A stretch of 64,000 nucleotides of DNA from a virus. The stretch spans positions 124,001 through 188,000 of the IMG/VR virus record IMGVR_UViG_3300009408_000001, one strand, 5' to 3'. Position 1 is the stretch's first letter; every line of letters starts with the position of its first letter. Below are positions 1 through 64,000 of this stretch, piece by piece. The translations under genes were made by a program, and so were the position numbers. The notes below the pieces were generated by a model. The model had not been told where the DNA came from. It was given only the letters and a program-made list of their open reading frames with translations, and did no database searches.

Positions 1-2
1 CC

Positions 3-470
3 TCCCTCTTGGATTTACAGCAGTTGGTCCGAGTCCCAGTGAGGCGACATTCCGGTGTGGCCAACTGGAACGTGGACATCACAAGAGCAGATACTACAGC
101 GCACGTGATGCGTATTCACCATGACGATACTGATCTCGAATTTGAAATCGTTAATGGTTCGGTAACGGTGACTTCAGGCGGAGGCATTAGTGAAATAAAG
201 ATTCAAGATGACCGGGTTGCATATTCCCTATGTCCAGTTGGTAACGACCGGTTATTAATCACATGTACGGATAATACAGTTTGGGAAACCTCTGTCGAGG
301 GTGAAGTGATGTTAGCAACCCACCCATATGTTCCAGGCTACACGGTAACTGCGGTGTGTACCTTGGACCCTACGGAAGAAGACCCAGCGTGTTTCCGGGT
401 TGACGCCATTCGTGTGGTAGACGGTGTGTTGGTACGGGGGTTCAACCTGGGTTATCTATTCTTTAGTTAA
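3..470 (+). CDS. 3' part of an unknown gene, cut by the window edge
   Basis: The frame is open from the first bases, so the true start lies outside the window; at least 155 residues are visible. The sequence is rich in alternating hydrophobic and polar residues with many Gly, Val and Thr, which suggests a beta-rich fold. No motif is recognised. It ends at TAA just before a strong intrinsic terminator (489-519), so it is the last gene of its transcript. Position among early-promoter genes suggests an accessory or early protein, but that is inference. A TTG at 9 could serve as a start but has no ribosome site upstream. Confidence 0.6.
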   Translation, partial: SLLDLQQLVRVPVRRHSGVANWNVDITRADTTAHVMRIHHDDTDLEFEIVNGSVTVTSGGGISEIKIQDDRVAYSLCPVGNDRLLITCTDNTVWETSVEGEVMLATHPYVPGYTVTAVCTLDPTEEDPACFRVDAIRVVDGVLVRGFNLGYLFFS

Positions 471-488
471 CCGACGACGACATAAATA

Positions 489-519
489 AGAGGCCCTTAA
501 CGGGGCCTCTTTCTTTTTT
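489..519 (+). terminator. intrinsic terminator, GAGGCCC type
   Basis: AGAGGCCC-TTAAC-GGGGCCTCT stem followed by TTCTTTTTT. Near-identical terminators recur at 1951, 36788, 37386, 37861, 60911 and 61567, so this is the standard early-unit terminator of the genome. Confidence 0.9.
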
Positions 520-543
520 ACCGTTTCAGACATTATTAAGAAC

Positions 544-576
544 CACATTACCTTACTGATAACACCTCCGTGTTAT
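544..576 (+). promoter_or_regulatory. early promoter CACATTAC plus 5'-terminal hairpin
   Basis: CACATTAC (544-551) resembles the TATATTAC early-promoter element known for phiKZ. Seven nucleotides later a perfect stem ATAACAC/GTGTTAT (559-565/570-576) with loop CTCC begins, where the transcript start is expected. The SD TTAGGAG follows. The module recurs at 3439, 37439, 60331, 60971 and 61626. Confidence 0.75.
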
Positions 577-598
577 TTAATCCATTAGGAGATTTACC

Positions 599-1246
599 AT
601 GGCTACATTGCTAAAAGTATTCCACATTATCGACCCGTCTGACTCATCGCCAGTTGTCCAACAATTATCTTTCGCGGTGGCAGATACTGACTACACGGTA
701 GGCGCAGAAGTAATAGGCCACTTGGTGTTAACTTCTTCCATTGCCCAAGTTCGTCCATGGGAAGCACTGGAATGCAGGGTGGTACTTACCACCCCAGATC
801 TAGTCAAGCTCACACTAACCCGAAAGGAGAACCCGGAAGACGTACATGCTCTCCTCTTTTCGATCGTGCTGGACGCCCTAGAATCAGAACCATCACATAG
901 TCCTGATCTACGTCGGTACGCAGAGAACCCACAGATGCCTCATCCGGTGTTCCCGTCAATTCCGCCTAGTCCGCACGGTAACCAACCACAACCATTCCAG
1001 AGTTACTGCCATCCCCAACCCCATGTTCATCCTTCTGACTCAGTCTATTCAGCAAAGGGTGCTTTAGATTCCGCAATGGGTGATTTAGATTCCGCAATGG
1101 GTGATTTAGATTCCTCAATGGTTGCTTTAGATAAGTTTATAAATGGACCGAAACAGGGTCCTGCCCCTTCAGGTAAAACCCCCGCCAAACCTACAGAGGA
1201 AGTGAGAGAAACTGACCCGGCTTCTAAGAAACCCACCACGCATTAA
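599..1246 (+). CDS. early hypothetical protein with 7-residue repeats
   Basis: 215 residues; ATG at 599 follows SD TTAGGAG by a normal spacing. Residues about 1-100 look globular. Residues 110-150 are Pro/His/Gln-rich and probably disordered. They are followed by three imperfect heptads of the form LDSAMGD (encoded by the 21-bp repeats at 1061-1123), which would make a short helix or coiled coil, then a Pro/Lys-rich tail. Directly downstream of an early promoter/hairpin module, so expression soon after infection is likely. No family is recognised and no function is proposed. Confidence 0.8.
   Translation: MATLLKVFHIIDPSDSSPVVQQLSFAVADTDYTVGAEVIGHLVLTSSIAQVRPWEALECRVVLTTPDLVKLTLTRKENPEDVHALLFSIVLDALESEPSHSPDLRRYAENPQMPHPVFPSIPPSPHGNQPQPFQSYCHPQPHVHPSDSVYSAKGALDSAMGDLDSAMGDLDSSMVALDKFINGPKQGPAPSGKTPAKPTEEVRETDPASKKPTTH
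1061..1123 (+). repeat. three 21-bp tandem repeats inside a CDS
   Basis: Units at 1061, 1082 and 1103 share the core TTTAGATTCCKCAATGG, with a partial fourth at 1124. They keep frame and add seven residues each, so copy number could change without breaking the gene. Confidence 0.85.
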
Positions 1247-1253
1247 TAAACAA

Positions 1254-1275
1254 CACGGGTGCTAACCCACCCGTG
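1254..1275 (+). promoter_or_regulatory. intercistronic hairpin before a GTG-start gene
   Basis: CACGGGT (1254-1260) and ACCCGTG (1269-1275) form a perfect 7-bp stem with an 8-nt loop, immediately upstream of SD GGAG and the GTG start at 1290. No U-run follows, so it is more likely a processing, stability or translational element than a terminator. Confidence 0.55.
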
Positions 1276-1289
1276 TACTTGGAGAACAC

Positions 1290-1775
1290 GTGAATACCTT
1301 ACAAATGCTGCAAGTCGACACCATTCTTTTTTCTACTCTTCTCGCCAACGCCCTACCTGTTGGGCACAAAGATAGGCAAGAAGCATTCTTAACCGCCCGT
1401 GCAGTAGAGAGGTCTCTAAAGGGTTCATCTCCACCGGAGTTGATTGATGTACGTGTCCAAAACATCTCCACCCGCAGTAAACTGGACTCCACATTGGATA
1501 ACCTAGACACATTGCAATCGACCTTACCTAGGGTAGATAGGTTACGCGAATTAGTAACTCGGTTAAAGGGAGCTACTGTTACCCTGTCCCTAAAGGAAGA
1601 AACCGTAGTAAAACATGCGGTTGCCCTCATTGGGTCACATTCCATGGTACCTCGTACTTTGTTACAGCGAGGTTTGGTTAAGACCGAGGAAGCGTGGCGT
1701 CGGGTTTCCGAGAAGCAACGAGAGAAAGATACAGAAGTAACCCACCGTAACCACCTACCTACCTGGGCAAAGTAA
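1290..1775 (+). CDS. hypothetical early protein, GTG start
   Basis: 161 residues. GTG at 1290 is chosen because GGAG lies at the proper spacing (GGAGAACACGTG) and no upstream start in frame has a better site. Mostly helical composition with many charged residues; the last 25 residues are strongly basic and acidic mixed (EKQREKD). It shares its transcript with the gene at 599, separated by the hairpin at 1254-1275. An antisense frame spans the same region but shows no ribosome site. No recognised domain. Confidence 0.75.
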   Translation: MNTLQMLQVDTILFSTLLANALPVGHKDRQEAFLTARAVERSLKGSSPPELIDVRVQNISTRSKLDSTLDNLDTLQSTLPRVDRLRELVTRLKGATVTLSLKEETVVKHAVALIGSHSMVPRTLLQRGLVKTEEAWRRVSEKQREKDTEVTHRNHLPTWAK

Positions 1776-1950
1776 CCCATTGTATGTATAAGCTATTCTC
1801 CTGAGTAGTCCATTTGTGGTGGATGGAAACAGGCCTCAGGCGAGCACATGTATATGTGACATTCACACCCTTCCGTGTATCGGAAACGTTGTGCGACATG
1901 TACCGCTGTGTCCATATGTCTGAGAACCTGTTGGTAAATGGTGGTACTTG
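1776..1950 (+). ncRNA. candidate structured noncoding RNA
   Basis: 175 bp without a credible gene, packed with inverted repeats: CCTGAG/CTCAGG (1800-1805/1835-1840) enclosing TCCAT/ATGGA (1809-1813/1823-1827); CACAT/ATGTG (1845-1849/1854-1858); TTCCG/CGGAA (1871-1875/1881-1885); GACAT/ATGTC (1895-1899/1916-1920). A strong terminator follows at 1951. This may be a long structured 3' UTR or an independent small RNA; no family is recognised. Confidence 0.4.
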
Positions 1951-1981
1951 AGAGGCCCTTCACGGGGCCTCTTTCTTTTTT
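1951..1981 (+). terminator. intrinsic terminator, GAGGCCC type
   Basis: AGAGGCCC-TTCAC-GGGGCCTCT stem then TTTCTTTTTTT. It ends the plus-strand unit just before the convergent minus-strand gene that ends at 1987. Confidence 0.9.
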
Positions 1982-1986
1982 TGCCG

Positions 1987-2715
1987 TTAACGCGGTACAA
2001 ACATACCGGTGTACGTCTGGGCTTGTTTCTTATCTGCAAACACGTTTATTTTTTTCCATCGTTTCATCTCCGTCTCTTCGTACAGTTCAAATGAGTCAGC
2101 GTACTCGTCTACAATACTTCGTATGTGTTCACTCATGTTACCGTGGCTGAAGGCACTGAACCCGGTTGACAACGATAACTCCTTATGAACATAACCCTTC
2201 GCTGCCAACACACACAGTTTACCAAACTGCATCTGACTGGATACTGGTAGGTTGTGTAAGTTGGCATCGTGTGATAAGATGTAGCGTAATGCCACATGGG
2301 GGGATAACATTGTTTGAGGGGTAGCAATGGTGTTCGGCCCTACCAGGTAAACCTTTTCCGTACCCGGATGATTTGCATTCCCCATGGTACCTTCTGGGTG
2401 GATCGGTCCACGGTTAATAATAGCCAGTGGCTGTAAGATACTCCTCCCGTTTAACAGATCACTGGGTATAACCCACTGTGTCCCAGTTGGGTAGGTCTGG
2501 CGCGGGATGTTGGTTAAGTCCATTACCAATCGTTCACCAGTTACCATGAGTACATCTTTGAGTACAATGCCTCGTATGATCTCACTTACGATGCGGTCAT
2601 CGAGAGAGGCGATTTCGTATTGTCCTACGTTACGCCCGAATAAAGTCCGTTGAAGGATCTCTGTGTTTATCTCCCGGTAGATCCGGTCCAGACCATACTG
2701 AATGTGCGCCGACAT
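1987..2715 (-). CDS. hypothetical protein
   Basis: 242 residues; ATG at 2715 preceded on the minus strand by AAGGAGACAAATT, a strong ribosome site. It stands alone on the minus strand between plus-strand early units and converges on the terminator at 1951. The N-terminal half (to about residue 120) has mixed alpha/beta character; the middle contains a PNTIATPQTMLSPHVALRYIL stretch and the C-terminus is basic and aromatic (KRWKKINVF). Isolated minus genes in this genome include possible structural genes, but I do not recognise a family. Confidence 0.75.
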   Translation of the reverse strand: MSAHIQYGLDRIYREINTEILQRTLFGRNVGQYEIASLDDRIVSEIIRGIVLKDVLMVTGERLVMDLTNIPRQTYPTGTQWVIPSDLLNGRSILQPLAIINRGPIHPEGTMGNANHPGTEKVYLVGPNTIATPQTMLSPHVALRYILSHDANLHNLPVSSQMQFGKLCVLAAKGYVHKELSLSTGFSAFSHGNMSEHIRSIVDEYADSFELYEETEMKRWKKINVFADKKQAQTYTGMFVPR

Positions 2716-2753
2716 AATTTGTCTCCTTATAAGTACATACGATCCACTACAAG

Positions 2754-2799
2754 CACATTACCTTTTAGACCGGGGTTAAATAAAGTAGAGCCATCCACC
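2754..2799 (+). promoter_or_regulatory. early promoter-like CACATTAC with possible 5' stem
   Basis: CACATTAC at 2754-2761 matches the motif of the other early units. Exactly seven nucleotides later, ACCGG (2769-2773) could pair, with one bulged G, with CCGGGT around 2797-2802 just before the ribosome site. The pairing is weaker than in the other modules. Confidence 0.45.
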
Positions 2800-2816
2800 G
2801 GGTAAAAGGGATAAAT

Positions 2817-3434
2817 ATGTCTAACCAAACAATGCCGATCACGTATGTAGAAACATACGTACCCACCATAGGGTGGAAACAACTGGAACATTCGCTTAAT
2901 CTGGAACAAACCAGAAGCCTTTCATATTGGCTAACGGGTTATGGTAAGTGTAGCTACATGTACGGTGACCCAGACGGTAACGATCTAGTTGCATTACAGT
3001 TAGATAGGGGGCTCCCTTCTGGAAACCCATATTCGATAGACAGGTATGGTGTCTGTGTATTATCGCCTCCTGCCGGAAAGGAACACCTGGGTGACTATGG
3101 GTTCGGTTGGTTAACCTCAACGGAAGTAATCGAAGCACATGTTACACTACCCATGTATACTGGGAGAGGCATTATTTCCATAGCGGACTACAACGACATG
3201 CAAGAAGGAGACGCGCCCCCAGGCATCCCCGATATTTACCTAGCCGGGGACATGGTCGTGGTGTCTACCCCGGGTACAATAACCGAGTTAACGACGCACG
3301 TTAACGTCGAATGGAAAATCGACGTAAGTGCAGAGTTCAAACCCTTCGTAGACAGCCTAAAGAAACTGCATTACGAGGTGGGAGAAGTCCGACTTATCTT
3401 CGGATACGTGAAAACCAGGTCCAACCATTATTAA
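2817..3434 (+). CDS. hypothetical early protein
   Basis: 205 residues from ATG 2817 (upstream AAAAGGGATAAAT gives a modest SD). Aromatic-rich sequence with several Gly turns and a hydrophobic but not membrane-spanning profile. The segment around residues 125-165 includes an acidic loop (DYNDMQEGDAPPG). The gene runs up to the PhuZ-like gene; the promoter of the latter begins immediately after its stop. No family is recognised. Confidence 0.75.
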   Translation: MSNQTMPITYVETYVPTIGWKQLEHSLNLEQTRSLSYWLTGYGKCSYMYGDPDGNDLVALQLDRGLPSGNPYSIDRYGVCVLSPPAGKEHLGDYGFGWLTSTEVIEAHVTLPMYTGRGIISIADYNDMQEGDAPPGIPDIYLAGDMVVVSTPGTITELTTHVNVEWKIDVSAEFKPFVDSLKKLHYEVGEVRLIFGYVKTRSNHY

Positions 3435-3438
3435 GAAC

Positions 3439-3471
3439 TACATTACCAACATGATAACACGTCCGTGTTAT
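3439..3471 (+). promoter_or_regulatory. early promoter plus 5' hairpin for the tubulin-like gene
   Basis: TACATTAC (3439-3446), seven nucleotides, then ATAACAC-GTCC-GTGTTAT (3454-3471). The SD TTTGGAG follows and the ATG is at 3498. Same module as at 544 and 61626. Confidence 0.75.
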
Positions 3472-3497
3472 TCTTTCCATTTGGAGCTACATCTAAC

Positions 3498-4535
3498 ATG
3501 AGCAAAAACACCACAGAAAAACGAACCGTTGTAACCGTATATGGTTGTGGCGGTACTGGCGTGAACCATATCTTGCATTCCACTGGCACCCCGTTGGCTG
3601 AGCAGGAAAGTGGGCTTTACCCCATGATGAAATATGTCGGGATTGATTCGTCGGCATCTAACTGTCGCAACTACATGGATGCAGCAGACGCCGCTGGTAT
3701 TCCAATTCACCTGTTAGCAGGTGAGATGGGGTTCGGTATGAATCGCCCTCAGGCTGTAAAGAAGTGCAGTCCCCACATCATTCCAATCTTACGGGATTAC
3801 CCACCTACCGATTTCAACATCCTGATTGGGTCTGCTGGTGGAGGAACAGGTTCAGTATTAGTCCCACTGATTGCTAACCAGTTACTGGAACGGAATATTC
3901 CATTCATCATCATGTTGGTTGGTTCCCGGTGTACATCAAGGGAAGCACAGAACACACTAGATACCCTCACCGGTATCCGCAATGCAGCTCGGAAACACCA
4001 GACACCCATCGAGTTGTGCTATTTCGAAAATGGCAAGAACGACGAGAAGGGCCAAGACTGGGTTGGTACCATCCCAGAGGTAGACCGTCGGATGGATGCT
4101 ACCTTCCGAAGTAATCTTCTGTTACTCGCCGGTACCTGCGAGCGCTTGGATAACACAGATGTCCGGAACTTCCTGGACTACACATCCGTGGTTTCTTCTG
4201 ACATCGCCCCTCAGTTGGTTCGGTTGATTCCGTTCGTGATGGACGGTGAAAATGCACCTTGGAGCGAGTATGCCCGTAAGACGATTACCTCGGTAAACCT
4301 GATGCGTTCTCCCGGTGACGATGAAGCACCTGTGGATGCATTATATGGGACCGTGGGTTTGTACGGGGAAGACACGCATCCTTCCTCAATTCCGAACTAC
4401 GCCTTCATCACTACGACGGAAGGTGTCTCTACTATCTTCTCCGAACTGAAAGCAAAGGTGGAGATGTTCAAGGAGATCGAAGAAGAACTCACCACCACTG
4501 ACGTAGACGAAGACTGGGGTGAATCACTCATCTAA
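3498..4535 (+). CDS. phuZ: tubulin/FtsZ-like GTPase, PhuZ-like
   Basis: 345 residues. Seen: an N-terminal nucleotide-binding segment VVTVYGCGGTGVNHI (residues 11-25) reminiscent of the FtsZ GxGGxGxN loop, and GSAGGGTGS at 111-119, the tubulin signature loop. The C-terminus is acidic (EEELTTTDVDEDWGESLI), as in polymerising tubulins. Known: phiKZ-like phages encode PhuZ, which forms dynamic filaments that centre the phage nucleus and carry capsids. Start: ATG 3498 follows SD TTTGGAG; the upstream GTG at 3465 lies inside the leader hairpin and is rejected. Slightly longer than the roughly 315-residue PhuZ I recall from 201phi2-1. Tubulin-superfamily call is firm; the PhuZ name rests on context. 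Confidence 0.75.
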   Translation: MSKNTTEKRTVVTVYGCGGTGVNHILHSTGTPLAEQESGLYPMMKYVGIDSSASNCRNYMDAADAAGIPIHLLAGEMGFGMNRPQAVKKCSPHIIPILRDYPPTDFNILIGSAGGGTGSVLVPLIANQLLERNIPFIIMLVGSRCTSREAQNTLDTLTGIRNAARKHQTPIELCYFENGKNDEKGQDWVGTIPEVDRRMDATFRSNLLLLAGTCERLDNTDVRNFLDYTSVVSSDIAPQLVRLIPFVMDGENAPWSEYARKTITSVNLMRSPGDDEAPVDALYGTVGLYGEDTHPSSIPNYAFITTTEGVSTIFSELKAKVEMFKEIEEELTTTDVDEDWGESLI

Positions 4536-4541
4536 CTAACC

Positions 4542-4569
4542 AACTGACATGGGGAAACCTGTGTCAGTT
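4542..4569 (+). promoter_or_regulatory. hairpin after the PhuZ-like gene, sequestering an ATG
   Basis: AACTGACA (4542-4549) pairs perfectly with TGTCAGTT (4562-4569), 8 bp with a 12-nt loop. The in-frame ATG at 4549 lies at the stem edge and has no SD, which favours the TTG at 4585 as the start of the next gene. Confidence 0.6.
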
Positions 4570-4584
4570 CATGGAGGGAGTCAT

Positions 4585-5613
4585 TTGGACACTACCCCTA
4601 GGAACCTTATTTATTTTAGGGTACCACAGGAATTTACAGACCGCTTGATTCAAGTGTGTACATGGGCCATGCAGTCCAGGGACTTTCACATGTTTAACCC
4701 GTTGGATCAATACGGCAACGACATGACTACGTATGCATCTGGGTTCTGTAATCAAATCCTTGCAAACTCGCTAGGTGGGCGTAACTCCTTTGATGGTCTC
4801 GATCCCAACATGACATGGGATATTGACTTGGCAATGCAGGATGATGTAGATGTACTTTTAACGGCTATTCCGTATTCCTTGCGGACGAGTTGTAACCAGG
4901 TAGACAGGGTTCGATTTATGGAGAGCAGCAGTGAGTTAGAAGTCGTGTACTGTGGTAAGAACATTCCAGTTGGTACACGGGTCATGATACGGGTAGACCG
5001 GGTGTCAGAACAATTGGCCTCTTCTGTTCGATACCTTAAAGAAACAGGAGCGTTTCCAAAGGTACTTGATGTGAATTCCTTTGCAAGAACCTATGTGTTG
5101 TCCCTTTTAGCAGACATGGTTGCCGCTGGGTTACACGGGGAGTTAGGAATTGGGTCCATTTCACGCACCCGAGAGTTTGTTAACTTAAGGTTGTCCATGG
5201 TTGCAGTTGGGTACGGGGAAGACACTCGCGTTGACTATCTCGCTAGCATGGCGGATGTCGGGTGGTCGGGAACACACTCCTCAGCCCCATGTGGACACTC
5301 CCAGGGTATTTACATACATTACAAGGAGTACGACAAAGTCTTGGAGCAGTTAGAGTCAGGGATAGCGGAGTCCGTTCGGGTAGACACACACCTTAAAACT
5401 AACTTCCCATGTGTGGTTGCATTCGTGGAGTATATTCGTAACTTATTCACAGACAACCACTTTGACTTCTGGACCTCAGAGGCACTCGGTGAAAATGTAC
5501 TTCTTACCTACAGTGGGGATTATCGAATTGTCGAATGGGAATTAAATAGGGACCGGGATAGGTATACATGTGGAACATACACCACTGAAGAACTTAACGG
5601 AGGCAACCGATGA
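4585..5613 (+). CDS. hypothetical protein, likely TTG start
   Basis: 342 residues from TTG 4585, chosen because GGAGGGAG lies four nucleotides upstream (GGAGGGAGTCATTTG). The ATG at 4549 would add 12 residues but sits in a hairpin without an SD. The protein is globular, with many Asp and aromatic residues and a Cys/His-containing segment near residue 230-240 (SSAPCGHSQG). It follows the PhuZ-like gene and overlaps the next gene by ATGA, starting a chain of translationally coupled genes up to 7819. No family recognised. Confidence 0.7.
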   Translation: MDTTPRNLIYFRVPQEFTDRLIQVCTWAMQSRDFHMFNPLDQYGNDMTTYASGFCNQILANSLGGRNSFDGLDPNMTWDIDLAMQDDVDVLLTAIPYSLRTSCNQVDRVRFMESSSELEVVYCGKNIPVGTRVMIRVDRVSEQLASSVRYLKETGAFPKVLDVNSFARTYVLSLLADMVAAGLHGELGIGSISRTREFVNLRLSMVAVGYGEDTRVDYLASMADVGWSGTHSSAPCGHSQGIYIHYKEYDKVLEQLESGIAESVRVDTHLKTNFPCVVAFVEYIRNLFTDNHFDFWTSEALGENVLLTYSGDYRIVEWELNRDRDRYTCGTYTTEELNGGNR

Positions 5614-6119
5614 TTAATCCGGAACACAGACCGAGAACAGGGGTATTCTCTTCTGTACCAGTGGACAGGGTCATAACGGATAACATCCGTAGGCTCGGCC
5701 GGGAAAGGAAACCAGACCTAATCGTACCAAGGATCGTGTCTAGGGCGCTCAACGATAGGTTTGGTACAGGTGGGTATTACAGTGGAATAACCCCCCTGGA
5801 GGAACTTAGGGACCAGTTCGACCTGACGGAGTGTCAGGCCGGGTACCTTTTTTCTTTTGTTGAAAATTGGACAGACGGAGTTAGGGAGAAAATGGAAGAG
5901 CTGGCCAGTCTATCTGGAGTAGGACCCGGGTATGAATTTAAGATCGCGGTCAAGCGGTTTGCCCGGTTTTATATAACTATATTACCACTTAGAGTAGAAG
6001 TCACTCTTCCCGATGGTTACCCAGACCAAACTGATTCTGGATGGGAACCCCGACAGCGTTTAGTAGAAAGAGAGTATGACGGAAACTGGTACCCGGAAAA
6101 CGCCAGGTACCACACATAG
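5610..6119 (+). CDS. hypothetical protein
   Basis: 169 residues; ATG 5610 overlaps the previous stop by four bases (ATGA), and GGAGGCAACC lies upstream. Mixed helix/strand composition with many Arg and Pro. Second gene of the coupled chain 4585-7819. No domain recognised; the tight coupling suggests joint function with its neighbours. Confidence 0.7.
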   Translation: MINPEHRPRTGVFSSVPVDRVITDNIRRLGRERKPDLIVPRIVSRALNDRFGTGGYYSGITPLEELRDQFDLTECQAGYLFSFVENWTDGVREKMEELASLSGVGPGYEFKIAVKRFARFYITILPLRVEVTLPDGYPDQTDSGWEPRQRLVEREYDGNWYPENARYHT

Positions 6120-6129
6120 GAGAGTACAA

Positions 6130-6564
6130 ATGGCAGACTTAACCCACGTGCTTTCAGTAAACAGACTGAGACGACAGATCCACCATATGTTGGAAGTAGT
6201 GGACCCCCATAAAAGTAAGACAATGAATGCAGACACTATGATCGAAGAAGCGGTGAACGATGTTCTCTATCCGGACATGCCTGAACAATGGACAGGTGTA
6301 CATAACCTGTCAAAGGTGATCTCTGACTTTGATATGTCTTCGGTTCAAGCTCAGGCTTTCTCGGACACCGTGACAAAAACAACCGAGTCAATCATGGAGA
6401 TAACCTGCCCCGCATCGGAAAGGACCGAAAGGTTACCCATGCATATTGAATGGAGGGACAGTGATACACTACTACTTCACATCGTGGATGTTGATGATAT
6501 TGATTACGACGATGACATGGAGCACTATCCGGAGGATGGCCCAGATTGGCTTAATTATGACTAA
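6130..6564 (+). CDS. hypothetical protein with acidic C-terminus
   Basis: 144 residues from ATG 6130, chosen for the GGAGAGTACAA ribosome site; an upstream in-frame ATG at 6076 lies within the preceding gene. The last 30 residues are extremely acidic (VDVDDIDYDDDMEHY), like DNA-mimic or interaction tails, but no function follows from this alone. It overlaps the next gene by eight bases. Confidence 0.65.
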   Translation: MADLTHVLSVNRLRRQIHHMLEVVDPHKSKTMNADTMIEEAVNDVLYPDMPEQWTGVHNLSKVISDFDMSSVQAQAFSDTVTKTTESIMEITCPASERTERLPMHIEWRDSDTLLLHIVDVDDIDYDDDMEHYPEDGPDWLNYD

Positions 6565-6940
6565 CGTAACTACGGTTATCATGAACCAACCCGGCCTATC
6601 CCATGCATGGGATAATGTGACCCAGGAGATTATTCCATCCATCGAGTACGTTTACCTAGGGTTACTAACCGGTGATGTAGACCGGAACATTTCCGAGGTT
6701 ATGGATTATGTGAACACAGGAATGCTGTATGACGAAGAGTACGTGGAATACTCGAAGGATATCCTGTTTCCTGTATTCAGGAAGATAGTACATGGTTACA
6801 GTGAGATGGTGGTCTCACCCTGGGACGATATATATCTGGCTGCGTTCGGATCAGTAGAGGTTTTATCCTGTAACACGATAGCTATACATTGTAATCCTAC
6901 CGAAGAGGAAGTGTCTAACTTAATGAGGATGGCTACATGA
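6557..6940 (+). CDS. hypothetical protein, paralogue of the next gene
   Basis: 127 residues from ATG 6557. The N-terminus VIMNQPGLSHAWD resembles VMINHPGISAALD of the gene at 6937, so the two look like a tandem duplicated pair that has diverged strongly. Acidic overall. The upstream longer frame to 6446 overlaps the previous gene and has no ribosome site. It overlaps the next gene by ATGA. Function unknown. Confidence 0.6.
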   Translation: MTNVTTVIMNQPGLSHAWDNVTQEIIPSIEYVYLGLLTGDVDRNISEVMDYVNTGMLYDEEYVEYSKDILFPVFRKIVHGYSEMVVSPWDDIYLAAFGSVEVLSCNTIAIHCNPTEEEVSNLMRMAT

Positions 6941-7413
6941 CGTCAACAGAACTTATTCCAAAACCACTGGTGGTAATGATAAATCACCCTGGAATTTCCG
7001 CAGCACTGGATGAACTCGCTTCCGACCACGTAGACGTTAATTTAGGTACCAGGGGTTTGTATGGGATCGACCCGTATCTGGTGCTTACGTTTATGTATGG
7101 TCGGGCTATCTTATCACCGGACTTCGGTAACAACCAACAGGAACTTGTGGAGAACCTATATGGCCAGACCGAAGTTTTCCTCTATCCTGTCGAAGGACCT
7201 ACTACTGGGCTCCAATGGCCTCATGGTAGTAGTGGCGGAAGTGTTAAATGGAAGGAACGCTTGGTACGGTTTTCGACTCGAACCGCACCAAGACTTAATC
7301 AGGTTGTAGAACCTATCGCACGTGTATTGCCGAATGGGTACACGGTATCGGAAGTATACCCACACCACGGAGACTGTTTAATGGTCTGCCTGGAGGACAA
7401 CAATGGCTATTAA
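6937..7413 (+). CDS. hypothetical protein, paralogue of the preceding gene
   Basis: 158 residues; ATG 6937 overlaps the previous stop (ATGA). Shares the N-terminal xVMINxPGISxAxD pattern with the gene at 6557. The middle has a Gly/Ser-rich turn (PHGSSGGSVKW). Part of the coupled chain after the PhuZ-like gene. Function unknown. Confidence 0.65.
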   Translation: MTSTELIPKPLVVMINHPGISAALDELASDHVDVNLGTRGLYGIDPYLVLTFMYGRAILSPDFGNNQQELVENLYGQTEVFLYPVEGPTTGLQWPHGSSGGSVKWKERLVRFSTRTAPRLNQVVEPIARVLPNGYTVSEVYPHHGDCLMVCLEDNNGY

Positions 7414-7819
7414 AGACCTATCCCCTGGTGACAGGGTCAATTTCACCATGTACGCCAGCATCGCTGGAACAAACCGAATAAGCGGTGTCGTAAACTCCGT
7501 ATCAAACTACACGGGTCTTCCAATTGGTAACACGGTCAATACTGACCATGTTAACCTATACAGAGAAGTACCAATTGAGAACAAGGGTAGTATGGGAGCG
7601 GGTCCAGAGGGGTACCTGTACCTAGTGGTAACACAAGACACTGGTGAAATACTTGCATGTGGGTTCCCCTGGATAATTGAAAGCACGCTTGTATCTAACA
7701 TCTCAAGGAAGCTGGTTATTGAAATAGCCGACTTTCAAGACGGGGACGACATCTTCGTTCGTAACATTCTGGAAGTAAAGGGGTATAAGGTTTCCTCTTC
7801 GGAAATTGTACAGTCGTAG
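7403..7819 (+). CDS. hypothetical protein, possible beta-barrel
   Basis: 138 residues; ATG 7403 follows SD GGAGGACAACA and overlaps the end of the previous gene by 11 bases. The start AIKDLSPGDRVNFTMYASIAG and many Val/Gly/Thr strands suggest a small beta-barrel, but no family is named. Last gene before the terminator at 7823. Confidence 0.65.
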   Translation: MAIKDLSPGDRVNFTMYASIAGTNRISGVVNSVSNYTGLPIGNTVNTDHVNLYREVPIENKGSMGAGPEGYLYLVVTQDTGEILACGFPWIIESTLVSNISRKLVIEIADFQDGDDIFVRNILEVKGYKVSSSEIVQS

Positions 7820-7822
7820 GAT

Positions 7823-7849
7823 AAGAGGGCTTTCGGGCTCTCTTTTTTA
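7823..7849 (+). terminator. intrinsic terminator
   Basis: AAGAGGGC-TTTCG-GGCTCTCTT stem with one mismatch, then TTTTTTAT. Ends the unit running from the PhuZ-like gene. Confidence 0.75.
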
Positions 7850-7901
7850 TGTTGTTTTACGGGTAGGTACGATGGTGTATACCACAATGGAGACTGTACA
7901 C

Positions 7902-10073
7902 ATGGGCTACCCATTCTTACGAGATACGTCAGAGTACGTTAGAAACATAGACCTAATCGAACACTACCACCAGAACATGGGTACTTACCTTAGAGTAATG
8001 ACACCAATGTCCGGCGTGGAAGCAATTGCCTTTTCAAAACGGAATGCAATACCAAATGACCCGATGTTAAAAGTGCTGGAACGCGTCCCGGACGGAGATA
8101 GGTACAAGCGAAAAGTGTCACTATTAGACTTACTTAAGAACGTCCATCATAACTCCCGGTTCTTATCCCCCTCAATGGTGGTCTATGAGAACCCCGACGT
8201 GAAGCTGAGTTTTGTAGCGGAGTATCTTATCAATGGGATCAACGGAAGAAACTCAGAACGTTCCCTGGCTAAAGCAGCATTTCTCGTGCAAGATTACGGC
8301 GAGGCAACCTTCCGTAACAACAACCAAGCCAACTTCAAAACCGGTAACAACACGGTCAGTGGTTCACATGTTTCAGAACACAACCCACTGCATAATCCCT
8401 CCTGCCACACGACGCTTACTTCCATATGTAGGTGTGCCACGAGCTATTCTAATGCCGCAGTAGAGAAGATGTTAGCTGGTAACAGGCACTACACCACAGA
8501 ACTCATTACTCTGGGTGAACTGGCAGCGTTGATTCGTCACGCAGATATGTCCGCCCTAGAGAAAGTAATAACTCAGTTTAACATGACTATCCCAACCGTC
8601 ACTCAGCTGAGTGACTATATAAAGAAGAACACACTTCGTTACTGGGAATCCAAAGCCGGTTGGGGTAGCATACATGCCTTCATTAGTAAGATGTCCCCAA
8701 TGGAGAGGGTGGCTGTGGCGTACACGAACGATCTGAACGCGATGCGGTTGTTTTCTCCGAAGGCCACACACTTGTTCCTAACCAAGTTAGCCGAGAAGAA
8801 AGAAGCAAGTGTGGAAACAGCAGGGTTGGACATCGGACACTTGCGGGAAGAGATGGCAATTCATGTCGGTTTAGTCATGTCAGACGAGATAAAGGGAATC
8901 TCATTATCCGACGCTAAGAAAGATAAGCCTGAAACGTACTCACGGTATTACAATACCGTTAAGAACGTAGAGTCCGTCATGGAAGAATACCGCGAGTTCA
9001 TTGCTAACTTCTTCCTGACAGATAACCTCCCCAGTTCGATATACGACATCATGCATTCTGTCCGTAAGATCGTACCGTTGTCAGATACGGATTCCACGTT
9101 GTTTACCCTTCAGGACTGGGTAGAGTGGTTACAAGGTAGCCAGGGTTTTGAGAGACGACATCGTGCATCTGCTGGCGCAGTGTTCTTTGTCTTTGCCAGT
9201 CACGTTAACCACATGTTGGCACTGATGTCTAGAAACATGGGAGCAACTGACGAGAACCTATTCAGATTGGTTATGAAGGGCGAGTTCTACCAACCGGTAT
9301 TGGCCGTGACAAACATGACCAAACATTACACCTCGTTCAAGTGGGGTTCAGAAGGGGATTTCTATGATGTAATGGAAATGGATACTAAGGGGTCAAACTT
9401 GAAGAACTCCAAACACCCTCCTGAGATAACCGACATCCTGAACAAGTACATCAAGCAGATGATGGAATGGGCAATGGTTCCATTGGAACAAAGGCCAGGT
9501 ATAAAAGAGATGCTACGTGTTCCGTCACAGGTATCTGACCGCATCCTTACATCACTCAGTAAGGGAGAGATGAAGTACCTAAGCTCCGGAAAGGTTAATA
9601 CTAAGGAAGCATATACCAACCCAGAGGCATCACCCCTAATCTACTATAAGTTCTGGAACACGGTGTTTGGAGCAGAACACGGTTATTCTGACTTACCGCC
9701 GTATGACGCTACTAAGGTAGCCGTAACCATTACCAAGAAAGGAAAGTACAAGGAGTGGCTTGCCACACAAGACCCCACCTTTGCAGGGAAGTTCAGCCGT
9801 GCAATGGAAGACATGGGAAGAACATACCTAACCTCAATCCTAGTGCCAACTGCCGCTCTTTCTTCTGGACAACTTCCTAAGGAAATCCATTCCATGTTGG
9901 ATTACCGCCGGATTGAAACAGAGCTTACAGCGGGCTTTACGATCATGTTGGAAACAGCAGGGGTACAAACCCGTAACAAAAAGATGTCGAGGCTGCTGTC
10001 GGAAGAAGTAGATGTAGCAATATACGAAGGACAGAACTTAGACGACTGGGCTGAGTTCCTACCACCGGCATAG
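7902..10073 (+). CDS. B-family DNA polymerase, C-terminal half (motifs B and C)
   Basis: 723 residues from ATG 7902 (GGAG nine bases upstream); ATGs at 7872 and 7887 are alternatives. Seen: a motif B-like segment K146-TGNNTVSG with a conserved surround (HNPLHNPSCHTTLTSICR), and motif C as SDTDSTLF with D395 and D397 as the expected metal ligands. A later KHYTSFK matches the thumb-side KxY region. Missing: exonuclease motifs and motif A. Those are on the separate minus-strand gene 38618-40288, so one polymerase active site would be built from two polypeptides. Known: several giant phages carry highly diverged or split replicative polymerases. Confidence 0.75.
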   Translation: MGYPFLRDTSEYVRNIDLIEHYHQNMGTYLRVMTPMSGVEAIAFSKRNAIPNDPMLKVLERVPDGDRYKRKVSLLDLLKNVHHNSRFLSPSMVVYENPDVKLSFVAEYLINGINGRNSERSLAKAAFLVQDYGEATFRNNNQANFKTGNNTVSGSHVSEHNPLHNPSCHTTLTSICRCATSYSNAAVEKMLAGNRHYTTELITLGELAALIRHADMSALEKVITQFNMTIPTVTQLSDYIKKNTLRYWESKAGWGSIHAFISKMSPMERVAVAYTNDLNAMRLFSPKATHLFLTKLAEKKEASVETAGLDIGHLREEMAIHVGLVMSDEIKGISLSDAKKDKPETYSRYYNTVKNVESVMEEYREFIANFFLTDNLPSSIYDIMHSVRKIVPLSDTDSTLFTLQDWVEWLQGSQGFERRHRASAGAVFFVFASHVNHMLALMSRNMGATDENLFRLVMKGEFYQPVLAVTNMTKHYTSFKWGSEGDFYDVMEMDTKGSNLKNSKHPPEITDILNKYIKQMMEWAMVPLEQRPGIKEMLRVPSQVSDRILTSLSKGEMKYLSSGKVNTKEAYTNPEASPLIYYKFWNTVFGAEHGYSDLPPYDATKVAVTITKKGKYKEWLATQDPTFAGKFSRAMEDMGRTYLTSILVPTAALSSGQLPKEIHSMLDYRRIETELTAGFTIMLETAGVQTRNKKMSRLLSEEVDVAIYEGQNLDDWAEFLPPA

Positions 10074-10075
10074 AG

Positions 10076-10104
10076 AAAGGGGCCATCGGCCCCTTTCCCT
10101 TTTA
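10076..10104 (+). terminator. bidirectional intrinsic terminator
   Basis: AAAGGGGCCATCGGCCCCTTT with T-rich sequence on one side and A-rich on the other, between the convergent genes ending at 10073 and 10107. Confidence 0.85.
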
Positions 10105-10106
10105 TG

Positions 10107-11180
10107 CTATTCCAGGTACGTCCTGAGGTCAACCCAAAGAGTCCTCGCATTAAAGCGAACGCTGTCTTCTTCGATTCGGTCAATGGTACCACGTGACTCC
10201 ACCAACCGGTTAGCTTGTTTCCACCTGTTTAACAAGTTGGACATGTGTCGGTATTTTGGGGTACGACTAACCACCGCATGTACCAATGGTAAGTATGCTA
10301 AGAACCGAATGGTATCGTTCATTACGGTTTCGTTGATATCCAGCAATGGGAACCCACTGAATAACATGCCTTCACCATTCAAGTTTGGCAAGTGCCCCAA
10401 GGTGTCAATTGGACTTTGTCCCTTCTTAGTAGCCCTTTGAAATAATTTCCAGTACAATTTCGATATGACCTCTGTCCTGTTCGTTAAAAATATAGGTGGT
10501 CTTTCCACTGTCGTGAACATCTCATCACCACGGGTAGAAGCATTGTTATAACTGGACTGTAACTGGGTGTCCAGTGCTCCTGGTAGAACGAATCTCCCAA
10601 CGAACTGCTCTACCGACTCTTGCATGGTATCTTCTAGCTTCCGATTAACTTCGTACCACCCGTGGTACATGACAGATAACTCCGGTATGGAGATCGCCAG
10701 GATTGCGTACTCATATGTATCCGATCCTTCACCCCCCTCTGGAAGGTACCAGTGGGGTAGAACATACGGGTGACATAGCACGCGAAGTGGGGAAAGGGAC
10801 TTCCAATCTCCATTGTACGATATCACCTCGGTGACACTGTAGTGATCTGACTGTACTAAATATTCAAAGCAGTCTTTATAGTATACTGACTTTGAGGACT
10901 TGCCTCTGTTTACAGGACTATATGCCTTTACGGCAAGAGATAGGTCATCCTCTAGGTCTTTTGCAGCGGAATACTGCATCAGTGGGGTAGACCCCAGTCG
11001 TGTTACTAACCCATAGACCAACTTAACAATTGGGTGGTCACCACCAGCAGAATGTCCGTAGGTTTGATAGTGTTTCTTTACCTGTTCTCGTTCGTCGACC
11101 TGTAAACCAAGAAGGCGATTTAGCTTTGTATCAGTATACCTGCCGACATTAGCAGGGGTGGTGCCTATTAGCGGGTACAT
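10107..11180 (-). CDS. hypothetical protein
   Basis: 357 residues from ATG 11180. Aromatic and basic, largely helical in feel, with no transmembrane segment and no motif I recognise. It is a single minus-strand gene facing away from the ChmA candidate; the 209-bp gap 11181-11389 must hold its promoter. Its upstream sequence CGAGAATG gives a weak ribosome site. A structural role is possible but not supported directly. Confidence 0.7.
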   Translation of the reverse strand: MYPLIGTTPANVGRYTDTKLNRLLGLQVDEREQVKKHYQTYGHSAGGDHPIVKLVYGLVTRLGSTPLMQYSAAKDLEDDLSLAVKAYSPVNRGKSSKSVYYKDCFEYLVQSDHYSVTEVISYNGDWKSLSPLRVLCHPYVLPHWYLPEGGEGSDTYEYAILAISIPELSVMYHGWYEVNRKLEDTMQESVEQFVGRFVLPGALDTQLQSSYNNASTRGDEMFTTVERPPIFLTNRTEVISKLYWKLFQRATKKGQSPIDTLGHLPNLNGEGMLFSGFPLLDINETVMNDTIRFLAYLPLVHAVVSRTPKYRHMSNLLNRWKQANRLVESRGTIDRIEEDSVRFNARTLWVDLRTYLE

Positions 11181-11238
11181 TCTCGAACTCCAATGCTAAA
11201 TTAAAAGACCAGGATCCATACTTATGTTAAGTGGAAGG

Positions 11239-11370
11239 AATATTACTTATCCAAACCATTCTTACTGGGACGCGTGCGTCCTTTTCTGGTTTGAACATAA
11301 CTATGGACATATATTATTTTGATGGTAGAGTATGTTCTCTTCCATTCCATTAACGCACGTGCGCACGTGC
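11239..11370 (+). promoter_or_regulatory. leader of the ChmA candidate: promoters, hairpin, palindrome
   Basis: Within the 209-bp intergenic region: AATATTAC (11239-11246), a GGACGC-GT-GCGTCC hairpin (11269-11282) followed by TTTT, a second TATATTAT box (11310-11317), and a perfect 16-bp palindrome GCACGTGCGCACGTGC (11355-11370). The last ends a few bases before SD TTAGGAG and would form a leader hairpin. The layout suggests two start points and a structured leader for a highly expressed gene. Confidence 0.5.
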
Positions 11371-11389
11371 ATTAGGAGATATACCACAG

Positions 11390-13333
11390 ATGGCACTTAT
11401 AAGAGATGATCAACAACCAGCAGCAGCAGTGGATAGAACCCATTCCGCTGTACCACCTACCCCAGAACAACCTGGTGTTAACCAGACAGCGGCACAACCT
11501 ACCTTGGACCCAAACGGAGACTTCGATGAAGGATTCGGGGACTTATTCGATGACGGCCTATATGGGGACCTCGGTATCGCTGTATCAGGTGTGGGGGGGT
11601 GTGGCGAATCCCTTGCGGAATTCTTGAAAAACATGGAGGACCAGTGCCTCAGTACGTTGAAGGATAGGGCTGTTATCCGCCTCATACAGGATGTAAACCT
11701 GTACATCTCGTTTGTAGTTCTGGCGAATGTGTCTAAGATCAAGGAAGGTTCGGTTCCTTGCTTTGTATTTATGATGGAAGAGACCATTCACGGGATATCA
11801 GCCACAAAGGTGGAAGAGTACCGTACCATCCGGGGTGTGGAACAGATAGTGCGTTACAACACCACCGATCAATTCTTTGACCCGGATGCCCGTAACATCG
11901 TGGCCCGCCACATGGCCCGTGACCTGGGTTGTGAGTTGGGTGCGATCAAGTTCGTGGCCAACGCCACCGTTAAGAAGTCAATGGACCTTCGGTCTCCGGA
12001 GACCGCTAAACATCACTTCACAAATGCACTGTCACAACTAGCGTCCAAATACGTTAGACGCACGGGTAAAGGGATTACCTACGCTAGGCTGACAGATGGT
12101 GTAAGCCAGTTAGTCCAGACTGTGTACACCACCCCCGGTGAAGCATCTGAATTGGATGTAGAAGGCCAACCCTGTGCCGCAGATTTCCGAGTTACCCTGG
12201 CACTGAAGGAAGCGGGTCGGAATAATCGTCCTACCAACAACATTCACAGCCAGGCGAGTGAGGCGGGCCTGACCACCACCACCGTTCATGTGGATCTAAT
12301 GCGCCTCCCACCTTCACAGGTACAGCCCACTGGTGTACCCGGTATGGTGCAACAGCCTACACCGGGCCACGCAGCATGTCTTACCATTACCTCAAACCAT
12401 GAGGCTCTACTTGGCCCACGCAATGCGACAGCAGGGGTTCCAGCCCAGTTACTGGGTATGACCTCACTGGCTGTGTTGTCTTTGAACAACAACTGGGTAG
12501 CAGCCTACCAGAACTTCCCTGGTCAAGTATCTGCTAAGGAAAGCATTGGCATGGTGGCGGTCGAACATGACCCCTACCTACGTCCAGGCAACGATCACTT
12601 TAAACCAGTGAACGTCATGAGCGCTGCACCAGGGGAAACTCCGGGTGACGCAATGACTCCAGAAGCAGTGGCTGCAATGTGGGTTCATCCTGCATCTATC
12701 CATGCAATCGATTGCCTGCGTGCAGGCGTCAATAGCTGGGCAATGGATATCTTCCAACGTGCTGCTACCGACCCTGCTGCACAACAGAGAATTCTCTCTG
12801 AATGTGATGCACTTTTCAACGGTAAGTTCTTGCCTATCTGGAACCGGGTTACCAATAATTCAGGTGCATCTCCCGTTCTTCCACAGACCAGTTACATCTT
12901 AGCTGGTACTTACCGTGAAGAGAACCGCCTCTTGGATATCCGCTCTCTGGACTACACCAAGGTCGTGGCTATGGGTCTACAGGATCCTCAGTTCATTGCC
13001 GAAGTAACCAGTGGTAACATGATGGGTGCAGATGCCTCCCGTGTCCAGAAACGCATGGAACGTTTGCGTCCACTGATCCCATCTATTGAGATCACAGGTG
13101 CTTACACCCGTTGCTACTTCCACCCTGCACTCATTGGTGCTATGGCTGAAGCAATGGTTGCTGCTGAAATGGTGGTAATCACCAACGCCAACTTCAACCG
13201 AATTGATACAGGTCGTGCTTACATCGATCCTAACAATCTGGGTGTTGTTTCACAGGGTGGGGCATTCCAAAATAACCAGGGTGGTCAGTCTAACTATGCT
13301 GCTCCAAACAGTTGGATGGGTCACGGGTACTAG
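11390..13333 (+). CDS. chmA: candidate phage-nucleus shell protein (chimallin, ChmA)
   Basis: 647 residues. What is seen: a disordered, Pro/Gln/Asp-rich N-terminus (about 1-60), a long folded middle without membrane segments, and an Asn/Gln/Gly-rich C-terminal tail (QNNQGGQSNY). Recalled: ChmA of phiKZ-like phages is about 630-690 residues, has flexible N- and C-terminal segments that link protomers, and in phiKZ is gp54, directly before the beta' N-terminal gene gp55. Here the next gene is exactly such a beta' fragment, and a PhuZ-like gene lies 7 kb upstream. The elaborate leader fits strong early expression. Direct sequence identity cannot be confirmed here; a capsid-related protein is the alternative. 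Confidence 0.6.
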   Translation: MALIRDDQQPAAAVDRTHSAVPPTPEQPGVNQTAAQPTLDPNGDFDEGFGDLFDDGLYGDLGIAVSGVGGCGESLAEFLKNMEDQCLSTLKDRAVIRLIQDVNLYISFVVLANVSKIKEGSVPCFVFMMEETIHGISATKVEEYRTIRGVEQIVRYNTTDQFFDPDARNIVARHMARDLGCELGAIKFVANATVKKSMDLRSPETAKHHFTNALSQLASKYVRRTGKGITYARLTDGVSQLVQTVYTTPGEASELDVEGQPCAADFRVTLALKEAGRNNRPTNNIHSQASEAGLTTTTVHVDLMRLPPSQVQPTGVPGMVQQPTPGHAACLTITSNHEALLGPRNATAGVPAQLLGMTSLAVLSLNNNWVAAYQNFPGQVSAKESIGMVAVEHDPYLRPGNDHFKPVNVMSAAPGETPGDAMTPEAVAAMWVHPASIHAIDCLRAGVNSWAMDIFQRAATDPAAQQRILSECDALFNGKFLPIWNRVTNNSGASPVLPQTSYILAGTYREENRLLDIRSLDYTKVVAMGLQDPQFIAEVTSGNMMGADASRVQKRMERLRPLIPSIEITGAYTRCYFHPALIGAMAEAMVAAEMVVITNANFNRIDTGRAYIDPNNLGVVSQGGAFQNNQGGQSNYAAPNSWMGHGY

Positions 13334-13359
13334 AAAAGGCTAGTGGTTTAGTATTTTGA

Positions 13360-13387
13360 GAAAGGGCTTCGGTCCTTTCTTTTTATT
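13360..13387 (+). terminator. intrinsic terminator
   Basis: GAAAGGGC-TTC-GGTCCTTTC stem then TTTTTATTT, directly after the ChmA candidate, isolating it from the RNAP gene or allowing partial readthrough. Confidence 0.8.
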
Positions 13388-13408
13388 TGTCTCAGGAGAA
13401 GATGTCAA

Positions 13409-14920
13409 ATGGCTAAAACACTCGTGATGGTTGACCAGGACAAGGTCTTTTCGGACCTGAAGTTTCCACCAATCATGTTGAACGACATACCCTCGGAAAC
13501 CGCAGAGGATAGAAAGGCACTAAATGCACTGATTGCCATCACCTATCAAGATGATACAATCGATGGTGTCCCACGCTGTGGTTGTGGTAAGTTAGGCAAC
13601 GCGTACAACCTAGGGGTACTACACGAAAAATGCAGCACTCGTGTAGAGTCACCGACGGAAGTGACTATTGAATCAAACGTATGGTTCCGGGCACCCGATG
13701 GTGTAACCGCCATGATCAATCCCCACCTATGGACCCTGTTATCCACGAAGATGGTCTACCAGGGATACAACGTATTAAGGTGGATGTGCAGTCCAAATGT
13801 ATCGGCACCACCGGTAGAGAATAAGAAGGCACATCTAGCGTTACGCAGATACGAAAGGTTAGAGATCCCACGTGGGGTAAACAGCTTCATCGCTAACTTT
13901 GACCTTATCGTACCGGTATTGTTAGCAAGCTTCACAGACAAGTATGCAAAGCTGGAAATGGAAGAGTACCTGATTAGGTTCAGGAAGTACTTCTTCCCAA
14001 GGCACCTTCCGATGCCAACCCGGATGGCGATCATCATGGAAGAGACAAACATGCTCACGTTTGTGGATGTCACAATTGCAGATGCAATCGATGCTGCTAG
14101 GACAATGACCATGGGTAACCACGGTCGTCGGGCTATTTCCAAAGTAGAGGGCAAGGTTGCCGCAGTGGTAAACTCCCTTTCCATGTATTACGATAATCTC
14201 ATCGATTCTTCCTTCTCTAAAAAGGAAGGAATGTTCAGGAACGTGATGCTCGGAGCCAGGATGCCATTCGCCTTTCGTTCGGTCATTGTCTCTAATGCAG
14301 GGGTACATGACTACGAGACCACAGAAATTCCATACACGACAGGTGTGACCATGTTCAAGGTCCACATCATGAACTTAATGGAAAAGGAAGGGTGGACATA
14401 TAGAGAAGCGTGGGATTATGTAGACGAACACACGATGACGTGGGATAGCTACCTCTATGGTTTGTTAATGCAGTTGGTCAAGTTGTCACCCGGTGGAAAA
14501 GGACTAGGACACCTGTTCATCCGATACCCTACACTGGATAGGCTCTCCATTCAGTTCCTGTTCATTGTTGACTTCACATTAGAAGCAGCTAAGATCTCTC
14601 CTCTGGCTATCATTGGGCCAAATGCAGATTATGACGGGGATCAACTGACCGGCATTGCGGCGCAGTCGCTTAAACAGTATGCGATCTTCGAGTACTATCG
14701 TCCACACTACGGAATCTTTGCACTCCATAAACCAATGACGATTACTCGGAACCTTGCATTGCCAGATGCGACTATCGGAACAACGTCGGCTTGGTTAGAA
14801 TACGGGCGTCGTCCGATTGACCAAATGCATGAGGATGGGGTTGGTTATGTAGAGTCCGTTTCTTCAACTGGGGAAGTAACACGAATCCCCTTTAGTGACC
14901 TCTACACGGAGTATGTATGA
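13409..14920 (+). CDS. multisubunit RNA polymerase beta' N-terminal fragment
   Basis: 503 residues; ATG 13409 with upstream SD AGGAG. N405-A-D-Y-D-G-D411 matches the universal NADFDGD Mg-binding loop of beta' (conservative F to Y), followed by QLTGIAAQS. An N-terminal CGCGKLGNAYNLGVLHEKC stretch resembles a zinc-binding ribbon. The gene covers only the N-terminal part of beta'; C-terminal parts are encoded at 26194 and/or 34550. By position after the ChmA candidate it corresponds to phiKZ gp55, a subunit of the non-virion RNAP that transcribes middle and late genes. That subunit assignment is inference from gene order. Confidence 0.85.
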   Translation: MAKTLVMVDQDKVFSDLKFPPIMLNDIPSETAEDRKALNALIAITYQDDTIDGVPRCGCGKLGNAYNLGVLHEKCSTRVESPTEVTIESNVWFRAPDGVTAMINPHLWTLLSTKMVYQGYNVLRWMCSPNVSAPPVENKKAHLALRRYERLEIPRGVNSFIANFDLIVPVLLASFTDKYAKLEMEEYLIRFRKYFFPRHLPMPTRMAIIMEETNMLTFVDVTIADAIDAARTMTMGNHGRRAISKVEGKVAAVVNSLSMYYDNLIDSSFSKKEGMFRNVMLGARMPFAFRSVIVSNAGVHDYETTEIPYTTGVTMFKVHIMNLMEKEGWTYREAWDYVDEHTMTWDSYLYGLLMQLVKLSPGGKGLGHLFIRYPTLDRLSIQFLFIVDFTLEAAKISPLAIIGPNADYDGDQLTGIAAQSLKQYAIFEYYRPHYGIFALHKPMTITRNLALPDATIGTTSAWLEYGRRPIDQMHEDGVGYVESVSSTGEVTRIPFSDLYTEYV

Positions 14921-15531
14921 ACATCTGTTACGCCAATGTAGATGAGTTAGCGTCTGCGATGTATGCTAGACCTACACAACAGGCACTAGCCACCATTCAA
15001 AGTAACGTGGCGACTTACATGGCCCAGTCGGTACATATCCCACAGGCCATCATGGCTACTATCAAACAGGGATACCAAACCTTTGTAGACCACTCCCTTG
15101 GCAATGGTGTGGCAGCACTGCGTAGTAAGTTGGGCATGTACTGGAGACCGGATACCATAGCTACGGCTACCACCATTGAGGAGTTGCAAACTGCTAAACC
15201 CACCATGTCACGGTGGTTAATGACCAGTCCTGTAGTACGGGAGGCAGTAGCCTCCGGAAACTTATCGGGGTATGCTGGACAGTATGTCGATCCGCAACCT
15301 GGGTTATCTGGACCGGCTCAGAAAGATTGGAGGCAGGTTAACACAGGGGTGGTGCAACACTCAGACAGTGGGGTACACGTGTCTACCTACTATGAACGGT
15401 ATGGAAAGGACTCAGTTTACATGTCAGCCGTTGATAAAGGCATGGTAAAGGCTTCAATCGCAATGTTGGAGTACTATGCAACAGAAGGTGATTTCGATCC
15501 GACGTCGGTATGGAATGAACCTATTTACTAG
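14917..15531 (+). CDS. hypothetical protein coupled to the beta' gene
   Basis: 204 residues; ATG overlaps the beta' stop by ATGA, so translation is probably coupled. Helical N-terminal half (ALATIQSNVATYMAQSVHIP) and Gly/Tyr-rich middle. The position right behind the catalytic-loop fragment suggests it may carry the next part of beta' or an accessory RNAP subunit, but no beta' motif is recognised in it. Terminator at 15536 closes the unit. Confidence 0.7.
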   Translation: MNICYANVDELASAMYARPTQQALATIQSNVATYMAQSVHIPQAIMATIKQGYQTFVDHSLGNGVAALRSKLGMYWRPDTIATATTIEELQTAKPTMSRWLMTSPVVREAVASGNLSGYAGQYVDPQPGLSGPAQKDWRQVNTGVVQHSDSGVHVSTYYERYGKDSVYMSAVDKGMVKASIAMLEYYATEGDFDPTSVWNEPIY

Positions 15532-15535
15532 GACA

Positions 15536-15563
15536 AAAGGAGGGCTTTCGCCCTCCTTTTTTT
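15536..15563 (+). terminator. intrinsic terminator
   Basis: AAAGGAGGGC-TTTC-GCCCTCCTTT stem followed by TTTTTA. Ends the RNAP beta' N-terminal unit. Confidence 0.9.
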
Positions 15564-15596
15564 ATACCCAGTGGGCAGATTTATAAAGGAGCGATC

Positions 15597-15992
15597 ATGA
15601 AAGCAGTACCGGTATTAGGAAGTGACGGTTGGGTAACCGACCCGGAAAAGATGATGAACCACTTGTACATGAACATGTACGAAGCCAACTATTCTCAAAG
15701 TACAGCAATGTACGGAGAGGTAACCAGTTTCCAACACATCATTACGAGTTATGGAAATGACCCACATCTGCTCTCGTCGCAGATGACAAACGCAATTCGA
15801 AAGTATTACAGTAGGTATTTCGATTCGGCAGATGTCTCCTTTACACGGGTGGATACGACCGATGGAGAAAATATGGTCTATAACTTAGAGATCAACGCAA
15901 CCTTGGGAAAGAAGTCGGTATCCCTTGCACGGACATTACGGAAAGGCACCGGACACAATGCCGGTACTTTCTTGGAAACACTAGGAGCATAA
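15597..15992 (+). CDS. hypothetical protein
   Basis: 131 residues; ATG 15597 with AAGGAGCGATC upstream. Met- and Tyr-rich N-terminal half (MMNHLYMNMYEANY) and a Lys/Arg-containing C-terminus. First gene of a run 15597-19146 that includes an SbcD-like nuclease and a possible ssDNA-binding protein, so a role near replication or recombination is conceivable. No family recognised. Confidence 0.7.
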   Translation: MKAVPVLGSDGWVTDPEKMMNHLYMNMYEANYSQSTAMYGEVTSFQHIITSYGNDPHLLSSQMTNAIRKYYSRYFDSADVSFTRVDTTDGENMVYNLEINATLGKKSVSLARTLRKGTGHNAGTFLETLGA

Positions 15993-15993
15993 C

Positions 15994-16578
15994 ATGACCC
16001 AGATGACAAACCCCTCTAATAGCCAGATACCCGTGGAAGAGATCCCCACTCCTGAAGACAGTGAACCCATGTCAGATGAGATTCGCGTTATCATGGCTAA
16101 GCTTGCGGAGTTACCCCAGATTAAATTAAGGGACTTTGAGATATACGCCGCTGCACTGGCAGACCCCTCTGATGACCCGGAGTCACTTCGACTTAGAACT
16201 GAATGGGCTAGGACCGTTTGTATATCCGAACGACTAGCTGTACATGTGGTGGACGACACATCAGGTGAAATAATGTTTAGAGTCCCACCGATGCGCACTC
16301 CCCTAGCACAGTTAGAGAATAAAAACATTACCTCGGCCATGCTTGCTCTGGAGAAGATGCAACGTGGTAACCCCTATGCAGCAGATGCATTCGCAAGGGA
16401 GGTCATAGAACCCTCTATGTTTCAAGGAATGATAACCCTCGAAGACACGAAGGATTGGCAGTACATCATACAACGATATGGTAGCAACCAACCACAGGCC
16501 CCCGATGGAGTGGAAAGAACAATGAACACCAATGCTATTCCAGATGAGGAGGACTTGGCAGATGACGACGGATGGTAA
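15994..16578 (+). CDS. hypothetical protein, acidic
   Basis: 194 residues; ATG 15994 lies one base after the preceding stop, so coupling is likely. Glu/Asp-rich at both ends (C-terminus PDEEDLADDDGW). Mostly helical prediction by eye. It overlaps the SbcD-like gene by 17 bases. Function unknown; neighbourhood suggests DNA metabolism. Confidence 0.7.
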   Translation: MTQMTNPSNSQIPVEEIPTPEDSEPMSDEIRVIMAKLAELPQIKLRDFEIYAAALADPSDDPESLRLRTEWARTVCISERLAVHVVDDTSGEIMFRVPPMRTPLAQLENKNITSAMLALEKMQRGNPYAADAFAREVIEPSMFQGMITLEDTKDWQYIIQRYGSNQPQAPDGVERTMNTNAIPDEEDLADDDGW

Positions 16579-17701
16579 CTATGAACTTAGGATCCTAGAA
16601 TTCTCTGACGTACATGTAGATGGTTCACTTGTCCCCACTCGGAAAATACTAGGGGACATGGACAAGATGATTCCAGACGATGCTAAAACCGCGATGTACG
16701 ACATCGTGTTTATTGCGGGAGACTTCTGGGATAAGGAAATGTCCGCCGCCTCTAATAATTGTGAGTTAGTGGATCGATGGATTGTTAAGTTCCTACGGCG
16801 TTGTAAGGTAAACGGTACCATTGTTAGAGTCTTGGAAGGGACGAAGTCACATGACCGTGGACAGAACTACCGGTTTATAATGCTTAACGAGTTGGCAAAC
16901 ATCGGGGCAAACGTGGGGTACTGGGATGTTCTAGCCATTGAGCACATTAAGGAACTCGACATTGATGTGCTTTATCTTCCAGACCAATGGCGACATGATC
17001 CAGATGAAACGTGGGTTGACGTACAGAACCTAATTGCCAGCAAGGGACTTAAGAAGGTCGACTATGCGATAACGCATGGTTTCTTTGAGCATCAGGTTCC
17101 AGAGGGATTAGGTTTGCATCCTCACCTGAATAAACGGTACAGGTCCATCGTACGGAAGTACATATTCAACGGGCACCACCATACGGCAGTGGTTAAGGAT
17201 AACATCATTGTTGCTGGGTCTCCTGGTAGGTACATGCACGGCCAGGAGGAAGATAAGGGAATCGTAGCTGTTACGGTAAGACACCGTGAGAAAAATGACA
17301 ACGACACCATTCGGTTTATAAAGAACGAGTACGCCACCGTCTTCAATTCCTACCATTGGGAGGATAAAGATTCTTCGGAAGTAGCCCAGTTTGTAGAGGA
17401 GATTGTAAAGTTACCGCCTGGGAGCCACGTCCGTATCTACATATCCCGACTATCCGAAAACCTAGCGGTCCTTGTGACTGCCAGTCATTTGTATAGGCAC
17501 GTTACATGGAACCTAGTCCCACCGAAGAAAAAGAAAGGACCTAGTGTTAAAGAGGCGGTAAAGGTACATCGCCAGAGGGAAGATACCGTTGTAACCAAAG
17601 TATCGATTTCGAGCGTAATCGAGGAGAGACTAACGGTCAGTGGGGTATCACCATCGGATGTGTCCCACTGCATTAAAGAGTTGGAGATGGTAATTGGCTA
17701 G
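16562..17701 (+). CDS. SbcD/Mre11-like metallophosphoesterase
   Basis: 379 residues. Calcineurin-type metal-binding motifs appear in order: FSDVHVDG (D16, H18), IAGDFWD, GTKSHD, ITHGFFEH and NGHHHTA. This set and the length match SbcD/Mre11 nuclease subunits, which cut DNA ends and hairpins using two Mn ions, usually with an SbcC/Rad50 ATPase. ATG 16562 is chosen over the upstream 16532; a basic PPKKKKGPS linker lies near residue 320. No SbcC partner with a Walker A motif is visible in the window; the following gene is too short to be one. Likely acts in phage DNA recombination or concatemer processing. Confidence 0.8.
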   Translation: MTTDGNYELRILEFSDVHVDGSLVPTRKILGDMDKMIPDDAKTAMYDIVFIAGDFWDKEMSAASNNCELVDRWIVKFLRRCKVNGTIVRVLEGTKSHDRGQNYRFIMLNELANIGANVGYWDVLAIEHIKELDIDVLYLPDQWRHDPDETWVDVQNLIASKGLKKVDYAITHGFFEHQVPEGLGLHPHLNKRYRSIVRKYIFNGHHHTAVVKDNIIVAGSPGRYMHGQEEDKGIVAVTVRHREKNDNDTIRFIKNEYATVFNSYHWEDKDSSEVAQFVEEIVKLPPGSHVRIYISRLSENLAVLVTASHLYRHVTWNLVPPKKKKGPSVKEAVKVHRQREDTVVTKVSISSVIEERLTVSGVSPSDVSHCIKELEMVIG

Positions 17702-18485
17702 AGAACGAGAGCTAGGGGAAAAGGTAGCAATATCGATTGCTACTGCCGAAGCGGTTGGGACCGCCCTCTTAGCGGAGAAACCGACTCACCCTGATTGTTG
17801 GATGAATGTTCGTACACTCATCCGGAACTTACACGGTTCCTACAAGGAACCGTCTAAAATTATCCCACCGGAGGTACTGGAGGACCTCGTGGAGGAGATG
17901 GAAAATATCGCTGCATTACTAAGCGATCACGTAGAGGTCACTTACTATGTGACGGATAACGCATCACTACATCCAATGTTTAAGGGCGCTAAACTTAGGG
18001 TACCTAGGACAAAAAAGCAGGTGGCATACAGTGAGATGGAACGTATGGTTCTAGAGAAACTGCGGGGTGAGGAACTAGAGGTATTGGAGTTCAACCAGCG
18101 TATACTGGGTAGGAACTCCAATGCAACAATGTTGACACACCACCCACTTAACCTCTTGTCGAAATACGAGTTCGAAAACCTGACCCTACTGGAGTCACAC
18201 ACTGGGACAGAGAAGTCATCCCGAGAGTGGAATACTAAGTTAACCAGAGGGAAAGAACGGGCAAGGTTACCCTTTAACGTGTTGACCCTACAGGTGTTTG
18301 GAGACAACAGTAATCAGTTTCATGCGATGTCAAAATTGCATCGTGAGACACTGGAAAATATGGCGATTGAACACGCATGGACACCACTTACAACCACTGC
18401 TAAAATCTTATCCAATCTGAACGGGATTTCCGATAAGGACCTTAAAGCAGACTTGAAACAATTGGCATTAACCAAACTGAGGTAA
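17694..18485 (+). CDS. hypothetical protein, TTG start, coupled to the SbcD-like gene
   Basis: 263 residues. TTG 17694 is the only plausible start: GGAG lies seven bases upstream (GGAGATGGTAATTG) and the codon overlaps the SbcD-like stop. Highly charged and helical, with many Leu/Glu/Lys heptads between residues 60 and 160 that could form a coiled coil. Coupling to the nuclease suggests a partner role, perhaps replacing part of an SbcC function, but no ATPase motif is present. Confidence 0.7.
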   Translation: MARERELGEKVAISIATAEAVGTALLAEKPTHPDCWMNVRTLIRNLHGSYKEPSKIIPPEVLEDLVEEMENIAALLSDHVEVTYYVTDNASLHPMFKGAKLRVPRTKKQVAYSEMERMVLEKLRGEELEVLEFNQRILGRNSNATMLTHHPLNLLSKYEFENLTLLESHTGTEKSSREWNTKLTRGKERARLPFNVLTLQVFGDNSNQFHAMSKLHRETLENMAIEHAWTPLTTTAKILSNLNGISDKDLKADLKQLALTKLR

Positions 18486-18489
18486 CACA

Positions 18490-19146
18490 ATGGCACATCC
18501 GCAATATAAACCCATCCCAAAGAACCCCACTGACAGCAAAAAGTTGGAAGTGGCCGGGGATCCCTGGAAACCAGGTGACTGGAACAAACCTTCTTTCAAG
18601 TTACGCATCGTAAATGGTAACGTGTGGTTCGCAGGGTACAGTAACCATCCCGATGATGAAGGAGTGGGTCCAATCAATGTGAAGTTCGACATTAGTCTGG
18701 GTTATACTTTCCTTGAGATGTTGGAAACCTGTGTCCGTGACCCAAATGCAGAACGGGTAGCAATCCAAGCAATGGAGGCACGTGACGCAGGTAAGATGGT
18801 AAAGGGTGGTAAAATCACGATTGGCCGAAATGCAGAGGGGGTTATTCGCTTAGCAGTAGAGTACCCTGGAAGACGAGCATGTCAACTCAAGTTCCATGAA
18901 TGTCGTTTTGCCAACTTCATGGACGGTAACGGCAATCCCCTTAGTGACAAGCGTGTTAGTGAACTGCGTTGTGGTTCCTTTGTAACCTCACTGCGTGAGA
19001 TACTAGCAGCGGTTTACGTGAAAGACTACGTTCACTATGTTAAGAAGAAACCAGCCAACAACAACAACGCAGGTAACAACGGTGGTGGTTTTGGTGACCC
19101 AGGTACAGCAACCGGAGGTACTTCTGAAGCAGATCTATTCGCATAG
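18490..19146 (+). CDS. possible single-stranded DNA-binding protein
   Basis: 218 residues; start ATG 18490. Body of about 185 residues with OB-like features: many aromatic and basic residues in strands (KLRIVNGNVWFAGY; RLAVEYPGRRACQLKFHE). It ends in an Asn/Gly-rich linker (NNNNAGNNGGGFG) and a short tail, SEADLFA. A compact domain with a Gly/Asn linker and acidic-hydrophobic tip is typical of SSB proteins that recruit partners. The tail is less acidic than the E. coli DDDIPF type. Location after nuclease genes fits. This is inference from architecture, not from a recognised family signature. Confidence 0.4.
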   Translation: MAHPQYKPIPKNPTDSKKLEVAGDPWKPGDWNKPSFKLRIVNGNVWFAGYSNHPDDEGVGPINVKFDISLGYTFLEMLETCVRDPNAERVAIQAMEARDAGKMVKGGKITIGRNAEGVIRLAVEYPGRRACQLKFHECRFANFMDGNGNPLSDKRVSELRCGSFVTSLREILAAVYVKDYVHYVKKKPANNNNAGNNGGGFGDPGTATGGTSEADLFA

Positions 19147-19280
19147 GTAACACAATTACGGCATAATGGAAGCTCTCCTCTTTCGAGGATGAGCTTGTCT
19201 AAGCCGGATGAGTCCTATGTCAGGAGTCGGTAATGTTTTAGACATATATAATTAGTAAGAACAGTAACAGGAGAACTTTT
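19147..19280 (+). ncRNA. structured intergenic region with hairpins and AT-rich box
   Basis: 134 bp without a gene. AAGCTCTCCTC-TTTC-GAGGATGAGCTT (19170-19196) forms an 11-bp stem with one bulged T. A second stem pairs CCG (19204) with CGG (19228) around AGTCCT/AGGAGT (19211/19222, one mismatch). Downstream, CATATATAATTAG (about 19242-19254) looks like a promoter box for the gene at 19281. Could be a terminator-like or processed 3' UTR, or a small RNA. Confidence 0.4.
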
Positions 19281-20735
19281 ATGAGACTGTCAATTGTAAC
19301 GGAACATGGGGATAAGCGCCGGTTAATGGTGGAACACAATAACATTCCATTGGTGTGGTTATCCAGTGTATTGTATTCTAGAATTGTTAATCGACCCAGT
19401 GATTCCGTATTTGAGGTAGTAAACGATTACCTTGCTACTCTTACGCCCGACACGCAACGGGATATATTCGCACTCTACGTTAAGGCGTACACATGGTTAG
19501 ATTCGCCGGATGGTCAAGTTACACTCCAGACCACGGGCGAAGATGAGATAAAGGCCATGTTCGTTGAAATGCACCGCCTACTAGACTACCCACGTCTGAT
19601 TAAATGGATTGGTACCTCCGGGAGACTGGAGTTAAACGATACGATCACCGAGGTGTACACAGGTACATATCCTGTAGAGAGAACATACCTTAAAGGGGAG
19701 TACGAAGAACTGGCAGCACTTGCGGTACTTGCTAAGCTCGCCATGCCTATTTGGGGAACCATTGCCCAGTTCCGACAAGGGCAAGATAAGAAGTATAAGG
19801 AGATGGAATGTTTCCGCCTCTGGGAGAGATCCCCGGTAATGGAAACAAGAGGCATGCTTAAGCTAACAGCATACTGTTCTTCTACATCGGACCAACTCGG
19901 AAAGAATTCCGCTGCAACAGTTTGTATGCACATGGGTACAGAGGAGATCCCATTCTTCTTGGTATCCAAACGGATTGTACGGGACATCGCACTTGGTCCA
20001 TTACGTACTCCCGGAACCACCCTGATAATGCTTATCTTTAACTCACTCCGTGGAGATGCACGGACGTTGGGTTCTGGTATCAAGGATAAGCGGTCTACCA
20101 GGCCAGTCGGTGGAGAAAAAGAGTCCGTATCCGAATGGTTTCGGGCTTCTCAGAAGGTAGCCGACTATACGTACATCATGGCAGAGGAGTACATGCTGGA
20201 CACCCAGGGGTGTGCGATAGATTTGAATGAGAAGGCAGATGTGGTTAAAGTGATGTCGTACCTAGCTGCAATCACGAATACACCGGAGTTTTCCATAGCG
20301 CCTTACCATGTGCCTCTCTGTGGGCTCATTCTACAGAAGGTTATCCACCCGAAGTCATTGCGTAACATAAAACGGGATTCAATGATGTCAGCCATTGCCG
20401 TGTCCGCTGCTTGGTTATCTGACAACGGGTACCAGGAAATAGCCAACCTCATGCTAGCCCCACGACGGGTTAAGGAAGGCGACGACATGGAACTTCTACT
20501 GGCACAGGTGGGCGGGTATCCCTTTACCGCGTTTACAAGAGAGAACAAAGTACTATTGGAAGAGATGTATCCCTTCCAAAGAAGAGACAAAGGAGGTAGG
20601 AGTTTAGGAAACCCAGGAGCAGTTATGATTGACTCTATGTTGTCGGACATAGATGACAGTGTATTCCCAGGTGGTTCAGACGTGATACCCGACAACATAC
20701 GGAACGACATCGTTTCCATAATCAGGAGATTTTAA
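19281..20735 (+). CDS. hypothetical protein
   Basis: 484 residues; ATG 19281 with AACAGGAGAACTTTT upstream. Mostly helical globular protein without membrane segments; many Met, Leu and charged residues, and an Arg/Lys-rich patch near residues 270-285 (GIKDKRSTRPVGGEK). It begins a three-gene unit (19281-23627) behind an AT-rich promoter-like box and a structured leader. Stop and next start overlap as TAATG. No family recognised. Confidence 0.75.
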   Translation: MRLSIVTEHGDKRRLMVEHNNIPLVWLSSVLYSRIVNRPSDSVFEVVNDYLATLTPDTQRDIFALYVKAYTWLDSPDGQVTLQTTGEDEIKAMFVEMHRLLDYPRLIKWIGTSGRLELNDTITEVYTGTYPVERTYLKGEYEELAALAVLAKLAMPIWGTIAQFRQGQDKKYKEMECFRLWERSPVMETRGMLKLTAYCSSTSDQLGKNSAATVCMHMGTEEIPFFLVSKRIVRDIALGPLRTPGTTLIMLIFNSLRGDARTLGSGIKDKRSTRPVGGEKESVSEWFRASQKVADYTYIMAEEYMLDTQGCAIDLNEKADVVKVMSYLAAITNTPEFSIAPYHVPLCGLILQKVIHPKSLRNIKRDSMMSAIAVSAAWLSDNGYQEIANLMLAPRRVKEGDDMELLLAQVGGYPFTAFTRENKVLLEEMYPFQRRDKGGRSLGNPGAVMIDSMLSDIDDSVFPGGSDVIPDNIRNDIVSIIRRF

Positions 20736-22240
20736 TGCAAAACGAACATAACTCATATAACCTAGTTAGTGAGACCCCCTCTGTAACACTGGTGTCCGCT
20801 GTGTTCAGTGAGGTACCATTAGAAGCACAGTCGCATTATCGACCCTTTACGGTCCGGACTGACCATACCACCGCCACTAGGTTGGATGAGATTACACAAG
20901 GTGGTCGCCTCACGGATGCCCTTAACTTAACCAGCATTGCAGGTAGCATTGTAGCACCCGCAACACAGTCACAGGGAAAGATCGTTATTCCAAACGGGTG
21001 GGATACCCGAAGAATGTCCGTTACGCTGACCTTTAACGTGTCCACGGGGTTTGGAGTTACCTTAGAAACCGTGAACGGGTACAGTTCCCACACGGGACTA
21101 TCCCGAGATGGACAGAACCTTGACCCCCAGATGGAAATTTTCCTAACCGGACATGAAACAGCTGTGCAAAAGAGAGCAATGGGTTCCGCCCCTTCCGCAG
21201 TCTCATACGGTAAGTGTTCTTCTAGTCAGTTGCTGGGTAACACACAACATGTGGGAATAGATGGCATCATCAGCGCAACAACCAGGATGGCAAGACCAAC
21301 TGACCTCCTGTCTCACCAGGATAACGTGGTTAATAACTACGACCTTCCCAGCATTATTGACCAGCGTGGTGTAGTAGGTGGGGGGTATAGTTCATCCAGT
21401 ACGGACAACGTCACGCCTTCCGTGTACCTGTCAAAGGTAATGGGTGCGTATAAGGAAGCATCTGCTACTGTAGGTAACCACCGTTCGTCCGGGCATGGTA
21501 TTATGGCCGCTGCCGCAGTATCGGATTCTGCTACGGAGACAGAGAAATCGGAGTCTATCCTCTTTAGAACAATTGGAGATTACTCGCAACTGACCACTAC
21601 TGGCCGGGTTACGGTAACCGAGTTGGCCAGGATGTTCCCTAACTTTGACCATGTTACGCACGTTAGCCTTATTCCCAGGACAGGTATGACTGACCTGACT
21701 GGACATGTAAACCACTGGGGAGGGTCTAATCTGGAAACGAACATCGCTCTCATGTTGACTCAGTCCATCCCATCGTTCATGGCAACGTACATGATCGGCA
21801 CGTACGGATTTGCAATGGATAATCATGTTACTAACTTTGGCCAGGTTGGCCAGGTTGGAAATAACCATGTGAACTTCATTGAAACAGGGTGGCAGGGTAA
21901 GTTGGAACTTCCTGACAACCCCATCCGAGCGGACTATGTTAAACAGTCCATCACTGGGATCCTTGTGCCTCAGATCCTAGCAGCCGGTGTAGGGGACTTC
22001 ATCATTTCCTGTACTGTAAACAGCCTAGGGAGTTGTTCAGTATCACTGAGCATCAACGGAGGGCACACAATGGAGTTCTCCAATGGGGTATACTCCAATG
22101 CCCTCTCTACACCGATTGGGGTCCATGGGATGGACCAGGTGCGTGAAATCTCAGACGGTATCGTTGGGGCTACACAGGGAGCTATAAAAGACTCCCACCT
22201 GACCGCAGGTGGGTACGACGACATTTACCAAGGGTATTAA
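20735..22240 (+). CDS. hypothetical protein, possibly structural
   Basis: 501 residues; ATG 20735 overlaps the previous TAA (TAATG). Ser/Thr/Gly/Asn-rich with alternating hydrophobic residues, a composition typical of beta-rich virion proteins. It contains a repeated [15 protein letters not shown] stretch near residue 370. No catalytic motif is visible. Middle gene of the unit 19281-23627. Confidence 0.7.
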
Positions 22241-22241
22241 G

Positions 22242-23627
22242 ATGAAGAAGTTAGAAAAGCATTACCGATCAGTGTTATCGGATTGTGGCAACTTGGTTGA
22301 GGACAACGGTACTGTCTTAACCATGCTGGAAAATGTGAACACTGGTAAGTTGAAGCCCCGTAAAGTACGGGTGGCCAGAAGCACAGACCAAGGGGAGAAG
22401 GGGTGGAGATCTCTTCCACTGGTTATTCCAACGAGTGGCCTGTTGGCAGAGGAAGATCAGTCTAAGATGGTGTTCTTCCATCCTGCGTGCGAAGAACTCT
22501 TACGTGGGCAGTCTGAAGTACTTAACGCGATGGTTAAGATGGTATCCGAACGACTGTTCCTGTCGTCTACTTCGCTGATCGCTGCGATCATTTCGAATGC
22601 AAATGAAACCGACCTACCACAGTCTGCGGCAGAGGTGATTGCACAGGTCCCTATCGTGTCAGATAAGACAGTGTCGGACCACGCCAAGTTCATGTCTGGG
22701 ATCACCGGGTTTGCTTCTCCTCGTCCAGCAGTACGGATTAAGTTCAAACGGAATGGGAACGACGACGGTAAAACGTACACTCACAAATGTACGATTGACT
22801 TCCCACCCATGCTTAATGACTTCTATGGCAGAAAGTTGACGAAAGCAGCTAAGGCGGCTATCTTGAAAGCGTACGAACTCGTTTGTGGCACAGGCGAGTA
22901 CACTGCTTATTCAGAAGGCGGACAGGCACCGTATTATCGGACTCTACTAACCGCATACCACGAAGCCATGACTCGGATCAACACTGTTTCCAAGGCACTC
23001 AAGCACATTGGTCATCCAGTGTTGTGTGAGTTTAATGGTAAGTGGTTAAAGGAATTGGCCAAATTAGGAACGTGGTATAAGTCTGAGTTGTTCATTCAGC
23101 TAGAAGGAAACCGTGGACTAGGTGGCAGTCAAACAGAAGAAACCGCTTCTGTAGCACAACCCATTAAAACTGTAGCACCACAACGCAATGTTCCTGTAGC
23201 TCCAACACCAGTACCGCAGGCACCACCTGCTCCTGCTCCAGCCGCAAGTGCAGGTTCATGGTACCCACCTGTACAAACCCAGCAACAGCAACAGCCACAA
23301 CAAGTGTACCCACCACAAGGCAGTTATCCACAAACCCAGCCACAACAAGGATACCCACCACAAGGCAGTTATCCACAACCCCAGTATCCGCAACAAGGAT
23401 ACAGCCAACCCCCACCACAACAATCACAGTATCCGCAACAAGGATACAACCAATCTCCACCACAACAACCCCAGTACCCGCAACAAGGATACAGCCAACC
23501 CCCACCACAACAATCACAGGGTGTTCCAATGAAGTCATACCGGGATGATCGAACGGGTCAGATCATGCAAGCCCCAATGACTCCTGATGAAATCAACACC
23601 GCGAGAGCTCGAGGACAGCTCGTTTAA
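22242..23627 (+). CDS. protein with Pro/Gln/Tyr repeat tail
   Basis: 461 residues from ATG 22242, one base after the preceding stop. Residues 1 to about 295 are a folded basic domain. Residues about 310-430 are low complexity: an Ala/Pro linker ([19 protein letters not shown]) then repeated PQQGY units. This composition is shared by proteins that phase-separate or bind many partners. The last 30 residues (from [12 protein letters not shown]) are ordinary again, so the repeat is internal. No enzymatic motif; terminator at 23641 follows. Function unknown. Confidence 0.75.
23278..23520 (+). repeat. degenerate tandem repeat encoding PQQGY units
   Basis: CCACAACAA/CCGCAACAAGGATAC blocks recur, giving at least six PQQGY or PPQGSY units. 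Slippage at such repeats would keep frame and change tail length. Confidence 0.8.
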
Positions 23628-23640
23628 CAGCATATGAAGA

Positions 23641-23669
23641 AGTACCCCATCTGGGGTACTTTTTTATTT
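23641..23669 (+). terminator. intrinsic terminator
   Basis: AGTACCCC-ATCT-GGGGTACT stem then TTTTTATTT. Palindromic enough to work for the minus-strand gene ending at 23668 as well. Confidence 0.85.
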
Positions 23670-24006
23670 ACAGGCTCCCTCTTCTGGATAAGAAGGTTTG
23701 ATATAGGTTTACGATCGCCATTGGGTCAACGAGACTTATAACCGCGTGGTCAGATCGGAACTCAGAGGGGCTCTGCATTCCATTTACACGCATGATTATC
23801 CAATGTGTGTCTCTGGGTACCGAGTTTGCTACAAGGAACCCGTATAGGTCACCAGGATACATCTGATGAGCTGCCGTATCGGGGAGAAGATGCCGCTGTA
23901 TGTGTTTCTCTCGTATTACATCTAAGTGGTCCTCTAACATAACCCTGAATGCAGGAGAGTGTAGGGAACCGGAATCGGTGGTTTGAAGAAGTGTGTTGAT
24001 AAACAT
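23668..24006 (-). CDS. small hypothetical protein, minus strand
   Basis: 112 residues from ATG 24006 (AGGTCTGGTGACACT upstream, weak SD); a longer frame up to 24084 would run into the leader of the beta gene. Composition is protein-like with His, Pro and Met, and there is no competing plus-strand gene here. It lies head-to-head with the RNAP beta gene, its start 56 bases from that gene's ATG. Function unknown; moderate doubt whether expressed. Confidence 0.55.
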   Translation of the reverse strand: MFINTLLQTTDSGSLHSPAFRVMLEDHLDVIREKHIQRHLLPDTAAHQMYPGDLYGFLVANSVPRDTHWIIMRVNGMQSPSEFRSDHAVISLVDPMAIVNLYQTFLSRRGSL

Positions 24007-24028
24007 AGTGTCACCAGACCTATAGGAA

Positions 24029-24036
24029 TATATTAC
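24029..24036 (+). promoter_or_regulatory. early promoter TATATTAC before the RNAP beta gene
   Basis: Exact TATATTAC, the phiKZ early-promoter core as I recall it. A short TTGT-GGA-ACAA stem follows at 24039-24049, then SD AGGAG and ATG at 24062. Confidence 0.6.
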
Positions 24037-24061
24037 CATTGTGGAACAACAGGAGAATACA

Positions 24062-26191
24062 ATGATAACAGAAGAAATACGCAACCTAAACTACGATGAT
24101 CTTTTGGCTGCCTTGCCACGGGCAATGTCATTAGAACACATGGGGATGGATGCAGCTAAACAGTCCTTTGGGATAAATAACAGTGGGAGCAGGAAACAGA
24201 TGGCTACTGCAATGACAGCACAAGCCGTGTTGCCAAAGGTACCAACTGTAGCACGCTGTCTACATGGACTGGAATCCCAGTTGGCAGAATACACTGTACG
24301 CATACAGGCACCGTGTGACCTGATTGTTAAGAAAGTGATCTCCAAGTACCCAAGGGGAATAGGAGATGGGTCCTTTGCAGAGAACCCATTAATCACGGTC
24401 ATCTTCCAGCATGCAGAGACAGGCCAATATGGTAGTTTCCATATACAATCCTACCACAACCAAGAGGACCGTTACCATGAAGTGTTTGGCTTTAAATACA
24501 AGTTGACACTGCTCGGTAAGCAGTTACACCCTGGTATGAGAATTGCGGAAGGTGCAGTACTGGCAAAGGGACCCAGTGTTACCGAGGACGGTACTTACAT
24601 GTCCGGGTTGGGTGCGAACCTAGCCTACATGGAATTACCACATGGGATTGAAGATGGGTTCCGGGTCTCTAGGGAATGGGTTGAGCGAGCCAGCCCTATT
24701 GGAACCATGATGTACACCTGCTCGTCTGGTAACAAGTGGTTCCTCTTAAACATGTATGGGGATAAGGATAACTTCATTCCGTTTCCTGCCATAGGACAAG
24801 GTATTCGAGCGGATGGTATCCTGTATGCAATGCGGGTGTTTGACCCGGTGTTCAACGGGATTGACATGACTGCCGAGGCACTGATGGTCGTGGATAGGGT
24901 ACACGATAACGTGTGTTACGTTGACCCTAAGCTCATGTCCAAGGGGGCTAACGCATCTGTTATTGACATTACCGTGTTGACCACCACCACCGAAGGGAAT
25001 AAGAAACGGTCTACTCCAGTGGGAATGGAGCTAGCTATGAATAAGTACGTGACGGCTACTAGTACTTATTGGAAAGAGATCGCAGACTTTTACTTTGAAG
25101 TAACCCGTGGACAATCTGACAAAGGCAGTATGTTACAACCGGAGTTCCAGACATTGGTGACTCGTGCGTTTGGGGATGTTCCTTCTACAACCGCAAAACG
25201 TACAGCATGTGGAGCAAAGCACGTACATAAGTCATATCGGGATACTCCAATTGACGAGTTCACTGTAGAGATTAGATTGCAGTACACTCACGTACTTGAC
25301 CTGGGAGGTAAGACAACCAACCTACATGGTCATAAGGGGGTGTTCTGTCTCATAACCCCACGCAGTGAAATGCCACGGGACGAGTTCGGTAACATAGCGG
25401 ACATCGTTTACTACACCAAGGGAGTTATTGGTAGACTCAATCCGGGACAACTGTACGAACACTTCCTAAATGCCACAGCACGTGATGTCAGTAAGGATAT
25501 ACGGAAAATGGTAGACGCGGGCAAATGGGATGATGCATGGAACCACTATGTCGGTTACATTGAAGCGTCAAACCCGGCTTACCTGAGTGTTGTGAAGTCG
25601 GCTAGTCCGGATGAGATACAGGAAGTCGTAGAAGGAATCTACGCCGATGGCATTTACAACTTTGTTCCAGCAAACTCCGGTGACATTGGCATAGAGGTCC
25701 GAGATCGGATTAACGCATTCCGTCCTCCAGATAAGAGTCCCGTCACTTATGTGGATACTAACGGCAATACGGTTACAACGTTGGTACCTGTGTTGATTGG
25801 AGAAGTGCAACAACTTATCCTGGAGAAGATTCTACATAAACCGGCGGCGGTGGCAGGGGCACCGCGTGGAACATACGGTTTGATCATACCACCTTCTAAG
25901 TCAACGAAGTATAACACCCCAGGTAACCAAACCGCTCCACGGGGAATTGGGGAGTCTGAAAGTCGGAATGCCGCATCGGTCTTACCCAAAGGCGAGATCA
26001 ATGAGGTACTTCAGATGAGTACGGATCCAAAGGCACATGCCTCTTCCGTTAGAAAGATCTACACTGGGCCAAACCCGTGTCAGGTACCGGATTCCCTAGA
26101 TCGAGATGGGGAACCCAGTATTGGGCGAGCAGCAGCATACGTAAGACACATCCTGAGGTGTTACGGCATCGACATAGTGAACGAGGCATAG
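24062..26191 (+). CDS. multisubunit RNA polymerase beta C-terminal fragment
   Basis: 709 residues; ATG 24062 with AGGAGAATACA upstream. The segment GGKTTNLHGHKGV (H422-G-H-K-G426) and the following EMPRDEFGNIADIVYY...GRLNPGQLYEHFL match the beta region GDKxAgRHGnKGV...DMPxxxxGxxxDIVxNP...RMNxGQxxE. This region helps form the catalytic centre and contacts beta'. The N-terminal part of beta is not in the window, so beta is split. Followed after two bases by a beta' C-terminal gene. Whether the pair belongs to the virion or non-virion polymerase cannot be settled from sequence alone. Confidence 0.85.
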   Translation: MITEEIRNLNYDDLLAALPRAMSLEHMGMDAAKQSFGINNSGSRKQMATAMTAQAVLPKVPTVARCLHGLESQLAEYTVRIQAPCDLIVKKVISKYPRGIGDGSFAENPLITVIFQHAETGQYGSFHIQSYHNQEDRYHEVFGFKYKLTLLGKQLHPGMRIAEGAVLAKGPSVTEDGTYMSGLGANLAYMELPHGIEDGFRVSREWVERASPIGTMMYTCSSGNKWFLLNMYGDKDNFIPFPAIGQGIRADGILYAMRVFDPVFNGIDMTAEALMVVDRVHDNVCYVDPKLMSKGANASVIDITVLTTTTEGNKKRSTPVGMELAMNKYVTATSTYWKEIADFYFEVTRGQSDKGSMLQPEFQTLVTRAFGDVPSTTAKRTACGAKHVHKSYRDTPIDEFTVEIRLQYTHVLDLGGKTTNLHGHKGVFCLITPRSEMPRDEFGNIADIVYYTKGVIGRLNPGQLYEHFLNATARDVSKDIRKMVDAGKWDDAWNHYVGYIEASNPAYLSVVKSASPDEIQEVVEGIYADGIYNFVPANSGDIGIEVRDRINAFRPPDKSPVTYVDTNGNTVTTLVPVLIGEVQQLILEKILHKPAAVAGAPRGTYGLIIPPSKSTKYNTPGNQTAPRGIGESESRNAASVLPKGEINEVLQMSTDPKAHASSVRKIYTGPNPCQVPDSLDRDGEPSIGRAAAYVRHILRCYGIDIVNEA

Positions 26192-26193
26192 AC

Positions 26194-28158
26194 ATGGGTA
26201 GCGCAATTCAGTTAAAAGAGTACACCGTAGCCGATTTACTGGCTATCTCTCCAAGTGAGATTGAAGGGAAACTGCCACCGGTTCATATTGTTCGGTTTCC
26301 AGATAACACCCTCCTGTTATCTAGTCCACCTAGGACTAGAGTATCCAGGACATACTGGGAGTTATTCTGCCTATATCCCGGTGCGGTAATCGGCAGGGAG
26401 CATATGCTACCCGCTACGGTTTTTAAGAAGTCCAGTGATGTGGACCTGTTGCAGACTTTGTTCTGGGATGTCCGTGCGGGACACATGGCACTCCATCCAG
26501 ATGCAGAAGATCCTGTTTGGAGAATGGCAAAATCCGCATATGAGATCCAGAACACGATGTACAACATGTACGTCAGTGACCTGGGGAAGTATGGTTCATC
26601 CGTAGACTTGGATGCCCTTTCCGAGATCATGACACACCCACAGGTGGTTTCGGCACTCAAGGCAAATGATGACGGGGATATCGACCTTGACGAAACATAC
26701 CGTCGGATCATCTCGTTCATGCAATCTCCACTACCGGAGTTAAGAGACAACGGGATTGCTAGGTTATCTCGGTGTAACCTTTTGTCACTGGCACAGACGG
26801 TACAGATGGTAGGGCGTCGAGGTCAAGTATCTGCGGCAGATGGGAGAATCTATAAGTACCCTCTGAAGGGTAGTTTTGGAAATGGCCTAGGTGACCTGTA
26901 CTCTTACGCTACAGAATCCCGTTCTGCGTCGTTGTCACTGTACATGACCGATGGGCCACTCAAGGATACGGAGTACTTCAATAGACGCATGCAACTCGTG
27001 TGTGCTATTATACAGGGGATCAAACTCAAAGACTGTGGAGATACAAAGGGCATTCGGTATCAGGTAGGTGACTATGACATACCGACCCTGGAGGGACGTT
27101 ATCGTATCCTTGAAGACGGTACACATACTCGGATCAACATTGACGATGTACACCTCATCGGAAAAGAGATCCAGGTTCGAAGCATTACGACGTGTCGTTC
27201 TCCAGACCCAACACACAGCTGTAAAGTGTGCATGGGAGATATACATGTCACGATGCCTCCTCACACGAACTACGGTCACTTCCTGACGGTCTATGTGCTT
27301 TCTAAGTTATCCCAGCTTATTCTAAGTACGAAGCATGTTGTGACCAGTGCAGAGGCACTTACGTTAGTCCTTAGTAAGGACCTTCAAACGTGGTTCCGAC
27401 TGGACAAGTTGAACAAGTCACAGGTTCGGCTACAACGGGGGGTAGGGAACGTTATGATCCGCGTTCCAGCGGAAGGGGTATTCGGGAGAAACATTGTACT
27501 GCATCATAAAGGAGATGTCGGTACTTTATCTCCACCCCGGATAAGTTGTATCCCTTCTCTTAAGATCGCACAGATGGGACCATCGGGTACACGTACAGGA
27601 AACTGGATTGACGTGGATGTTTCAGTAGGCGGCATTGGCAGTGCCTTATCAACAGATGTACTGCGAGAGATGCACCTGAGTGGTTGGGAGAACGAAGATG
27701 GGGAACTGTTAATCCGGTTGCCTAACTTCGGCGGTAATTCCGTATTCATTACGCCTCGTCGGAATGACTCCATGATGGATTACGTGAAACGGTTCATGTA
27801 CTTCATCTTTGCTGGAGATCCTCGTGCCGGTAAGGGAGATAGTATCGCTAACTACGATACTCCAGATGCGGCAATCGCTGCTTTGCGTACCATCGTAGAT
27901 GAGCGTGTTCCAGAAGCATCCTTTGGTAACATAGAGGTGTTCATTCGTGCAGTAATGACGGTTGCAGGAAGACGTAACCTGAACTTACCCGTTGGAGGAG
28001 AGCCCTTCAAGTTCGTATCAGCACTGCATGTTCTATCAGGTAGGTCAACAAGTGCGGTTCTGGTTTACCAAGGACAACGCAAGGTACTAACCACACCGGG
28101 TTCACTCTTAAGGAAAGTGACTCAGGATCATCCGATCGACTGTATGTTCGGAGAATAG
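26194..28158 (+). CDS. multisubunit RNA polymerase beta' C-terminal fragment (first)
   Basis: 654 residues; ATG 26194 lies two bases after the beta stop. Seen: GRRGQVSAADGRIYKYPLKGSF followed by GLGDLYSYATESRSASLSLYMTD, the beta' trigger-loop and bridge region pattern. Next come a C-x8-C-x2-C cluster (C334, C343, C346) and KLSQLILSTKHVVTS, matching the C-terminal beta' 'GTQLTMRTFHxGG' segment. No NADFDGD is present; that lies at 13409. In phiKZ one beta' C fragment (gp80) belongs to the virion polymerase and one (gp74) to the non-virion enzyme; this is one of the two. Confidence 0.8.
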   Translation: MGSAIQLKEYTVADLLAISPSEIEGKLPPVHIVRFPDNTLLLSSPPRTRVSRTYWELFCLYPGAVIGREHMLPATVFKKSSDVDLLQTLFWDVRAGHMALHPDAEDPVWRMAKSAYEIQNTMYNMYVSDLGKYGSSVDLDALSEIMTHPQVVSALKANDDGDIDLDETYRRIISFMQSPLPELRDNGIARLSRCNLLSLAQTVQMVGRRGQVSAADGRIYKYPLKGSFGNGLGDLYSYATESRSASLSLYMTDGPLKDTEYFNRRMQLVCAIIQGIKLKDCGDTKGIRYQVGDYDIPTLEGRYRILEDGTHTRINIDDVHLIGKEIQVRSITTCRSPDPTHSCKVCMGDIHVTMPPHTNYGHFLTVYVLSKLSQLILSTKHVVTSAEALTLVLSKDLQTWFRLDKLNKSQVRLQRGVGNVMIRVPAEGVFGRNIVLHHKGDVGTLSPPRISCIPSLKIAQMGPSGTRTGNWIDVDVSVGGIGSALSTDVLREMHLSGWENEDGELLIRLPNFGGNSVFITPRRNDSMMDYVKRFMYFIFAGDPRAGKGDSIANYDTPDAAIAALRTIVDERVPEASFGNIEVFIRAVMTVAGRRNLNLPVGGEPFKFVSALHVLSGRSTSAVLVYQGQRKVLTTPGSLLRKVTQDHPIDCMFGE

Positions 28159-28163
28159 TAAAT

Positions 28164-28198
28164 GGCCGCTAACTTGCTAGTTAGCGGCTTTATTTTAT
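28164..28198 (+). terminator. intrinsic terminator
   Basis: GCCGCTAAC-TTGCTA-GTTAGCGGC stem then TTTATTTTA, directly after the beta' gene. Confidence 0.85.
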
Positions 28199-28223
28199 GT
28201 CATTAAACCAAACGGGAGGAGAC

Positions 28224-29747
28224 ATGGCTACATTTACGGTCGACAATTACAGCCATGGGTTTACCATTAAGGCATCGACAGGAACAGCACAGAAAGCATT
28301 ATTAGATTACTGTAAGGGACTGTCTACATTCGAGAAGAAATGGGACCCCCTCTCAATGCAACGCCGTACGTTCGTAAAGGACGTTTACGCAGCCGCATCC
28401 CCGTACCTACAGAACATCGGGTTCGTCAATGGGGATTGGAAAGCACTACGTAGCAAGTTATACAGCGCAGGGTTTACTGATGTGGATTTCACGCACCAGG
28501 TACACCGTGCATCAGACGGCGTACCCATTGAGGTGGAGCTACGAGATTGGGTCTCTCCACGTGAAGAACAAGTCCCAGTCGTAGAGTTCTTAACAAGACC
28601 ACAAGCCCCAACCTGTGTACTTCCCATGCGCACGGGTGGTGGTAAGACCATTTCCACGATCATGTCTATCGCTAAGGTAGGTAGACGCGCTTGTCTCTCG
28701 ATGGCCCGACAACACATCATCACATGGATGAAGTCAATCGAGGAGTTCACATTAACCGAGAAAGATGAGATCTTCTGGGCAGATGGACAACCTGGCTTAA
28801 CCAAGCTAATAAAACAAGCGAAAGCCGGAGAGTGTAACTACAAGTTCATCTTCATAACGGTGGGTACAATGCGGGGTTTCATAAAACGATACCTTGCAAC
28901 GGGCCACTTGATTGAGGGCGTAAGTCCACGTGACCTTATGTCCATCCTAGGGGTAGGTATCTTAGCGGTGGATGAATCCCACGAGAATGTACATGCCATG
29001 TGTATCGCTGCTATCCATACCCACGTAGCAAAGGTCATATACCTCTCTGCCACCATCGTAACTGACAATAAGTTCACAGAGGGCATCTACGATAAACTCT
29101 TCCCTCAGGACCTCAGGTTCAGTGGTGGACGAGAGAATGACCACGTTGAAGTATACCCTGTCTTTTATCGGCACTCTGCACCAAAGCAAGTTAAGTGCAA
29201 GGGTAAGATGGGATACAGTCACATCATGTATGAGGCATGGTTGTTGGAAGACGAACGTAGAATGACTGCGTACTACGATCTGGTAAATGCCATTGTTGGC
29301 GGTACCTTTATGAAGTCGTATAAGAAGGGACAGAAAGCCCTGTTGTTCTGTGCCACCATTGACTTCTGTAAAGAGATAGCACGTAGACTGGACCTAGACT
29401 ACCGTGACCAAGGGATTGTTGCTAAGTCCTATAACGGAACAGATGCATATTCTGTCTTGTATGATTCAGACATCGTTGTCTCTACAGTGGGGTCAGCAGG
29501 TACCGGGAAGGACATACCCAACATGATGGTTGCCGTATCGTGCATTGCCATTGGCTCCGTTCAAAAGAACCTGCAGATGTTGGGGCGACCCCGCCCACCA
29601 AAAGACTTTCCTGGGATTGACCCCCAGTATTTCTACTTGGTGGCGAGTGACATTAAACAACACCTGGATTATGACAAGCGTAAGCGCGCAGCCTTCACAG
29701 GCATGTGTCGGTTTGTCAAGCCACTTAACTCTAACAAGGTTATCTAA
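28224..29747 (+). CDS. SF2 DNA helicase, UvsW-like
   Basis: 507 residues; ATG 28224 preceded by GGAGGAGAC (the ATG at 28197 lies in the terminator). Motifs in order: an upstream LRDWVSPREEQ Q-type motif (106-116), Walker A MRTGGGKT (135-142), DESH (250-253), SAT (275-277), and a C-terminal NLQMLGRPRPP motif VI. This is the layout of T4 UvsW-like branch-migration helicases, which remodel recombination intermediates and remove R-loops. The N-terminal 100 residues are probably a DNA-binding domain. Single-gene unit between two terminators. Confidence 0.85.
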   Translation: MATFTVDNYSHGFTIKASTGTAQKALLDYCKGLSTFEKKWDPLSMQRRTFVKDVYAAASPYLQNIGFVNGDWKALRSKLYSAGFTDVDFTHQVHRASDGVPIEVELRDWVSPREEQVPVVEFLTRPQAPTCVLPMRTGGGKTISTIMSIAKVGRRACLSMARQHIITWMKSIEEFTLTEKDEIFWADGQPGLTKLIKQAKAGECNYKFIFITVGTMRGFIKRYLATGHLIEGVSPRDLMSILGVGILAVDESHENVHAMCIAAIHTHVAKVIYLSATIVTDNKFTEGIYDKLFPQDLRFSGGRENDHVEVYPVFYRHSAPKQVKCKGKMGYSHIMYEAWLLEDERRMTAYYDLVNAIVGGTFMKSYKKGQKALLFCATIDFCKEIARRLDLDYRDQGIVAKSYNGTDAYSVLYDSDIVVSTVGSAGTGKDIPNMMVAVSCIAIGSVQKNLQMLGRPRPPKDFPGIDPQYFYLVASDIKQHLDYDKRKRAAFTGMCRFVKPLNSNKVI

Positions 29748-29750
29748 TAT

Positions 29751-29781
29751 ACGCGTCCCTCTTTGGGGGCGTTTCTTTTTT
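29751..29781 (+). terminator. intrinsic terminator
   Basis: CGTCCC-TCTTT-GGGGGCG imperfect stem followed by TTTCTTTTTT, behind the helicase gene. Confidence 0.8.
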
Positions 29782-29803
29782 ACCTCAACCGGACACACCT
29801 AAC

Positions 29804-30928
29804 ATGTTAACCATCCTAGTCAAGTCATACGCAGATATCATTACCACCTGTTGGAAACTCACACCAGCGGGAATCTCTCCCAAGAGAAGACCGATCCGTT
29901 TGATTCCGTTCAAGCGAATCGAAACTGCAACTGAAGCACTGGCAATCGCGGATGCCATTCGTATTAACCAAGAGAACTTTGTGTTCTTCATGGCATTCCA
30001 TCAGTCCCCTGGCTTATACGACTTAGCAGCGTACGGTAATGTTCCACGGGTTAACCGGTTACTCGGTAACCATCTGCCTCTGACATTTGGAGTAGTAAGA
30101 GAACCCACGAACACGTTGTCCTTTTCTGATTCGGTGTTGGAATGTAAACAAGAGGACGCACGTCAGTTGGCCATTGTCAATGCGGTTGCGATCGGATATA
30201 AGGTACACGGGGATACAATTCTTTCTATGCGGGATAAGGAACTGGTGTTAAACAGCGAGGGTGCTGTCTCTGAAGGGTTCTTTGACCACTACCTATACCG
30301 AACTGTAGGTATGGACGATGCTGCGGGAGACACAGCCAGAGGAGCTGCAAGTGCGTACGAAGCGAGTATGAATGCCATTCTTGCGATACATCCGGAAGAC
30401 AAGGTATTCGGGAAGGATTCTAAAGTAGAAGACCCCACATCTGAACGAGTGTTACTGTTGAACGGGGAAGTAACGGAAGAAAAGGTAGCAACCCTCATCA
30501 AAACACTGTATGAACTAGACGCAGAGGAGGTTGTTACAACGGTACCCTTGTTCATAAACTCCCGATCTGGATCTTACACCGCAGCATTAGCACTGGCAGA
30601 AGCCATCGCCAGAATGCGTACACCGGTTAACACAATTGGAATTGGTGAAGTATACGGTCCAGCCGTGGTAGTCCTGGTATCCGGCAATGCCGAAGACAGA
30701 GGCGTAACCATGAACTGTGGACTTCGGTTGATTACCCCACCCATGTCAGCCTTTGTACCCGGGGACAGTACCCTGATTATGGCAAAGTTGGAATCAGATG
30801 CGTATATTCGTAGGTTGTCATCGTCACTGATGATTCCAATTGAACACGTTGAGGACATGTTAGCCAAGGTGACGTATCAGTCAGTTACAGATGCCGTTAC
30901 CCTTAACCTGGTAGACTATGTGATCTAA
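29804..30928 (+). CDS. ClpP-fold pseudoprotease
   Basis: 374 residues; ATG 29804. Residues about 214-374 read as a ClpP/crotonase-fold domain: ERVLLLNGEVTEEKVATLI, then LFINSRSGSYTAALALAEAI (ClpP IYLYINSPGG...), TIGIGEVYGPAVVVLVSGN (ClpP TICxGQAASMGAxLLxAG) and a C-terminal helix ending VTLNLVDYVI (ClpP AVEYGLIDEVI). The catalytic Ser is replaced by Gly (about 285), the His position by Thr (about 311) and the Asp position lacks an acid, so no peptidase activity is expected. The N-terminal 200 residues are extra. Possible roles: scaffold, assembly factor or decoy of host ClpP. Fold call fairly sure; role unknown. Confidence 0.65.
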   Translation: MLTILVKSYADIITTCWKLTPAGISPKRRPIRLIPFKRIETATEALAIADAIRINQENFVFFMAFHQSPGLYDLAAYGNVPRVNRLLGNHLPLTFGVVREPTNTLSFSDSVLECKQEDARQLAIVNAVAIGYKVHGDTILSMRDKELVLNSEGAVSEGFFDHYLYRTVGMDDAAGDTARGAASAYEASMNAILAIHPEDKVFGKDSKVEDPTSERVLLLNGEVTEEKVATLIKTLYELDAEEVVTTVPLFINSRSGSYTAALALAEAIARMRTPVNTIGIGEVYGPAVVVLVSGNAEDRGVTMNCGLRLITPPMSAFVPGDSTLIMAKLESDAYIRRLSSSLMIPIEHVEDMLAKVTYQSVTDAVTLNLVDYVI

Positions 30929-30971
30929 CGGCATAAAACGAGAGCCCAACAGGGCTCTCATCTATGCCGTT
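30926..30971 (+). terminator. bidirectional terminator, nested hairpin
   Basis: AACGGCATA...TATGCCGTT outer arms around GAGAGCCC-AACA-GGGCTCTC, between the convergent genes ending at 30928 and 30970. Confidence 0.8.
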
Positions 30972-31458
30972 ATTCCTTTGGAACTTCCAAGTCTTCAGAG
31001 AAACGACTTAACTCCTCTTCTAGCTCTTTCGCAGTGTAGGCACCCTTCTTAACCTTGAGCGCACATTCGGTGTGAAGTACTTCCCACACACAAGGCTCAA
31101 GGTCCAGGATTTCAACAATGCTCATGTTTAACGCCGCAGGCATATCCGCACGAATCGTACGTTCTATGAACTGGTTAGCCAAACTGTGCTTAGGCATCTG
31201 ACTAAACTCATTGTGAGTAGAACATGGGATAGGGTTGTCCCATGTAGGCCCCTTGTGAAGGCCCATGATGATGTTGAATCGTTTCCTAGCAACCATAGCG
31301 TTAGCAATGCCGTTGATATGAGGAGGCTGCCTTAACAGTCCTTCTTGCAATGCATCCCGCTGTTCCTTGGTAGGACGAAACTCCGGACTAAGTTCCGGAG
31401 TGTGGAGCGCTTCAAACTCTTGGGTCTTGGCGTTTACAAGTTTTACCGTTGTCCCCAT
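30970..31458 (-). CDS. hypothetical protein, probably the -1 frame extension of the upstream gene
   Basis: 162 residues if initiated at ATG 31458; a TTG at 31464 is the other internal start. Reading back in this frame, the sequence continues without a stop as VFFRPHGLEMGTTVK across the T8 run at 31477-31484 into the upstream gene. Fusion by a -1 shift would give a single protein of about 715 residues with a more natural joint than the short alternative tail of the upstream frame. Composition is helical and charged, with no recognised domain. It may be made only as the fusion, or independently as well. Confidence 0.6.
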   Translation of the reverse strand: MGTTVKLVNAKTQEFEALHTPELSPEFRPTKEQRDALQEGLLRQPPHINGIANAMVARKRFNIIMGLHKGPTWDNPIPCSTHNEFSQMPKHSLANQFIERTIRADMPAALNMSIVEILDLEPCVWEVLHTECALKVKKGAYTAKELEEELSRFSEDLEVPKE

Positions 31459-33128
31459 CTCCAACCCATGAGGACGAAAAAAAACCGGACCATGTTACAT
31501 GGGATCAACCCAACCAATGCTTCCTCGTCTTCAAGTTGACCCGAATGACAGCTGGGACATTCCCAGTTCTCTGTACCGGTCATAGTAACGATGCTGTCGT
31601 TGCGGAACTCAGAGACCTTGTCTTCCAACTGAGTTACGAAATCAGTATCGGTACTCAGTTCACTCAGTGCGCCAATGATTGTGTCCGTGTCCGTCACTTC
31701 CTTTGGTTCATCATCGTCTGGACTCTGTAAGTACTCAATTGAAGCAATGTTAACTGCCAGTGCAGTCAGTGCCATGTCTTCAGAGAACTGGTTGATGAAG
31801 GTAATGCGTTTGCGGCGGCGCACGGCTTCTTTCATATCCTCAATGCTGTTAAGTGCGTTGTCTGCCATTTCACGGATGTTAGTTTGCCATAGTTCAGCGA
31901 ACGACTCCGCTAGAGCAATGCTGGCACTGCGCAGGTAGATGGTAAAGTCAACATCGTCCACACTGACCTTAATGGTGCGTTTCTGGTTAGCCACCTTGTC
32001 CTGCATCTTTAGGATCTCTTCCACGGTACGCATTGTCTTGGGTTTACCCGTGAATTCACGTACCTCAGTAGACAACATGCTGGCATCTGTAACTGCCATC
32101 GCCTGGAACTGGAGTAAACTATCAATGTGGTTGGATACCCCATCTGCGTTCTTCTTAATGGGTGAGATATAGTCACATGTGGCGTGTGCGGTATTCTTAC
32201 AACGATGTACCGTTGGGTAACCGTTAGGGTAAATGGATTCCAGAGCAGCAGCTAACAAGTGTTGGATATCTGAGTCTTTCAAGATCCCTTTCAGAAGACC
32301 GACTTCACCAGGCATCCATTCGGATACGTTACACGCGGTTACATGTGAGAGAACTTCATCCACGATAGTCATGGTAATCGTAGAGTCAGTAGGGTCCATT
32401 GCCCAGCCGGAGGTTTCATACCCCATGGACACATTAGCGTTATGCATCAGGGTAGTCAGTGCCAACAGCTCTGAGTTTTTAAACCCACCCAGTGTGAGTG
32501 TAAAGCAACTGGCGTGCATTGTTGCCGTTACGGGAACACCCAGGCCAATCGCAGAGCGAATGGACTGAATACCTGCTGCACCTGTCATCTCCCGCTTACC
32601 ACGGTTGTGAGGTACACTGTGGTGGGTATAAAGACTGCCGTCAGGCGTATCCAACTTTTGTACGTACTCCGAATCTTCCCGGCGGTAGAAGGTAGAATAC
32701 GGGCGATCGTTACCAGGCCAGGTGGCAGAGTATGCACCACGATAATACTCAAGGAATGCTTGTACTTTACGTTCACTGTCCTCAAGTGTATCTTTATCGT
32801 TTTTTGGCCACGGCAGGGTAGCTCGGAAGTCACGTAACATCCGACGCCACTCTTTGTCATCCACATCTGTTCCTGGGATGGGTTTTACGGTGTTTCTCAG
32901 GCGGTAGTTCTCGGGGACAGCCTTCCGTGGAGATCGGAACTTCGGCATTTTAACGCGTGCGGTGTAGTGACCACGTGGATCTGGGTCACCTATGGAACTC
33001 GACTTCTTTTCTTCAACAGGAACTTCCACTTCTACAGGAGTAGGTTCCTCCTTTACTGCGGTCTGCTCCATAGTCGGTTTCTTTTCTTCCACTTTCTCTT
33101 CCTGTGGAGGGGTCGTATCGTTACTCAT
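31443..33128 (-). CDS. hypothetical protein with zinc-finger motif and T8 frameshift site
   Basis: 561 residues in frame 0; ATG 33128 overlaps the upstream gene by eight bases. N-terminal 45 residues are Glu/Pro/Lys-rich and disordered. The middle is globular; near the C-terminus a CPSCHSG element looks like half of a zinc ribbon. After CNMVR the gene meets CGG-TTT-TTT-TTC on the minus strand; frame 0 then ends soon with an odd tail (FVLMGWRWGQR). A -1 slip joins it to the next gene. Candidates: a programmed frameshift, or a homopolymer sequencing error. A tail or baseplate assembly role is possible but unproven. Confidence 0.7.
   Translation of the reverse strand: MSNDTTPPQEEKVEEKKPTMEQTAVKEEPTPVEVEVPVEEKKSSSIGDPDPRGHYTARVKMPKFRSPRKAVPENYRLRNTVKPIPGTDVDDKEWRRMLRDFRATLPWPKNDKDTLEDSERKVQAFLEYYRGAYSATWPGNDRPYSTFYRREDSEYVQKLDTPDGSLYTHHSVPHNRGKREMTGAAGIQSIRSAIGLGVPVTATMHASCFTLTLGGFKNSELLALTTLMHNANVSMGYETSGWAMDPTDSTITMTIVDEVLSHVTACNVSEWMPGEVGLLKGILKDSDIQHLLAAALESIYPNGYPTVHRCKNTAHATCDYISPIKKNADGVSNHIDSLLQFQAMAVTDASMLSTEVREFTGKPKTMRTVEEILKMQDKVANQKRTIKVSVDDVDFTIYLRSASIALAESFAELWQTNIREMADNALNSIEDMKEAVRRRKRITFINQFSEDMALTALAVNIASIEYLQSPDDDEPKEVTDTDTIIGALSELSTDTDFVTQLEDKVSEFRNDSIVTMTGTENWECPSCHSGQLEDEEALVGLIPCNMVRFFFVLMGWRWGQR
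31477..31484 (-). other. T8 slippery tract, candidate -1 frameshift site
   Basis: On the minus strand the run reads CGGTTTTTTTTCG. A slip of -1 within TTT-TTT shifts the upstream frame into the frame that continues to 30970. The two frames overlap only here, and the joint lies 13 codons before the internal ATG. Confidence 0.55.
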
Positions 33129-33612
33129 TGGTCTCTTCCTTTACGTCAGGTTCTGTAGAATTTGCTTCCTCTTCCTCAATCTGAGGAAGAGCATATGTTT
33201 GGGTCAGCTCAGCCATCAGGACAAGTCCGTTGGTGGAAAGCTCTTCATTGAAGCCGGATGACTCCAGATACAGTGCCAGATACTTCTCCATTTCTTTGGG
33301 TGGTACACGCCGTTCTGCGTGGGGACAACGGGAGCGGACAGACTCGATGGCAGCTTTTACTGCTACCAGGTCTGCTGCGTTAGCTGAAATTCGATTAGCG
33401 TCCTCAAGTGAGATCTTTGACTTGATGTCTGGGTGACTGGTAAATACCCGGAGTCCGGTTCCAATCTCTTTGAGAAGGTTACTTGCAACGTCCAGTTGTT
33501 CGGTTACGTCCCCCCATACGGGACGGTTGTTTAAATCCTTTTCCCGGTTAGCCTCTGTCTTTTTCTGGTTGGACTTTTTCTTAGGTGCGTTACTCTTCTT
33601 ACCTTTACTCAT
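33121..33612 (-). CDS. hypothetical protein, basic N-terminus and acidic C-terminus
   Basis: 163 residues from ATG 33612. The N-terminus is Lys/Asn-rich (KKSNAPKKKSNQKK), the middle helical, the C-terminus acidic (IEEEEANSTEPDVKEETNE). First gene of the minus-strand operon 33612-30970, overlapping the next gene by eight bases. AGAGCAACATG provides only a weak SD. The bipolar charge pattern suggests a scaffold or linker protein, but no family is recognised. Confidence 0.7.
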   Translation of the reverse strand: MSKGKKSNAPKKKSNQKKTEANREKDLNNRPVWGDVTEQLDVASNLLKEIGTGLRVFTSHPDIKSKISLEDANRISANAADLVAVKAAIESVRSRCPHAERRVPPKEMEKYLALYLESSGFNEELSTNGLVLMAELTQTYALPQIEEEEANSTEPDVKEETNE

Positions 33613-33630
33613 GTTGCTCTCCGTATGTGG

Positions 33631-33660
33631 TTGTTATATGTTTGTAACGGATCTTATAAT
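33631..33660 (+). promoter_or_regulatory. sigma70-like promoter candidate
   Basis: TTGTTA (33631-33636) and a perfect TATAAT (33655-33660) with 18-bp spacing, upstream of the plus gene at 33687. It differs from the CAYATTAC early boxes and could be read by host RNA polymerase; AT-rich chance occurrence is not excluded. Confidence 0.4.
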
Positions 33661-33686
33661 TTAATGTACCTAAAAAAGAGGTTATT

Positions 33687-34553
33687 ATGGATACCGAGTT
33701 TGATATACCACTCACGCTTTACGAAGCAAGTCAGTACGTTCCAGAAGAAAGACTGAAGGCGATTATGTCTATCGAAAATTCGTTCGGTAAAATGTCGTAT
33801 AGTAAACATGTCGACGCGGTGGAGTATGTGGGCCAGCAGGATGAACTACCTGGTGCGGCTAAACTTGGTATGTTACATGCTGCGTACCAGGAATACTCAG
33901 AAGCCTTGTTAGCGGAGTTCGGGATTAGTCTTACCGAATCAGTACCCCTTGCAACAATTGCAGCACTTCTCATTTGTTTGCATGAACTATCTTCCCCGTG
34001 GGTAGCGGAGTCCGTAACCGAGTTAGACATCACCGATTCCTCACCAGAAGAATACTTGGCGGCAGCCTGTGCCTCTCTGTCAGATATCCGCATGTTTGAC
34101 TACCTACATGCATTTGTGGATGTAGACAGTGCCTTAACAAACAAGATTAAAGGGTTAGCCGAGTCTCACGTGGAGTACCTGGATAAGGAAGACCAAGAGG
34201 AATTGGAAGAAAGTCGAGACGATGACGCGATTGCGGTATCCAAAGCCAGGGTTAAGAAAGTCATCGCAATGATGCCCGCAGTAGAGGCCAGTCCAGCATA
34301 CCGCCACATTACCACCTCTCGCGTTTTCCCATACGGTCTTACCTACGCACTGGCAAGTGTAGAGAAGTTCATTGAACCCCATCACCTGATCAGCCACATG
34401 GCAGAAGAGTACATGTTGATCTTCGCAGGATCAGACATTCCCAACAGTACCCCATGGAATGAAGTCCTCTCGGAGATTTTAGAGTACGTACCAGATGACT
34501 GGAGGATACCCTTTTCTGCCTTAGCGGTACAGTACTACGAGGAGATGACATGA
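33687..34553 (+). CDS. hypothetical protein preceding a beta' fragment
   Basis: 288 residues; ATG 33687 with AAAGAGGTTATT upstream. Strongly acidic and helical; an Asp/Glu-rich stretch (DKEDQEELEESRDDDAIAV) lies in the middle. Its stop overlaps the next start (ATGA), coupling it to the beta' C-terminal gene. In phiKZ, genes 71-73 precede gp74 and supply beta parts; this protein could be such a piece or an accessory subunit, but I see no beta motif. Confidence 0.7.
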   Translation: MDTEFDIPLTLYEASQYVPEERLKAIMSIENSFGKMSYSKHVDAVEYVGQQDELPGAAKLGMLHAAYQEYSEALLAEFGISLTESVPLATIAALLICLHELSSPWVAESVTELDITDSSPEEYLAAACASLSDIRMFDYLHAFVDVDSALTNKIKGLAESHVEYLDKEDQEELEESRDDDAIAVSKARVKKVIAMMPAVEASPAYRHITTSRVFPYGLTYALASVEKFIEPHHLISHMAEEYMLIFAGSDIPNSTPWNEVLSEILEYVPDDWRIPFSALAVQYYEEMT

Positions 34554-35923
34554 ACAAGTACGAGGTATTTAAACTGGCGCACAAGAACCGACTTACCTAT
34601 ACCAGACGGTGGATGATGCGCACCTATTCGGTCCCACTCGTAACTGAGAATAAGGCATTGGACTATTTCATCTCTCTGAAAATAGGGGAACGGGAGACCG
34701 CCACCAAGTCCGTGTTTGATGAGGGAGATATGGCGTTTATGATGTCCCCTCGAGGACAGGGTCCAAACGTGGAAGACTTTAGACCCGGGTACGTATACTA
34801 CTCCAGTGATAAGAAAGTCATGGTACTGAATGAAGGACTGGAGTTTGAAGAGATCACCGGGACTAACTTTACCGAACCACTGTACGGGATTTTGGAACAA
34901 ACGACCGTGGCTAAAGATGATTTCCTCATGGTAAAGGAGACGACAAAGACAAATTACAGTACCCTCCTCCATAACCTGGTCATCTACGAATATGCATTTG
35001 GGGATGCCCTTCCCTTTGTAAATGCGAAGATGTCGCCTAAAGGGAACGATGCTGCTGTAGCCAAGGCGTGGGCAGAGAAGAAGATCGATACTGCGATGTA
35101 CCGTAACCACACAAAGGGACTTGGTCTAATGGAGTGCATGTCCATTGTATCTGTTCCCTCTGCCACCCCTAAGGCAGCACTGACACACCCTGGTGTTGGG
35201 GCCCTTAAGAAGAAACTGCTTGAGAAACACAAAGATGAACTTGGTGACCCAGTAACCGTAGCGCACATTGAAGCAGAGTTGGTTAAGTTAGATGGGGAAC
35301 ACTTGAAGGGCGACCCCAGTGACAGGTTCTTCAATGGTAAGGCCCGGGCGGTTAGCCGAAAGAGAATGCTTCTTATCTTCGGTGGAGAACCCACCCTAGA
35401 GGATGCCACTGTAATTAAGTTGTCAAATGCTTCCCTTACAGAAGGAATCAACATTGACGATTTGCCAATGATGGTTAACTCGCTAAGGATGGGTTCATTC
35501 TACCGTGGAGCAGAAACCGCAAATGGTGGTGAGGCAGCTAAGTTCGCAGGGCGGATTTACCAGAATACCCGTTTAGCAGATAAGGACTGTGGTACGAAAG
35601 TGGGTAACCTGACTGGGATTACCTCTAAAAACTATTCGATGTTCGTGGGAAGACACACAGTCGGGGGTAAACAACCCCACACGCTGTCCAGTGCAAAGGC
35701 ACTTGTTGGCAAGGGGTTTTACCTACGGACTCCCCAGGCGTGTGCCACTGTCAATGGCAACTACTGCGAGGTATGCATGGGGGATGATGTAACGAACTCA
35801 GGAGTGGGACTGGCTCCCCAGGCATCAGCAGTAGGAAATTCTTTCATGATTATCTCCCTGTCACAGTTCCATGGGCGTAAGTTGGAAACTGCATTCTGGA
35901 ACTACGCGGAGTCAATCCGATGA
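34550..35923 (+). CDS. multisubunit RNA polymerase beta' C-terminal fragment (second)
   Basis: 457 residues; coupled to the previous gene by ATGA. Motifs in order near the C-terminus: MVNSLRMGSFYRGAET, GGEAAKFAGRIYQNTRLADKDCGT (beta' trigger-helix pattern, TALKTANSGYLTRRLVD...DDCGT), YCEVCMGD (zinc pair) and GVGLAPQASAVGNSFMIISLSQFHG (beta' [21 protein letters not shown]). It is a second, more bacterial-like beta' C-terminus alongside 26194. By analogy with phiKZ one of them serves the virion RNAP and the other the non-virion RNAP. N-terminal 250 residues do not show recognised motifs. Confidence 0.8.
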   Translation: MNKYEVFKLAHKNRLTYTRRWMMRTYSVPLVTENKALDYFISLKIGERETATKSVFDEGDMAFMMSPRGQGPNVEDFRPGYVYYSSDKKVMVLNEGLEFEEITGTNFTEPLYGILEQTTVAKDDFLMVKETTKTNYSTLLHNLVIYEYAFGDALPFVNAKMSPKGNDAAVAKAWAEKKIDTAMYRNHTKGLGLMECMSIVSVPSATPKAALTHPGVGALKKKLLEKHKDELGDPVTVAHIEAELVKLDGEHLKGDPSDRFFNGKARAVSRKRMLLIFGGEPTLEDATVIKLSNASLTEGINIDDLPMMVNSLRMGSFYRGAETANGGEAAKFAGRIYQNTRLADKDCGTKVGNLTGITSKNYSMFVGRHTVGGKQPHTLSSAKALVGKGFYLRTPQACATVNGNYCEVCMGDDVTNSGVGLAPQASAVGNSFMIISLSQFHGRKLETAFWNYAESIR

Positions 35924-36402
35924 GCACGCTTGACATCCAAACGATACTCATGATAACCACGTACGGTGGGATCTTCATAGGCTTGACCCGGTGGAGGCTT
36001 TTCATGGAAAGTATGAAATCCACCGGGTTTGACCCTGCCCTCTGGCGAGCAATTGTCTTGTTTGTTTTACTGCCGGACAGCTATGTATTGGTCGGCCTGT
36101 TAACCGCTCCCCCATACGGGTACGATTTACTGGCACTGGCATACCCGATCACGGCATTGTTGTACGTGTACCTCTTAACCCGTCCGCCTGTTGAAAATTC
36201 CATACTGTACTTATTGTTAGCTGTGGTTATACTTGGTATGATTCTAGTCCTTATTGTGACGTACCATCCACGTGATACGGTTAAGATGGCGACCAGCATT
36301 GCTTTCTTCCTGTACGCCGCTAGCTTATGTCGGGGTGCGGCTGGTAAACAACGGTCATTGGATATGTACTGTTGGTCGAGGAACTTCCTCGGCGCAAGGT
36401 AG
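35920..36402 (+). CDS. small membrane protein, about four TM segments
   Basis: 160 residues; ATG overlaps the beta' stop (ATGA). Hydrophobic segments near residues 7-24, 45-65, 70-85 and 95-115 suggest four membrane spans; basic residues follow the last. First of four consecutive membrane-protein genes (35920-37849). Likely inserted in the host inner membrane; no family recognised. Confidence 0.7.
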   Translation: MSTLDIQTILMITTYGGIFIGLTRWRLFMESMKSTGFDPALWRAIVLFVLLPDSYVLVGLLTAPPYGYDLLALAYPITALLYVYLLTRPPVENSILYLLLAVVILGMILVLIVTYHPRDTVKMATSIAFFLYAASLCRGAAGKQRSLDMYCWSRNFLGAR

Positions 36403-36422
36403 TCCCAGTGATGCATGAGGGA

Positions 36423-36430
36423 CATATTAC
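36423..36430 (+). promoter_or_regulatory. early promoter CATATTAC
   Basis: CATATTAC upstream of the membrane gene at 36476. A weak CCAA...TTGG stem around 36441-36456 follows at the place where other units carry a strong hairpin. Confidence 0.5.
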
Positions 36431-36475
36431 CAAGGTGAGTCCAACATTCGTTTGGGTGCAAGTAGGAGTAATTTA

Positions 36476-36775
36476 ATGCGTGTAGGTTTTTATGTTGTGC
36501 CGTTTCACATGGTGGCCCTGTGGACAGTGGGTGTGCCCGTATGGATTTTGTTCATTGGGTTTGGCATGGGAGTGACCTGTGTTCTCCCATTCCGGATCAC
36601 CGATTCAAAACAATGGGCTGAGGTTAAGAACATTGCACTGTGGGTAACCTTAGTATCCAGTTCCGTTATCTCATTTCAGATACCAGTGATGGAATCTGGT
36701 GCAGTTGTATTATACTGTCACCTATTGGTCATAACGTGGTACTTAGATATACGACGGTTACTAGAAGAGGTGTAA
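36476..36775 (+). CDS. small membrane protein, about three TM segments
   Basis: 99 residues from ATG 36476 (SD AGGAG seven bases upstream; an ATG-like start at 36452 lacks one). Hydrophobic spans near residues 5-40 (probably two), 50-65 and 70-85. Own early promoter upstream and terminator downstream. Second gene in the membrane cluster. Confidence 0.65.
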   Translation: MRVGFYVVPFHMVALWTVGVPVWILFIGFGMGVTCVLPFRITDSKQWAEVKNIALWVTLVSSSVISFQIPVMESGAVVLYCHLLVITWYLDIRRLLEEV

Positions 36776-36787
36776 CAGCATAAGTAG

Positions 36788-36817
36788 GAGGCCCCTTTAC
36801 AGGGCCTCTTTCTTTTT
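36788..36817 (+). terminator. intrinsic terminator, GAGGCCC type
   Basis: GAGGCCC-CTTTACA-GGGCCTC stem then TTTCTTTTTT. Confidence 0.9.
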
Positions 36818-36858
36818 TGCCCTAGTTACTAAAACTGGTTTCAAGGATCCTGAAATAC

Positions 36859-36896
36859 CATATTACCTTAACGATCATACGCAATATTGCTTATGA
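36859..36896 (+). promoter_or_regulatory. early promoter with a sequence-divergent 5' hairpin
   Basis: CATATTAC (36859-36866), eight nucleotides, then TCATA-C-GCA-ATAT-TGC-T-TATGA (36875-36896): an 8-bp stem with one C/T mismatch. The sequence is unlike the ATAACAC stems of sister modules but position and shape are kept. Confidence 0.7.
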
Positions 36897-36928
36897 CATT
36901 ACGGCTCTTACTGAGCAAAGGATTCATC

Positions 36929-37381
36929 ATGGTAAATTTCTTTTTGAACATCGCGATAACGCTGGTCGTCACAGTCCTCACCGTCCAGGCAATTGATGCC
37001 TTCTCTGAAAAGGGAACACGTGTTGGCTTTATCACAGGTATGTTAGGAGAGGTACTCCTCCTTTCCTACCTCGGTGGGGAATTTGCATCCTTCATGGTGC
37101 TCCTCTTGGTTACGTCCCACCTCGGTGGGCTGATGGCCATTAAGGACATTGACACGCACCGGGAACCAACCAAGCTGGAATCCTTCTACCAAGCGGTTCT
37201 CTTGGTGGCCCCGCTGGGTTCGCTGGCGGCGGCGTACATAATGGGAGTCTTCTTCCACGAGGACATCACTGTCCTAGCCGCATTTTCTGTGTACACCTGT
37301 GTTAGCGGAAGCATATACGTTTACGCAATTAAGGGGAAACGGGTGGTACAGTTAGCGCGGCGGATGGTCGCCCGCTGGTAA
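36929..37381 (+). CDS. small membrane protein, about four TM segments
   Basis: 150 residues from ATG 36929 (AAAGGATTCATC upstream); the in-frame ATG at 36887 lies in the leader hairpin. Membrane spans near 4-20, 30-45, 50-65 and 85-120; short basic C-terminus (RRMVARW). Third in the membrane cluster with its own promoter and terminator. Function unknown. Confidence 0.7.
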   Translation: MVNFFLNIAITLVVTVLTVQAIDAFSEKGTRVGFITGMLGEVLLLSYLGGEFASFMVLLLVTSHLGGLMAIKDIDTHREPTKLESFYQAVLLVAPLGSLAAAYIMGVFFHEDITVLAAFSVYTCVSGSIYVYAIKGKRVVQLARRMVARW

Positions 37382-37385
37382 AAAA

Positions 37386-37415
37386 AGAGACCCTTAACGG
37401 GGTCTCTTTTTTCTT
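37386..37415 (+). terminator. intrinsic terminator, GAGACCC type
   Basis: AGAGACCC-TTAAC-GGGGTCTCT stem followed by TTTTTCTTT. The first base pairs differ from the GAGGCCC sisters but are compensated. Confidence 0.9.
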
Positions 37416-37438
37416 TGTATTCAGGACTCTTTAAATAC

Positions 37439-37472
37439 CATATTACCGTAACGATAACACCTCCGTGTTATC
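37439..37472 (+). promoter_or_regulatory. early promoter plus 5' hairpin
   Basis: CATATTAC (37439-37446), then GATAACAC-CTCC-GTGTTATC (37453-37472), 8-bp perfect stem; SD TTTGGAG and ATG 37496 follow. Confidence 0.75.
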
Positions 37473-37495
37473 TAATTCATTTGGAGTAATGTAGT

Positions 37496-37849
37496 ATGGT
37501 TACCATTTATGATGTATCGCTATTGTCACTGTGGTTCTTTAACCTATGGCAGGTTTCTCAATTGCCGACAGTATCCCTAACCGCTAAGGCAGCAATCGCT
37601 GCAATAGCGACCGTGAACCTAATTGGGTTCTCCTTACTGGGGTACGTCATAGGAGGACAGGTTACAATGGTTGCATTCCCTGCCCTGCTTATTGCGCCCT
37701 ATTGCTTTCCTAGGATAATGTCTGCCCCTGTAGGTAGTATCGTACCAAAGGGAGTAGTTAGTATTGGTTACCTAGTGAGCGGTGTGACATTCTTACTGTC
37801 ATCGCTTGTTCTGGTATACGCATCCCTATCCTACATGGGTCGGCTATAA
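37496..37849 (+). CDS. small membrane protein, about four TM segments
   Basis: 117 residues; ATG 37496. Nearly all hydrophobic: spans near 8-22, 30-52, 54-72 and 85-112 with short polar loops. Last of the four membrane genes, with its own promoter and terminator. Possibly a superinfection or envelope-modifying protein; inferred only from size and early expression. Confidence 0.7.
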   Translation: MVTIYDVSLLSLWFFNLWQVSQLPTVSLTAKAAIAAIATVNLIGFSLLGYVIGGQVTMVAFPALLIAPYCFPRIMSAPVGSIVPKGVVSIGYLVSGVTFLLSSLVLVYASLSYMGRL

Positions 37850-37860
37850 CAGCATAAACA

Positions 37861-37891
37861 GGAGGCCCTTTTCAGGGCCTCTTTTTTCTTT
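37861..37891 (+). terminator. intrinsic terminator, GAGGCCC type
   Basis: GGAGGCCC-TTTTCA-GGGCCTC stem followed by TTTTTTCTTT, before the convergent minus gene ending at 37913. Confidence 0.85.
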
Positions 37892-37912
37892 GCCTTTTAA
37901 CGGGCCAGTGTG

Positions 37913-38551
37913 TTACTCATCCAAGCCGTACGCAGCACGCATGGTAGAGACGATAGCATCACGGTTATGTGCCTGGATGGTTTCAGCCACAGTAGCCATA
38001 GAGATCATACGACGTGCGGTACTACCACGGGTTTCTGGATCACGAGTTACATAAGCCGTAGTCAGAATCACTTCAGCTTCACGACGAGGACCAGGACGAG
38101 GCCACAAACCTGGAAGGGAGTAACCTGCCAGCAACTGACCACTGCCAAATGCACCATTGACATTGCGGTTCATGGAATCCATGAGGAATACGAAACCAGC
38201 ACGAGCAACCGATTGATCGGGATTGGTCATAATGGAAATGGTACCATATGCCAGTTTACGACATTGTTCGATCATCAGCGAATTGGGCTTATCAACTGCA
38301 GCACTCATTTCTTTGGCGTATTCGGCCAACATGGTTTTGTAGTTTTCCAAGATAATGTTTTTGTTATCCTTTACAGAAACCGGTGCAACAGCAGGCGTTG
38401 GAGCAGGAGCAGCTGCTGCTACTTTCTGTGCGGTACCTAAGGCAGGGGCGGTAGGTTTATCCGCAACGGGTTTGGCTGGAGTAGTTGGGGTAGCTGCTGG
38501 GGTAGGGATGTTTTGACGGTTGTTCTGGTTGTTGCGGTTTTTGTTGCTCAT
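37913..38551 (-). CDS. Ala/Pro-rich hypothetical protein
   Basis: 212 residues from ATG 38551 (GACGAGACT upstream). Residues 1-65 are Asn/Gln then Ala/Pro/Thr-rich and disordered; residues 70-212 form a helical domain with many Met and Arg. Codons look strongly biased compared with neighbours, as in an abundant protein. It is downstream of the polymerase N-terminal gene on the same strand, separated by the C12 tract. A plus-strand shadow frame exists but is not credible. Function unknown. Confidence 0.75.
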   Translation of the reverse strand: MSNKNRNNQNNRQNIPTPAATPTTPAKPVADKPTAPALGTAQKVAAAAPAPTPAVAPVSVKDNKNIILENYKTMLAEYAKEMSAAVDKPNSLMIEQCRKLAYGTISIMTNPDQSVARAGFVFLMDSMNRNVNGAFGSGQLLAGYSLPGLWPRPGPRREAEVILTTAYVTRDPETRGSTARRMISMATVAETIQAHNRDAIVSTMRAAYGLDE

Positions 38552-38605
38552 AGTCTCGTCTCTTGTTTAGCGGGAAACCCCGCGTTGATAATGGGAACAG
38601 GTACA

Positions 38606-38617
38606 GGGGGGGGGGGG
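38606..38617. repeat. homopolymer G12 (C12 on the minus strand)
   Basis: Twelve G in a row immediately next to the TAA stop of the polymerase N-terminal half. No other run of this length is seen in the window. May be a slippage site or an assembly artefact. Confidence 0.9.
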
Positions 38618-40288
38618 TTATTGGCCTTCGCCTCGGTTGTACAGGTCAAGCAGTTCTAATGGGGTAGGCATGCCACAGTTTTCAACACCGATAGCAATCG
38701 CGTTATTAGCCATGGCCGTCATATTCACCCCAAGTCGTCTAACAACGGCCTCTCCGTCTTCTCCTTCGATCTGACATACTTCAAATACCGTGGTTTCCTT
38801 AGCGGCATTTGACATGATGCCTGCTGAGGGATAACCCGCAGCCAAATCGATATCGAAGTTGTGTAAGAAGAACCGACTAACAGCACTCGGTACATCCTTT
38901 ATCATCTGTATACCGGGGAACGCAATGAGCTTGGCAGACAGCGTAGCAATCCAACCATCTCGTCCCAGTGTAAGTCGGTCGAGGGCAGTTGCCATCGTTG
39001 ACCCGACTGAACATATAATCTTTCCCCTTTTCTTTAGGAAGTAGTGTAACTGGAATCCGTTTTTCTTTGGGCCACTGCCAAAGTTAGCACAGTCAGCCAG
39101 TCCGGCAGCAGACAAGTAGGTGTATCCAAAGTCCTTTGTCTTTTCATCCAACAACTCCAAAGCCACACAATCGAAGATGTTGTAGATGAGGTATTCCACC
39201 TTAAATTCTCGTTGCATGACCTTGTGCCACGTCAAGTTGTGGTCACCGGGTGCGGTATTAGGGATATGCAGTTTCTGTATTCCCAGTTCACGTTTAAGGA
39301 TGGCGTCAAATGAGTAACTGGGAAGGTTAGGCATGGTCGCACGGTTACGTTTGTAGAATCGCATTGCGTCTAAGAACGTAAAGGTAGCGGGTGCGTTTAC
39401 TGTGTTCCACGTATCTAAAAAGGGCTTTGATGACTTCTTATCGGATGCGGTTACCTTACGGAGGGAATCTTCTCTCCAGTCAAAGCTACGGTACTTCTGA
39501 GGAACAGATGGATCACAGAAGATGTTCTTAGGGTCGACATTGTGTTCCTTCAGGATATTCAGTGTATGGTTTATCTCAGTGGGTAGATTCCATACCGAGA
39601 CAATATCGGGCTTTAGCTTGTGCATGCTACCATACAGGGTTCGAACCAGGCGAAGGGAATCCTTTGTTACCCTGATATGGAGCTTCAGCCCCCTCTCCTT
39701 TATTTCCTTTGCCATCTCCCTTTGGAAACAGGCGTGTATCTTCTTCTCTGCATCTGGAATACTCTCAAGGAACCATTCGTTAACAGCAAGGACAACCGTG
39801 TCTCCCATGGTTACACTACCACAAATGGTCTTGGAGTGTCCTTCTAAAACGTCCCACTCGTAATCGAATGCAGCCACAGAGGCCTTTGGACCATAGTTGG
39901 GATACTTTGATTTGTATTTCTCGCGAATGTCCACAGTGGGAGTAATGTCTGCACCGTAGACATAGGGACTGTCTTTCATCTCTCCCAGTCTAGGTCCTCT
40001 TGTGAATAGTTTGAGGGCCTTAGCGATGCTCCTGGCTTTGTTTGTTTGCGTAGTTACGTAGGAACGTAAGTTCTCCAACGACTCATATTCTTTCTTCTGA
40101 GTATGGGTCTTTCGGTGTGCGGGGTTTGTGACGTAGTACTCTAGTGCGTAATTCTCCAGCATTTTGAATTCAGAGGTTTCTGTGCCATCTTCATGTTTGG
40201 TACGTTGTTTTATGAATGTTGCGTCATCTCCAGATCCGTCGTTGGACCGGGTGTGCCATGCGCCCATACAAGCCTTTTCTTTTGCCAT
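38618..40288 (-). CDS. B-family DNA polymerase, N-terminal half (exonuclease and motif A)
   Basis: 556 residues; ATG 40288 with GGGAGAG five bases upstream (a start at 40348 lacks an SD). Exonuclease motifs: Exo I FDYEW (141-145), Exo II DIVSVWNLPTEIN (228-240), Exo III YNIFDCVALELL (369-380, D373). Polymerase motif A NFDIDLAAGYPSAGI (477-491), equal to DxxSLYPS. The protein stops 65 residues later, before motifs B and C, which are on the plus-strand gene 7902-10073. The two must assemble for activity. The gene shares no transcript with its other half, so dosage must be balanced in trans. Confidence 0.8.
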   Translation of the reverse strand: MAKEKACMGAWHTRSNDGSGDDATFIKQRTKHEDGTETSEFKMLENYALEYYVTNPAHRKTHTQKKEYESLENLRSYVTTQTNKARSIAKALKLFTRGPRLGEMKDSPYVYGADITPTVDIREKYKSKYPNYGPKASVAAFDYEWDVLEGHSKTICGSVTMGDTVVLAVNEWFLESIPDAEKKIHACFQREMAKEIKERGLKLHIRVTKDSLRLVRTLYGSMHKLKPDIVSVWNLPTEINHTLNILKEHNVDPKNIFCDPSVPQKYRSFDWREDSLRKVTASDKKSSKPFLDTWNTVNAPATFTFLDAMRFYKRNRATMPNLPSYSFDAILKRELGIQKLHIPNTAPGDHNLTWHKVMQREFKVEYLIYNIFDCVALELLDEKTKDFGYTYLSAAGLADCANFGSGPKKNGFQLHYFLKKRGKIICSVGSTMATALDRLTLGRDGWIATLSAKLIAFPGIQMIKDVPSAVSRFFLHNFDIDLAAGYPSAGIMSNAAKETTVFEVCQIEGEDGEAVVRRLGVNMTAMANNAIAIGVENCGMPTPLELLDLYNRGEGQ

Positions 40289-40348
40289 TTCTACTCTCCC
40301 TAATTCACATACAGAATCGGGATGACCGATACTTAAATAGGAGGACAC

Positions 40349-41599
40349 ATGTCCTACATGCTAGACAAATTCGCAATGGAGGCTATTGACTTCCAAAAAG
40401 ACTCGAAACTGGCTGCGTCCATCGAGAATTCCCTTAGACAAGTAAGGGAACACAAGAACCCACAGAACAAACACCTCCGGTCATCCAAGTTACACGAGGT
40501 GGTTAAGAAGATCACCGGACTGGATGTTACCTTCAACATAGATGAGATTGGTTTAAACGCCTATGTACTGGTCCCCACGATAGATCGGAACAACACGGTT
40601 ATCAACGAGTGGCGGAGAGGATACATTAGGAATACCGATTCCAGTCGCCTCCTTAGAAGTAATGACGTTATTAAAGGTACAGTGGATTTCAAGAACTCCC
40701 GAGTAACAGGGGACTTTACAAAGATACAGGTCAGCATTGCCGTTGGTAAGGAAGTGGTGATGAAAGGATCAAAGCTCACTGTACGGGGTGCAGTCACAAT
40801 CATCATGCATGAGATCGGACACGTTATGTCTTACCTTGAGATGTTGGGACGGTCGCTCACAACAAACTACGCGATGGCAGAAACCACAAAACGGTTACTG
40901 GCAACCAACGTGAAGGACACCAAGTACGCTATCATGGAAGACTTCGAGGAGTTCACGGGTACCAAGATCACGGACAAGGAAGCTTTGCAGGACGCTCAAT
41001 CCGAAGGCGCACTCAATGTAATCCTCCTGAGTGACAGTGTAACCAAGTCAGTTTCAGACCTAGGTACAAACATTTACGACATGCGTGGGTTTGAATACCT
41101 GGCGGATAACTTCGTTGCACGTCATGGGATGGCAAAGGACCTGGCAATTGCTCTCGATGTACTCTACCGTAACGGTGGTTCATCGTCGTACTACTCAACT
41201 GTAACCCACGTATCTGTTGAGATCTCTAAGGTACTTGGGTTCATCTTACTCGGGGTAACGGTAACCTTATTGGCTATCTTCATCCTCTGCTCTAACCCGT
41301 TAGCACGAGAGTACGACAAGCCAGAGAAACGCATTGCGGTCATTCGTAGAGAAACCTCTCGTTCACTTCGTGAGCCAGGTCTATCTAAGAAAGACAAGGA
41401 GCGAATCCTTTCCGACATCGACGAGATGGACCGAGTCTTATCTGAAATGAAGGACCGGGTTAACTTCTATGAATGGATCTGGGGGAATATTTACCCCTGG
41501 GGACGCCGCCAGAAAAAATCGGTTGAGCTACAGCAGGGCCTGGAAGCCATGTCTAACAACAAGTTATTCGAATCAGCAGAAAGGTTGAGACAGTTATGA
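40349..41599 (+). CDS. virion-type zinc metalloprotease with TM segment and prohead cleavage site
   Basis: 416 residues; ATG 40349 with GGAGGACAC upstream. HEIGH at 154-158 is a zincin HExxH; EYLAD (249-253) fits the third ligand and the ExxxD element of M48-type peptidases. A hydrophobic span at about 294-314 is followed by a charged C-terminus. FAME at residues 8-11 is an A-x-E site like those cut by phiKZ-type prohead protease, implying the protein is packaged and trimmed. It starts the head-protein unit 40349-43741. Possible role: ejected protease acting on host envelope or on internal proteins; inference. Confidence 0.7.
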   Translation: MSYMLDKFAMEAIDFQKDSKLAASIENSLRQVREHKNPQNKHLRSSKLHEVVKKITGLDVTFNIDEIGLNAYVLVPTIDRNNTVINEWRRGYIRNTDSSRLLRSNDVIKGTVDFKNSRVTGDFTKIQVSIAVGKEVVMKGSKLTVRGAVTIIMHEIGHVMSYLEMLGRSLTTNYAMAETTKRLLATNVKDTKYAIMEDFEEFTGTKITDKEALQDAQSEGALNVILLSDSVTKSVSDLGTNIYDMRGFEYLADNFVARHGMAKDLAIALDVLYRNGGSSSYYSTVTHVSVEISKVLGFILLGVTVTLLAIFILCSNPLAREYDKPEKRIAVIRRETSRSLREPGLSKKDKERILSDIDEMDRVLSEMKDRVNFYEWIWGNIYPWGRRQKKSVELQQGLEAMSNNKLFESAERLRQL

Positions 41600-42423
41600 G
41601 TGGGAACACAGTAAAAGCATTGTACACCGACATGGTCGACCGTAAAAAGGAGACACGTGCATCGGAAGTAATCCGAATTGAGAAGGCACTGGGTACCAAG
41701 TTATCTGAACCCATCGTGAATTCGCTGGTCCAGTTTGAAGCAATCTACCTGCTCTTGGCTATTCATGTTATCCGGGATATTCCGATTGCACTGCATCGAC
41801 ATGGTACTGGGTGGGATACTAAGTTCGAACCAGAGTGGGATCACACGTACAAGAACCAGGTAACCCAGGCCATCCGCAAGTTGGATCCCAGTATTGAGAT
41901 TGTAGAGGCAAAGTTACGACAGTATTGTAAGTCGGTAATTCGGGAGATAACCACCGTGTACATCGGTGCCCTAGCCGGTGACCTTGTCATAGGCGGCTGT
42001 CCTGAAGATGACCCCCTTATGTGGGAGGTGTTTTACCAGAGTTGGAGTAACCTTGAAAAGGTGAAGCCATTTACACTGTTAAATAACAAGGACACTGACA
42101 TCAGTAAGTATGTTCAGGTCGCACTGGATACCTTGTTCAATAACCAGGACTGGGAAAACCTTACAGCAGCGGAGATTTCGGAGGTAAAGCGCCGTACACG
42201 GGCCGCCTACAGTAAACTTAACCACTGGTTCAGCATGTGGGTAAATCCACAACTTACCGAGATGTGTGGTCCAGCCTATGGGTTACCAAAGGATATGTTA
42301 CACCGCCTCCTGAGGCATCTAACCGTCCAACCGGATGGTGAACTGTCAAGAACAGAGGTACACGAAAGAGCACTGCAGATCATAACCGACATGACAGAAA
42401 ACGGAGAATATGGAGATGAGTGA
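41596..42423 (+). CDS. hypothetical virion-associated protein
   Basis: 275 residues; ATG overlaps the protease stop (ATGA). Predominantly helical with many Trp and charged residues, no signal or membrane segment. Sandwiched between the metalloprotease and an inner-head-type protein, so probably a packaged or assembly protein. No family recognised. It overlaps the next gene slightly. Confidence 0.7.
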   Translation: MSGNTVKALYTDMVDRKKETRASEVIRIEKALGTKLSEPIVNSLVQFEAIYLLLAIHVIRDIPIALHRHGTGWDTKFEPEWDHTYKNQVTQAIRKLDPSIEIVEAKLRQYCKSVIREITTVYIGALAGDLVIGGCPEDDPLMWEVFYQSWSNLEKVKPFTLLNNKDTDISKYVQVALDTLFNNQDWENLTAAEISEVKRRTRAAYSKLNHWFSMWVNPQLTEMCGPAYGLPKDMLHRLLRHLTVQPDGELSRTEVHERALQIITDMTENGEYGDE

Positions 42424-43741
42424 TATGAAAGAGACCCTACAAACGTACGACGAGATCTCACAGGACATGAATGAGAGCGATGCCTTTCTTCACAGTTCTC
42501 TAGAGGTAAGTACGGTGTTACTGGACCGAGTAATTGGCATTCAGGAACACGGGATGGACCAGAAAGAAGCAATTGCAATGGAATCACTGTGCCCTGCCTT
42601 AGTCACAGAAGACCACCCCATCAATTCCTACAGTAGTATCCCATCGGGTGTTGGAAAAGATTACGCCATGGAAAACATTTTTACCACCGTCATCAAGTCG
42701 ATTGGTAAAGCAATTGCGTGGGTGTTCAAGGGTGTGTGGGCGGTGTTGTCATGGATCGGTGACAAACTGGTAAACTTGTTCAAGGGAGGTGGTAAAGCAG
42801 AGTCAGACCGTGTAGAGAAAGCCGTTAAAGAGATCGAAGATGGCAACGCGGAGTTGAACATTGAGAACTACTACACCAAGGGAAACCGCCTGTGGGAGTT
42901 CTTAGAAGATCACCATGACAAGTTCCAACCGTTCATTCTTGAGGTGACGGATGTCAAAGCAGCCATTGGTGCGCCCATGGGCATGTTAATCGCTGGCATC
43001 AATCGAGCCATAACAGAAGCAAATGGTTTCCGTGAAAACACGAAGGCCAGAGAAATCGCTAAAGTAATCGGAAGTAATTTTACAAATGTATTCGAGAATC
43101 ATGCCGATGGAATGTGGGGAAAGGAAACAGAGAAGACCTTACGGGTGTTTGAACAGATGGCTGGCAGGTACAATCTTGGGGTGACCCCGGTTAGAATTGT
43201 CGAACGTACACGCGGGTTTAGGTGGGGACCAATCACCTTGGATAACTATAAGGACATGCGTGCCAAGGAGGAAATGATGGCGAAAGCCGCCATTGTTAAA
43301 GCCCTGGAAGACGCACCCCGTCAGTCCACTGGTGGAAGACGTCCAGACGAAGATGCAATGTTGGAGATAATGAAGTCCCCTTTGTTTACCAACAGTGCGA
43401 CAAAGGGACAGTTGAAGGCACTCCAGGGAGAACACGACTATAAAAGTGCAATGGACAGTGCTATAAAGGAAGTGGGTAAGTTGGATTCCGCTACCACTAT
43501 AACAAATCGGAATGCGATTACCCACTACAAGGACCTACTTAAGCACATTCGGGTAGCCACCACCATCGTCCAGTACCTGGCTAAGACAGAACATGTACAC
43601 GGTGTTGCAGTTGCCAGAATCGAGTTAACCAGACAAGCCATGATGAAGAACTTCTATGAGAATGTAAAACCAGTTAGTGGAGATGACGACACCACAGGTG
43701 GAGGAGACCGATCACCCACCGATGACGATGCAGACTCGTAA
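42416..43741 (+). CDS. inner-head-type protein with processing sites
   Basis: 441 residues from ATG 42416; ATGs at 42410 and 42425 are also possible. Near residue 50, AIAMESLCP, and further YAMENIF, contain A-x-E cleavage sites. After the second follows an amphipathic aromatic segment (IAWVFKGVWAVLSWIGDKLVNLF) like the WDTIVEWWNKAKEAVIKWF segment of the three paralogues at 50-55 kb, so it is a diverged member of that family. The C-terminus is acidic (DDDTTGGGDRSPTDDDADS). Expected to be packed inside the capsid and cut during maturation. Confidence 0.7.
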   Translation: MSDMKETLQTYDEISQDMNESDAFLHSSLEVSTVLLDRVIGIQEHGMDQKEAIAMESLCPALVTEDHPINSYSSIPSGVGKDYAMENIFTTVIKSIGKAIAWVFKGVWAVLSWIGDKLVNLFKGGGKAESDRVEKAVKEIEDGNAELNIENYYTKGNRLWEFLEDHHDKFQPFILEVTDVKAAIGAPMGMLIAGINRAITEANGFRENTKAREIAKVIGSNFTNVFENHADGMWGKETEKTLRVFEQMAGRYNLGVTPVRIVERTRGFRWGPITLDNYKDMRAKEEMMAKAAIVKALEDAPRQSTGGRRPDEDAMLEIMKSPLFTNSATKGQLKALQGEHDYKSAMDSAIKEVGKLDSATTITNRNAITHYKDLLKHIRVATTIVQYLAKTEHVHGVAVARIELTRQAMMKNFYENVKPVSGDDDTTGGGDRSPTDDDADS

Positions 43742-43766
43742 ACCGCATCACGAAAACGGTAAACCA

Positions 43767-43810
43767 GCATAAAGAAGGAACTCCCAATGTGGGAGTGTCC
43801 TTTTATGCTA
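43767..43810 (+). terminator. bidirectional terminator
   Basis: AGCATAAAG...CTTTTATGCT outer arms around ACTCCC-AATG-TGGGAGT; between convergent genes ending at 43741 and 43811. Confidence 0.75.
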
Positions 43811-46687
43811 CTATGTGGTACTTTCTACGTAGAAGTTAATGGAGATGGCTTCCTCCACCCCGATGGATTGGTTACTGAGGACAACCGAGTTTGTCTTAAC
43901 TGAGAAAGACGCTTCTGGTTCAGTTAAGTACGCGTTAGAAAAACCCTGGATCGGGCTGTCTACTACCACATCGAGGGCGTGTAACCCACCAGCGTCCATC
44001 AGTTGCCGTGTAAGTACACCAGTGGAGTATGTGTCACCCTTTGCATGGTTAAGTATAACTGTCCGTGCAGCGGCGTGTATGGCTTCCTGGATGTCGTTCG
44101 ATGCCATCCCATCCACCGTCAACATATAGGTCACGTTAAACACAAGTGCGGTGTTAAGTACGATTGCTACGTTTCCATCCACCACTGCTTCCGCCTTACC
44201 AATGCTACTTAGTGGTTGGAATACCAAAACAGTGCCTTCGATAAGACTCGGCTTTAAACCCCGTATGAACGATAAGTATCCTTCAACGGTACCTGGAATG
44301 CTTTCCCTGTATTGCGTGGGTTCTGGAGCCGTTGCGAACCAATACGCCGCATCCAGTAACATGGGGGTGTACTCCCAAGTAAGTCGCTCCTCCGTGCTCA
44401 TCACTACCTTCCCATCCCTACCCGTTACAACATCCCCTTTACGGTGTTCTATCATTGGGGTGTTGTCATTACCTAACCTAACTTCACCTGCCTTAAACAG
44501 GGTATTGAACTCGGGTTTTCCAGTATCTGGATTTATGCTCCATACGAGTGTATCCGTTTCATCTCGCTCCAACACATCGGTGGTGTACCGTGCAGGAACG
44601 TCTTCTGGGTAGTGTAGTGTCAACCCCGGAATAAGGATAGCTTTAGACCTAGATGACATTCCCACCAGTTCTTTACCGAGTTGCACAGTAATCGTTTCGT
44701 GTGTAACCGTCGTTGGATAAGGTAGGGCGTAAGTAACCGCACCCGAGTTAACAAGTTCATCCGGTACAGTTGGTTCCGAATCCCCGGTGTGAATGTAGTA
44801 CAGGTTGAACATAGTGTCCAGCTGAAGGAACATCTTCTCTGTCCCTCCCTGAATCCCTAGGAAGTTAAGGAACCCAAGTCCCCTGTAGAAAGACACATCC
44901 AGGGCGGTCTCCATTACAAACACCACAGAAAAGTAACCCCCGTCCCGATCAGACTCACGTCCGGTCATATGGTACCGATGTCCATTTTCGTCCTCGTACA
45001 TGATCTGAGCTGCAAAACCCTTTACATCCTCAGGCCCACTTGCAGTTACCGTTAAGTGATATGCCCCTTCCACCCGACTAATAGAAACGTCTGTTGTTTG
45101 AACACGGTATCCAATGGAGTCGTTAGAACTAACCCATGAGTTGGACAGGTATCTTTGCGTGTCCAAGTCGTACACTCGGGTTACGTGCATTCCGTCTGCC
45201 TCGTCTAACACGTAGTGATAAGGAGAATAGGTGTATGCACTTTCATTCAACCGAGTAGTGAGTTCTTCCGGTGTAAAGGATGTGAGTTCATTCATCTCCA
45301 CTTCCGTTAACAACCGGGTAGATCCATTGGTCTCCCGGTAGATCGCCTTGGTTGTAATGGTGGTACGTGTGCCGTGTGGGATTACCACCCCCTCCGGGTA
45401 AGCTACCCCCTGGCGATCCACCTCTACTTTACCATGCCTAACTCCGATTGGAGTAGCAATGTTGGAAAGGGCAGGTGGGTCAATGTGTCTGCTGCACAAG
45501 TACAGTCGATCCGTAAACGTATCTTTGGCCTTTATCGTTTTAAACCCCGCATCGGATAACCGATAACGCAACTCATTAAAGGTGATGCTTGCCTTTGTAT
45601 CCCCACTTCGATACACCACCCTGTCCCGTAACTCGTCAAAGGTGAGTTCTGCTCTTCCACCGGAAGTAACCGATGTAGAGAAGATAACCATGTCAGTTAG
45701 GGTGGACATTGCAATTACTTCAGGTCTGTTAGCGGAGTCAAGGTCTCGCCACACTGCGGAAAAGTCAGCAGGTAAGTAGTCACTGTGATCAACCACCAGA
45801 ACACCCCGTGACTCATATGTATCAATTCGGAAGTTATCCCCAGCCAAACCGTTAGCGACATAGATGCTAGGGAGACGATACCGCACACTTCCTTCTAGGA
45901 CCGTTACTTCTACGGTTACACGGGTAGGGTCACGGAGTTGATCACTGTGGGTTGTAGCTACCTCTTCCCATGGGCCATTGTTTTTTTGGTGGTACACCTT
46001 TGAAGTGTAGTACTGATCAGTCAGGCCATGTACGGTAGAGAGGCCAGTAGAGGATGATACCGGTTCAGTTATAGAGGTCAACAGTACTTGCTTGACGTAA
46101 ACTTCCACAACTAGAGTAGGTACACCACCTGTCGTGGTTACCCATGCCTTCAGTAAGTTTGTCCCTGAATCCAACAACCCGGTGGTACGAGTATAATCGT
46201 ACGTTACCTGGATACTCCCATTCTTAGACATGATGATGTCAATGTCTTGTAGGTTACTCCAAGGCGTACCCGCCACAGAGAAAATACTGTCTCCAGGAAT
46301 GGTTACACGTCTAGATCCGTTTACCGGGTCAAGTACTGCGCCGTTCTTAAGTACCGGTACCTGGATCGCTAATGTGAAGGTGGTAGCAGAGGGTAAAGAA
46401 AACCGCTCCAAGGTATCCACATCACTCATGTGGTGATACAGCTCACTAAAGTTAGATGACATGTGAGGGTATGTTTTACGGGTAAGTCCCTCCCCCTGGA
46501 TCATCGCAGTTGAAACCATGCTTGCGGACACTTCAACTAACATTGGGAAAGGTCCGGTCGGATCCACTAAGTCAATCTCACCGTCCAATGCCGCTTCCAC
46601 AGCATCTAATGCACCACCCAGTACCATAGACGGGTCACTGTAGTATCTGTTAACGTTTGCATCCAGTTGTTCGGTTATTTTACTCAT
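43811..46687 (-). CDS. large baseplate-type structural protein (gp6/J-like)
   Basis: 958 residues; ATG 46687 with AGGATAAAGACA upstream. N-terminus TEQLDANVNRYYSDPSMVLG and many short beta strands, then a C-terminal ~130-residue part with the pattern VTYMLTVDGMASNDIQEAIHAAARTVIL...GVLTRQLMDAGGLHALDVVVDSP. That resembles the C-terminal domain of phage Mu J/T4 gp47 and gp6 baseplate wedge proteins. Together with the next upstream gene it forms a minus-strand structural unit. Exact orthology to T4 proteins is not established. Confidence 0.6.
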   Translation of the reverse strand: MSKITEQLDANVNRYYSDPSMVLGGALDAVEAALDGEIDLVDPTGPFPMLVEVSASMVSTAMIQGEGLTRKTYPHMSSNFSELYHHMSDVDTLERFSLPSATTFTLAIQVPVLKNGAVLDPVNGSRRVTIPGDSIFSVAGTPWSNLQDIDIIMSKNGSIQVTYDYTRTTGLLDSGTNLLKAWVTTTGGVPTLVVEVYVKQVLLTSITEPVSSSTGLSTVHGLTDQYYTSKVYHQKNNGPWEEVATTHSDQLRDPTRVTVEVTVLEGSVRYRLPSIYVANGLAGDNFRIDTYESRGVLVVDHSDYLPADFSAVWRDLDSANRPEVIAMSTLTDMVIFSTSVTSGGRAELTFDELRDRVVYRSGDTKASITFNELRYRLSDAGFKTIKAKDTFTDRLYLCSRHIDPPALSNIATPIGVRHGKVEVDRQGVAYPEGVVIPHGTRTTITTKAIYRETNGSTRLLTEVEMNELTSFTPEELTTRLNESAYTYSPYHYVLDEADGMHVTRVYDLDTQRYLSNSWVSSNDSIGYRVQTTDVSISRVEGAYHLTVTASGPEDVKGFAAQIMYEDENGHRYHMTGRESDRDGGYFSVVFVMETALDVSFYRGLGFLNFLGIQGGTEKMFLQLDTMFNLYYIHTGDSEPTVPDELVNSGAVTYALPYPTTVTHETITVQLGKELVGMSSRSKAILIPGLTLHYPEDVPARYTTDVLERDETDTLVWSINPDTGKPEFNTLFKAGEVRLGNDNTPMIEHRKGDVVTGRDGKVVMSTEERLTWEYTPMLLDAAYWFATAPEPTQYRESIPGTVEGYLSFIRGLKPSLIEGTVLVFQPLSSIGKAEAVVDGNVAIVLNTALVFNVTYMLTVDGMASNDIQEAIHAAARTVILNHAKGDTYSTGVLTRQLMDAGGLHALDVVVDSPIQGFSNAYLTEPEASFSVKTNSVVLSNQSIGVEEAISINFYVESTT

Positions 46688-46692
46688 TGTCT

Positions 46693-47763
46693 TTATCCTA
46701 GTAAGCTGCTTATTTCACCGGCCATGTAACTGGTCTTACTGGCATACAGTGATGCGTCAATCCACCACTCCATCTCGTTTGTCTCACTGATGTGTGGGTA
46801 ACCTTCTGACTTGTAAAGGATCCTTTCCCCGGGGGTTAGTTTCACCATGAGGTGCTGGCGTACGCCGTCTCGCATATCCGGGTTAAACGTCTCTACAGTA
46901 GTGTTAAACGAGATCAACGTACGGGGGTCGTTTTTCCTACACCCAAAACACTGGAACCGGGTGGTTACCTGGTCTGTGTCAGAGGTACCTGCCTTGGAGT
47001 TGTTGTAGTTGAACGCCGCTCCGTCATTGGCCGCGTCTGGATACGCAGCTCCCACGTCAGCCCACTTCCGAATGTACGTTCTTGTTCTATCCATGATGAA
47101 CCGGTATATTCGGGTGTTGTAGTCAATCGCATTAGTGGGAATGAACTTAGAAAAGGGAACCTGTACCCCAAGTCCAACATTTGTCATGTACCGCATCCAC
47201 GCGACAAGCATCGGAGTAATTGGATCGCCCTCCATATTTTGAAAGGTAGCGGCAAGTGAGAAGTCACCATTGTAAGATACCGATCCGTCAACCCAACCCG
47301 TTGTCTCCTTTCTAAGGCCCTCTGGGGTGCGGTACGTGTCCAACTGGCTGTCAGGCCACCCAGACAGTGACACGAGGGCGTTAGCGAAAATGGGGATGAA
47401 CGCGTACTTCTCGTTGTGTACCTCAGATCGTTCTAGTCTCGGTGTAAGATCCACACCTGCTACACTGAACTCACTTGGGAATCCAGGAACTGCGGGAGAT
47501 AATATACATCGAATAGCCCCGGCCATGTGGCGGGTACCCGGTGCCAGGAAATGGGACATCAGTCGATCGGCCTCGATGTTACCATACGACAAGTTAAGGT
47601 GTGGTCTTGTAAAAAAGGTCCAACCTTGGTCATCGTAATTTCCAGGGACGGAACTTGGACCACCCGTATGGTTTGGCCCCCGCATCGCTTCCATCATGGC
47701 AGCCCCGGGAGTACCCAGTCCACTGGTAGCACCTAACCTGTTCAATGCATCTTTTTTACTCAT
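46693..47763 (-). CDS. hypothetical structural protein
   Basis: 356 residues from ATG 47763 (GGAAG upstream); ATG 47769 is an alternative and an open extension to 47892 lies over the divergent gene. Gly/Asn/Pro-rich with many aromatic residues, a CFGC pair near residue 280 and no membrane segment. It sits directly upstream of the baseplate-like gene with a 5-bp gap, so tail or baseplate assembly is likely by context. Starts only 22 bp from the divergent gene at 47786. Confidence 0.65.
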   Translation of the reverse strand: MSKKDALNRLGATSGLGTPGAAMMEAMRGPNHTGGPSSVPGNYDDQGWTFFTRPHLNLSYGNIEADRLMSHFLAPGTRHMAGAIRCILSPAVPGFPSEFSVAGVDLTPRLERSEVHNEKYAFIPIFANALVSLSGWPDSQLDTYRTPEGLRKETTGWVDGSVSYNGDFSLAATFQNMEGDPITPMLVAWMRYMTNVGLGVQVPFSKFIPTNAIDYNTRIYRFIMDRTRTYIRKWADVGAAYPDAANDGAAFNYNNSKAGTSDTDQVTTRFQCFGCRKNDPRTLISFNTTVETFNPDMRDGVRQHLMVKLTPGERILYKSEGYPHISETNEMEWWIDASLYASKTSYMAGEISSLLG

Positions 47764-47785
47764 CTTCATTCTTCCAGGAGTTGTT

Positions 47786-48883
47786 ATGATAAACCTAAGT
47801 ACGGAAATAACTCCGTTACAGGCGATTAATGAAATCGCTAAAGCAGTTAAGGAAACACGCGCCGCTTCCTTGTCAGAATACACGACGTCCACTCGCCTTT
47901 ATCCAAAGGTACTGGTTGATGCGTCCCTGACACGACAGGACGATGACGTCCTGTACAATGCCATGCAGACAATGGGCGGTGTCTATGCCGCACACTATAT
48001 GCAAGCGGTGACTATGGCGAACATCCAATCCATTAACAACCTGCAACTTCTGGATCAGTTTGCTACAGAGCGAAGCTTTGGCAACAGTGGAATTATTCCT
48101 GGTGCGTTGGATCAAGTGGCCACAGAGTCCTTTCACAAGTTGGTTCCATTTGCAATGGAGGCCTTCGATGACGATAAAGATGCTAAGCCAGAGAAGCCTC
48201 ACCAAGGCAATAAGATGGACATGGATAAGATCAATCTGGGTGAAGCCGTTAACCTGGCAGTAGGTCGACAACTCCGTGTTTACATTGGGGTGGGTGAACA
48301 AGCCATTGGCATTGACATTACCCTGCAGCTTAACCCAGAGGTAATCCCAGCACAGGCATTACCTGATGTCCTGGCACTGACCACTACGGATAAGAGTTAC
48401 GTTGGCAGATTCCGCCAGTGGCGCTCTGGTGAGATCGATTCCTTTAATGACTACCTTTGGGGCCTGGATATTATCGAACGTGACCGTAAGGCACTCCTGA
48501 ACGATCCCAGTGGCATTTACTCTGAAGCCCGTCGTAAGAAGTCGACATCGCGGTGGCAATCCCTGTTGTCAGGAAAGAAGTCTATTAACATGGCATCCAC
48601 AATGGCGGTAATCTCCACGGGTGTAGCGGATGAGATGCAACTCTCTATTAAGGGTAAGTTAAAACGCCCGAATGTCAGAGAGAAATATTTTGACGCCACT
48701 AACTCTATGATGCTGATGGTGTTGGACCAACGCAAAGAACGCGTTACTCTTTACCAGCGTGGTATTGCCAAACATGGGGTTTATTCTTTCCGAGATATTG
48801 AGAAGGTCGGTAAATCAAATGACGGAATGGACATTGGTGCCGTTCTACAGGCTTACAAAATGGGCGATGCCCCTTCACTATAA
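47786..48883 (+). CDS. virion protein with A-x-E/S-x-E-type processing motifs
   Basis: 365 residues; ATG 47786 with AGGAGTTGTT upstream. The N-terminal 110 residues are helical. Then VATESF and FAMEAF (about residues 115-130) provide A-x-E sites, followed by an Asp/Lys-rich linker (DDDKDAKPEKPHQGNKMD) and a globular domain to the end. This looks like a propeptide plus mature virion protein. It heads a plus-strand unit of packaged-protein candidates up to 54879. No family name. Confidence 0.65.
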   Translation: MINLSTEITPLQAINEIAKAVKETRAASLSEYTTSTRLYPKVLVDASLTRQDDDVLYNAMQTMGGVYAAHYMQAVTMANIQSINNLQLLDQFATERSFGNSGIIPGALDQVATESFHKLVPFAMEAFDDDKDAKPEKPHQGNKMDMDKINLGEAVNLAVGRQLRVYIGVGEQAIGIDITLQLNPEVIPAQALPDVLALTTTDKSYVGRFRQWRSGEIDSFNDYLWGLDIIERDRKALLNDPSGIYSEARRKKSTSRWQSLLSGKKSINMASTMAVISTGVADEMQLSIKGKLKRPNVREKYFDATNSMMLMVLDQRKERVTLYQRGIAKHGVYSFRDIEKVGKSNDGMDIGAVLQAYKMGDAPSL

Positions 48884-48894
48884 AGGTACTTGTT

Positions 48895-49818
48895 ATGTTT
48901 GACGAAACAACACGCCGTACGGTAATGACGGGACTCGCCGCCTTTGCCTCTACTTTGTTACCGTCGTTTAGTAAGAGTCGCATTACCGAGGACCTTAACA
49001 GTGCCTTCAAAGTGATGACTCGCTTGCGTGACCTGTATGACGGAATGCTAACCCGGGACTACATTCCCGTTATTGAATCTAATTACGGTCACCTACTGGG
49101 TGCGTTGAAAGGACGATCCACCATGTTCCGTGGTGACTTGCTGAAACACATTGGTATGATTGTCGATAAGCGAGTACGTGAACAAGGTGAGATCATGGAC
49201 TTTGCAGACGACATCTTCGGAACGGTTGTATCTACGGATGCATTAGATCATCGGCGTTTGCAGATGCTGCGTTACGTGGAAGGACTTAACTACTTCAACC
49301 TGTACGCACGTAAGTTATTGATTCATGTGAACCACCTGCGCATTCAAGATGAAACCGTTGTAAGTGGGTTAGATGAGATTGATACTGACTTCTTACTGAA
49401 CCAAGCCAACCAGATTGCATTTGCAATGGTGGCCACGGTAATGGAACATGATGCCAAGTTTGTCCGTAAGTCACTGGACAAAGTTTCGAAGATTAAGTAC
49501 ACGGAAGAATCTTACCGGCTAATGGAGCTGGATAAGAAGAACAAACGTAAGATGGATCCCCTGGGCCAGAACATGATTCCCGTTATTGGGGATTTGGTTT
49601 ACCACCTGGGTACCGCAAAGAACCTGTGGTTTAAACATCGTCAAGATCTGAACGACGAAGAGATTGAAAAGATCCAAATCCAGTTGCTGTTGCTTAAACG
49701 CAAACGCGATGGTGTAGAAGATAAAGAGGAAATCGCTAAGCTGACAAAGCAGATCGATTACCACAATAGTCGGATCAATAAGATCTCGGCTAAGATCGAA
49801 GACATCGAAGAAGACTGA
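48895..49818 (+). CDS. hypothetical helical virion-region protein
   Basis: 307 residues; ATG 48895 (AAAGGTACTTGTT upstream). Nearly all helix, with Lys/Glu-rich heptads in the last 80 residues (LLLKRKRDGVEDKEEIAKLTKQIDYHNSRINKI) indicating a C-terminal coiled coil. No A-x-E site cluster is evident. Between two virion-type genes; perhaps a scaffold or structural subunit. Not recognised. Confidence 0.65.
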   Translation: MFDETTRRTVMTGLAAFASTLLPSFSKSRITEDLNSAFKVMTRLRDLYDGMLTRDYIPVIESNYGHLLGALKGRSTMFRGDLLKHIGMIVDKRVREQGEIMDFADDIFGTVVSTDALDHRRLQMLRYVEGLNYFNLYARKLLIHVNHLRIQDETVVSGLDEIDTDFLLNQANQIAFAMVATVMEHDAKFVRKSLDKVSKIKYTEESYRLMELDKKNKRKMDPLGQNMIPVIGDLVYHLGTAKNLWFKHRQDLNDEEIEKIQIQLLLLKRKRDGVEDKEEIAKLTKQIDYHNSRINKISAKIEDIEED

Positions 49819-49828
49819 GGGCGGCGAG

Positions 49829-50320
49829 ATGAGGGTGGTAACAGATAACGACGATTGGGAAAAGATGTGTACCATAATGGCACTTCAACAGGCGAGGATA
49901 TCTGACAGCTATAGTATGAAAGACATTGTCCACCTACTGGACATCATAAACCGAGCACCGTCCCTTGCGTCGCAAGGTGGGAAGGTCACGATGTCTGCTT
50001 TAGATATGGTGGACGATATTATCGACCACGCAGCGGGACGTAGGACACGTGTGTACCCCTACTTCTACCTTACCGGTAAGGCAGAGGAAAAGGAGATGGC
50101 TCTCCCAGCCGAACGGTTCCGAGAACTGATATCGAAACGACAAGACCGCATGAGGAAGATAGGCAATGGGAAACCATGGTCCTGTTTCTCTTTGTACGGC
50201 GATGTCAATATGGAAGTTGTCAACATTGCAATTTCTGCTACATACGTGGCCACGCAGTTGTGTGGTAAGGCGGTTCAAATTACGAAGGGGACGGTAACTC
50301 CTCTTCGCTCAAGAGTGTGA
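49829..50320 (+). CDS. small hypothetical protein
   Basis: 163 residues; ATG 49829 with GGCGGCGAG upstream. Its last 14 codons and the following leader were duplicated to 53402, in front of the third inner-head paralogue, marking the source unit of that duplication. Mixed helical composition with basic residues near the C-terminus. Function unknown. Confidence 0.65.
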   Translation: MRVVTDNDDWEKMCTIMALQQARISDSYSMKDIVHLLDIINRAPSLASQGGKVTMSALDMVDDIIDHAAGRRTRVYPYFYLTGKAEEKEMALPAERFRELISKRQDRMRKIGNGKPWSCFSLYGDVNMEVVNIAISATYVATQLCGKAVQITKGTVTPLRSRV

Positions 50321-50349
50321 TCACACTAAACGTTAAGGATATATCCAGA
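50281..50349 (+). repeat. source copy of a duplicated segment (second copy 53402-53469)
   Basis: TACGAAGG(G)GACGGTAAC...ATATCCAGA occurs here as gene 3' end plus leader, and again at 53402-53469 with five or fewer differences, where it codes for nothing. This marks a segmental duplication. Confidence 0.85.
50314..50327. promoter_or_regulatory. perfect palindrome AGTGTGATCACACT
   Basis: 14-bp perfect inverted repeat across the TGA stop of the upstream gene, 23 bp before the first inner-head paralogue; copied intact at 53434-53447. It may be an operator, a leader stem or a late-promoter-associated element. Confidence 0.45.
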
Positions 50350-51825
50350 ATGAATATGAATTTTTTAGACGATGCTGGCCTTGCTAATAGCACTGCCTTT
50401 GGCGATGTACCTTTTGCCGTAGAGTCCTACGGTGTACAGGAAAGTGAGAAAGAATTGGCCCAAGCTGCCTTAGACTGCATCGAAATCGATCAGACTTTGG
50501 AAAATGCCACTGGTGCTGTTACTGCAATGGAATCACTGCATGCAGTTGCTGTTGCGTCTGTAGCAGACGGCAGAGGTTTGGGTGAACACGGTGCTGCGGC
50601 GTTGTTACAAGGCGCAGATTGTGCTTTGGGTATGATTGGTGCTTCTGGTGCAGTACGCATTGCCAGCATGGAAGACTTCGGTGGTGTTAATGGTCGCGTT
50701 CGTGCTACCACGCATGCAATGGAATCGTTCACTGATACCATGAAAAGCATTTGGGATACCATTGTAAAGTGGTGGAACAAGGCTAAAGAGGCAGTGATTA
50801 AGTGGTTCCAAAAGCATATCAGCTCTTTAGGTCGTTTGAAGATAGCAGCTAAGGCACTCGGTGAGAAAGCTGAGAAGTCTGATAATTCTCCTAAAGAGAA
50901 GAAATTGGAATTCTCCAAAGCTAAGTACCTCACAGTTGGTGATTCATTGGCTAAAACCGCTGAAGCATCCCTTTTGGAAGACCTGAACAAAATCAGTGAC
51001 AAAGTCATCAGCAAGGAAGCTATTTCCGAAACGGCAGAAGGGTTCATTAAAACCGCCGAGGACAGTGTTAAGGCAATTGGCAAAATCGACATTACGGAAG
51101 CCAAGGATACTGATAAGTTTACAAAACTTACCGAGGACGTACAGGCAGAGGCAGAGAAGGCATCCAAGGAGTACAATACTGACCTGGGGTCCCTGCTGGT
51201 CATGACTAAAATGGAGAATGACGCACCCAACGGTGACAAACGCATCAAAGTCCCAAAAAAGAAAGAGGGCTATAATTCCGAACGCATGTGTGGCAATGCA
51301 CTTTGGTACGCCGATAGGTACGAAAAATCTGAATCTGGGTCAACCTTGTCCAAGTTGAAGTTCTACGGTACTGATCCTGCTAAGTTCAAAGACAAAGACG
51401 ATCATGAAGTCGACGCTTTGACAGGTGGTGAAGTAAGCGAGGTCTGTGAAAAGATTGTTGAAGGTATTGAATTCTTGCAACGTCGTGATCCCTTCAAGAA
51501 GTTGTCAAGTGATACTAAGAAACTGACAAAGATTGGGAAAGAAGTCCAAAAAGCTTCTAGTGACTTGGTTAAGGGTGAAGACGTATATGGACCTGAGGTG
51601 AAGGATGGTACTAATAAGCCAAAGCCTGGTCCGAAGCTTAGTGTGAAGTCAGAAGTTGCTACACTGAAGAAGCAGTTAAAGGGCCTCGCGGGGTCGTTCA
51701 GTACTATCACTGACAATGCGCGTACTCCTGTTCGTGAATACATCCAACATGTATCCACAGTAATGGGTGCATATTACAGCTTCTGTAGCATGTCTTACAG
51801 TAACCTGAAACCTGACAACGACTGA
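50350..51825 (+). CDS. inner-head protein paralogue 1
   Basis: 491 residues; ATG 50350. N-terminus MNMNFLDDAGLANSTAFGDV is shared by all three copies. Several A-x-E sites (FAVESYG, TAMESLH, HAMESF) within residues 20-125 suggest stepwise propeptide removal by a prohead protease. Next comes an aromatic amphipathic helix (WDTIVKWWNKAKEAVIKWF), a Lys/Glu-rich mature domain and a conserved C-terminus ending RTPVREYIQHVSTVMGAYY. Codon use is strongly biased, consistent with abundance. Known analogue: inner-body proteins of phiKZ, which are packed with DNA. Confidence 0.75.
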   Translation: MNMNFLDDAGLANSTAFGDVPFAVESYGVQESEKELAQAALDCIEIDQTLENATGAVTAMESLHAVAVASVADGRGLGEHGAAALLQGADCALGMIGASGAVRIASMEDFGGVNGRVRATTHAMESFTDTMKSIWDTIVKWWNKAKEAVIKWFQKHISSLGRLKIAAKALGEKAEKSDNSPKEKKLEFSKAKYLTVGDSLAKTAEASLLEDLNKISDKVISKEAISETAEGFIKTAEDSVKAIGKIDITEAKDTDKFTKLTEDVQAEAEKASKEYNTDLGSLLVMTKMENDAPNGDKRIKVPKKKEGYNSERMCGNALWYADRYEKSESGSTLSKLKFYGTDPAKFKDKDDHEVDALTGGEVSEVCEKIVEGIEFLQRRDPFKKLSSDTKKLTKIGKEVQKASSDLVKGEDVYGPEVKDGTNKPKPGPKLSVKSEVATLKKQLKGLAGSFSTITDNARTPVREYIQHVSTVMGAYYSFCSMSYSNLKPDND

Positions 51826-51843
51826 TTGATGGTCTAAGGCTGG

Positions 51844-51880
51844 TTTAAAGGTACGTCGGGCATTTCCGACGTACCTTTAA
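51844..51880 (+). terminator. strong hairpin between paralogues 1 and 2
   Basis: TTAAAGGTACGTCGG-GCATTT-CCGACGTACCTTTAA is a 15-bp perfect stem. Only a short A/T tail follows, so it may act as a partial terminator or an RNA-stability element. Confidence 0.65.
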
Positions 51881-51901
51881 GAACAACAGGATAGGTCCAG
51901 A

Positions 51902-53374
51902 ATGAATATGAATTTTTTAGACGATGCTGGCCTTGCTAATAGCACTGCCTTTGGCGATGTACCTTTTGCCGTAGAATCCTACGGTGTACAGGAAAGTGAG
52001 AAAGAATTGGCAGATGCTGCGTTAGCCTGTATCGAAATCGATCAGACTTTGGAAAATGCCACTGGTGCTGTTACTGCAATGGAATCACTGCATGCAGTTG
52101 CTGTTGCGTCTGTAGCAGACGGCAGAGGTTTGGGTGAACACGGTGCTGCGGCGTTGTTACAAGGCGCAGATTGTGCTTTGGGTATGATTGGTGCTTCTGG
52201 TGGTATGCAAATGTATGCCGCTGAGAGTTACGGCAGTAACAGTGGGTTCGCTACACATGCAATGGAATCGTTCTCTGAAACTATGGAAAAGATTTGGGAT
52301 ACCATTGTAGAGTGGTGGAACAAGGCTAAAGAGGCAGTGATTAAGTGGTTCCAAAAGCATATCAGCTCTTTAGGTCGTTTGAAGATAGCAGCTGAAGCCT
52401 TAGGCGAGAAAGCTGAGAAGTCTGATAATTCTCCTAAAGAGAAGAAACTGGAATTCTCCAAAGCTAAGTACATCACAGTTGGTGATTCATTGGCTAAAAC
52501 CGCTGAAGTCTCCCTTTTGGAAGACCTGAACGAAATCAGTGACAAAGTCATCAGCAAGGAAGCTATTTCCGAAACGGCAGAAGAGTTCATTGAAATCTCC
52601 GAGGCCAGTGTTAAGGCAATTGGCAAAATCGACATTACGGAAGCCACGCCGGCGGAGTTTGATACCCTTATCCTCACCACGGCGTTAGAAGCATCAAGGG
52701 CATCCGTAGTGTACAGCGATGGCCTGGATAAACTACTTGGCCTTGATGCACTGGAGAATGACGCACCCAACGGTGACAAACGCATCAAAATACCAAAAAA
52801 GAAAGAGGCCGCTATTTCCGAACGCATGTGTGGCAATGCACTTTGGTACATCGATAGGTACACCAACAGCGAAGATGGGACAGTCTTTCCCAAGTTGAAG
52901 TTCTACGGTACTGATCCTGCTAAGTTCAAAGACAAAGACGATCATGAAGTCGACGCTTTGACTGGTGGTGAAATCAGTGAGGTCTGTGAAAGGATTGTTG
53001 ATGGCATTGAGTTCTTGCAACGTCGTGACCCTTTCAAGAAGTTGTCAAGTGATACTAAGAAACTGACAAAGATTGGGAAAGAAGTCCAAAAAGCGTCCAT
53101 TTCCTTGGTTAGGGGTGTAAAGGTGCGTACACCCGGTGGGGTTACTACAACCACTGAAGAGATCCGCGTGACAGTAGAGAAGACTCATAGTACAAAGTCA
53201 GATGTTTCTAAGCTGAAGAAGGCGTTAAAGACCCTCACGGGCTCGTTCAACATCATCACTGACAATGCTCGTACTCCTGTTCGTGAATACATCCAACATG
53301 TATCCACGGTAATGGGTGCTTACTACAGCTTCTGTAGCATGTCTTACAGTAACCTGAAACCTGACGACTCTTGA
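51902..53374 (+). CDS. inner-head protein paralogue 2
   Basis: 490 residues; ATG 51902 with AGGATAGGTCCAGA upstream. N-terminal 100 residues nearly identical to paralogue 1; A-x-E sites at the same places (FAVESYG, TAMESLH, then YAAESYG and HAMESF). The central segment is diverged (residues about 240-280), while the domain after GDKRIKIPKKK and the C-terminus are again conserved. The mosaic pattern suggests gene conversion between copies. Same expected role as paralogue 1. Confidence 0.75.
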   Translation: MNMNFLDDAGLANSTAFGDVPFAVESYGVQESEKELADAALACIEIDQTLENATGAVTAMESLHAVAVASVADGRGLGEHGAAALLQGADCALGMIGASGGMQMYAAESYGSNSGFATHAMESFSETMEKIWDTIVEWWNKAKEAVIKWFQKHISSLGRLKIAAEALGEKAEKSDNSPKEKKLEFSKAKYITVGDSLAKTAEVSLLEDLNEISDKVISKEAISETAEEFIEISEASVKAIGKIDITEATPAEFDTLILTTALEASRASVVYSDGLDKLLGLDALENDAPNGDKRIKIPKKKEAAISERMCGNALWYIDRYTNSEDGTVFPKLKFYGTDPAKFKDKDDHEVDALTGGEISEVCERIVDGIEFLQRRDPFKKLSSDTKKLTKIGKEVQKASISLVRGVKVRTPGGVTTTTEEIRVTVEKTHSTKSDVSKLKKALKTLTGSFNIITDNARTPVREYIQHVSTVMGAYYSFCSMSYSNLKPDDS

Positions 53375-53401
53375 TCGGTTGATCTAAGGCTGGTTTAAAC
53401 A

Positions 53402-53469
53402 TACGAAGGGACGGTAACGCCTCTTCGATCAATAGTGTGATCACACTAAACGTTAAGGATATATCCAGA
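53402..53469 (+). repeat. duplicated leader plus gene fragment before paralogue 3
   Basis: Copy of 50281-50349, including the palindrome AGTGTGATCACACT (53434-53447). It carries a relic of the last codons of the gene at 49829, now noncoding. Confidence 0.85.
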
Positions 53470-54879
53470 ATGAATATGAATTTTTTAGACGATGCTGGCC
53501 TTGCTAATAGCACTGCCTTTGGCGATTTACCTTTTGCTGTAGAATCCTACGGTGTACAGGAAAGTGAGAAAGAATTGGCCCAAGCTGCGTTAGCCTGTAT
53601 CGAAATCGATCAGACCATCGAGAAAGCAGCCGGTGCCGCTTGTGCAATGGAATCACTTGCTGGTGTTGCCAGTGATTCCTTGGCTGACGGTGGTGTTACC
53701 GGTCATGATGCTGCTGCGGTTATGGCTGCTGCTGATGTTGCGTTGATGACGATCGGTGCTGGTGGTGGTATGCAAATGCCTGCCGCTGAGAGTTACGGCA
53801 GTAACAGTGGTTTCGCTACACATGCAATGGAATCATTTTCTGAAACCATGACAAAGATTTGGGATACCATTGTAGAGTGGTGGAACAAAGCTAAAGAGGC
53901 AGTGATTAAGTGGTTCCAAAAACACATTAGTTCTTTAGGTCGTTTGAAGATAGCAGCTAAGGCCTTAGGTGAGAAAGCTGAGAAGTCTGATAATTCTCCT
54001 AAAGAGAAGAAATTGGAATTCTCCAAAGCTAAGTACATGGCTACCGAAGACAAGTTGCCTACCTCTGCCGAAGCGGATGGCCTGGACATGCTGAACACAA
54101 TCAGTGACAAAGTCATCAGCAAGGAAGCAATCGCAGAATACACCACCAGCTACATTGAAGATATGGAAGCCGTGGTGGAAGGCCTGGAAGTCAAAAAGGA
54201 AAATACTGTTGCTGTTGCGAACACCTCTGTCGAATCTGCCTTGGCGGAGGCAATTTCTACCTACGAAGGTGCGATTACCACCCTCCTTGGTTTGACAAAT
54301 TCTGCAAGTGACGCAGACGACAAACGCATCAAAGATCCCAAATCGGGTGGTAAAGTCAATGTCTCTGATTTGTTGACTGGGCTTGCTCGTTGGACAGGTA
54401 CCGTAAAGGAAACAGGTACAGGCGAGGAAAAACAAGGGCTTTCCCTCATATCCATCACCTTCTACGGTACTGATCCTGCGAAGTTCAAAGACAAAGACGA
54501 GCATGAAGTCGACGCTTTGACAGGTGGTGAAATCAGTGAGATCTGCACTAAGATTGTTGAAGGCGTTGACTTCTTGCAACGACGTGATCCTTTCAAGAAG
54601 TTGGCCAGCCATGGCAAGAAACTGAAATCGTTGGGTACTTCCTTCAACAAGAAAGTCAAGGAAGTAACCGACGAAGCCGGTGCTGGTGCGGGTAAGAAAG
54701 ACGAGGGCGCTAAAGCACTGCGCAAGTTGTCTGGTAAGGTCACTAAGTCAATGACCAACGTGACCACCAATGCTCGTACTCCTGTTCGTGAATACATCCA
54801 GCATGTATCCACTGTAATGGGTGCTTACTACAGCTTCTGTAGTAAGTCTTACAGTAACCTGAGACCTGACGACGCTTGA
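53470..54879 (+). CDS. inner-head protein paralogue 3
   Basis: 469 residues; ATG 53470. Same N-terminus and the same amphipathic helix and C-terminus as copies 1 and 2, but residues 55-110 differ (Ala-rich: CAMESLAGVASDSL, MQMPAAESYG) and the central domain is mostly unlike them. A-x-E sites are kept. Its leader is a copy of that of paralogue 1. The block of three ends at the terminator 54902. Confidence 0.75.
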   Translation: MNMNFLDDAGLANSTAFGDLPFAVESYGVQESEKELAQAALACIEIDQTIEKAAGAACAMESLAGVASDSLADGGVTGHDAAAVMAAADVALMTIGAGGGMQMPAAESYGSNSGFATHAMESFSETMTKIWDTIVEWWNKAKEAVIKWFQKHISSLGRLKIAAKALGEKAEKSDNSPKEKKLEFSKAKYMATEDKLPTSAEADGLDMLNTISDKVISKEAIAEYTTSYIEDMEAVVEGLEVKKENTVAVANTSVESALAEAISTYEGAITTLLGLTNSASDADDKRIKDPKSGGKVNVSDLLTGLARWTGTVKETGTGEEKQGLSLISITFYGTDPAKFKDKDEHEVDALTGGEISEICTKIVEGVDFLQRRDPFKKLASHGKKLKSLGTSFNKKVKEVTDEAGAGAGKKDEGAKALRKLSGKVTKSMTNVTTNARTPVREYIQHVSTVMGAYYSFCSKSYSNLRPDDA

Positions 54880-54901
54880 TCGGTTGGTTTAATTAGGTAG
54901 T

Positions 54902-54933
54902 ACAACCACCTCCTTCGGGGGGTGGTTGTTTAT
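54902..54933 (+). terminator. intrinsic terminator
   Basis: ACAACCACC-TCCTTCGGG-GGGTGGTTGT stem then TTTAT; ends the inner-head gene block. Confidence 0.85.
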
Positions 54934-54968
54934 GCTGTCGATCCTATATATGTCACCAGGAGAAGGCA

Positions 54969-56543
54969 ATGCCTTATGTAACGCAGATTATACCACAGCA
55001 CGAGATAACCATAACCAGACCGGTTATTACCCAGTTTGTGGAAGACATAATGAAAGCATACGGTGTCCCATCCGACATGCGTATTGTCTATGAAGAGGAG
55101 TTGGGATCATTGCCCTTAAGAGAGGCACTCCTAGCAAAGAAGAAAACAGCCAAGGACAACGACCGGGATAAAGATAAGGACATCCAAATAGAGGTACCTA
55201 GAAACCACGACTTTGTAAAGGTAACCTACCGTGAGAAGTACGCAGAAGATGCGGTATTGCGGTCAGTAGCGTATAACCGAGAACACGTCTGTGTCTTTAA
55301 TGACCAGTCATTAGGATTACGACTGAGCGCTACGTACGCTTCCGTTATAGTAGAGATGAACATTACCTTTAACTTCCGGTCAAGAGTAACCTTATCTGCC
55401 CTTAGACGGCGTCTGAGGATGGCACACGGGTTATCTGCAATTCAGGTAAGGCATTCCATTCGGTACAACTACGGTCTTCCTAAGGCCATGACAGAGTTCT
55501 TATATGACGCGTGGGTAATGAGAGAAGCAGTAGAACCATATGGCGATACCCTGTCTGAGTACTTAGACAACCACTTCTACAAGGGAAGAATGTCAAGAGC
55601 AAACGTATCGAGTACCTACGCCAGGGTAGCCATTGATGAGATCCAGTCAAACATCCGGGGTGAGGTGGCTTCTGAGTTCTTCTATAATGAGCCAGAAGTA
55701 AATGAAGGAGTTTATGAATTGGGGATGGAATACAAGACTCAGTACGAACAACCCATTGGACTGGTACTGCGTTACCCTAACATGATACACAACCAACATA
55801 TCCCAGAGCGCTATCAGGAGATATGGGAACCCCCACCCGTTGTAACCACGTTCATTGATACCATGCGATCATATCCCCGTATCGAAAACGATTACGCAAT
55901 CCCACCCATGTTAGAATTACCAGGAGACACCCGACTGGACCCGACGGATGAGTGGTTTCCAGAAAGAGCCAGTGAAGGTTACGGTACGGTGGTTATCGTC
56001 CCATTGGAGGTCGAGTTAGGTAACCGAAGAAGTGTTTTCAACTTATCCGACTTACCAGAGAACTACTTACCCCTGCACATCCGTAACTACATACAGGACC
56101 ACCCATTGGATTCCATTGTACCTCACCGCAGTGCGTATCTGGTACAGGCCCATCGGTTAGGCGACAATGAAGATCTCAGTGTGGTTGAGATAAGTCCAAC
56201 GGGTGACATAACCACAACCATAGACATGGATCCTAGAAAACGAAACTACCTTCGGATATCTATGTTGATGGACTTAGGGAATCTCTCCCAGGACCACTTT
56301 GATTACCTCGCAGCGAATCCATATATGGCAGAAGCCACATTGGATGCACGTTGTCCTGGTATCCGGTTAAACACAAATGGACTACTTCGGACCATTGGCG
56401 TATCTCCCGGTTGGAAGGTAGCTAAGCCTTCCTTACGAGATACCATCGGACGGATGCCCTCGACCGGTGCCATTTACAAAGAAGCAATTACCCACGGTAC
56501 ACGTACTGTGATGAACACCGCGCTTGTCGCGCTTAGGAAATAA
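54969..56543 (+). CDS. hypothetical structural protein
   Basis: 524 residues; ATG 54969 with AGGAGAAGGCA upstream; a CCTATATATG box about 30 bp earlier could be a late promoter. Rich in Tyr, Arg, Pro; a Lys/Asp-rich loop near residue 60-75 (KDNDRDKDKDIQIE). First of four tightly spaced genes (54969-59871), which look like one tail or baseplate operon. Not recognised individually. Confidence 0.65.
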   Translation: MPYVTQIIPQHEITITRPVITQFVEDIMKAYGVPSDMRIVYEEELGSLPLREALLAKKKTAKDNDRDKDKDIQIEVPRNHDFVKVTYREKYAEDAVLRSVAYNREHVCVFNDQSLGLRLSATYASVIVEMNITFNFRSRVTLSALRRRLRMAHGLSAIQVRHSIRYNYGLPKAMTEFLYDAWVMREAVEPYGDTLSEYLDNHFYKGRMSRANVSSTYARVAIDEIQSNIRGEVASEFFYNEPEVNEGVYELGMEYKTQYEQPIGLVLRYPNMIHNQHIPERYQEIWEPPPVVTTFIDTMRSYPRIENDYAIPPMLELPGDTRLDPTDEWFPERASEGYGTVVIVPLEVELGNRRSVFNLSDLPENYLPLHIRNYIQDHPLDSIVPHRSAYLVQAHRLGDNEDLSVVEISPTGDITTTIDMDPRKRNYLRISMLMDLGNLSQDHFDYLAANPYMAEATLDARCPGIRLNTNGLLRTIGVSPGWKVAKPSLRDTIGRMPSTGAIYKEAITHGTRTVMNTALVALRK

Positions 56544-56545
56544 CA

Positions 56546-57757
56546 ATGGCCATTGCAAACTTCAGCAAGTCAAGCGCTGCCCCACCCCCAACTGGTGTAG
56601 AGCGTGAGATTTTATCTAACTCCCGTTACCAGTCTTCTAACCTACTCAACCCACAGATCACCGAGATCGAAGGGGAACCCTGGGAAGGAACATGGTATTC
56701 TAACCGACTGGTAGAAGGACAAGAGCCCCGTTACCCAGATCTGGCACTGGACCCTACCCTGCAACAATACCAAAAGATCATCCGATTTAAGGTAGCACTG
56801 GAAAGTCCCATTGATCCAGACATGGCACCCACCACGGGAACCATTGAGCTTAGAGCAGCAGCCCAAATCTACAGTGGGACAGTAATTCCAAAGGTAAGCG
56901 ATGTCTTTGTTGTGCAACTCACACCGGGTAGGTTCGCGGCGTTCGTAGTGACTGAAGTACAACCGGTCAGTTACTTTAACAAACCGACTTACCGTATTAA
57001 CCTTTCCCTACACACAGAAGACCCGAATGTAATCGAGAACATGGATTCCAAAGTCGTGGAAAACCTGGTGTTCGACTACGGTCGCTTTAGAGAAGGTAAG
57101 GAATCCATTCGCACCTACGTTCAGGCTAATTCCGAACTGCAACTGCACACTGTCATTAGGACGCTCATAAGTGCCCTCTACGATGAGTTCTACGATACCC
57201 TTACAAAGACATTCGTAATGGATGACGATTCCACCAGCCGCTTGTATGATCCAATTGCGGTGGCATTCTTTAATAAAGTGGTAGGTCGGGAGCTAAGAGG
57301 TGGTAAACCTCGTCCAGAAGTCTACTATGATGGGCGTGCCACACAGTACCTAGAGAGACCCACCCTGTGGAGAGCATTGGCAATGGGTACCTCTACAGGC
57401 ATGGCGGTATTCCCAAGGAGCTTCTCACGCTTGGACCCAACCTTCTTTAGAGAACAAGAGTTGTGGTTCTCACTTGCATCTGCTGGTGTGGGTGAAATAC
57501 TCACGTGTGACAGTTGGAAAGCAAGAGGGGGTACTGAAAACCCCTATGTGCTGAGTAATGAGTTTTACACTGGAGACAGCACGATGTCTTCTCTCGAAGC
57601 ACTTGTACTCCTAGCCATTGACCGGGGTAACATTCTGAGCGATAACTTGGCAACCGAAATAAATGCATTGGAAAGTACAGACCTGACTACCGTTGAAAGG
57701 TTTCACAGGACTATATTACTTATTTGCCTAACCCTACTTAAAACAGGAGAACGATAA
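56546..57757 (+). CDS. hypothetical structural protein, beta-rich
   Basis: 403 residues; ATG 56546 two bases after the previous stop (no separate promoter). Residues about 90-160 are a run of strands (QIYSGTVIPKVSDVFVVQL, GRFAAFVVTEVQPV) of the kind found in baseplate hub domains; the C-terminal half is helical. Overlaps the next start (TAATG). Not assigned. Confidence 0.65.
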   Translation: MAIANFSKSSAAPPPTGVEREILSNSRYQSSNLLNPQITEIEGEPWEGTWYSNRLVEGQEPRYPDLALDPTLQQYQKIIRFKVALESPIDPDMAPTTGTIELRAAAQIYSGTVIPKVSDVFVVQLTPGRFAAFVVTEVQPVSYFNKPTYRINLSLHTEDPNVIENMDSKVVENLVFDYGRFREGKESIRTYVQANSELQLHTVIRTLISALYDEFYDTLTKTFVMDDDSTSRLYDPIAVAFFNKVVGRELRGGKPRPEVYYDGRATQYLERPTLWRALAMGTSTGMAVFPRSFSRLDPTFFREQELWFSLASAGVGEILTCDSWKARGGTENPYVLSNEFYTGDSTMSSLEALVLLAIDRGNILSDNLATEINALESTDLTTVERFHRTILLICLTLLKTGER

Positions 57758-58494
57758 TGACAACCGATACCTTAGCCAAGTTGGCGGAAATCGAACACTC
57801 GATTTTCACAAAGACATATCTGTGTAAGTGTACCCCGGAAGATTACACTATGACACAAACCCCGGTTTGCATTGAACCGGATAACCTTCCCCGTGTTTCT
57901 ATTAGCCCCGAAGGAAACAGAGTGGTTCGAACCGTGGTGTCACCAAACGCTGCGATGATTGAAACCGTCTTATCAAGACAGTTACGATATACTGGGGATA
58001 AAGAAACGGATGATCGCGTTGCCCGTACACGTGCAGCGTACAACTTCACCGTGGACGACATGGTAGAAGTGTTGGATAAGGGTGGAGAATTTGTTTTCAC
58101 CAGTCCAGCCGATGTGAGTGAGATTGCGGATACCGTGTGGGACTACATTGACACCACAGACAAACACCGGAGAGCCGCAATCCACACGTGTATAGAAGTA
58201 TCTGACGCAGAGGAAACCTACCACAAGCTAAGTGTGTTCCTTAAGAAGATGGAACACCTCCTGAATATAACCGATCGAATGCGGAAGGACTCAGGTTTCG
58301 CAGCAGACATGAACGATATCTTCAAGGAGGTGGGATTCACGATGGGTGGGTCTAACTCACTGATCGATGACATATTAAACTCCACTCCATCCGTTGACGA
58401 CATTGTACCTGTTAAGGCAGTCGATGAAAAACAAAGTGCAGCAGCGTATGCCCGGTCCAGGGGGACGTACTCTGACCCATGGGATAACTTATAA
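57757..58494 (+). CDS. hypothetical protein of the structural operon
   Basis: 245 residues; ATG 57757 overlaps the previous TAA, so translation is coupled. A CKCTPEDYTMTQTPVC stretch near residue 25-40 has two or three Cys. The rest is helical and acidic, with a small Ala/Arg tail. Probably a chaperone or linker for its neighbours; inference from position only. Confidence 0.6.
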   Translation: MTTDTLAKLAEIEHSIFTKTYLCKCTPEDYTMTQTPVCIEPDNLPRVSISPEGNRVVRTVVSPNAAMIETVLSRQLRYTGDKETDDRVARTRAAYNFTVDDMVEVLDKGGEFVFTSPADVSEIADTVWDYIDTTDKHRRAAIHTCIEVSDAEETYHKLSVFLKKMEHLLNITDRMRKDSGFAADMNDIFKEVGFTMGGSNSLIDDILNSTPSVDDIVPVKAVDEKQSAAAYARSRGTYSDPWDNL

Positions 58495-58503
58495 GGAAGA
58501 ACA

Positions 58504-59871
58504 ATGAGTGTACGCAATCCAATCACCTATGAGGAGTTGTTAGAGCTTACACGGTCCCCGGGGTTTCTTACCTCATGGGACATAAACTGTACACTCTCTA
58601 TAGCTGAGGTACCTCACGATGTTCTTAACACGGGCGGCATAATGGCTACTCGTATGTTTGGCGAAACGTACTATGGTAACATGTTCCTGGTCATTGATGT
58701 TGATTCCGTGGTACATCAACGAATGGTGAACCATAAGGATCACCTTACAGTGGAGATCACCCGCAGGCAGATAACAGAGGAAGGGATTGATGCCGGAGAC
58801 CATTTAACCTTCAGCCAGACCTTTGACGCTAAGTTAACCGACGCCACAAATCCAGACATCATGGCACTGACTGCCGCTACACATGGAAACTCGGTTACCC
58901 AGCAGTTAACCCAACCTAGGAAAATCGCACTCCAGCTAATAGAACCCTTTCTTTCGGACTACCGTCTTGTTAGCACGGGTGGAGTATACCGCGACGTTAC
59001 CATGAAGGAGATCCTACAAGTGGTCCTCGGGGTAAACATGGGTAAAGTACCGGATGCCGCAATGTTGTCCTCTAGGGAGTACCCTGGACTACGGGGAGTG
59101 GATGTTACCGAACCCGATAACACCACCCGATACAGTCACCTACTTATCCCACCGATGAAGTTGGTAGAGATACCTAAGTTTCTACAGGAGAAAGCAGGGG
59201 GTGTTTACTCGAGTGGGTTGGGGTGGCATGTGTATCGTGGGATCTGTTATGTGTATCCTAGACTTAAAACAACGGGGTTCCAGGAACAACCCCGCACCTT
59301 AACGGTACTGAACATCCCAACCGGGGAAATCCCAACCCTAGAGAAGACGTTCCTTGTGAGATCAAACCAGGTGTTTGTGTTCTCTACCGGAAGCACTGGA
59401 CACGCAGATGAATCGGAAGGGGTACTATCCAACGTGGGGAATGGGATACGGTACAGTCCGGCCTCCCACCTCCTTGATTCCTTTCGAACGGTAAGTGAGA
59501 ACAAAGCCTGGTGTATTCGAAAGGACAACGTCAAAGAGTTCATTGTAAAGGAACGCCCGGATGGACGTAACAATATCCGAGACATTCCCGGTAACTTTAC
59601 CGATAACCCATATCCACTGTTAAGTGAACTTACCCTTGGCCTAGGGAGTGTCATTCGTCTTAACTGGGACCACGCTGCACCACAGCTTGTATACCCAGGT
59701 ATGCAGGTACGTATCCTGTATAAGAAGGGAGAACACATTGTACAACGGTATGGGAGTCTAATGGGCATTGTTGAGGTGGAAGTCTCTGCAACAGAAACCC
59801 TACTGGACAACCACTACACTAACACGTGCTCCCTCATTGTACGTGTAGCAGAAGAAGAAATAACCGCATAG
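58504..59871 (+). CDS. hypothetical baseplate hub-like protein
   Basis: 455 residues; ATG 58504 with AAGGAAGAACA upstream. N-terminal 120 residues (MATRMFGETYYGNMFLVIDVD and HLTVEITRRQITEEG) have the strand pattern of T4 gp27/gpD-type hub domains, and the C-terminus is beta-rich (SLMGIVEVEVSATETLL). The hub reading is tentative. Last gene of the operon; a G/C hairpin CCGACCCC-AATA-TGGGGTCGG at 59876 follows without a U-run. Confidence 0.6.
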   Translation: MSVRNPITYEELLELTRSPGFLTSWDINCTLSIAEVPHDVLNTGGIMATRMFGETYYGNMFLVIDVDSVVHQRMVNHKDHLTVEITRRQITEEGIDAGDHLTFSQTFDAKLTDATNPDIMALTAATHGNSVTQQLTQPRKIALQLIEPFLSDYRLVSTGGVYRDVTMKEILQVVLGVNMGKVPDAAMLSSREYPGLRGVDVTEPDNTTRYSHLLIPPMKLVEIPKFLQEKAGGVYSSGLGWHVYRGICYVYPRLKTTGFQEQPRTLTVLNIPTGEIPTLEKTFLVRSNQVFVFSTGSTGHADESEGVLSNVGNGIRYSPASHLLDSFRTVSENKAWCIRKDNVKEFIVKERPDGRNNIRDIPGNFTDNPYPLLSELTLGLGSVIRLNWDHAAPQLVYPGMQVRILYKKGEHIVQRYGSLMGIVEVEVSATETLLDNHYTNTCSLIVRVAEEEITA

Positions 59872-59932
59872 AACCCCGACCCCAATATGGGGTCGGAATA
59901 TGTTGCCATGTGTAACCACTCAGGAGAATAAC

Positions 59933-60349
59933 ATGCAACTTAAAGAAGACCAAGTCATCGACACCGTCGTAATGCACAACGTTCGTTTATACTACGCTAT
60001 ATCCCAGCGGACCTTGGCAAAATCAAAACGGATGTCCAGTACAGCGGCATACCGCATGGAAAGAAACAACCCCTGTGTTTATATCTTACTGGTCAGAGAC
60101 TTCCTCAGAACACGAGATCCCCATTTTACCAACCGGTCTCTTGCACTTACATTCGGAGCAATGGGAGTGGTTTTAGAGCATGTCCCTGTTGTGAAATTTG
60201 CGTTCCTGTTTACCGTCCCGTACGACAAGATAACCCTGGCCCGAACTTGGTTAGATAATAATCCAACTGAGGAAGTTACTGCCATGATCGCAGCGTATAC
60301 GGGGTTTCTGGAGGAGAATAGTTTCAATAACCTATTACATTACCGATAA
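59933..60349 (+). CDS. small hypothetical early protein
   Basis: 138 residues from ATG 59933 (CAGGAGAATAAC upstream). Basic N-terminal half (RTLAKSKRMSSTAAYRMERN), mixed remainder. Its last codons overlap the early promoter of the next gene at 60331, an unusual arrangement. Function unknown. Confidence 0.65.
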   Translation: MQLKEDQVIDTVVMHNVRLYYAISQRTLAKSKRMSSTAAYRMERNNPCVYILLVRDFLRTRDPHFTNRSLALTFGAMGVVLEHVPVVKFAFLFTVPYDKITLARTWLDNNPTEEVTAMIAAYTGFLEENSFNNLLHYR

Positions 60350-60363
60350 CACATCCGTGTTAT
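60331..60363 (+). promoter_or_regulatory. early promoter plus 5' hairpin, inside an upstream CDS
   Basis: CCTATTAC (60331-60338) then ATAACAC-ATCC-GTGTTAT (60346-60363). The box lies in the last codons of the gene ending at 60349, so coding and promoter function share bases. Confidence 0.65.
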
Positions 60364-60389
60364 TTAACCAATTTGGAGATACAAAGCCT

Positions 60390-60890
60390 ATGAATACCGA
60401 ACAATTGATTGAAGCGGTTGTTAGTTCCGCTCAGGACTTGGCGAACGCACTGGACGCTCAGGGAAATAACGCGACGCGTATTTCCCACGTACTTGCTATT
60501 CAAGACGGGGCTAGGGCCCTCCCCGTATTCCTTGTGGAAAATGGCGATGCATACTTATCCAAAATGCATCATGTTGTCGCGATGGCCATGGCCACTCTCG
60601 CGGATGAGGTCGGGTTACAGGCAACCGGTCGCTTCCTGATGGGTGCCATTATGGAATGGGAAGTCAATTCTCCGTCATTCGAGGAACATTTCCACTTAAT
60701 GAATTCTGCAGATGGGAGAACAGCTCCACGTGTCTCCATTGCAATACGCACAATCATGCACAAATATGAAGGTGCAGTGGACTTTCTAAACGTCCAACTC
60801 GAGGCTAACAAAGCGATCACGGCTGCTATTGAAGCGGTGGACCTCTCCAATATGGAAGAGATTACATTAGCGGCGAACCGCAAACACTGA
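60390..60890 (+). CDS. early protein, tandem paralogue 1
   Basis: 166 residues from ATG 60390; SD TTTGGAG. Helical, with conserved Met/His-rich core (KMHHVVAMAMATLADEVG) and the C-terminal EAIDLSN-type acidic segment. It is clearly a duplicate of the gene at 61030: the last 100 residues and the entire following terminator and promoter are nearly identical. Function unknown; the phage keeps two copies. Confidence 0.75.
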   Translation: MNTEQLIEAVVSSAQDLANALDAQGNNATRISHVLAIQDGARALPVFLVENGDAYLSKMHHVVAMAMATLADEVGLQATGRFLMGAIMEWEVNSPSFEEHFHLMNSADGRTAPRVSIAIRTIMHKYEGAVDFLNVQLEANKAITAAIEAVDLSNMEEITLAANRKH

Positions 60891-60910
60891 CGTGAAACTT
60901 AACCACGTGT

Positions 60911-60947
60911 AATAAAGAGGCCCTTAACGGGGCCTCTTTATTTTTTG
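60911..60947 (+). terminator. intrinsic terminator, GAGGCCC type
   Basis: AATAAAGAGGCCC-TTAAC-GGGGCCTCTTTATT stem followed by TTTT. Confidence 0.9.
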
Positions 60948-60970
60948 CCGTTTCAGCCATTATTAAGAAC

Positions 60971-61004
60971 CACATTACCTTACTGATAACACGTCCGTGT
61001 TATC
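60971..61004 (+). promoter_or_regulatory. early promoter plus 5' hairpin
   Basis: CACATTAC (60971-60978) then GATAACAC-GTCC-GTGTTATC (60985-61004), 8-bp perfect stem, before paralogue 2. Confidence 0.75.
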
Positions 61005-61029
61005 TAACCCATTTGGAGATACAACGATT

Positions 61030-61545
61030 ATGAACAAAATTACCAAACAATTGGTTGAAACTATTGTTAATTCCGCACAGGACTTGGAAAACGCACTGAA
61101 CGCGCAGAAAGAGAACTCGACGTGTATGGCTCACGCACGTGCTATTTGTGACGTGGTTAACGCACTCCCCGTATTCCTTGTGGAATATGGCGATACATAC
61201 TTATCGAAAATGCATCATGTTGTCGCGATGTCCATGTCCACTCTCGTGGAAGAGGTCGGACCACAGGCAACCGGTCGATTCCTGATGGGTGCCATAGCGG
61301 AATGGGAAGTCAATTCTCTGACATCCGAGGAACATTTCCACTTAGTAAATTCTGCAGATGGGAGAGCAGCTCCACATGTCTCCATTGCAATACGCACAGT
61401 CATGCACAAATATGAAGGTGCAGTGGACTTTCTAAACGTCCAACTCGAGGCTAACAAAGCGATCACGGCTGCTATTGAAGCGGTGGACCTTTCCAATGCG
61501 GAAGAGGACAAAGAGGTTACATTAGCGGCGAACCGCAAACACTGA
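61030..61545 (+). CDS. early protein, tandem paralogue 2
   Basis: 171 residues from ATG 61030 (SD TTTGGAG). Compared with the gene at 60390 it has a five-residue longer N-terminus and a DKE insertion near the C-terminus; the middle HHVVAM segment and most of the sequence are shared. Differences cluster in the N-terminal third, so that part may have a changed target. Own promoter and terminator. Function unknown. Confidence 0.75.
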   Translation: MNKITKQLVETIVNSAQDLENALNAQKENSTCMAHARAICDVVNALPVFLVEYGDTYLSKMHHVVAMSMSTLVEEVGPQATGRFLMGAIAEWEVNSLTSEEHFHLVNSADGRAAPHVSIAIRTVMHKYEGAVDFLNVQLEANKAITAAIEAVDLSNAEEDKEVTLAANRKH

Positions 61546-61566
61546 CGTGAAACTTAACCACGTGTA

Positions 61567-61601
61567 ATAAAGAGACCCTTAACGGGGCCTCTTTATTTTT
61601 T
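61567..61601 (+). terminator. intrinsic terminator, GAGACCC/GGGGCCTC type
   Basis: AATAAAGAGACCC-TTAAC-GGGGCCTCTTTATT then TTTT; one G-A/C-C mismatch compared with the copy at 60911. Confidence 0.85.
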
Positions 61602-61625
61602 GCCGTTTCAGTCATTATTAAGAAC

Positions 61626-61658
61626 CACATTACCTTACTGATAACACGTCCGTGTTAT
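61626..61658 (+). promoter_or_regulatory. early promoter plus 5' hairpin for the XRE/peptidase operon
   Basis: CACATTAC (61626-61633) and ATAACAC-GTCC-GTGTTAT (61641-61658), followed by SD TTTTTGGAG and ATG 61681. Confidence 0.75.
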
Positions 61659-61680
61659 TTAAATTTTTGGAGATTTACTT

Positions 61681-62073
61681 ATGGTAAATACAGATACGAT
61701 TATACCGAGGCAACATACGCTCGGTGAGTTAATAAAGGTGCACCGTGCTCGCGGTTCACTCTCTCAGGCTTCCCTGTCAGATATAGCGGGTTTATCCCGG
61801 ACGCATCTCTCTCGAGTAGAAGTGGGGTCGGCTAAGGCCAATCCCCTGTTTATATCTCGGCTGTCTAAGTGCTTGTCCCTGACACCGGGTGAGTCCTCTG
61901 ATCTAAGACGTGCTGCTACACGGGCAAATCGATACCTAGATAAGACAGACGTTACACGGGATGCCTTATTTAACCAGGTTGGTAAAACAATTGACATCAT
62001 GTCAGAAGGTGATGCAAATGCAATCTCCCGGATTGTACTTCATTACGCTCGTGAACTAGGAGAAGTAAAATGA
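61681..62073 (+). CDS. XRE-family helix-turn-helix regulator
   Basis: 130 residues; ATG 61681. Residues 12-72 fit the Cro/CI-type HTH: LGELIKVHRARGSLSQASLSDIAGLSRTHLSRVEVGSAKANPLFISRLSKCL, with the Q-x(3)-LAxxxGxSxxxxSxxE-like core. A C-terminal extension of about 55 residues probably dimerises. The stop overlaps the ATG of the HslV-like gene (ATGA). Probably controls its own operon or a host/phage early promoter; target unknown. Confidence 0.75.
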   Translation: MVNTDTIIPRQHTLGELIKVHRARGSLSQASLSDIAGLSRTHLSRVEVGSAKANPLFISRLSKCLSLTPGESSDLRRAATRANRYLDKTDVTRDALFNQVGKTIDIMSEGDANAISRIVLHYARELGEVK

Positions 62074-62588
62074 CAACCTTACATGCTTACATTGACGGGA
62101 ACACCGGCTATGTACTAGCCGATTCGATTGGTACCACTGATAACCCCACGGTAGGAAGAATTCCGGCTAATAAAATGTACTCCACCCCATATGCTGTCTT
62201 TGCTTTCGCTGGGGATGCTAAAGAAGCTAAACGTAAGGCAGAGTACATCATTAACCAAGGACCCATCCCAATGGACAAGTGGCTGGAGCAGATATCCGAT
62301 CCGGACAACAAGGAGCCTAAGTACGCCAGCGTAGGTATATACCGTACAGCGGAGGGAAAGTTATATTACTTCCTCTCGGAGGGGGATGTCAGGAAGTTCC
62401 ACACTATAGATAGTGGAAACTCATGGGGTGTATGTGCGGGGTCGGGTGCTGGAGCAATGTATACGTTACTACATCTTACTACCGACCGCAGCATTGAAAA
62501 ATCCCTAAAACTATTCAAGACGGTTGTGGCACTGGACAAGTTCTCGGGTGGGGAGTGTGTTTGGAAATCAATTGAGGGTAAAACATGA
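62070..62588 (+). CDS. HslV/proteasome beta-like Ntn peptidase
   Basis: 172 residues; ATGA overlap with the XRE gene. After Met removal the chain begins TTLHAYIDGNTGYVLAD, matching HslV TTIVxVRxxGxVVIxxD. Thr1 is the nucleophile; D17 falls in place, K34 follows with a one-residue shift (NKMYS, HslV K33), and the GSG at 123-125 puts S124 at the HslV position. FAFAGDAKEA matches HslV AGFAGxTADA. Known: HslV forms two hexameric rings and needs the HslU ATPase. No HslU-like gene is in the window, so it may use a host unfoldase, act alone, or be a decoy. Family call fairly strong. Confidence 0.75.
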   Translation: MTTLHAYIDGNTGYVLADSIGTTDNPTVGRIPANKMYSTPYAVFAFAGDAKEAKRKAEYIINQGPIPMDKWLEQISDPDNKEPKYASVGIYRTAEGKLYYFLSEGDVRKFHTIDSGNSWGVCAGSGAGAMYTLLHLTTDRSIEKSLKLFKTVVALDKFSGGECVWKSIEGKT

Positions 62589-63274
62589 AACATACACTGA
62601 TCTGTGATAAAACCGTCGGGATGGTACAGGTAGCTCACTTCCCACGTCACCTGCATATCTCGCCACTGCGCAGTTCTGAACCTGGGTACTTTACCAAAAA
62701 CGGTTGGACTGTAGTGGGGGACATCTCCGCAATGTTTAAATCCAGGTTATTCGAGTACATTGCGGAACGGTACAAAACTAAAGAAGGGCGGTCGGATCTG
62801 CTTACGTCTGGCCTTAAGCCAAGTATGATGCAGCACCATAAGGTTTACCCAGATAGACGGGATACATGTATCGTTATTCCTCCGGATGAAAATGCACGAC
62901 ACATGTGTACCATGTTTGGTCCATGGTATGGGACACTGAACCCGGGCCTCACGATAAGCAACACCGGGGATCGAGAAGATGGATTTGAAGCATGTCTAGC
63001 GTGGGAGTGTCGGGTCTTGGAAGCAATCGAGTCCGGTAACGAGTCGTATCTACCGACTATCCTGGAAGTAGCCGCGTTGCAGTCACACCACTACCTCCCA
63101 CATCCAAATGGAATGGAGCTGGTTACGATCACTCCAGCCGGGGTGACTACTAAACCATATTCTTCCCTGGAACTGGCAGAAATCTACAAGGGGTTCCATA
63201 AGAATGTGGACTTATACATGGCGTCGTTCACGAAAAAGAAACCAGTTAGAAAGAAACGAACGCCAAAGAAGTAA
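62585..63274 (+). CDS. hypothetical partner of the HslV-like peptidase
   Basis: 229 residues; ATGA overlap with the HslV-like gene, so strictly coupled. The segment WTVVGDISAMFKSRLFEYI resembles the FAFAGDAKEAKRKAEYI segment of its neighbour, and an EDGFEACLAWECRVLEAI helix follows in a comparable place, so it might be a degenerate second Ntn subunit without an N-terminal Thr. The C-terminus is very basic (KKKPVRKKRTPKK). No independent family recognised. Confidence 0.6.
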   Translation: MKHTLICDKTVGMVQVAHFPRHLHISPLRSSEPGYFTKNGWTVVGDISAMFKSRLFEYIAERYKTKEGRSDLLTSGLKPSMMQHHKVYPDRRDTCIVIPPDENARHMCTMFGPWYGTLNPGLTISNTGDREDGFEACLAWECRVLEAIESGNESYLPTILEVAALQSHHYLPHPNGMELVTITPAGVTTKPYSSLELAEIYKGFHKNVDLYMASFTKKKPVRKKRTPKK

Positions 63275-63283
63275 CTAACCCCC

Positions 63284-63303
63284 AGGCTCTCAACCGAGAG
63301 CCT
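63284..63303 (+). promoter_or_regulatory. intercistronic hairpin
   Basis: AGGCTCTC-AACC-GAGAGCCT perfect stem, no U-run; between the HslV-like operon and the following gene, likely a processing or attenuating element. Confidence 0.55.
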
Positions 63304-63322
63304 ACCATAGGAGTAAAGAAAC

Positions 63323-64000
63323 ATGAAACGATTTGACACAATCGCCTATCTACTCGATACAAAACTTTGTGTAATGCCTGGCATTAACGATTCCACCGTG
63401 TATCCGGTATTGGTAAGCAAACATGAGGTGCGTAACATATGTGAAGGGTCCGAAAAACCTTTCGGAGTCGCAGCATTTACTGACCTCGGGATATATGGGT
63501 ACACCGGTACCCACGGGGGCGTTACCGTCTACAACCCGGACACCACAGAACGTGTTCTCAGGATCCCACCGCCCCCTGGTGGGTGTTTAAAGTGGGCGGG
63601 ACACTCCGGGAATTATGCCGTTTCCATACTGCGCGAGGTAGTGCCAGGTACCCCCTTCGTGGTTAGGCAGTGTGACCTAGCAACCGGATACACCCAGGTG
63701 TATCGGTTATTTCCCGATCCCCAAGAAATCGACCTAGAAGACATTTCGACCATCAAGTTGGGTACCTTGAAACACAAGGGTTCTCTCCCCACGGTGGTTC
63801 TTTACATCACGTACCTGTGTTTAGCCGACGAAATACATGCGGTCGCACCATTGGATAGGGTAGATGATTACGCGCTGACCAGAATCGACTATACCGAAGA
63901 CCAGTGGGCCGTTTTCGAAAACGAATACCTGTGGCCAGAAGGGGAACTTCGGTTTCCCACAGTGAAAGAAAGTCGACCCGTATCTGGAATCCGAAAGTAC
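63323..64000 (+). CDS. 5' part of an unknown gene, cut by the window edge
   Basis: 226 codons are visible from ATG 63323 (SD TAGGAGTAAAGAAAC), still open at the end. The sequence is beta-rich with many Gly, Pro and Thr (FTDLGIYGYTGTHGGV; RIPPPPGGC), suggesting a propeller- or fibre-like fold similar in style to the partial gene at the start of the window. It may be read from the early promoter at 61626 through the hairpin at 63284. Function unknown. Confidence 0.65.
   Translation, partial: MKRFDTIAYLLDTKLCVMPGINDSTVYPVLVSKHEVRNICEGSEKPFGVAAFTDLGIYGYTGTHGGVTVYNPDTTERVLRIPPPPGGCLKWAGHSGNYAVSILREVVPGTPFVVRQCDLATGYTQVYRLFPDPQEIDLEDISTIKLGTLKHKGSLPTVVLYITYLCLADEIHAVAPLDRVDDYALTRIDYTEDQWAVFENEYLWPEGELRFPTVKESRPVSGIRKY

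Follow-up and report, generated by a model that had tools for sequence, protein, structure and literature searches.

The analyzed DNA (the window, 64,000 nucleotides) covers positions 124001-188000 of a 197,530-base virus record from IMG/VR. The gene of interest (62070-62588, + strand) encodes a protein of 172 aa with the N-terminus MTT, annotated here as a putative proteasome-like (HslV-fold) Ntn hydrolase. It has an ATG start with AGGAG close upstream, and it is a real gene. The preceding gene in the operon (61681-62073, + strand) encodes an XRE/HTH_3 regulator (Pfam HTH_3, E=4.7e-6), which agrees with the XRE regulator that the preliminary description had placed in front. The third gene (62585-63274, + strand), directly after the 172-aa gene, encodes an orphan protein of 229 aa, for which searches of Pfam and PHROG and tblastn against phages gave no match. 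The XRE stop codon and the start codon of the 172-aa gene overlap (ATGA), and an overlap of the same kind (ATGA) joins the TGA of the 172-aa gene to the start codon that follows; with these overlaps on both sides, translation of the three genes is probably coupled. A terminator-like inverted repeat with a T-rich tail lies ahead of the operon (61566-61597, + strand). Immediately 5' of the operon are also two tandemly duplicated genes (60357-60890 and 60997-61545; 84% identical over 300 nt), whose promoter and terminator cassettes are repeated too; their PHROG matches are weak or absent.

The operon starts at a repeated motif with the consensus aACCAtATTACCTTAcTGATAACAC.tCCGTGTTAT. The core of the local copy (ATTACCTTACTGATAACAC; 61629-61647, + strand) is a presumed early promoter. 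The 197.5-kb record contains 18 copies of the motif, on the + strand only and typically just 5' of a ribosome site and ATG; the window has 8 matches, versus 0.15 in shuffled windows. The core is followed by a conserved palindrome GATAACACGTCCGTGTTAT (GATAACAC..CCGTGTTAT; 61640-61658, + strand), which is a probable 5' UTR hairpin. The palindrome GATAACAC..CCGTGTTAT recurs at about 15 further positions of the record. Where jumbo phages encode RNA polymerases of their own, motifs of this type precede presumed early operons, and wherever transcripts were profiled, these motifs turned out to be early promoters (PMC7598289). The repeated motif and this jumbo-phage precedent indicate that the motif is likely an early promoter, and that the 172-aa gene is likely expressed early. 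The very early-type promoter proposed in the preliminary description thus gains an 18-copy, + strand motif at the operon start, whereas its early timing is an argument by analogy.

The record also encodes chimallin, the protein of the nuclear shell (window positions 11390-13333), together with subunits of a multisubunit RNA polymerase and DNA polymerases of the jumbo-phage type. By this gene content, the source phage is nucleus-forming and Chimalliviridae-like. Named phages are only distantly related to it; one of the RNA polymerase subunits is 34% identical to that of the Vibrio phage pir03.

Several profile comparisons assign the 172-aa protein to the proteasome-like proteins. The family PHROG 1040 ('peptidase HslV family') matched residues 1-169 (E=6e-5), and in a PHROG 1040 search of the whole 197.5-kb record the 172-aa gene was the sole match (E=8.4e-8). 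A leave-one-out profile of 55 phage relatives scored the protein at 16.4 bits (p=3.6e-7); this score was reached by none of 10,000 shuffled sequences, half of which retained the MTT. When the protein and its closest family were compared by hhalign with 19 phage proteasome homologues (PPH), the probability was 96% (E=4.2e-9, residues 1-170). In the PDB, the family profile also matched chains of proteasome beta and of HslV (E=3e-11). Searches with the 172-aa protein alone against Pfam, NCBIfam, PDB and IMG/VR revealed nothing relevant, which suggests that the protein is very divergent. A weak match to Cupin_5 (E=0.02) was dismissed as chance. At the level of sequence profiles, the 172-aa protein is homologous to the proteasome-like family.

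The active-site residues are numbered from Thr1, the second residue of the ORF, and were compared in an alignment of 56 sequences. The predicted N-terminal nucleophile after Met removal, Thr1 (codon 62073-62075), is Thr in 56/56 sequences; Asp17 (62121-62123) and the oxyanion-hole glycine Gly47 within FAGD (62211-62213) are also invariant in all 56. Lys34 (62172-62174) aligns with the catalytic Lys33, one residue off the canonical spacing, and is Lys in 55 of the 56. The remaining positions are Ser124 in the GSG element (62439-62447, as in HslV; all these codons are on the + strand), and Asp155 and Ser158 in DKFSGG. Ser124, Asp155 and Ser158 presumably correspond to Ser129, Asp166 and Ser169 of the proteasome (Ser124 in HslV). 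All seven predicted catalytic positions are conserved. The residues named in the preliminary description (MTT, Thr1, Asp17, a near-aligned Lys, GSG/S124 and AGD) are confirmed. By sequence, T1, D17, Lys and G47 represent the catalytic triad and the oxyanion glycine of proteasomes as given in PMC8665760.

The predicted structure was in agreement with this assignment. AlphaFold2 with the 56 sequences gave a model (pLDDT 79, pTM 0.73) with the strand and helix order of a proteasome beta subunit, including the β-sheet core and flanking helices; without relatives, no usable model was obtained (pLDDT 37.6). The failure of the single-sequence prediction means that the fold rests on the alignment, and the model gives no support independent of homology. 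When the model was compared with the PDB by Foldseek, chains of proteasomes or of HslV made up all of the 50 best matches (E down to 2e-8; TM, by query length, about 0.52-0.69), and among the viral matches are phage proteins that bear the name HslV or proteasome subunit. In the model, a helix at residues 50-63 is followed by a short second helix (68-75), and the two-helix insertion found after the first strands in connectase is absent. A proteasome/HslV-like Ntn fold is supported by this alignment-dependent model; the preliminary description's label of an HslV/proteasome-beta-like peptidase holds as a predicted fold with conserved residues, on the results of PHROG 1040, hhalign and Foldseek.

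The PPH were described in 2021 (PMC8665760), and have been annotated in SPN3US- and Machina-type phages; PHROG 1040 is very likely the same family. The novelty implied by the preliminary description was therefore overstated, since PPH are published and annotated in related jumbo phages. The PPH and the 172-aa protein share their occurrence in tailed phages, the catalytic residues and the compact group-I layout, and both lack a propeptide, with no AAA+ partner found for either. However, the PPH have about 140 residues rather than 172, and are said to be without the second helix H2, whereas the model of the 172-aa protein shows a short one. The 172-aa protein also falls outside the main PPH group in the tree, where it is grouped with phrog_24804 (support 99/96) apart from the bulk of the PPH; both branches are long, and the grouping calls for caution. 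Together with the short second helix in the model, it suggests that this divergent proteasome-like phage protein belongs to a branch of its own with phrog_24804, outside the PPH in the narrow sense.

The family phrog_24804, which has no annotated function, includes gp486 of the Salmonella phage Munch and ENKO_466 of the Klebsiella phage fENko-Kae01, and belongs to Rak2-like jumbo phages. It is the nearest family of the 172-aa protein, with 27-30% identity over the length and 37 invariant positions, among them T1, D, K, G47, GSG and FKTV..D. In other features phrog_24804 differs from the 172-aa protein: about ten residues are inserted before the Lys, an H2-like segment is lacking, and TSN or TSS replaces SGG. 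Its genes adjoin a sigma-factor gene and are not annotated as proteasome-like. HslV (ClpQ) shares the modeled fold and T1/D17/G47/S124 with the 172-aa protein; whereas the identity is only 16-21% in structure alignments, and the phage has no HslU match. The 172-aa protein gave no NCBIfam match to the HslV family at E<=1, and it is therefore, by this profile search, not HslV proper. Connectase is archaeal and carries its two-helix insertion between the early strands, unlike this phage protein.

The 172-aa protein is very probably an N-terminal-threonine hydrolase, as judged from its residues. The interpretation that we favor with good confidence is a divergent proteasome-like enzyme of this type from a nucleus-forming jumbo phage, probably expressed early and acting without a phage unfoldase. 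The protein has no propeptide, and MTT is at the very N-terminus; host methionine aminopeptidase would remove the Met and expose Thr1 as both nucleophile and base. Asp17, Lys34, Gly47 and the Ser124/Asp155/Ser158 set would complete the active site. The product probably forms oligomers and probably cleaves peptides or unfolded proteins, with no unfoldase supplied by the phage. The breakdown of host or defence proteins that the preliminary description put forward, in host takeover or anti-defence, is a hypothetical role. The protein would probably be made early from a promoter of the virion-RNA-polymerase type, and be co-expressed with the XRE regulator, whose target may be DNA of the host or of the phage.

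Alternatively, the protein might stand in for HslV by docking on host HslU, and in this way redirect the HslUV protease of the host. Its active-site positions are HslV-like, including Ser124, and profiles of HslU, AAA and AAA_2 found no match in the 197.5-kb record, which may be incomplete; any partner would then be that of the host. The claim in the preliminary description that an HslU ATPase is lacking stands within that scope. Nevertheless, docking on host HslU seems quite unlikely, given the lack of an HslV family match in NCBIfam and a tree in which the protein clusters with those of other phages. For phage homologues of this kind, the survey of 2021 reported that AAA+ partners were not found, which fits the absence of an AAA+ match here (PMC8665760). 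Moreover, phrog_4339, the HslU-like family of RAY gp116, gave strong matches in just 2/31 jumbo-phage records (RAY and pSal-SNUABM-04). RAY gp116 carries the description 'HslUV protease family' and was localized to the phage nucleus (PMC10299810). It was rejected as functional evidence, being a 569-aa AAA+ HslU-like ATPase (1353-3062 of its stretch) in a phage with no proteasome-like match. JSS1_004 was also set aside as a related function, as it only represses host hslUV (PMC12345140). The phage pSal-SNUABM-04 carries an HslU-like ATPase (106144-107877) and a PPH together, though the paper on this phage reports no HslU.

Another Ntn hydrolase activity (a site-specific processing protease, an amidase or a connectase-like ligase) instead of a bulk peptidase is unlikely, although proteasome-like proteins are not all proteases and include the ligase connectase (PMC8665760), and the protein is small with a divergent middle region. 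Its active-site set is that of peptidases, and the model has no connectase-type insertion. The ATGA coupling to the XRE gene might also suggest a catalytically silent proteasome-fold protein with a structural or regulatory role beside the regulator, but this is very unlikely with seven of seven catalytic positions conserved. Chance resemblance of an unrelated orphan protein would explain why the sequence by itself had no relevant match in Pfam, NCBIfam or PDB; it is extremely improbable, because the matches by PHROG 1040, the leave-one-out profile, hhalign and phrog_24804 are each significant, and those by PHROG 1040 (E=6e-5), hhalign and phrog_24804 span most of the protein. The favored reading thus remains that of a divergent proteasome-like N-terminal-threonine hydrolase.

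The distribution of proteasome-like genes was also compared among nucleus-forming phages. Contigs were picked via an RNA polymerase subunit, independently of the 172-aa protein, and then searched for chimallin and PHROG 1040. A PHROG 1040 gene was found in 24/26 chimallin-positive contigs; eight of the 26 had already surfaced in PPH searches, and 16 of the remaining 18 were positive. In all of the PHROG 1040-positive contigs (24/24), a copy lies upstream of chmA at a distance of 8-14 kb and in the same orientation. These contigs are from EL-like nucleus-forming phages, which have 1-3 proteasome-like genes per record, often in tandem. The 172-aa gene does not share this synteny, unlike those of the EL-like phages, and lies 51 kb downstream of chmA. 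Some proteasome-like copies start with MS (Ser1 for Thr1), as seen at two loci (1672-2334 and 1427-2080 of their stretches); in the former of these stretches, the second copy apparently has no Gly47 position either, which hints at pairs of active and inactive subunits. Two unrelated phages each have a TerB-family gene no more than about 1.5 kb away from their PPH (1861-2307 and 3270-3710 of their stretches).

The phage phiKZ has a gene, gp289 (NC_004629, 263329-264060; phrog_25842), which encodes a protein of 243 aa and is listed without function. It matched PHROG 1040 at E=1.3e-5 and keeps Thr1, Asp, Lys, Gly and GSG, and looks like an unrecognized homologue. Like the 172-aa protein, it is divergent, proteasome-like and encoded by a nucleus-forming phage, and its catalytic residues are kept; however, it has a C-terminal extension and is not specifically close to the 172-aa protein in the tree. 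PHIKZ289 was not mentioned in the literature found by our search. A homologue was missing or undetected in the Vibrio phages Yong MS32 and pir03, in the Burkholderia phage FLC8 and in RAY.

The PPH were already known as a family; whereas the phrog_24804 grouping, the chmA-linked position of the PPH and the phiKZ gp289 homologue are new. On balance, the 172-aa protein and phrog_24804 probably represent a second, unnamed phage proteasome lineage, and the proteasome-like peptidases an accessory that is widespread among nucleus-forming phages and conserved in position; phiKZ gp289 and the sets of 1-3 genes upstream of chmA would be part of it. The literature found on these peptidases in nucleus-forming phages assigns no function to them. 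Their recurrence in such phages raises the question of what is degraded in them, and whether a particular unfoldase takes part. With a small protein that has an intact predicted active site and belongs to a probable early operon, and with gp289 as a homologue in phiKZ, this question can be addressed in a phage for which genetics is available.
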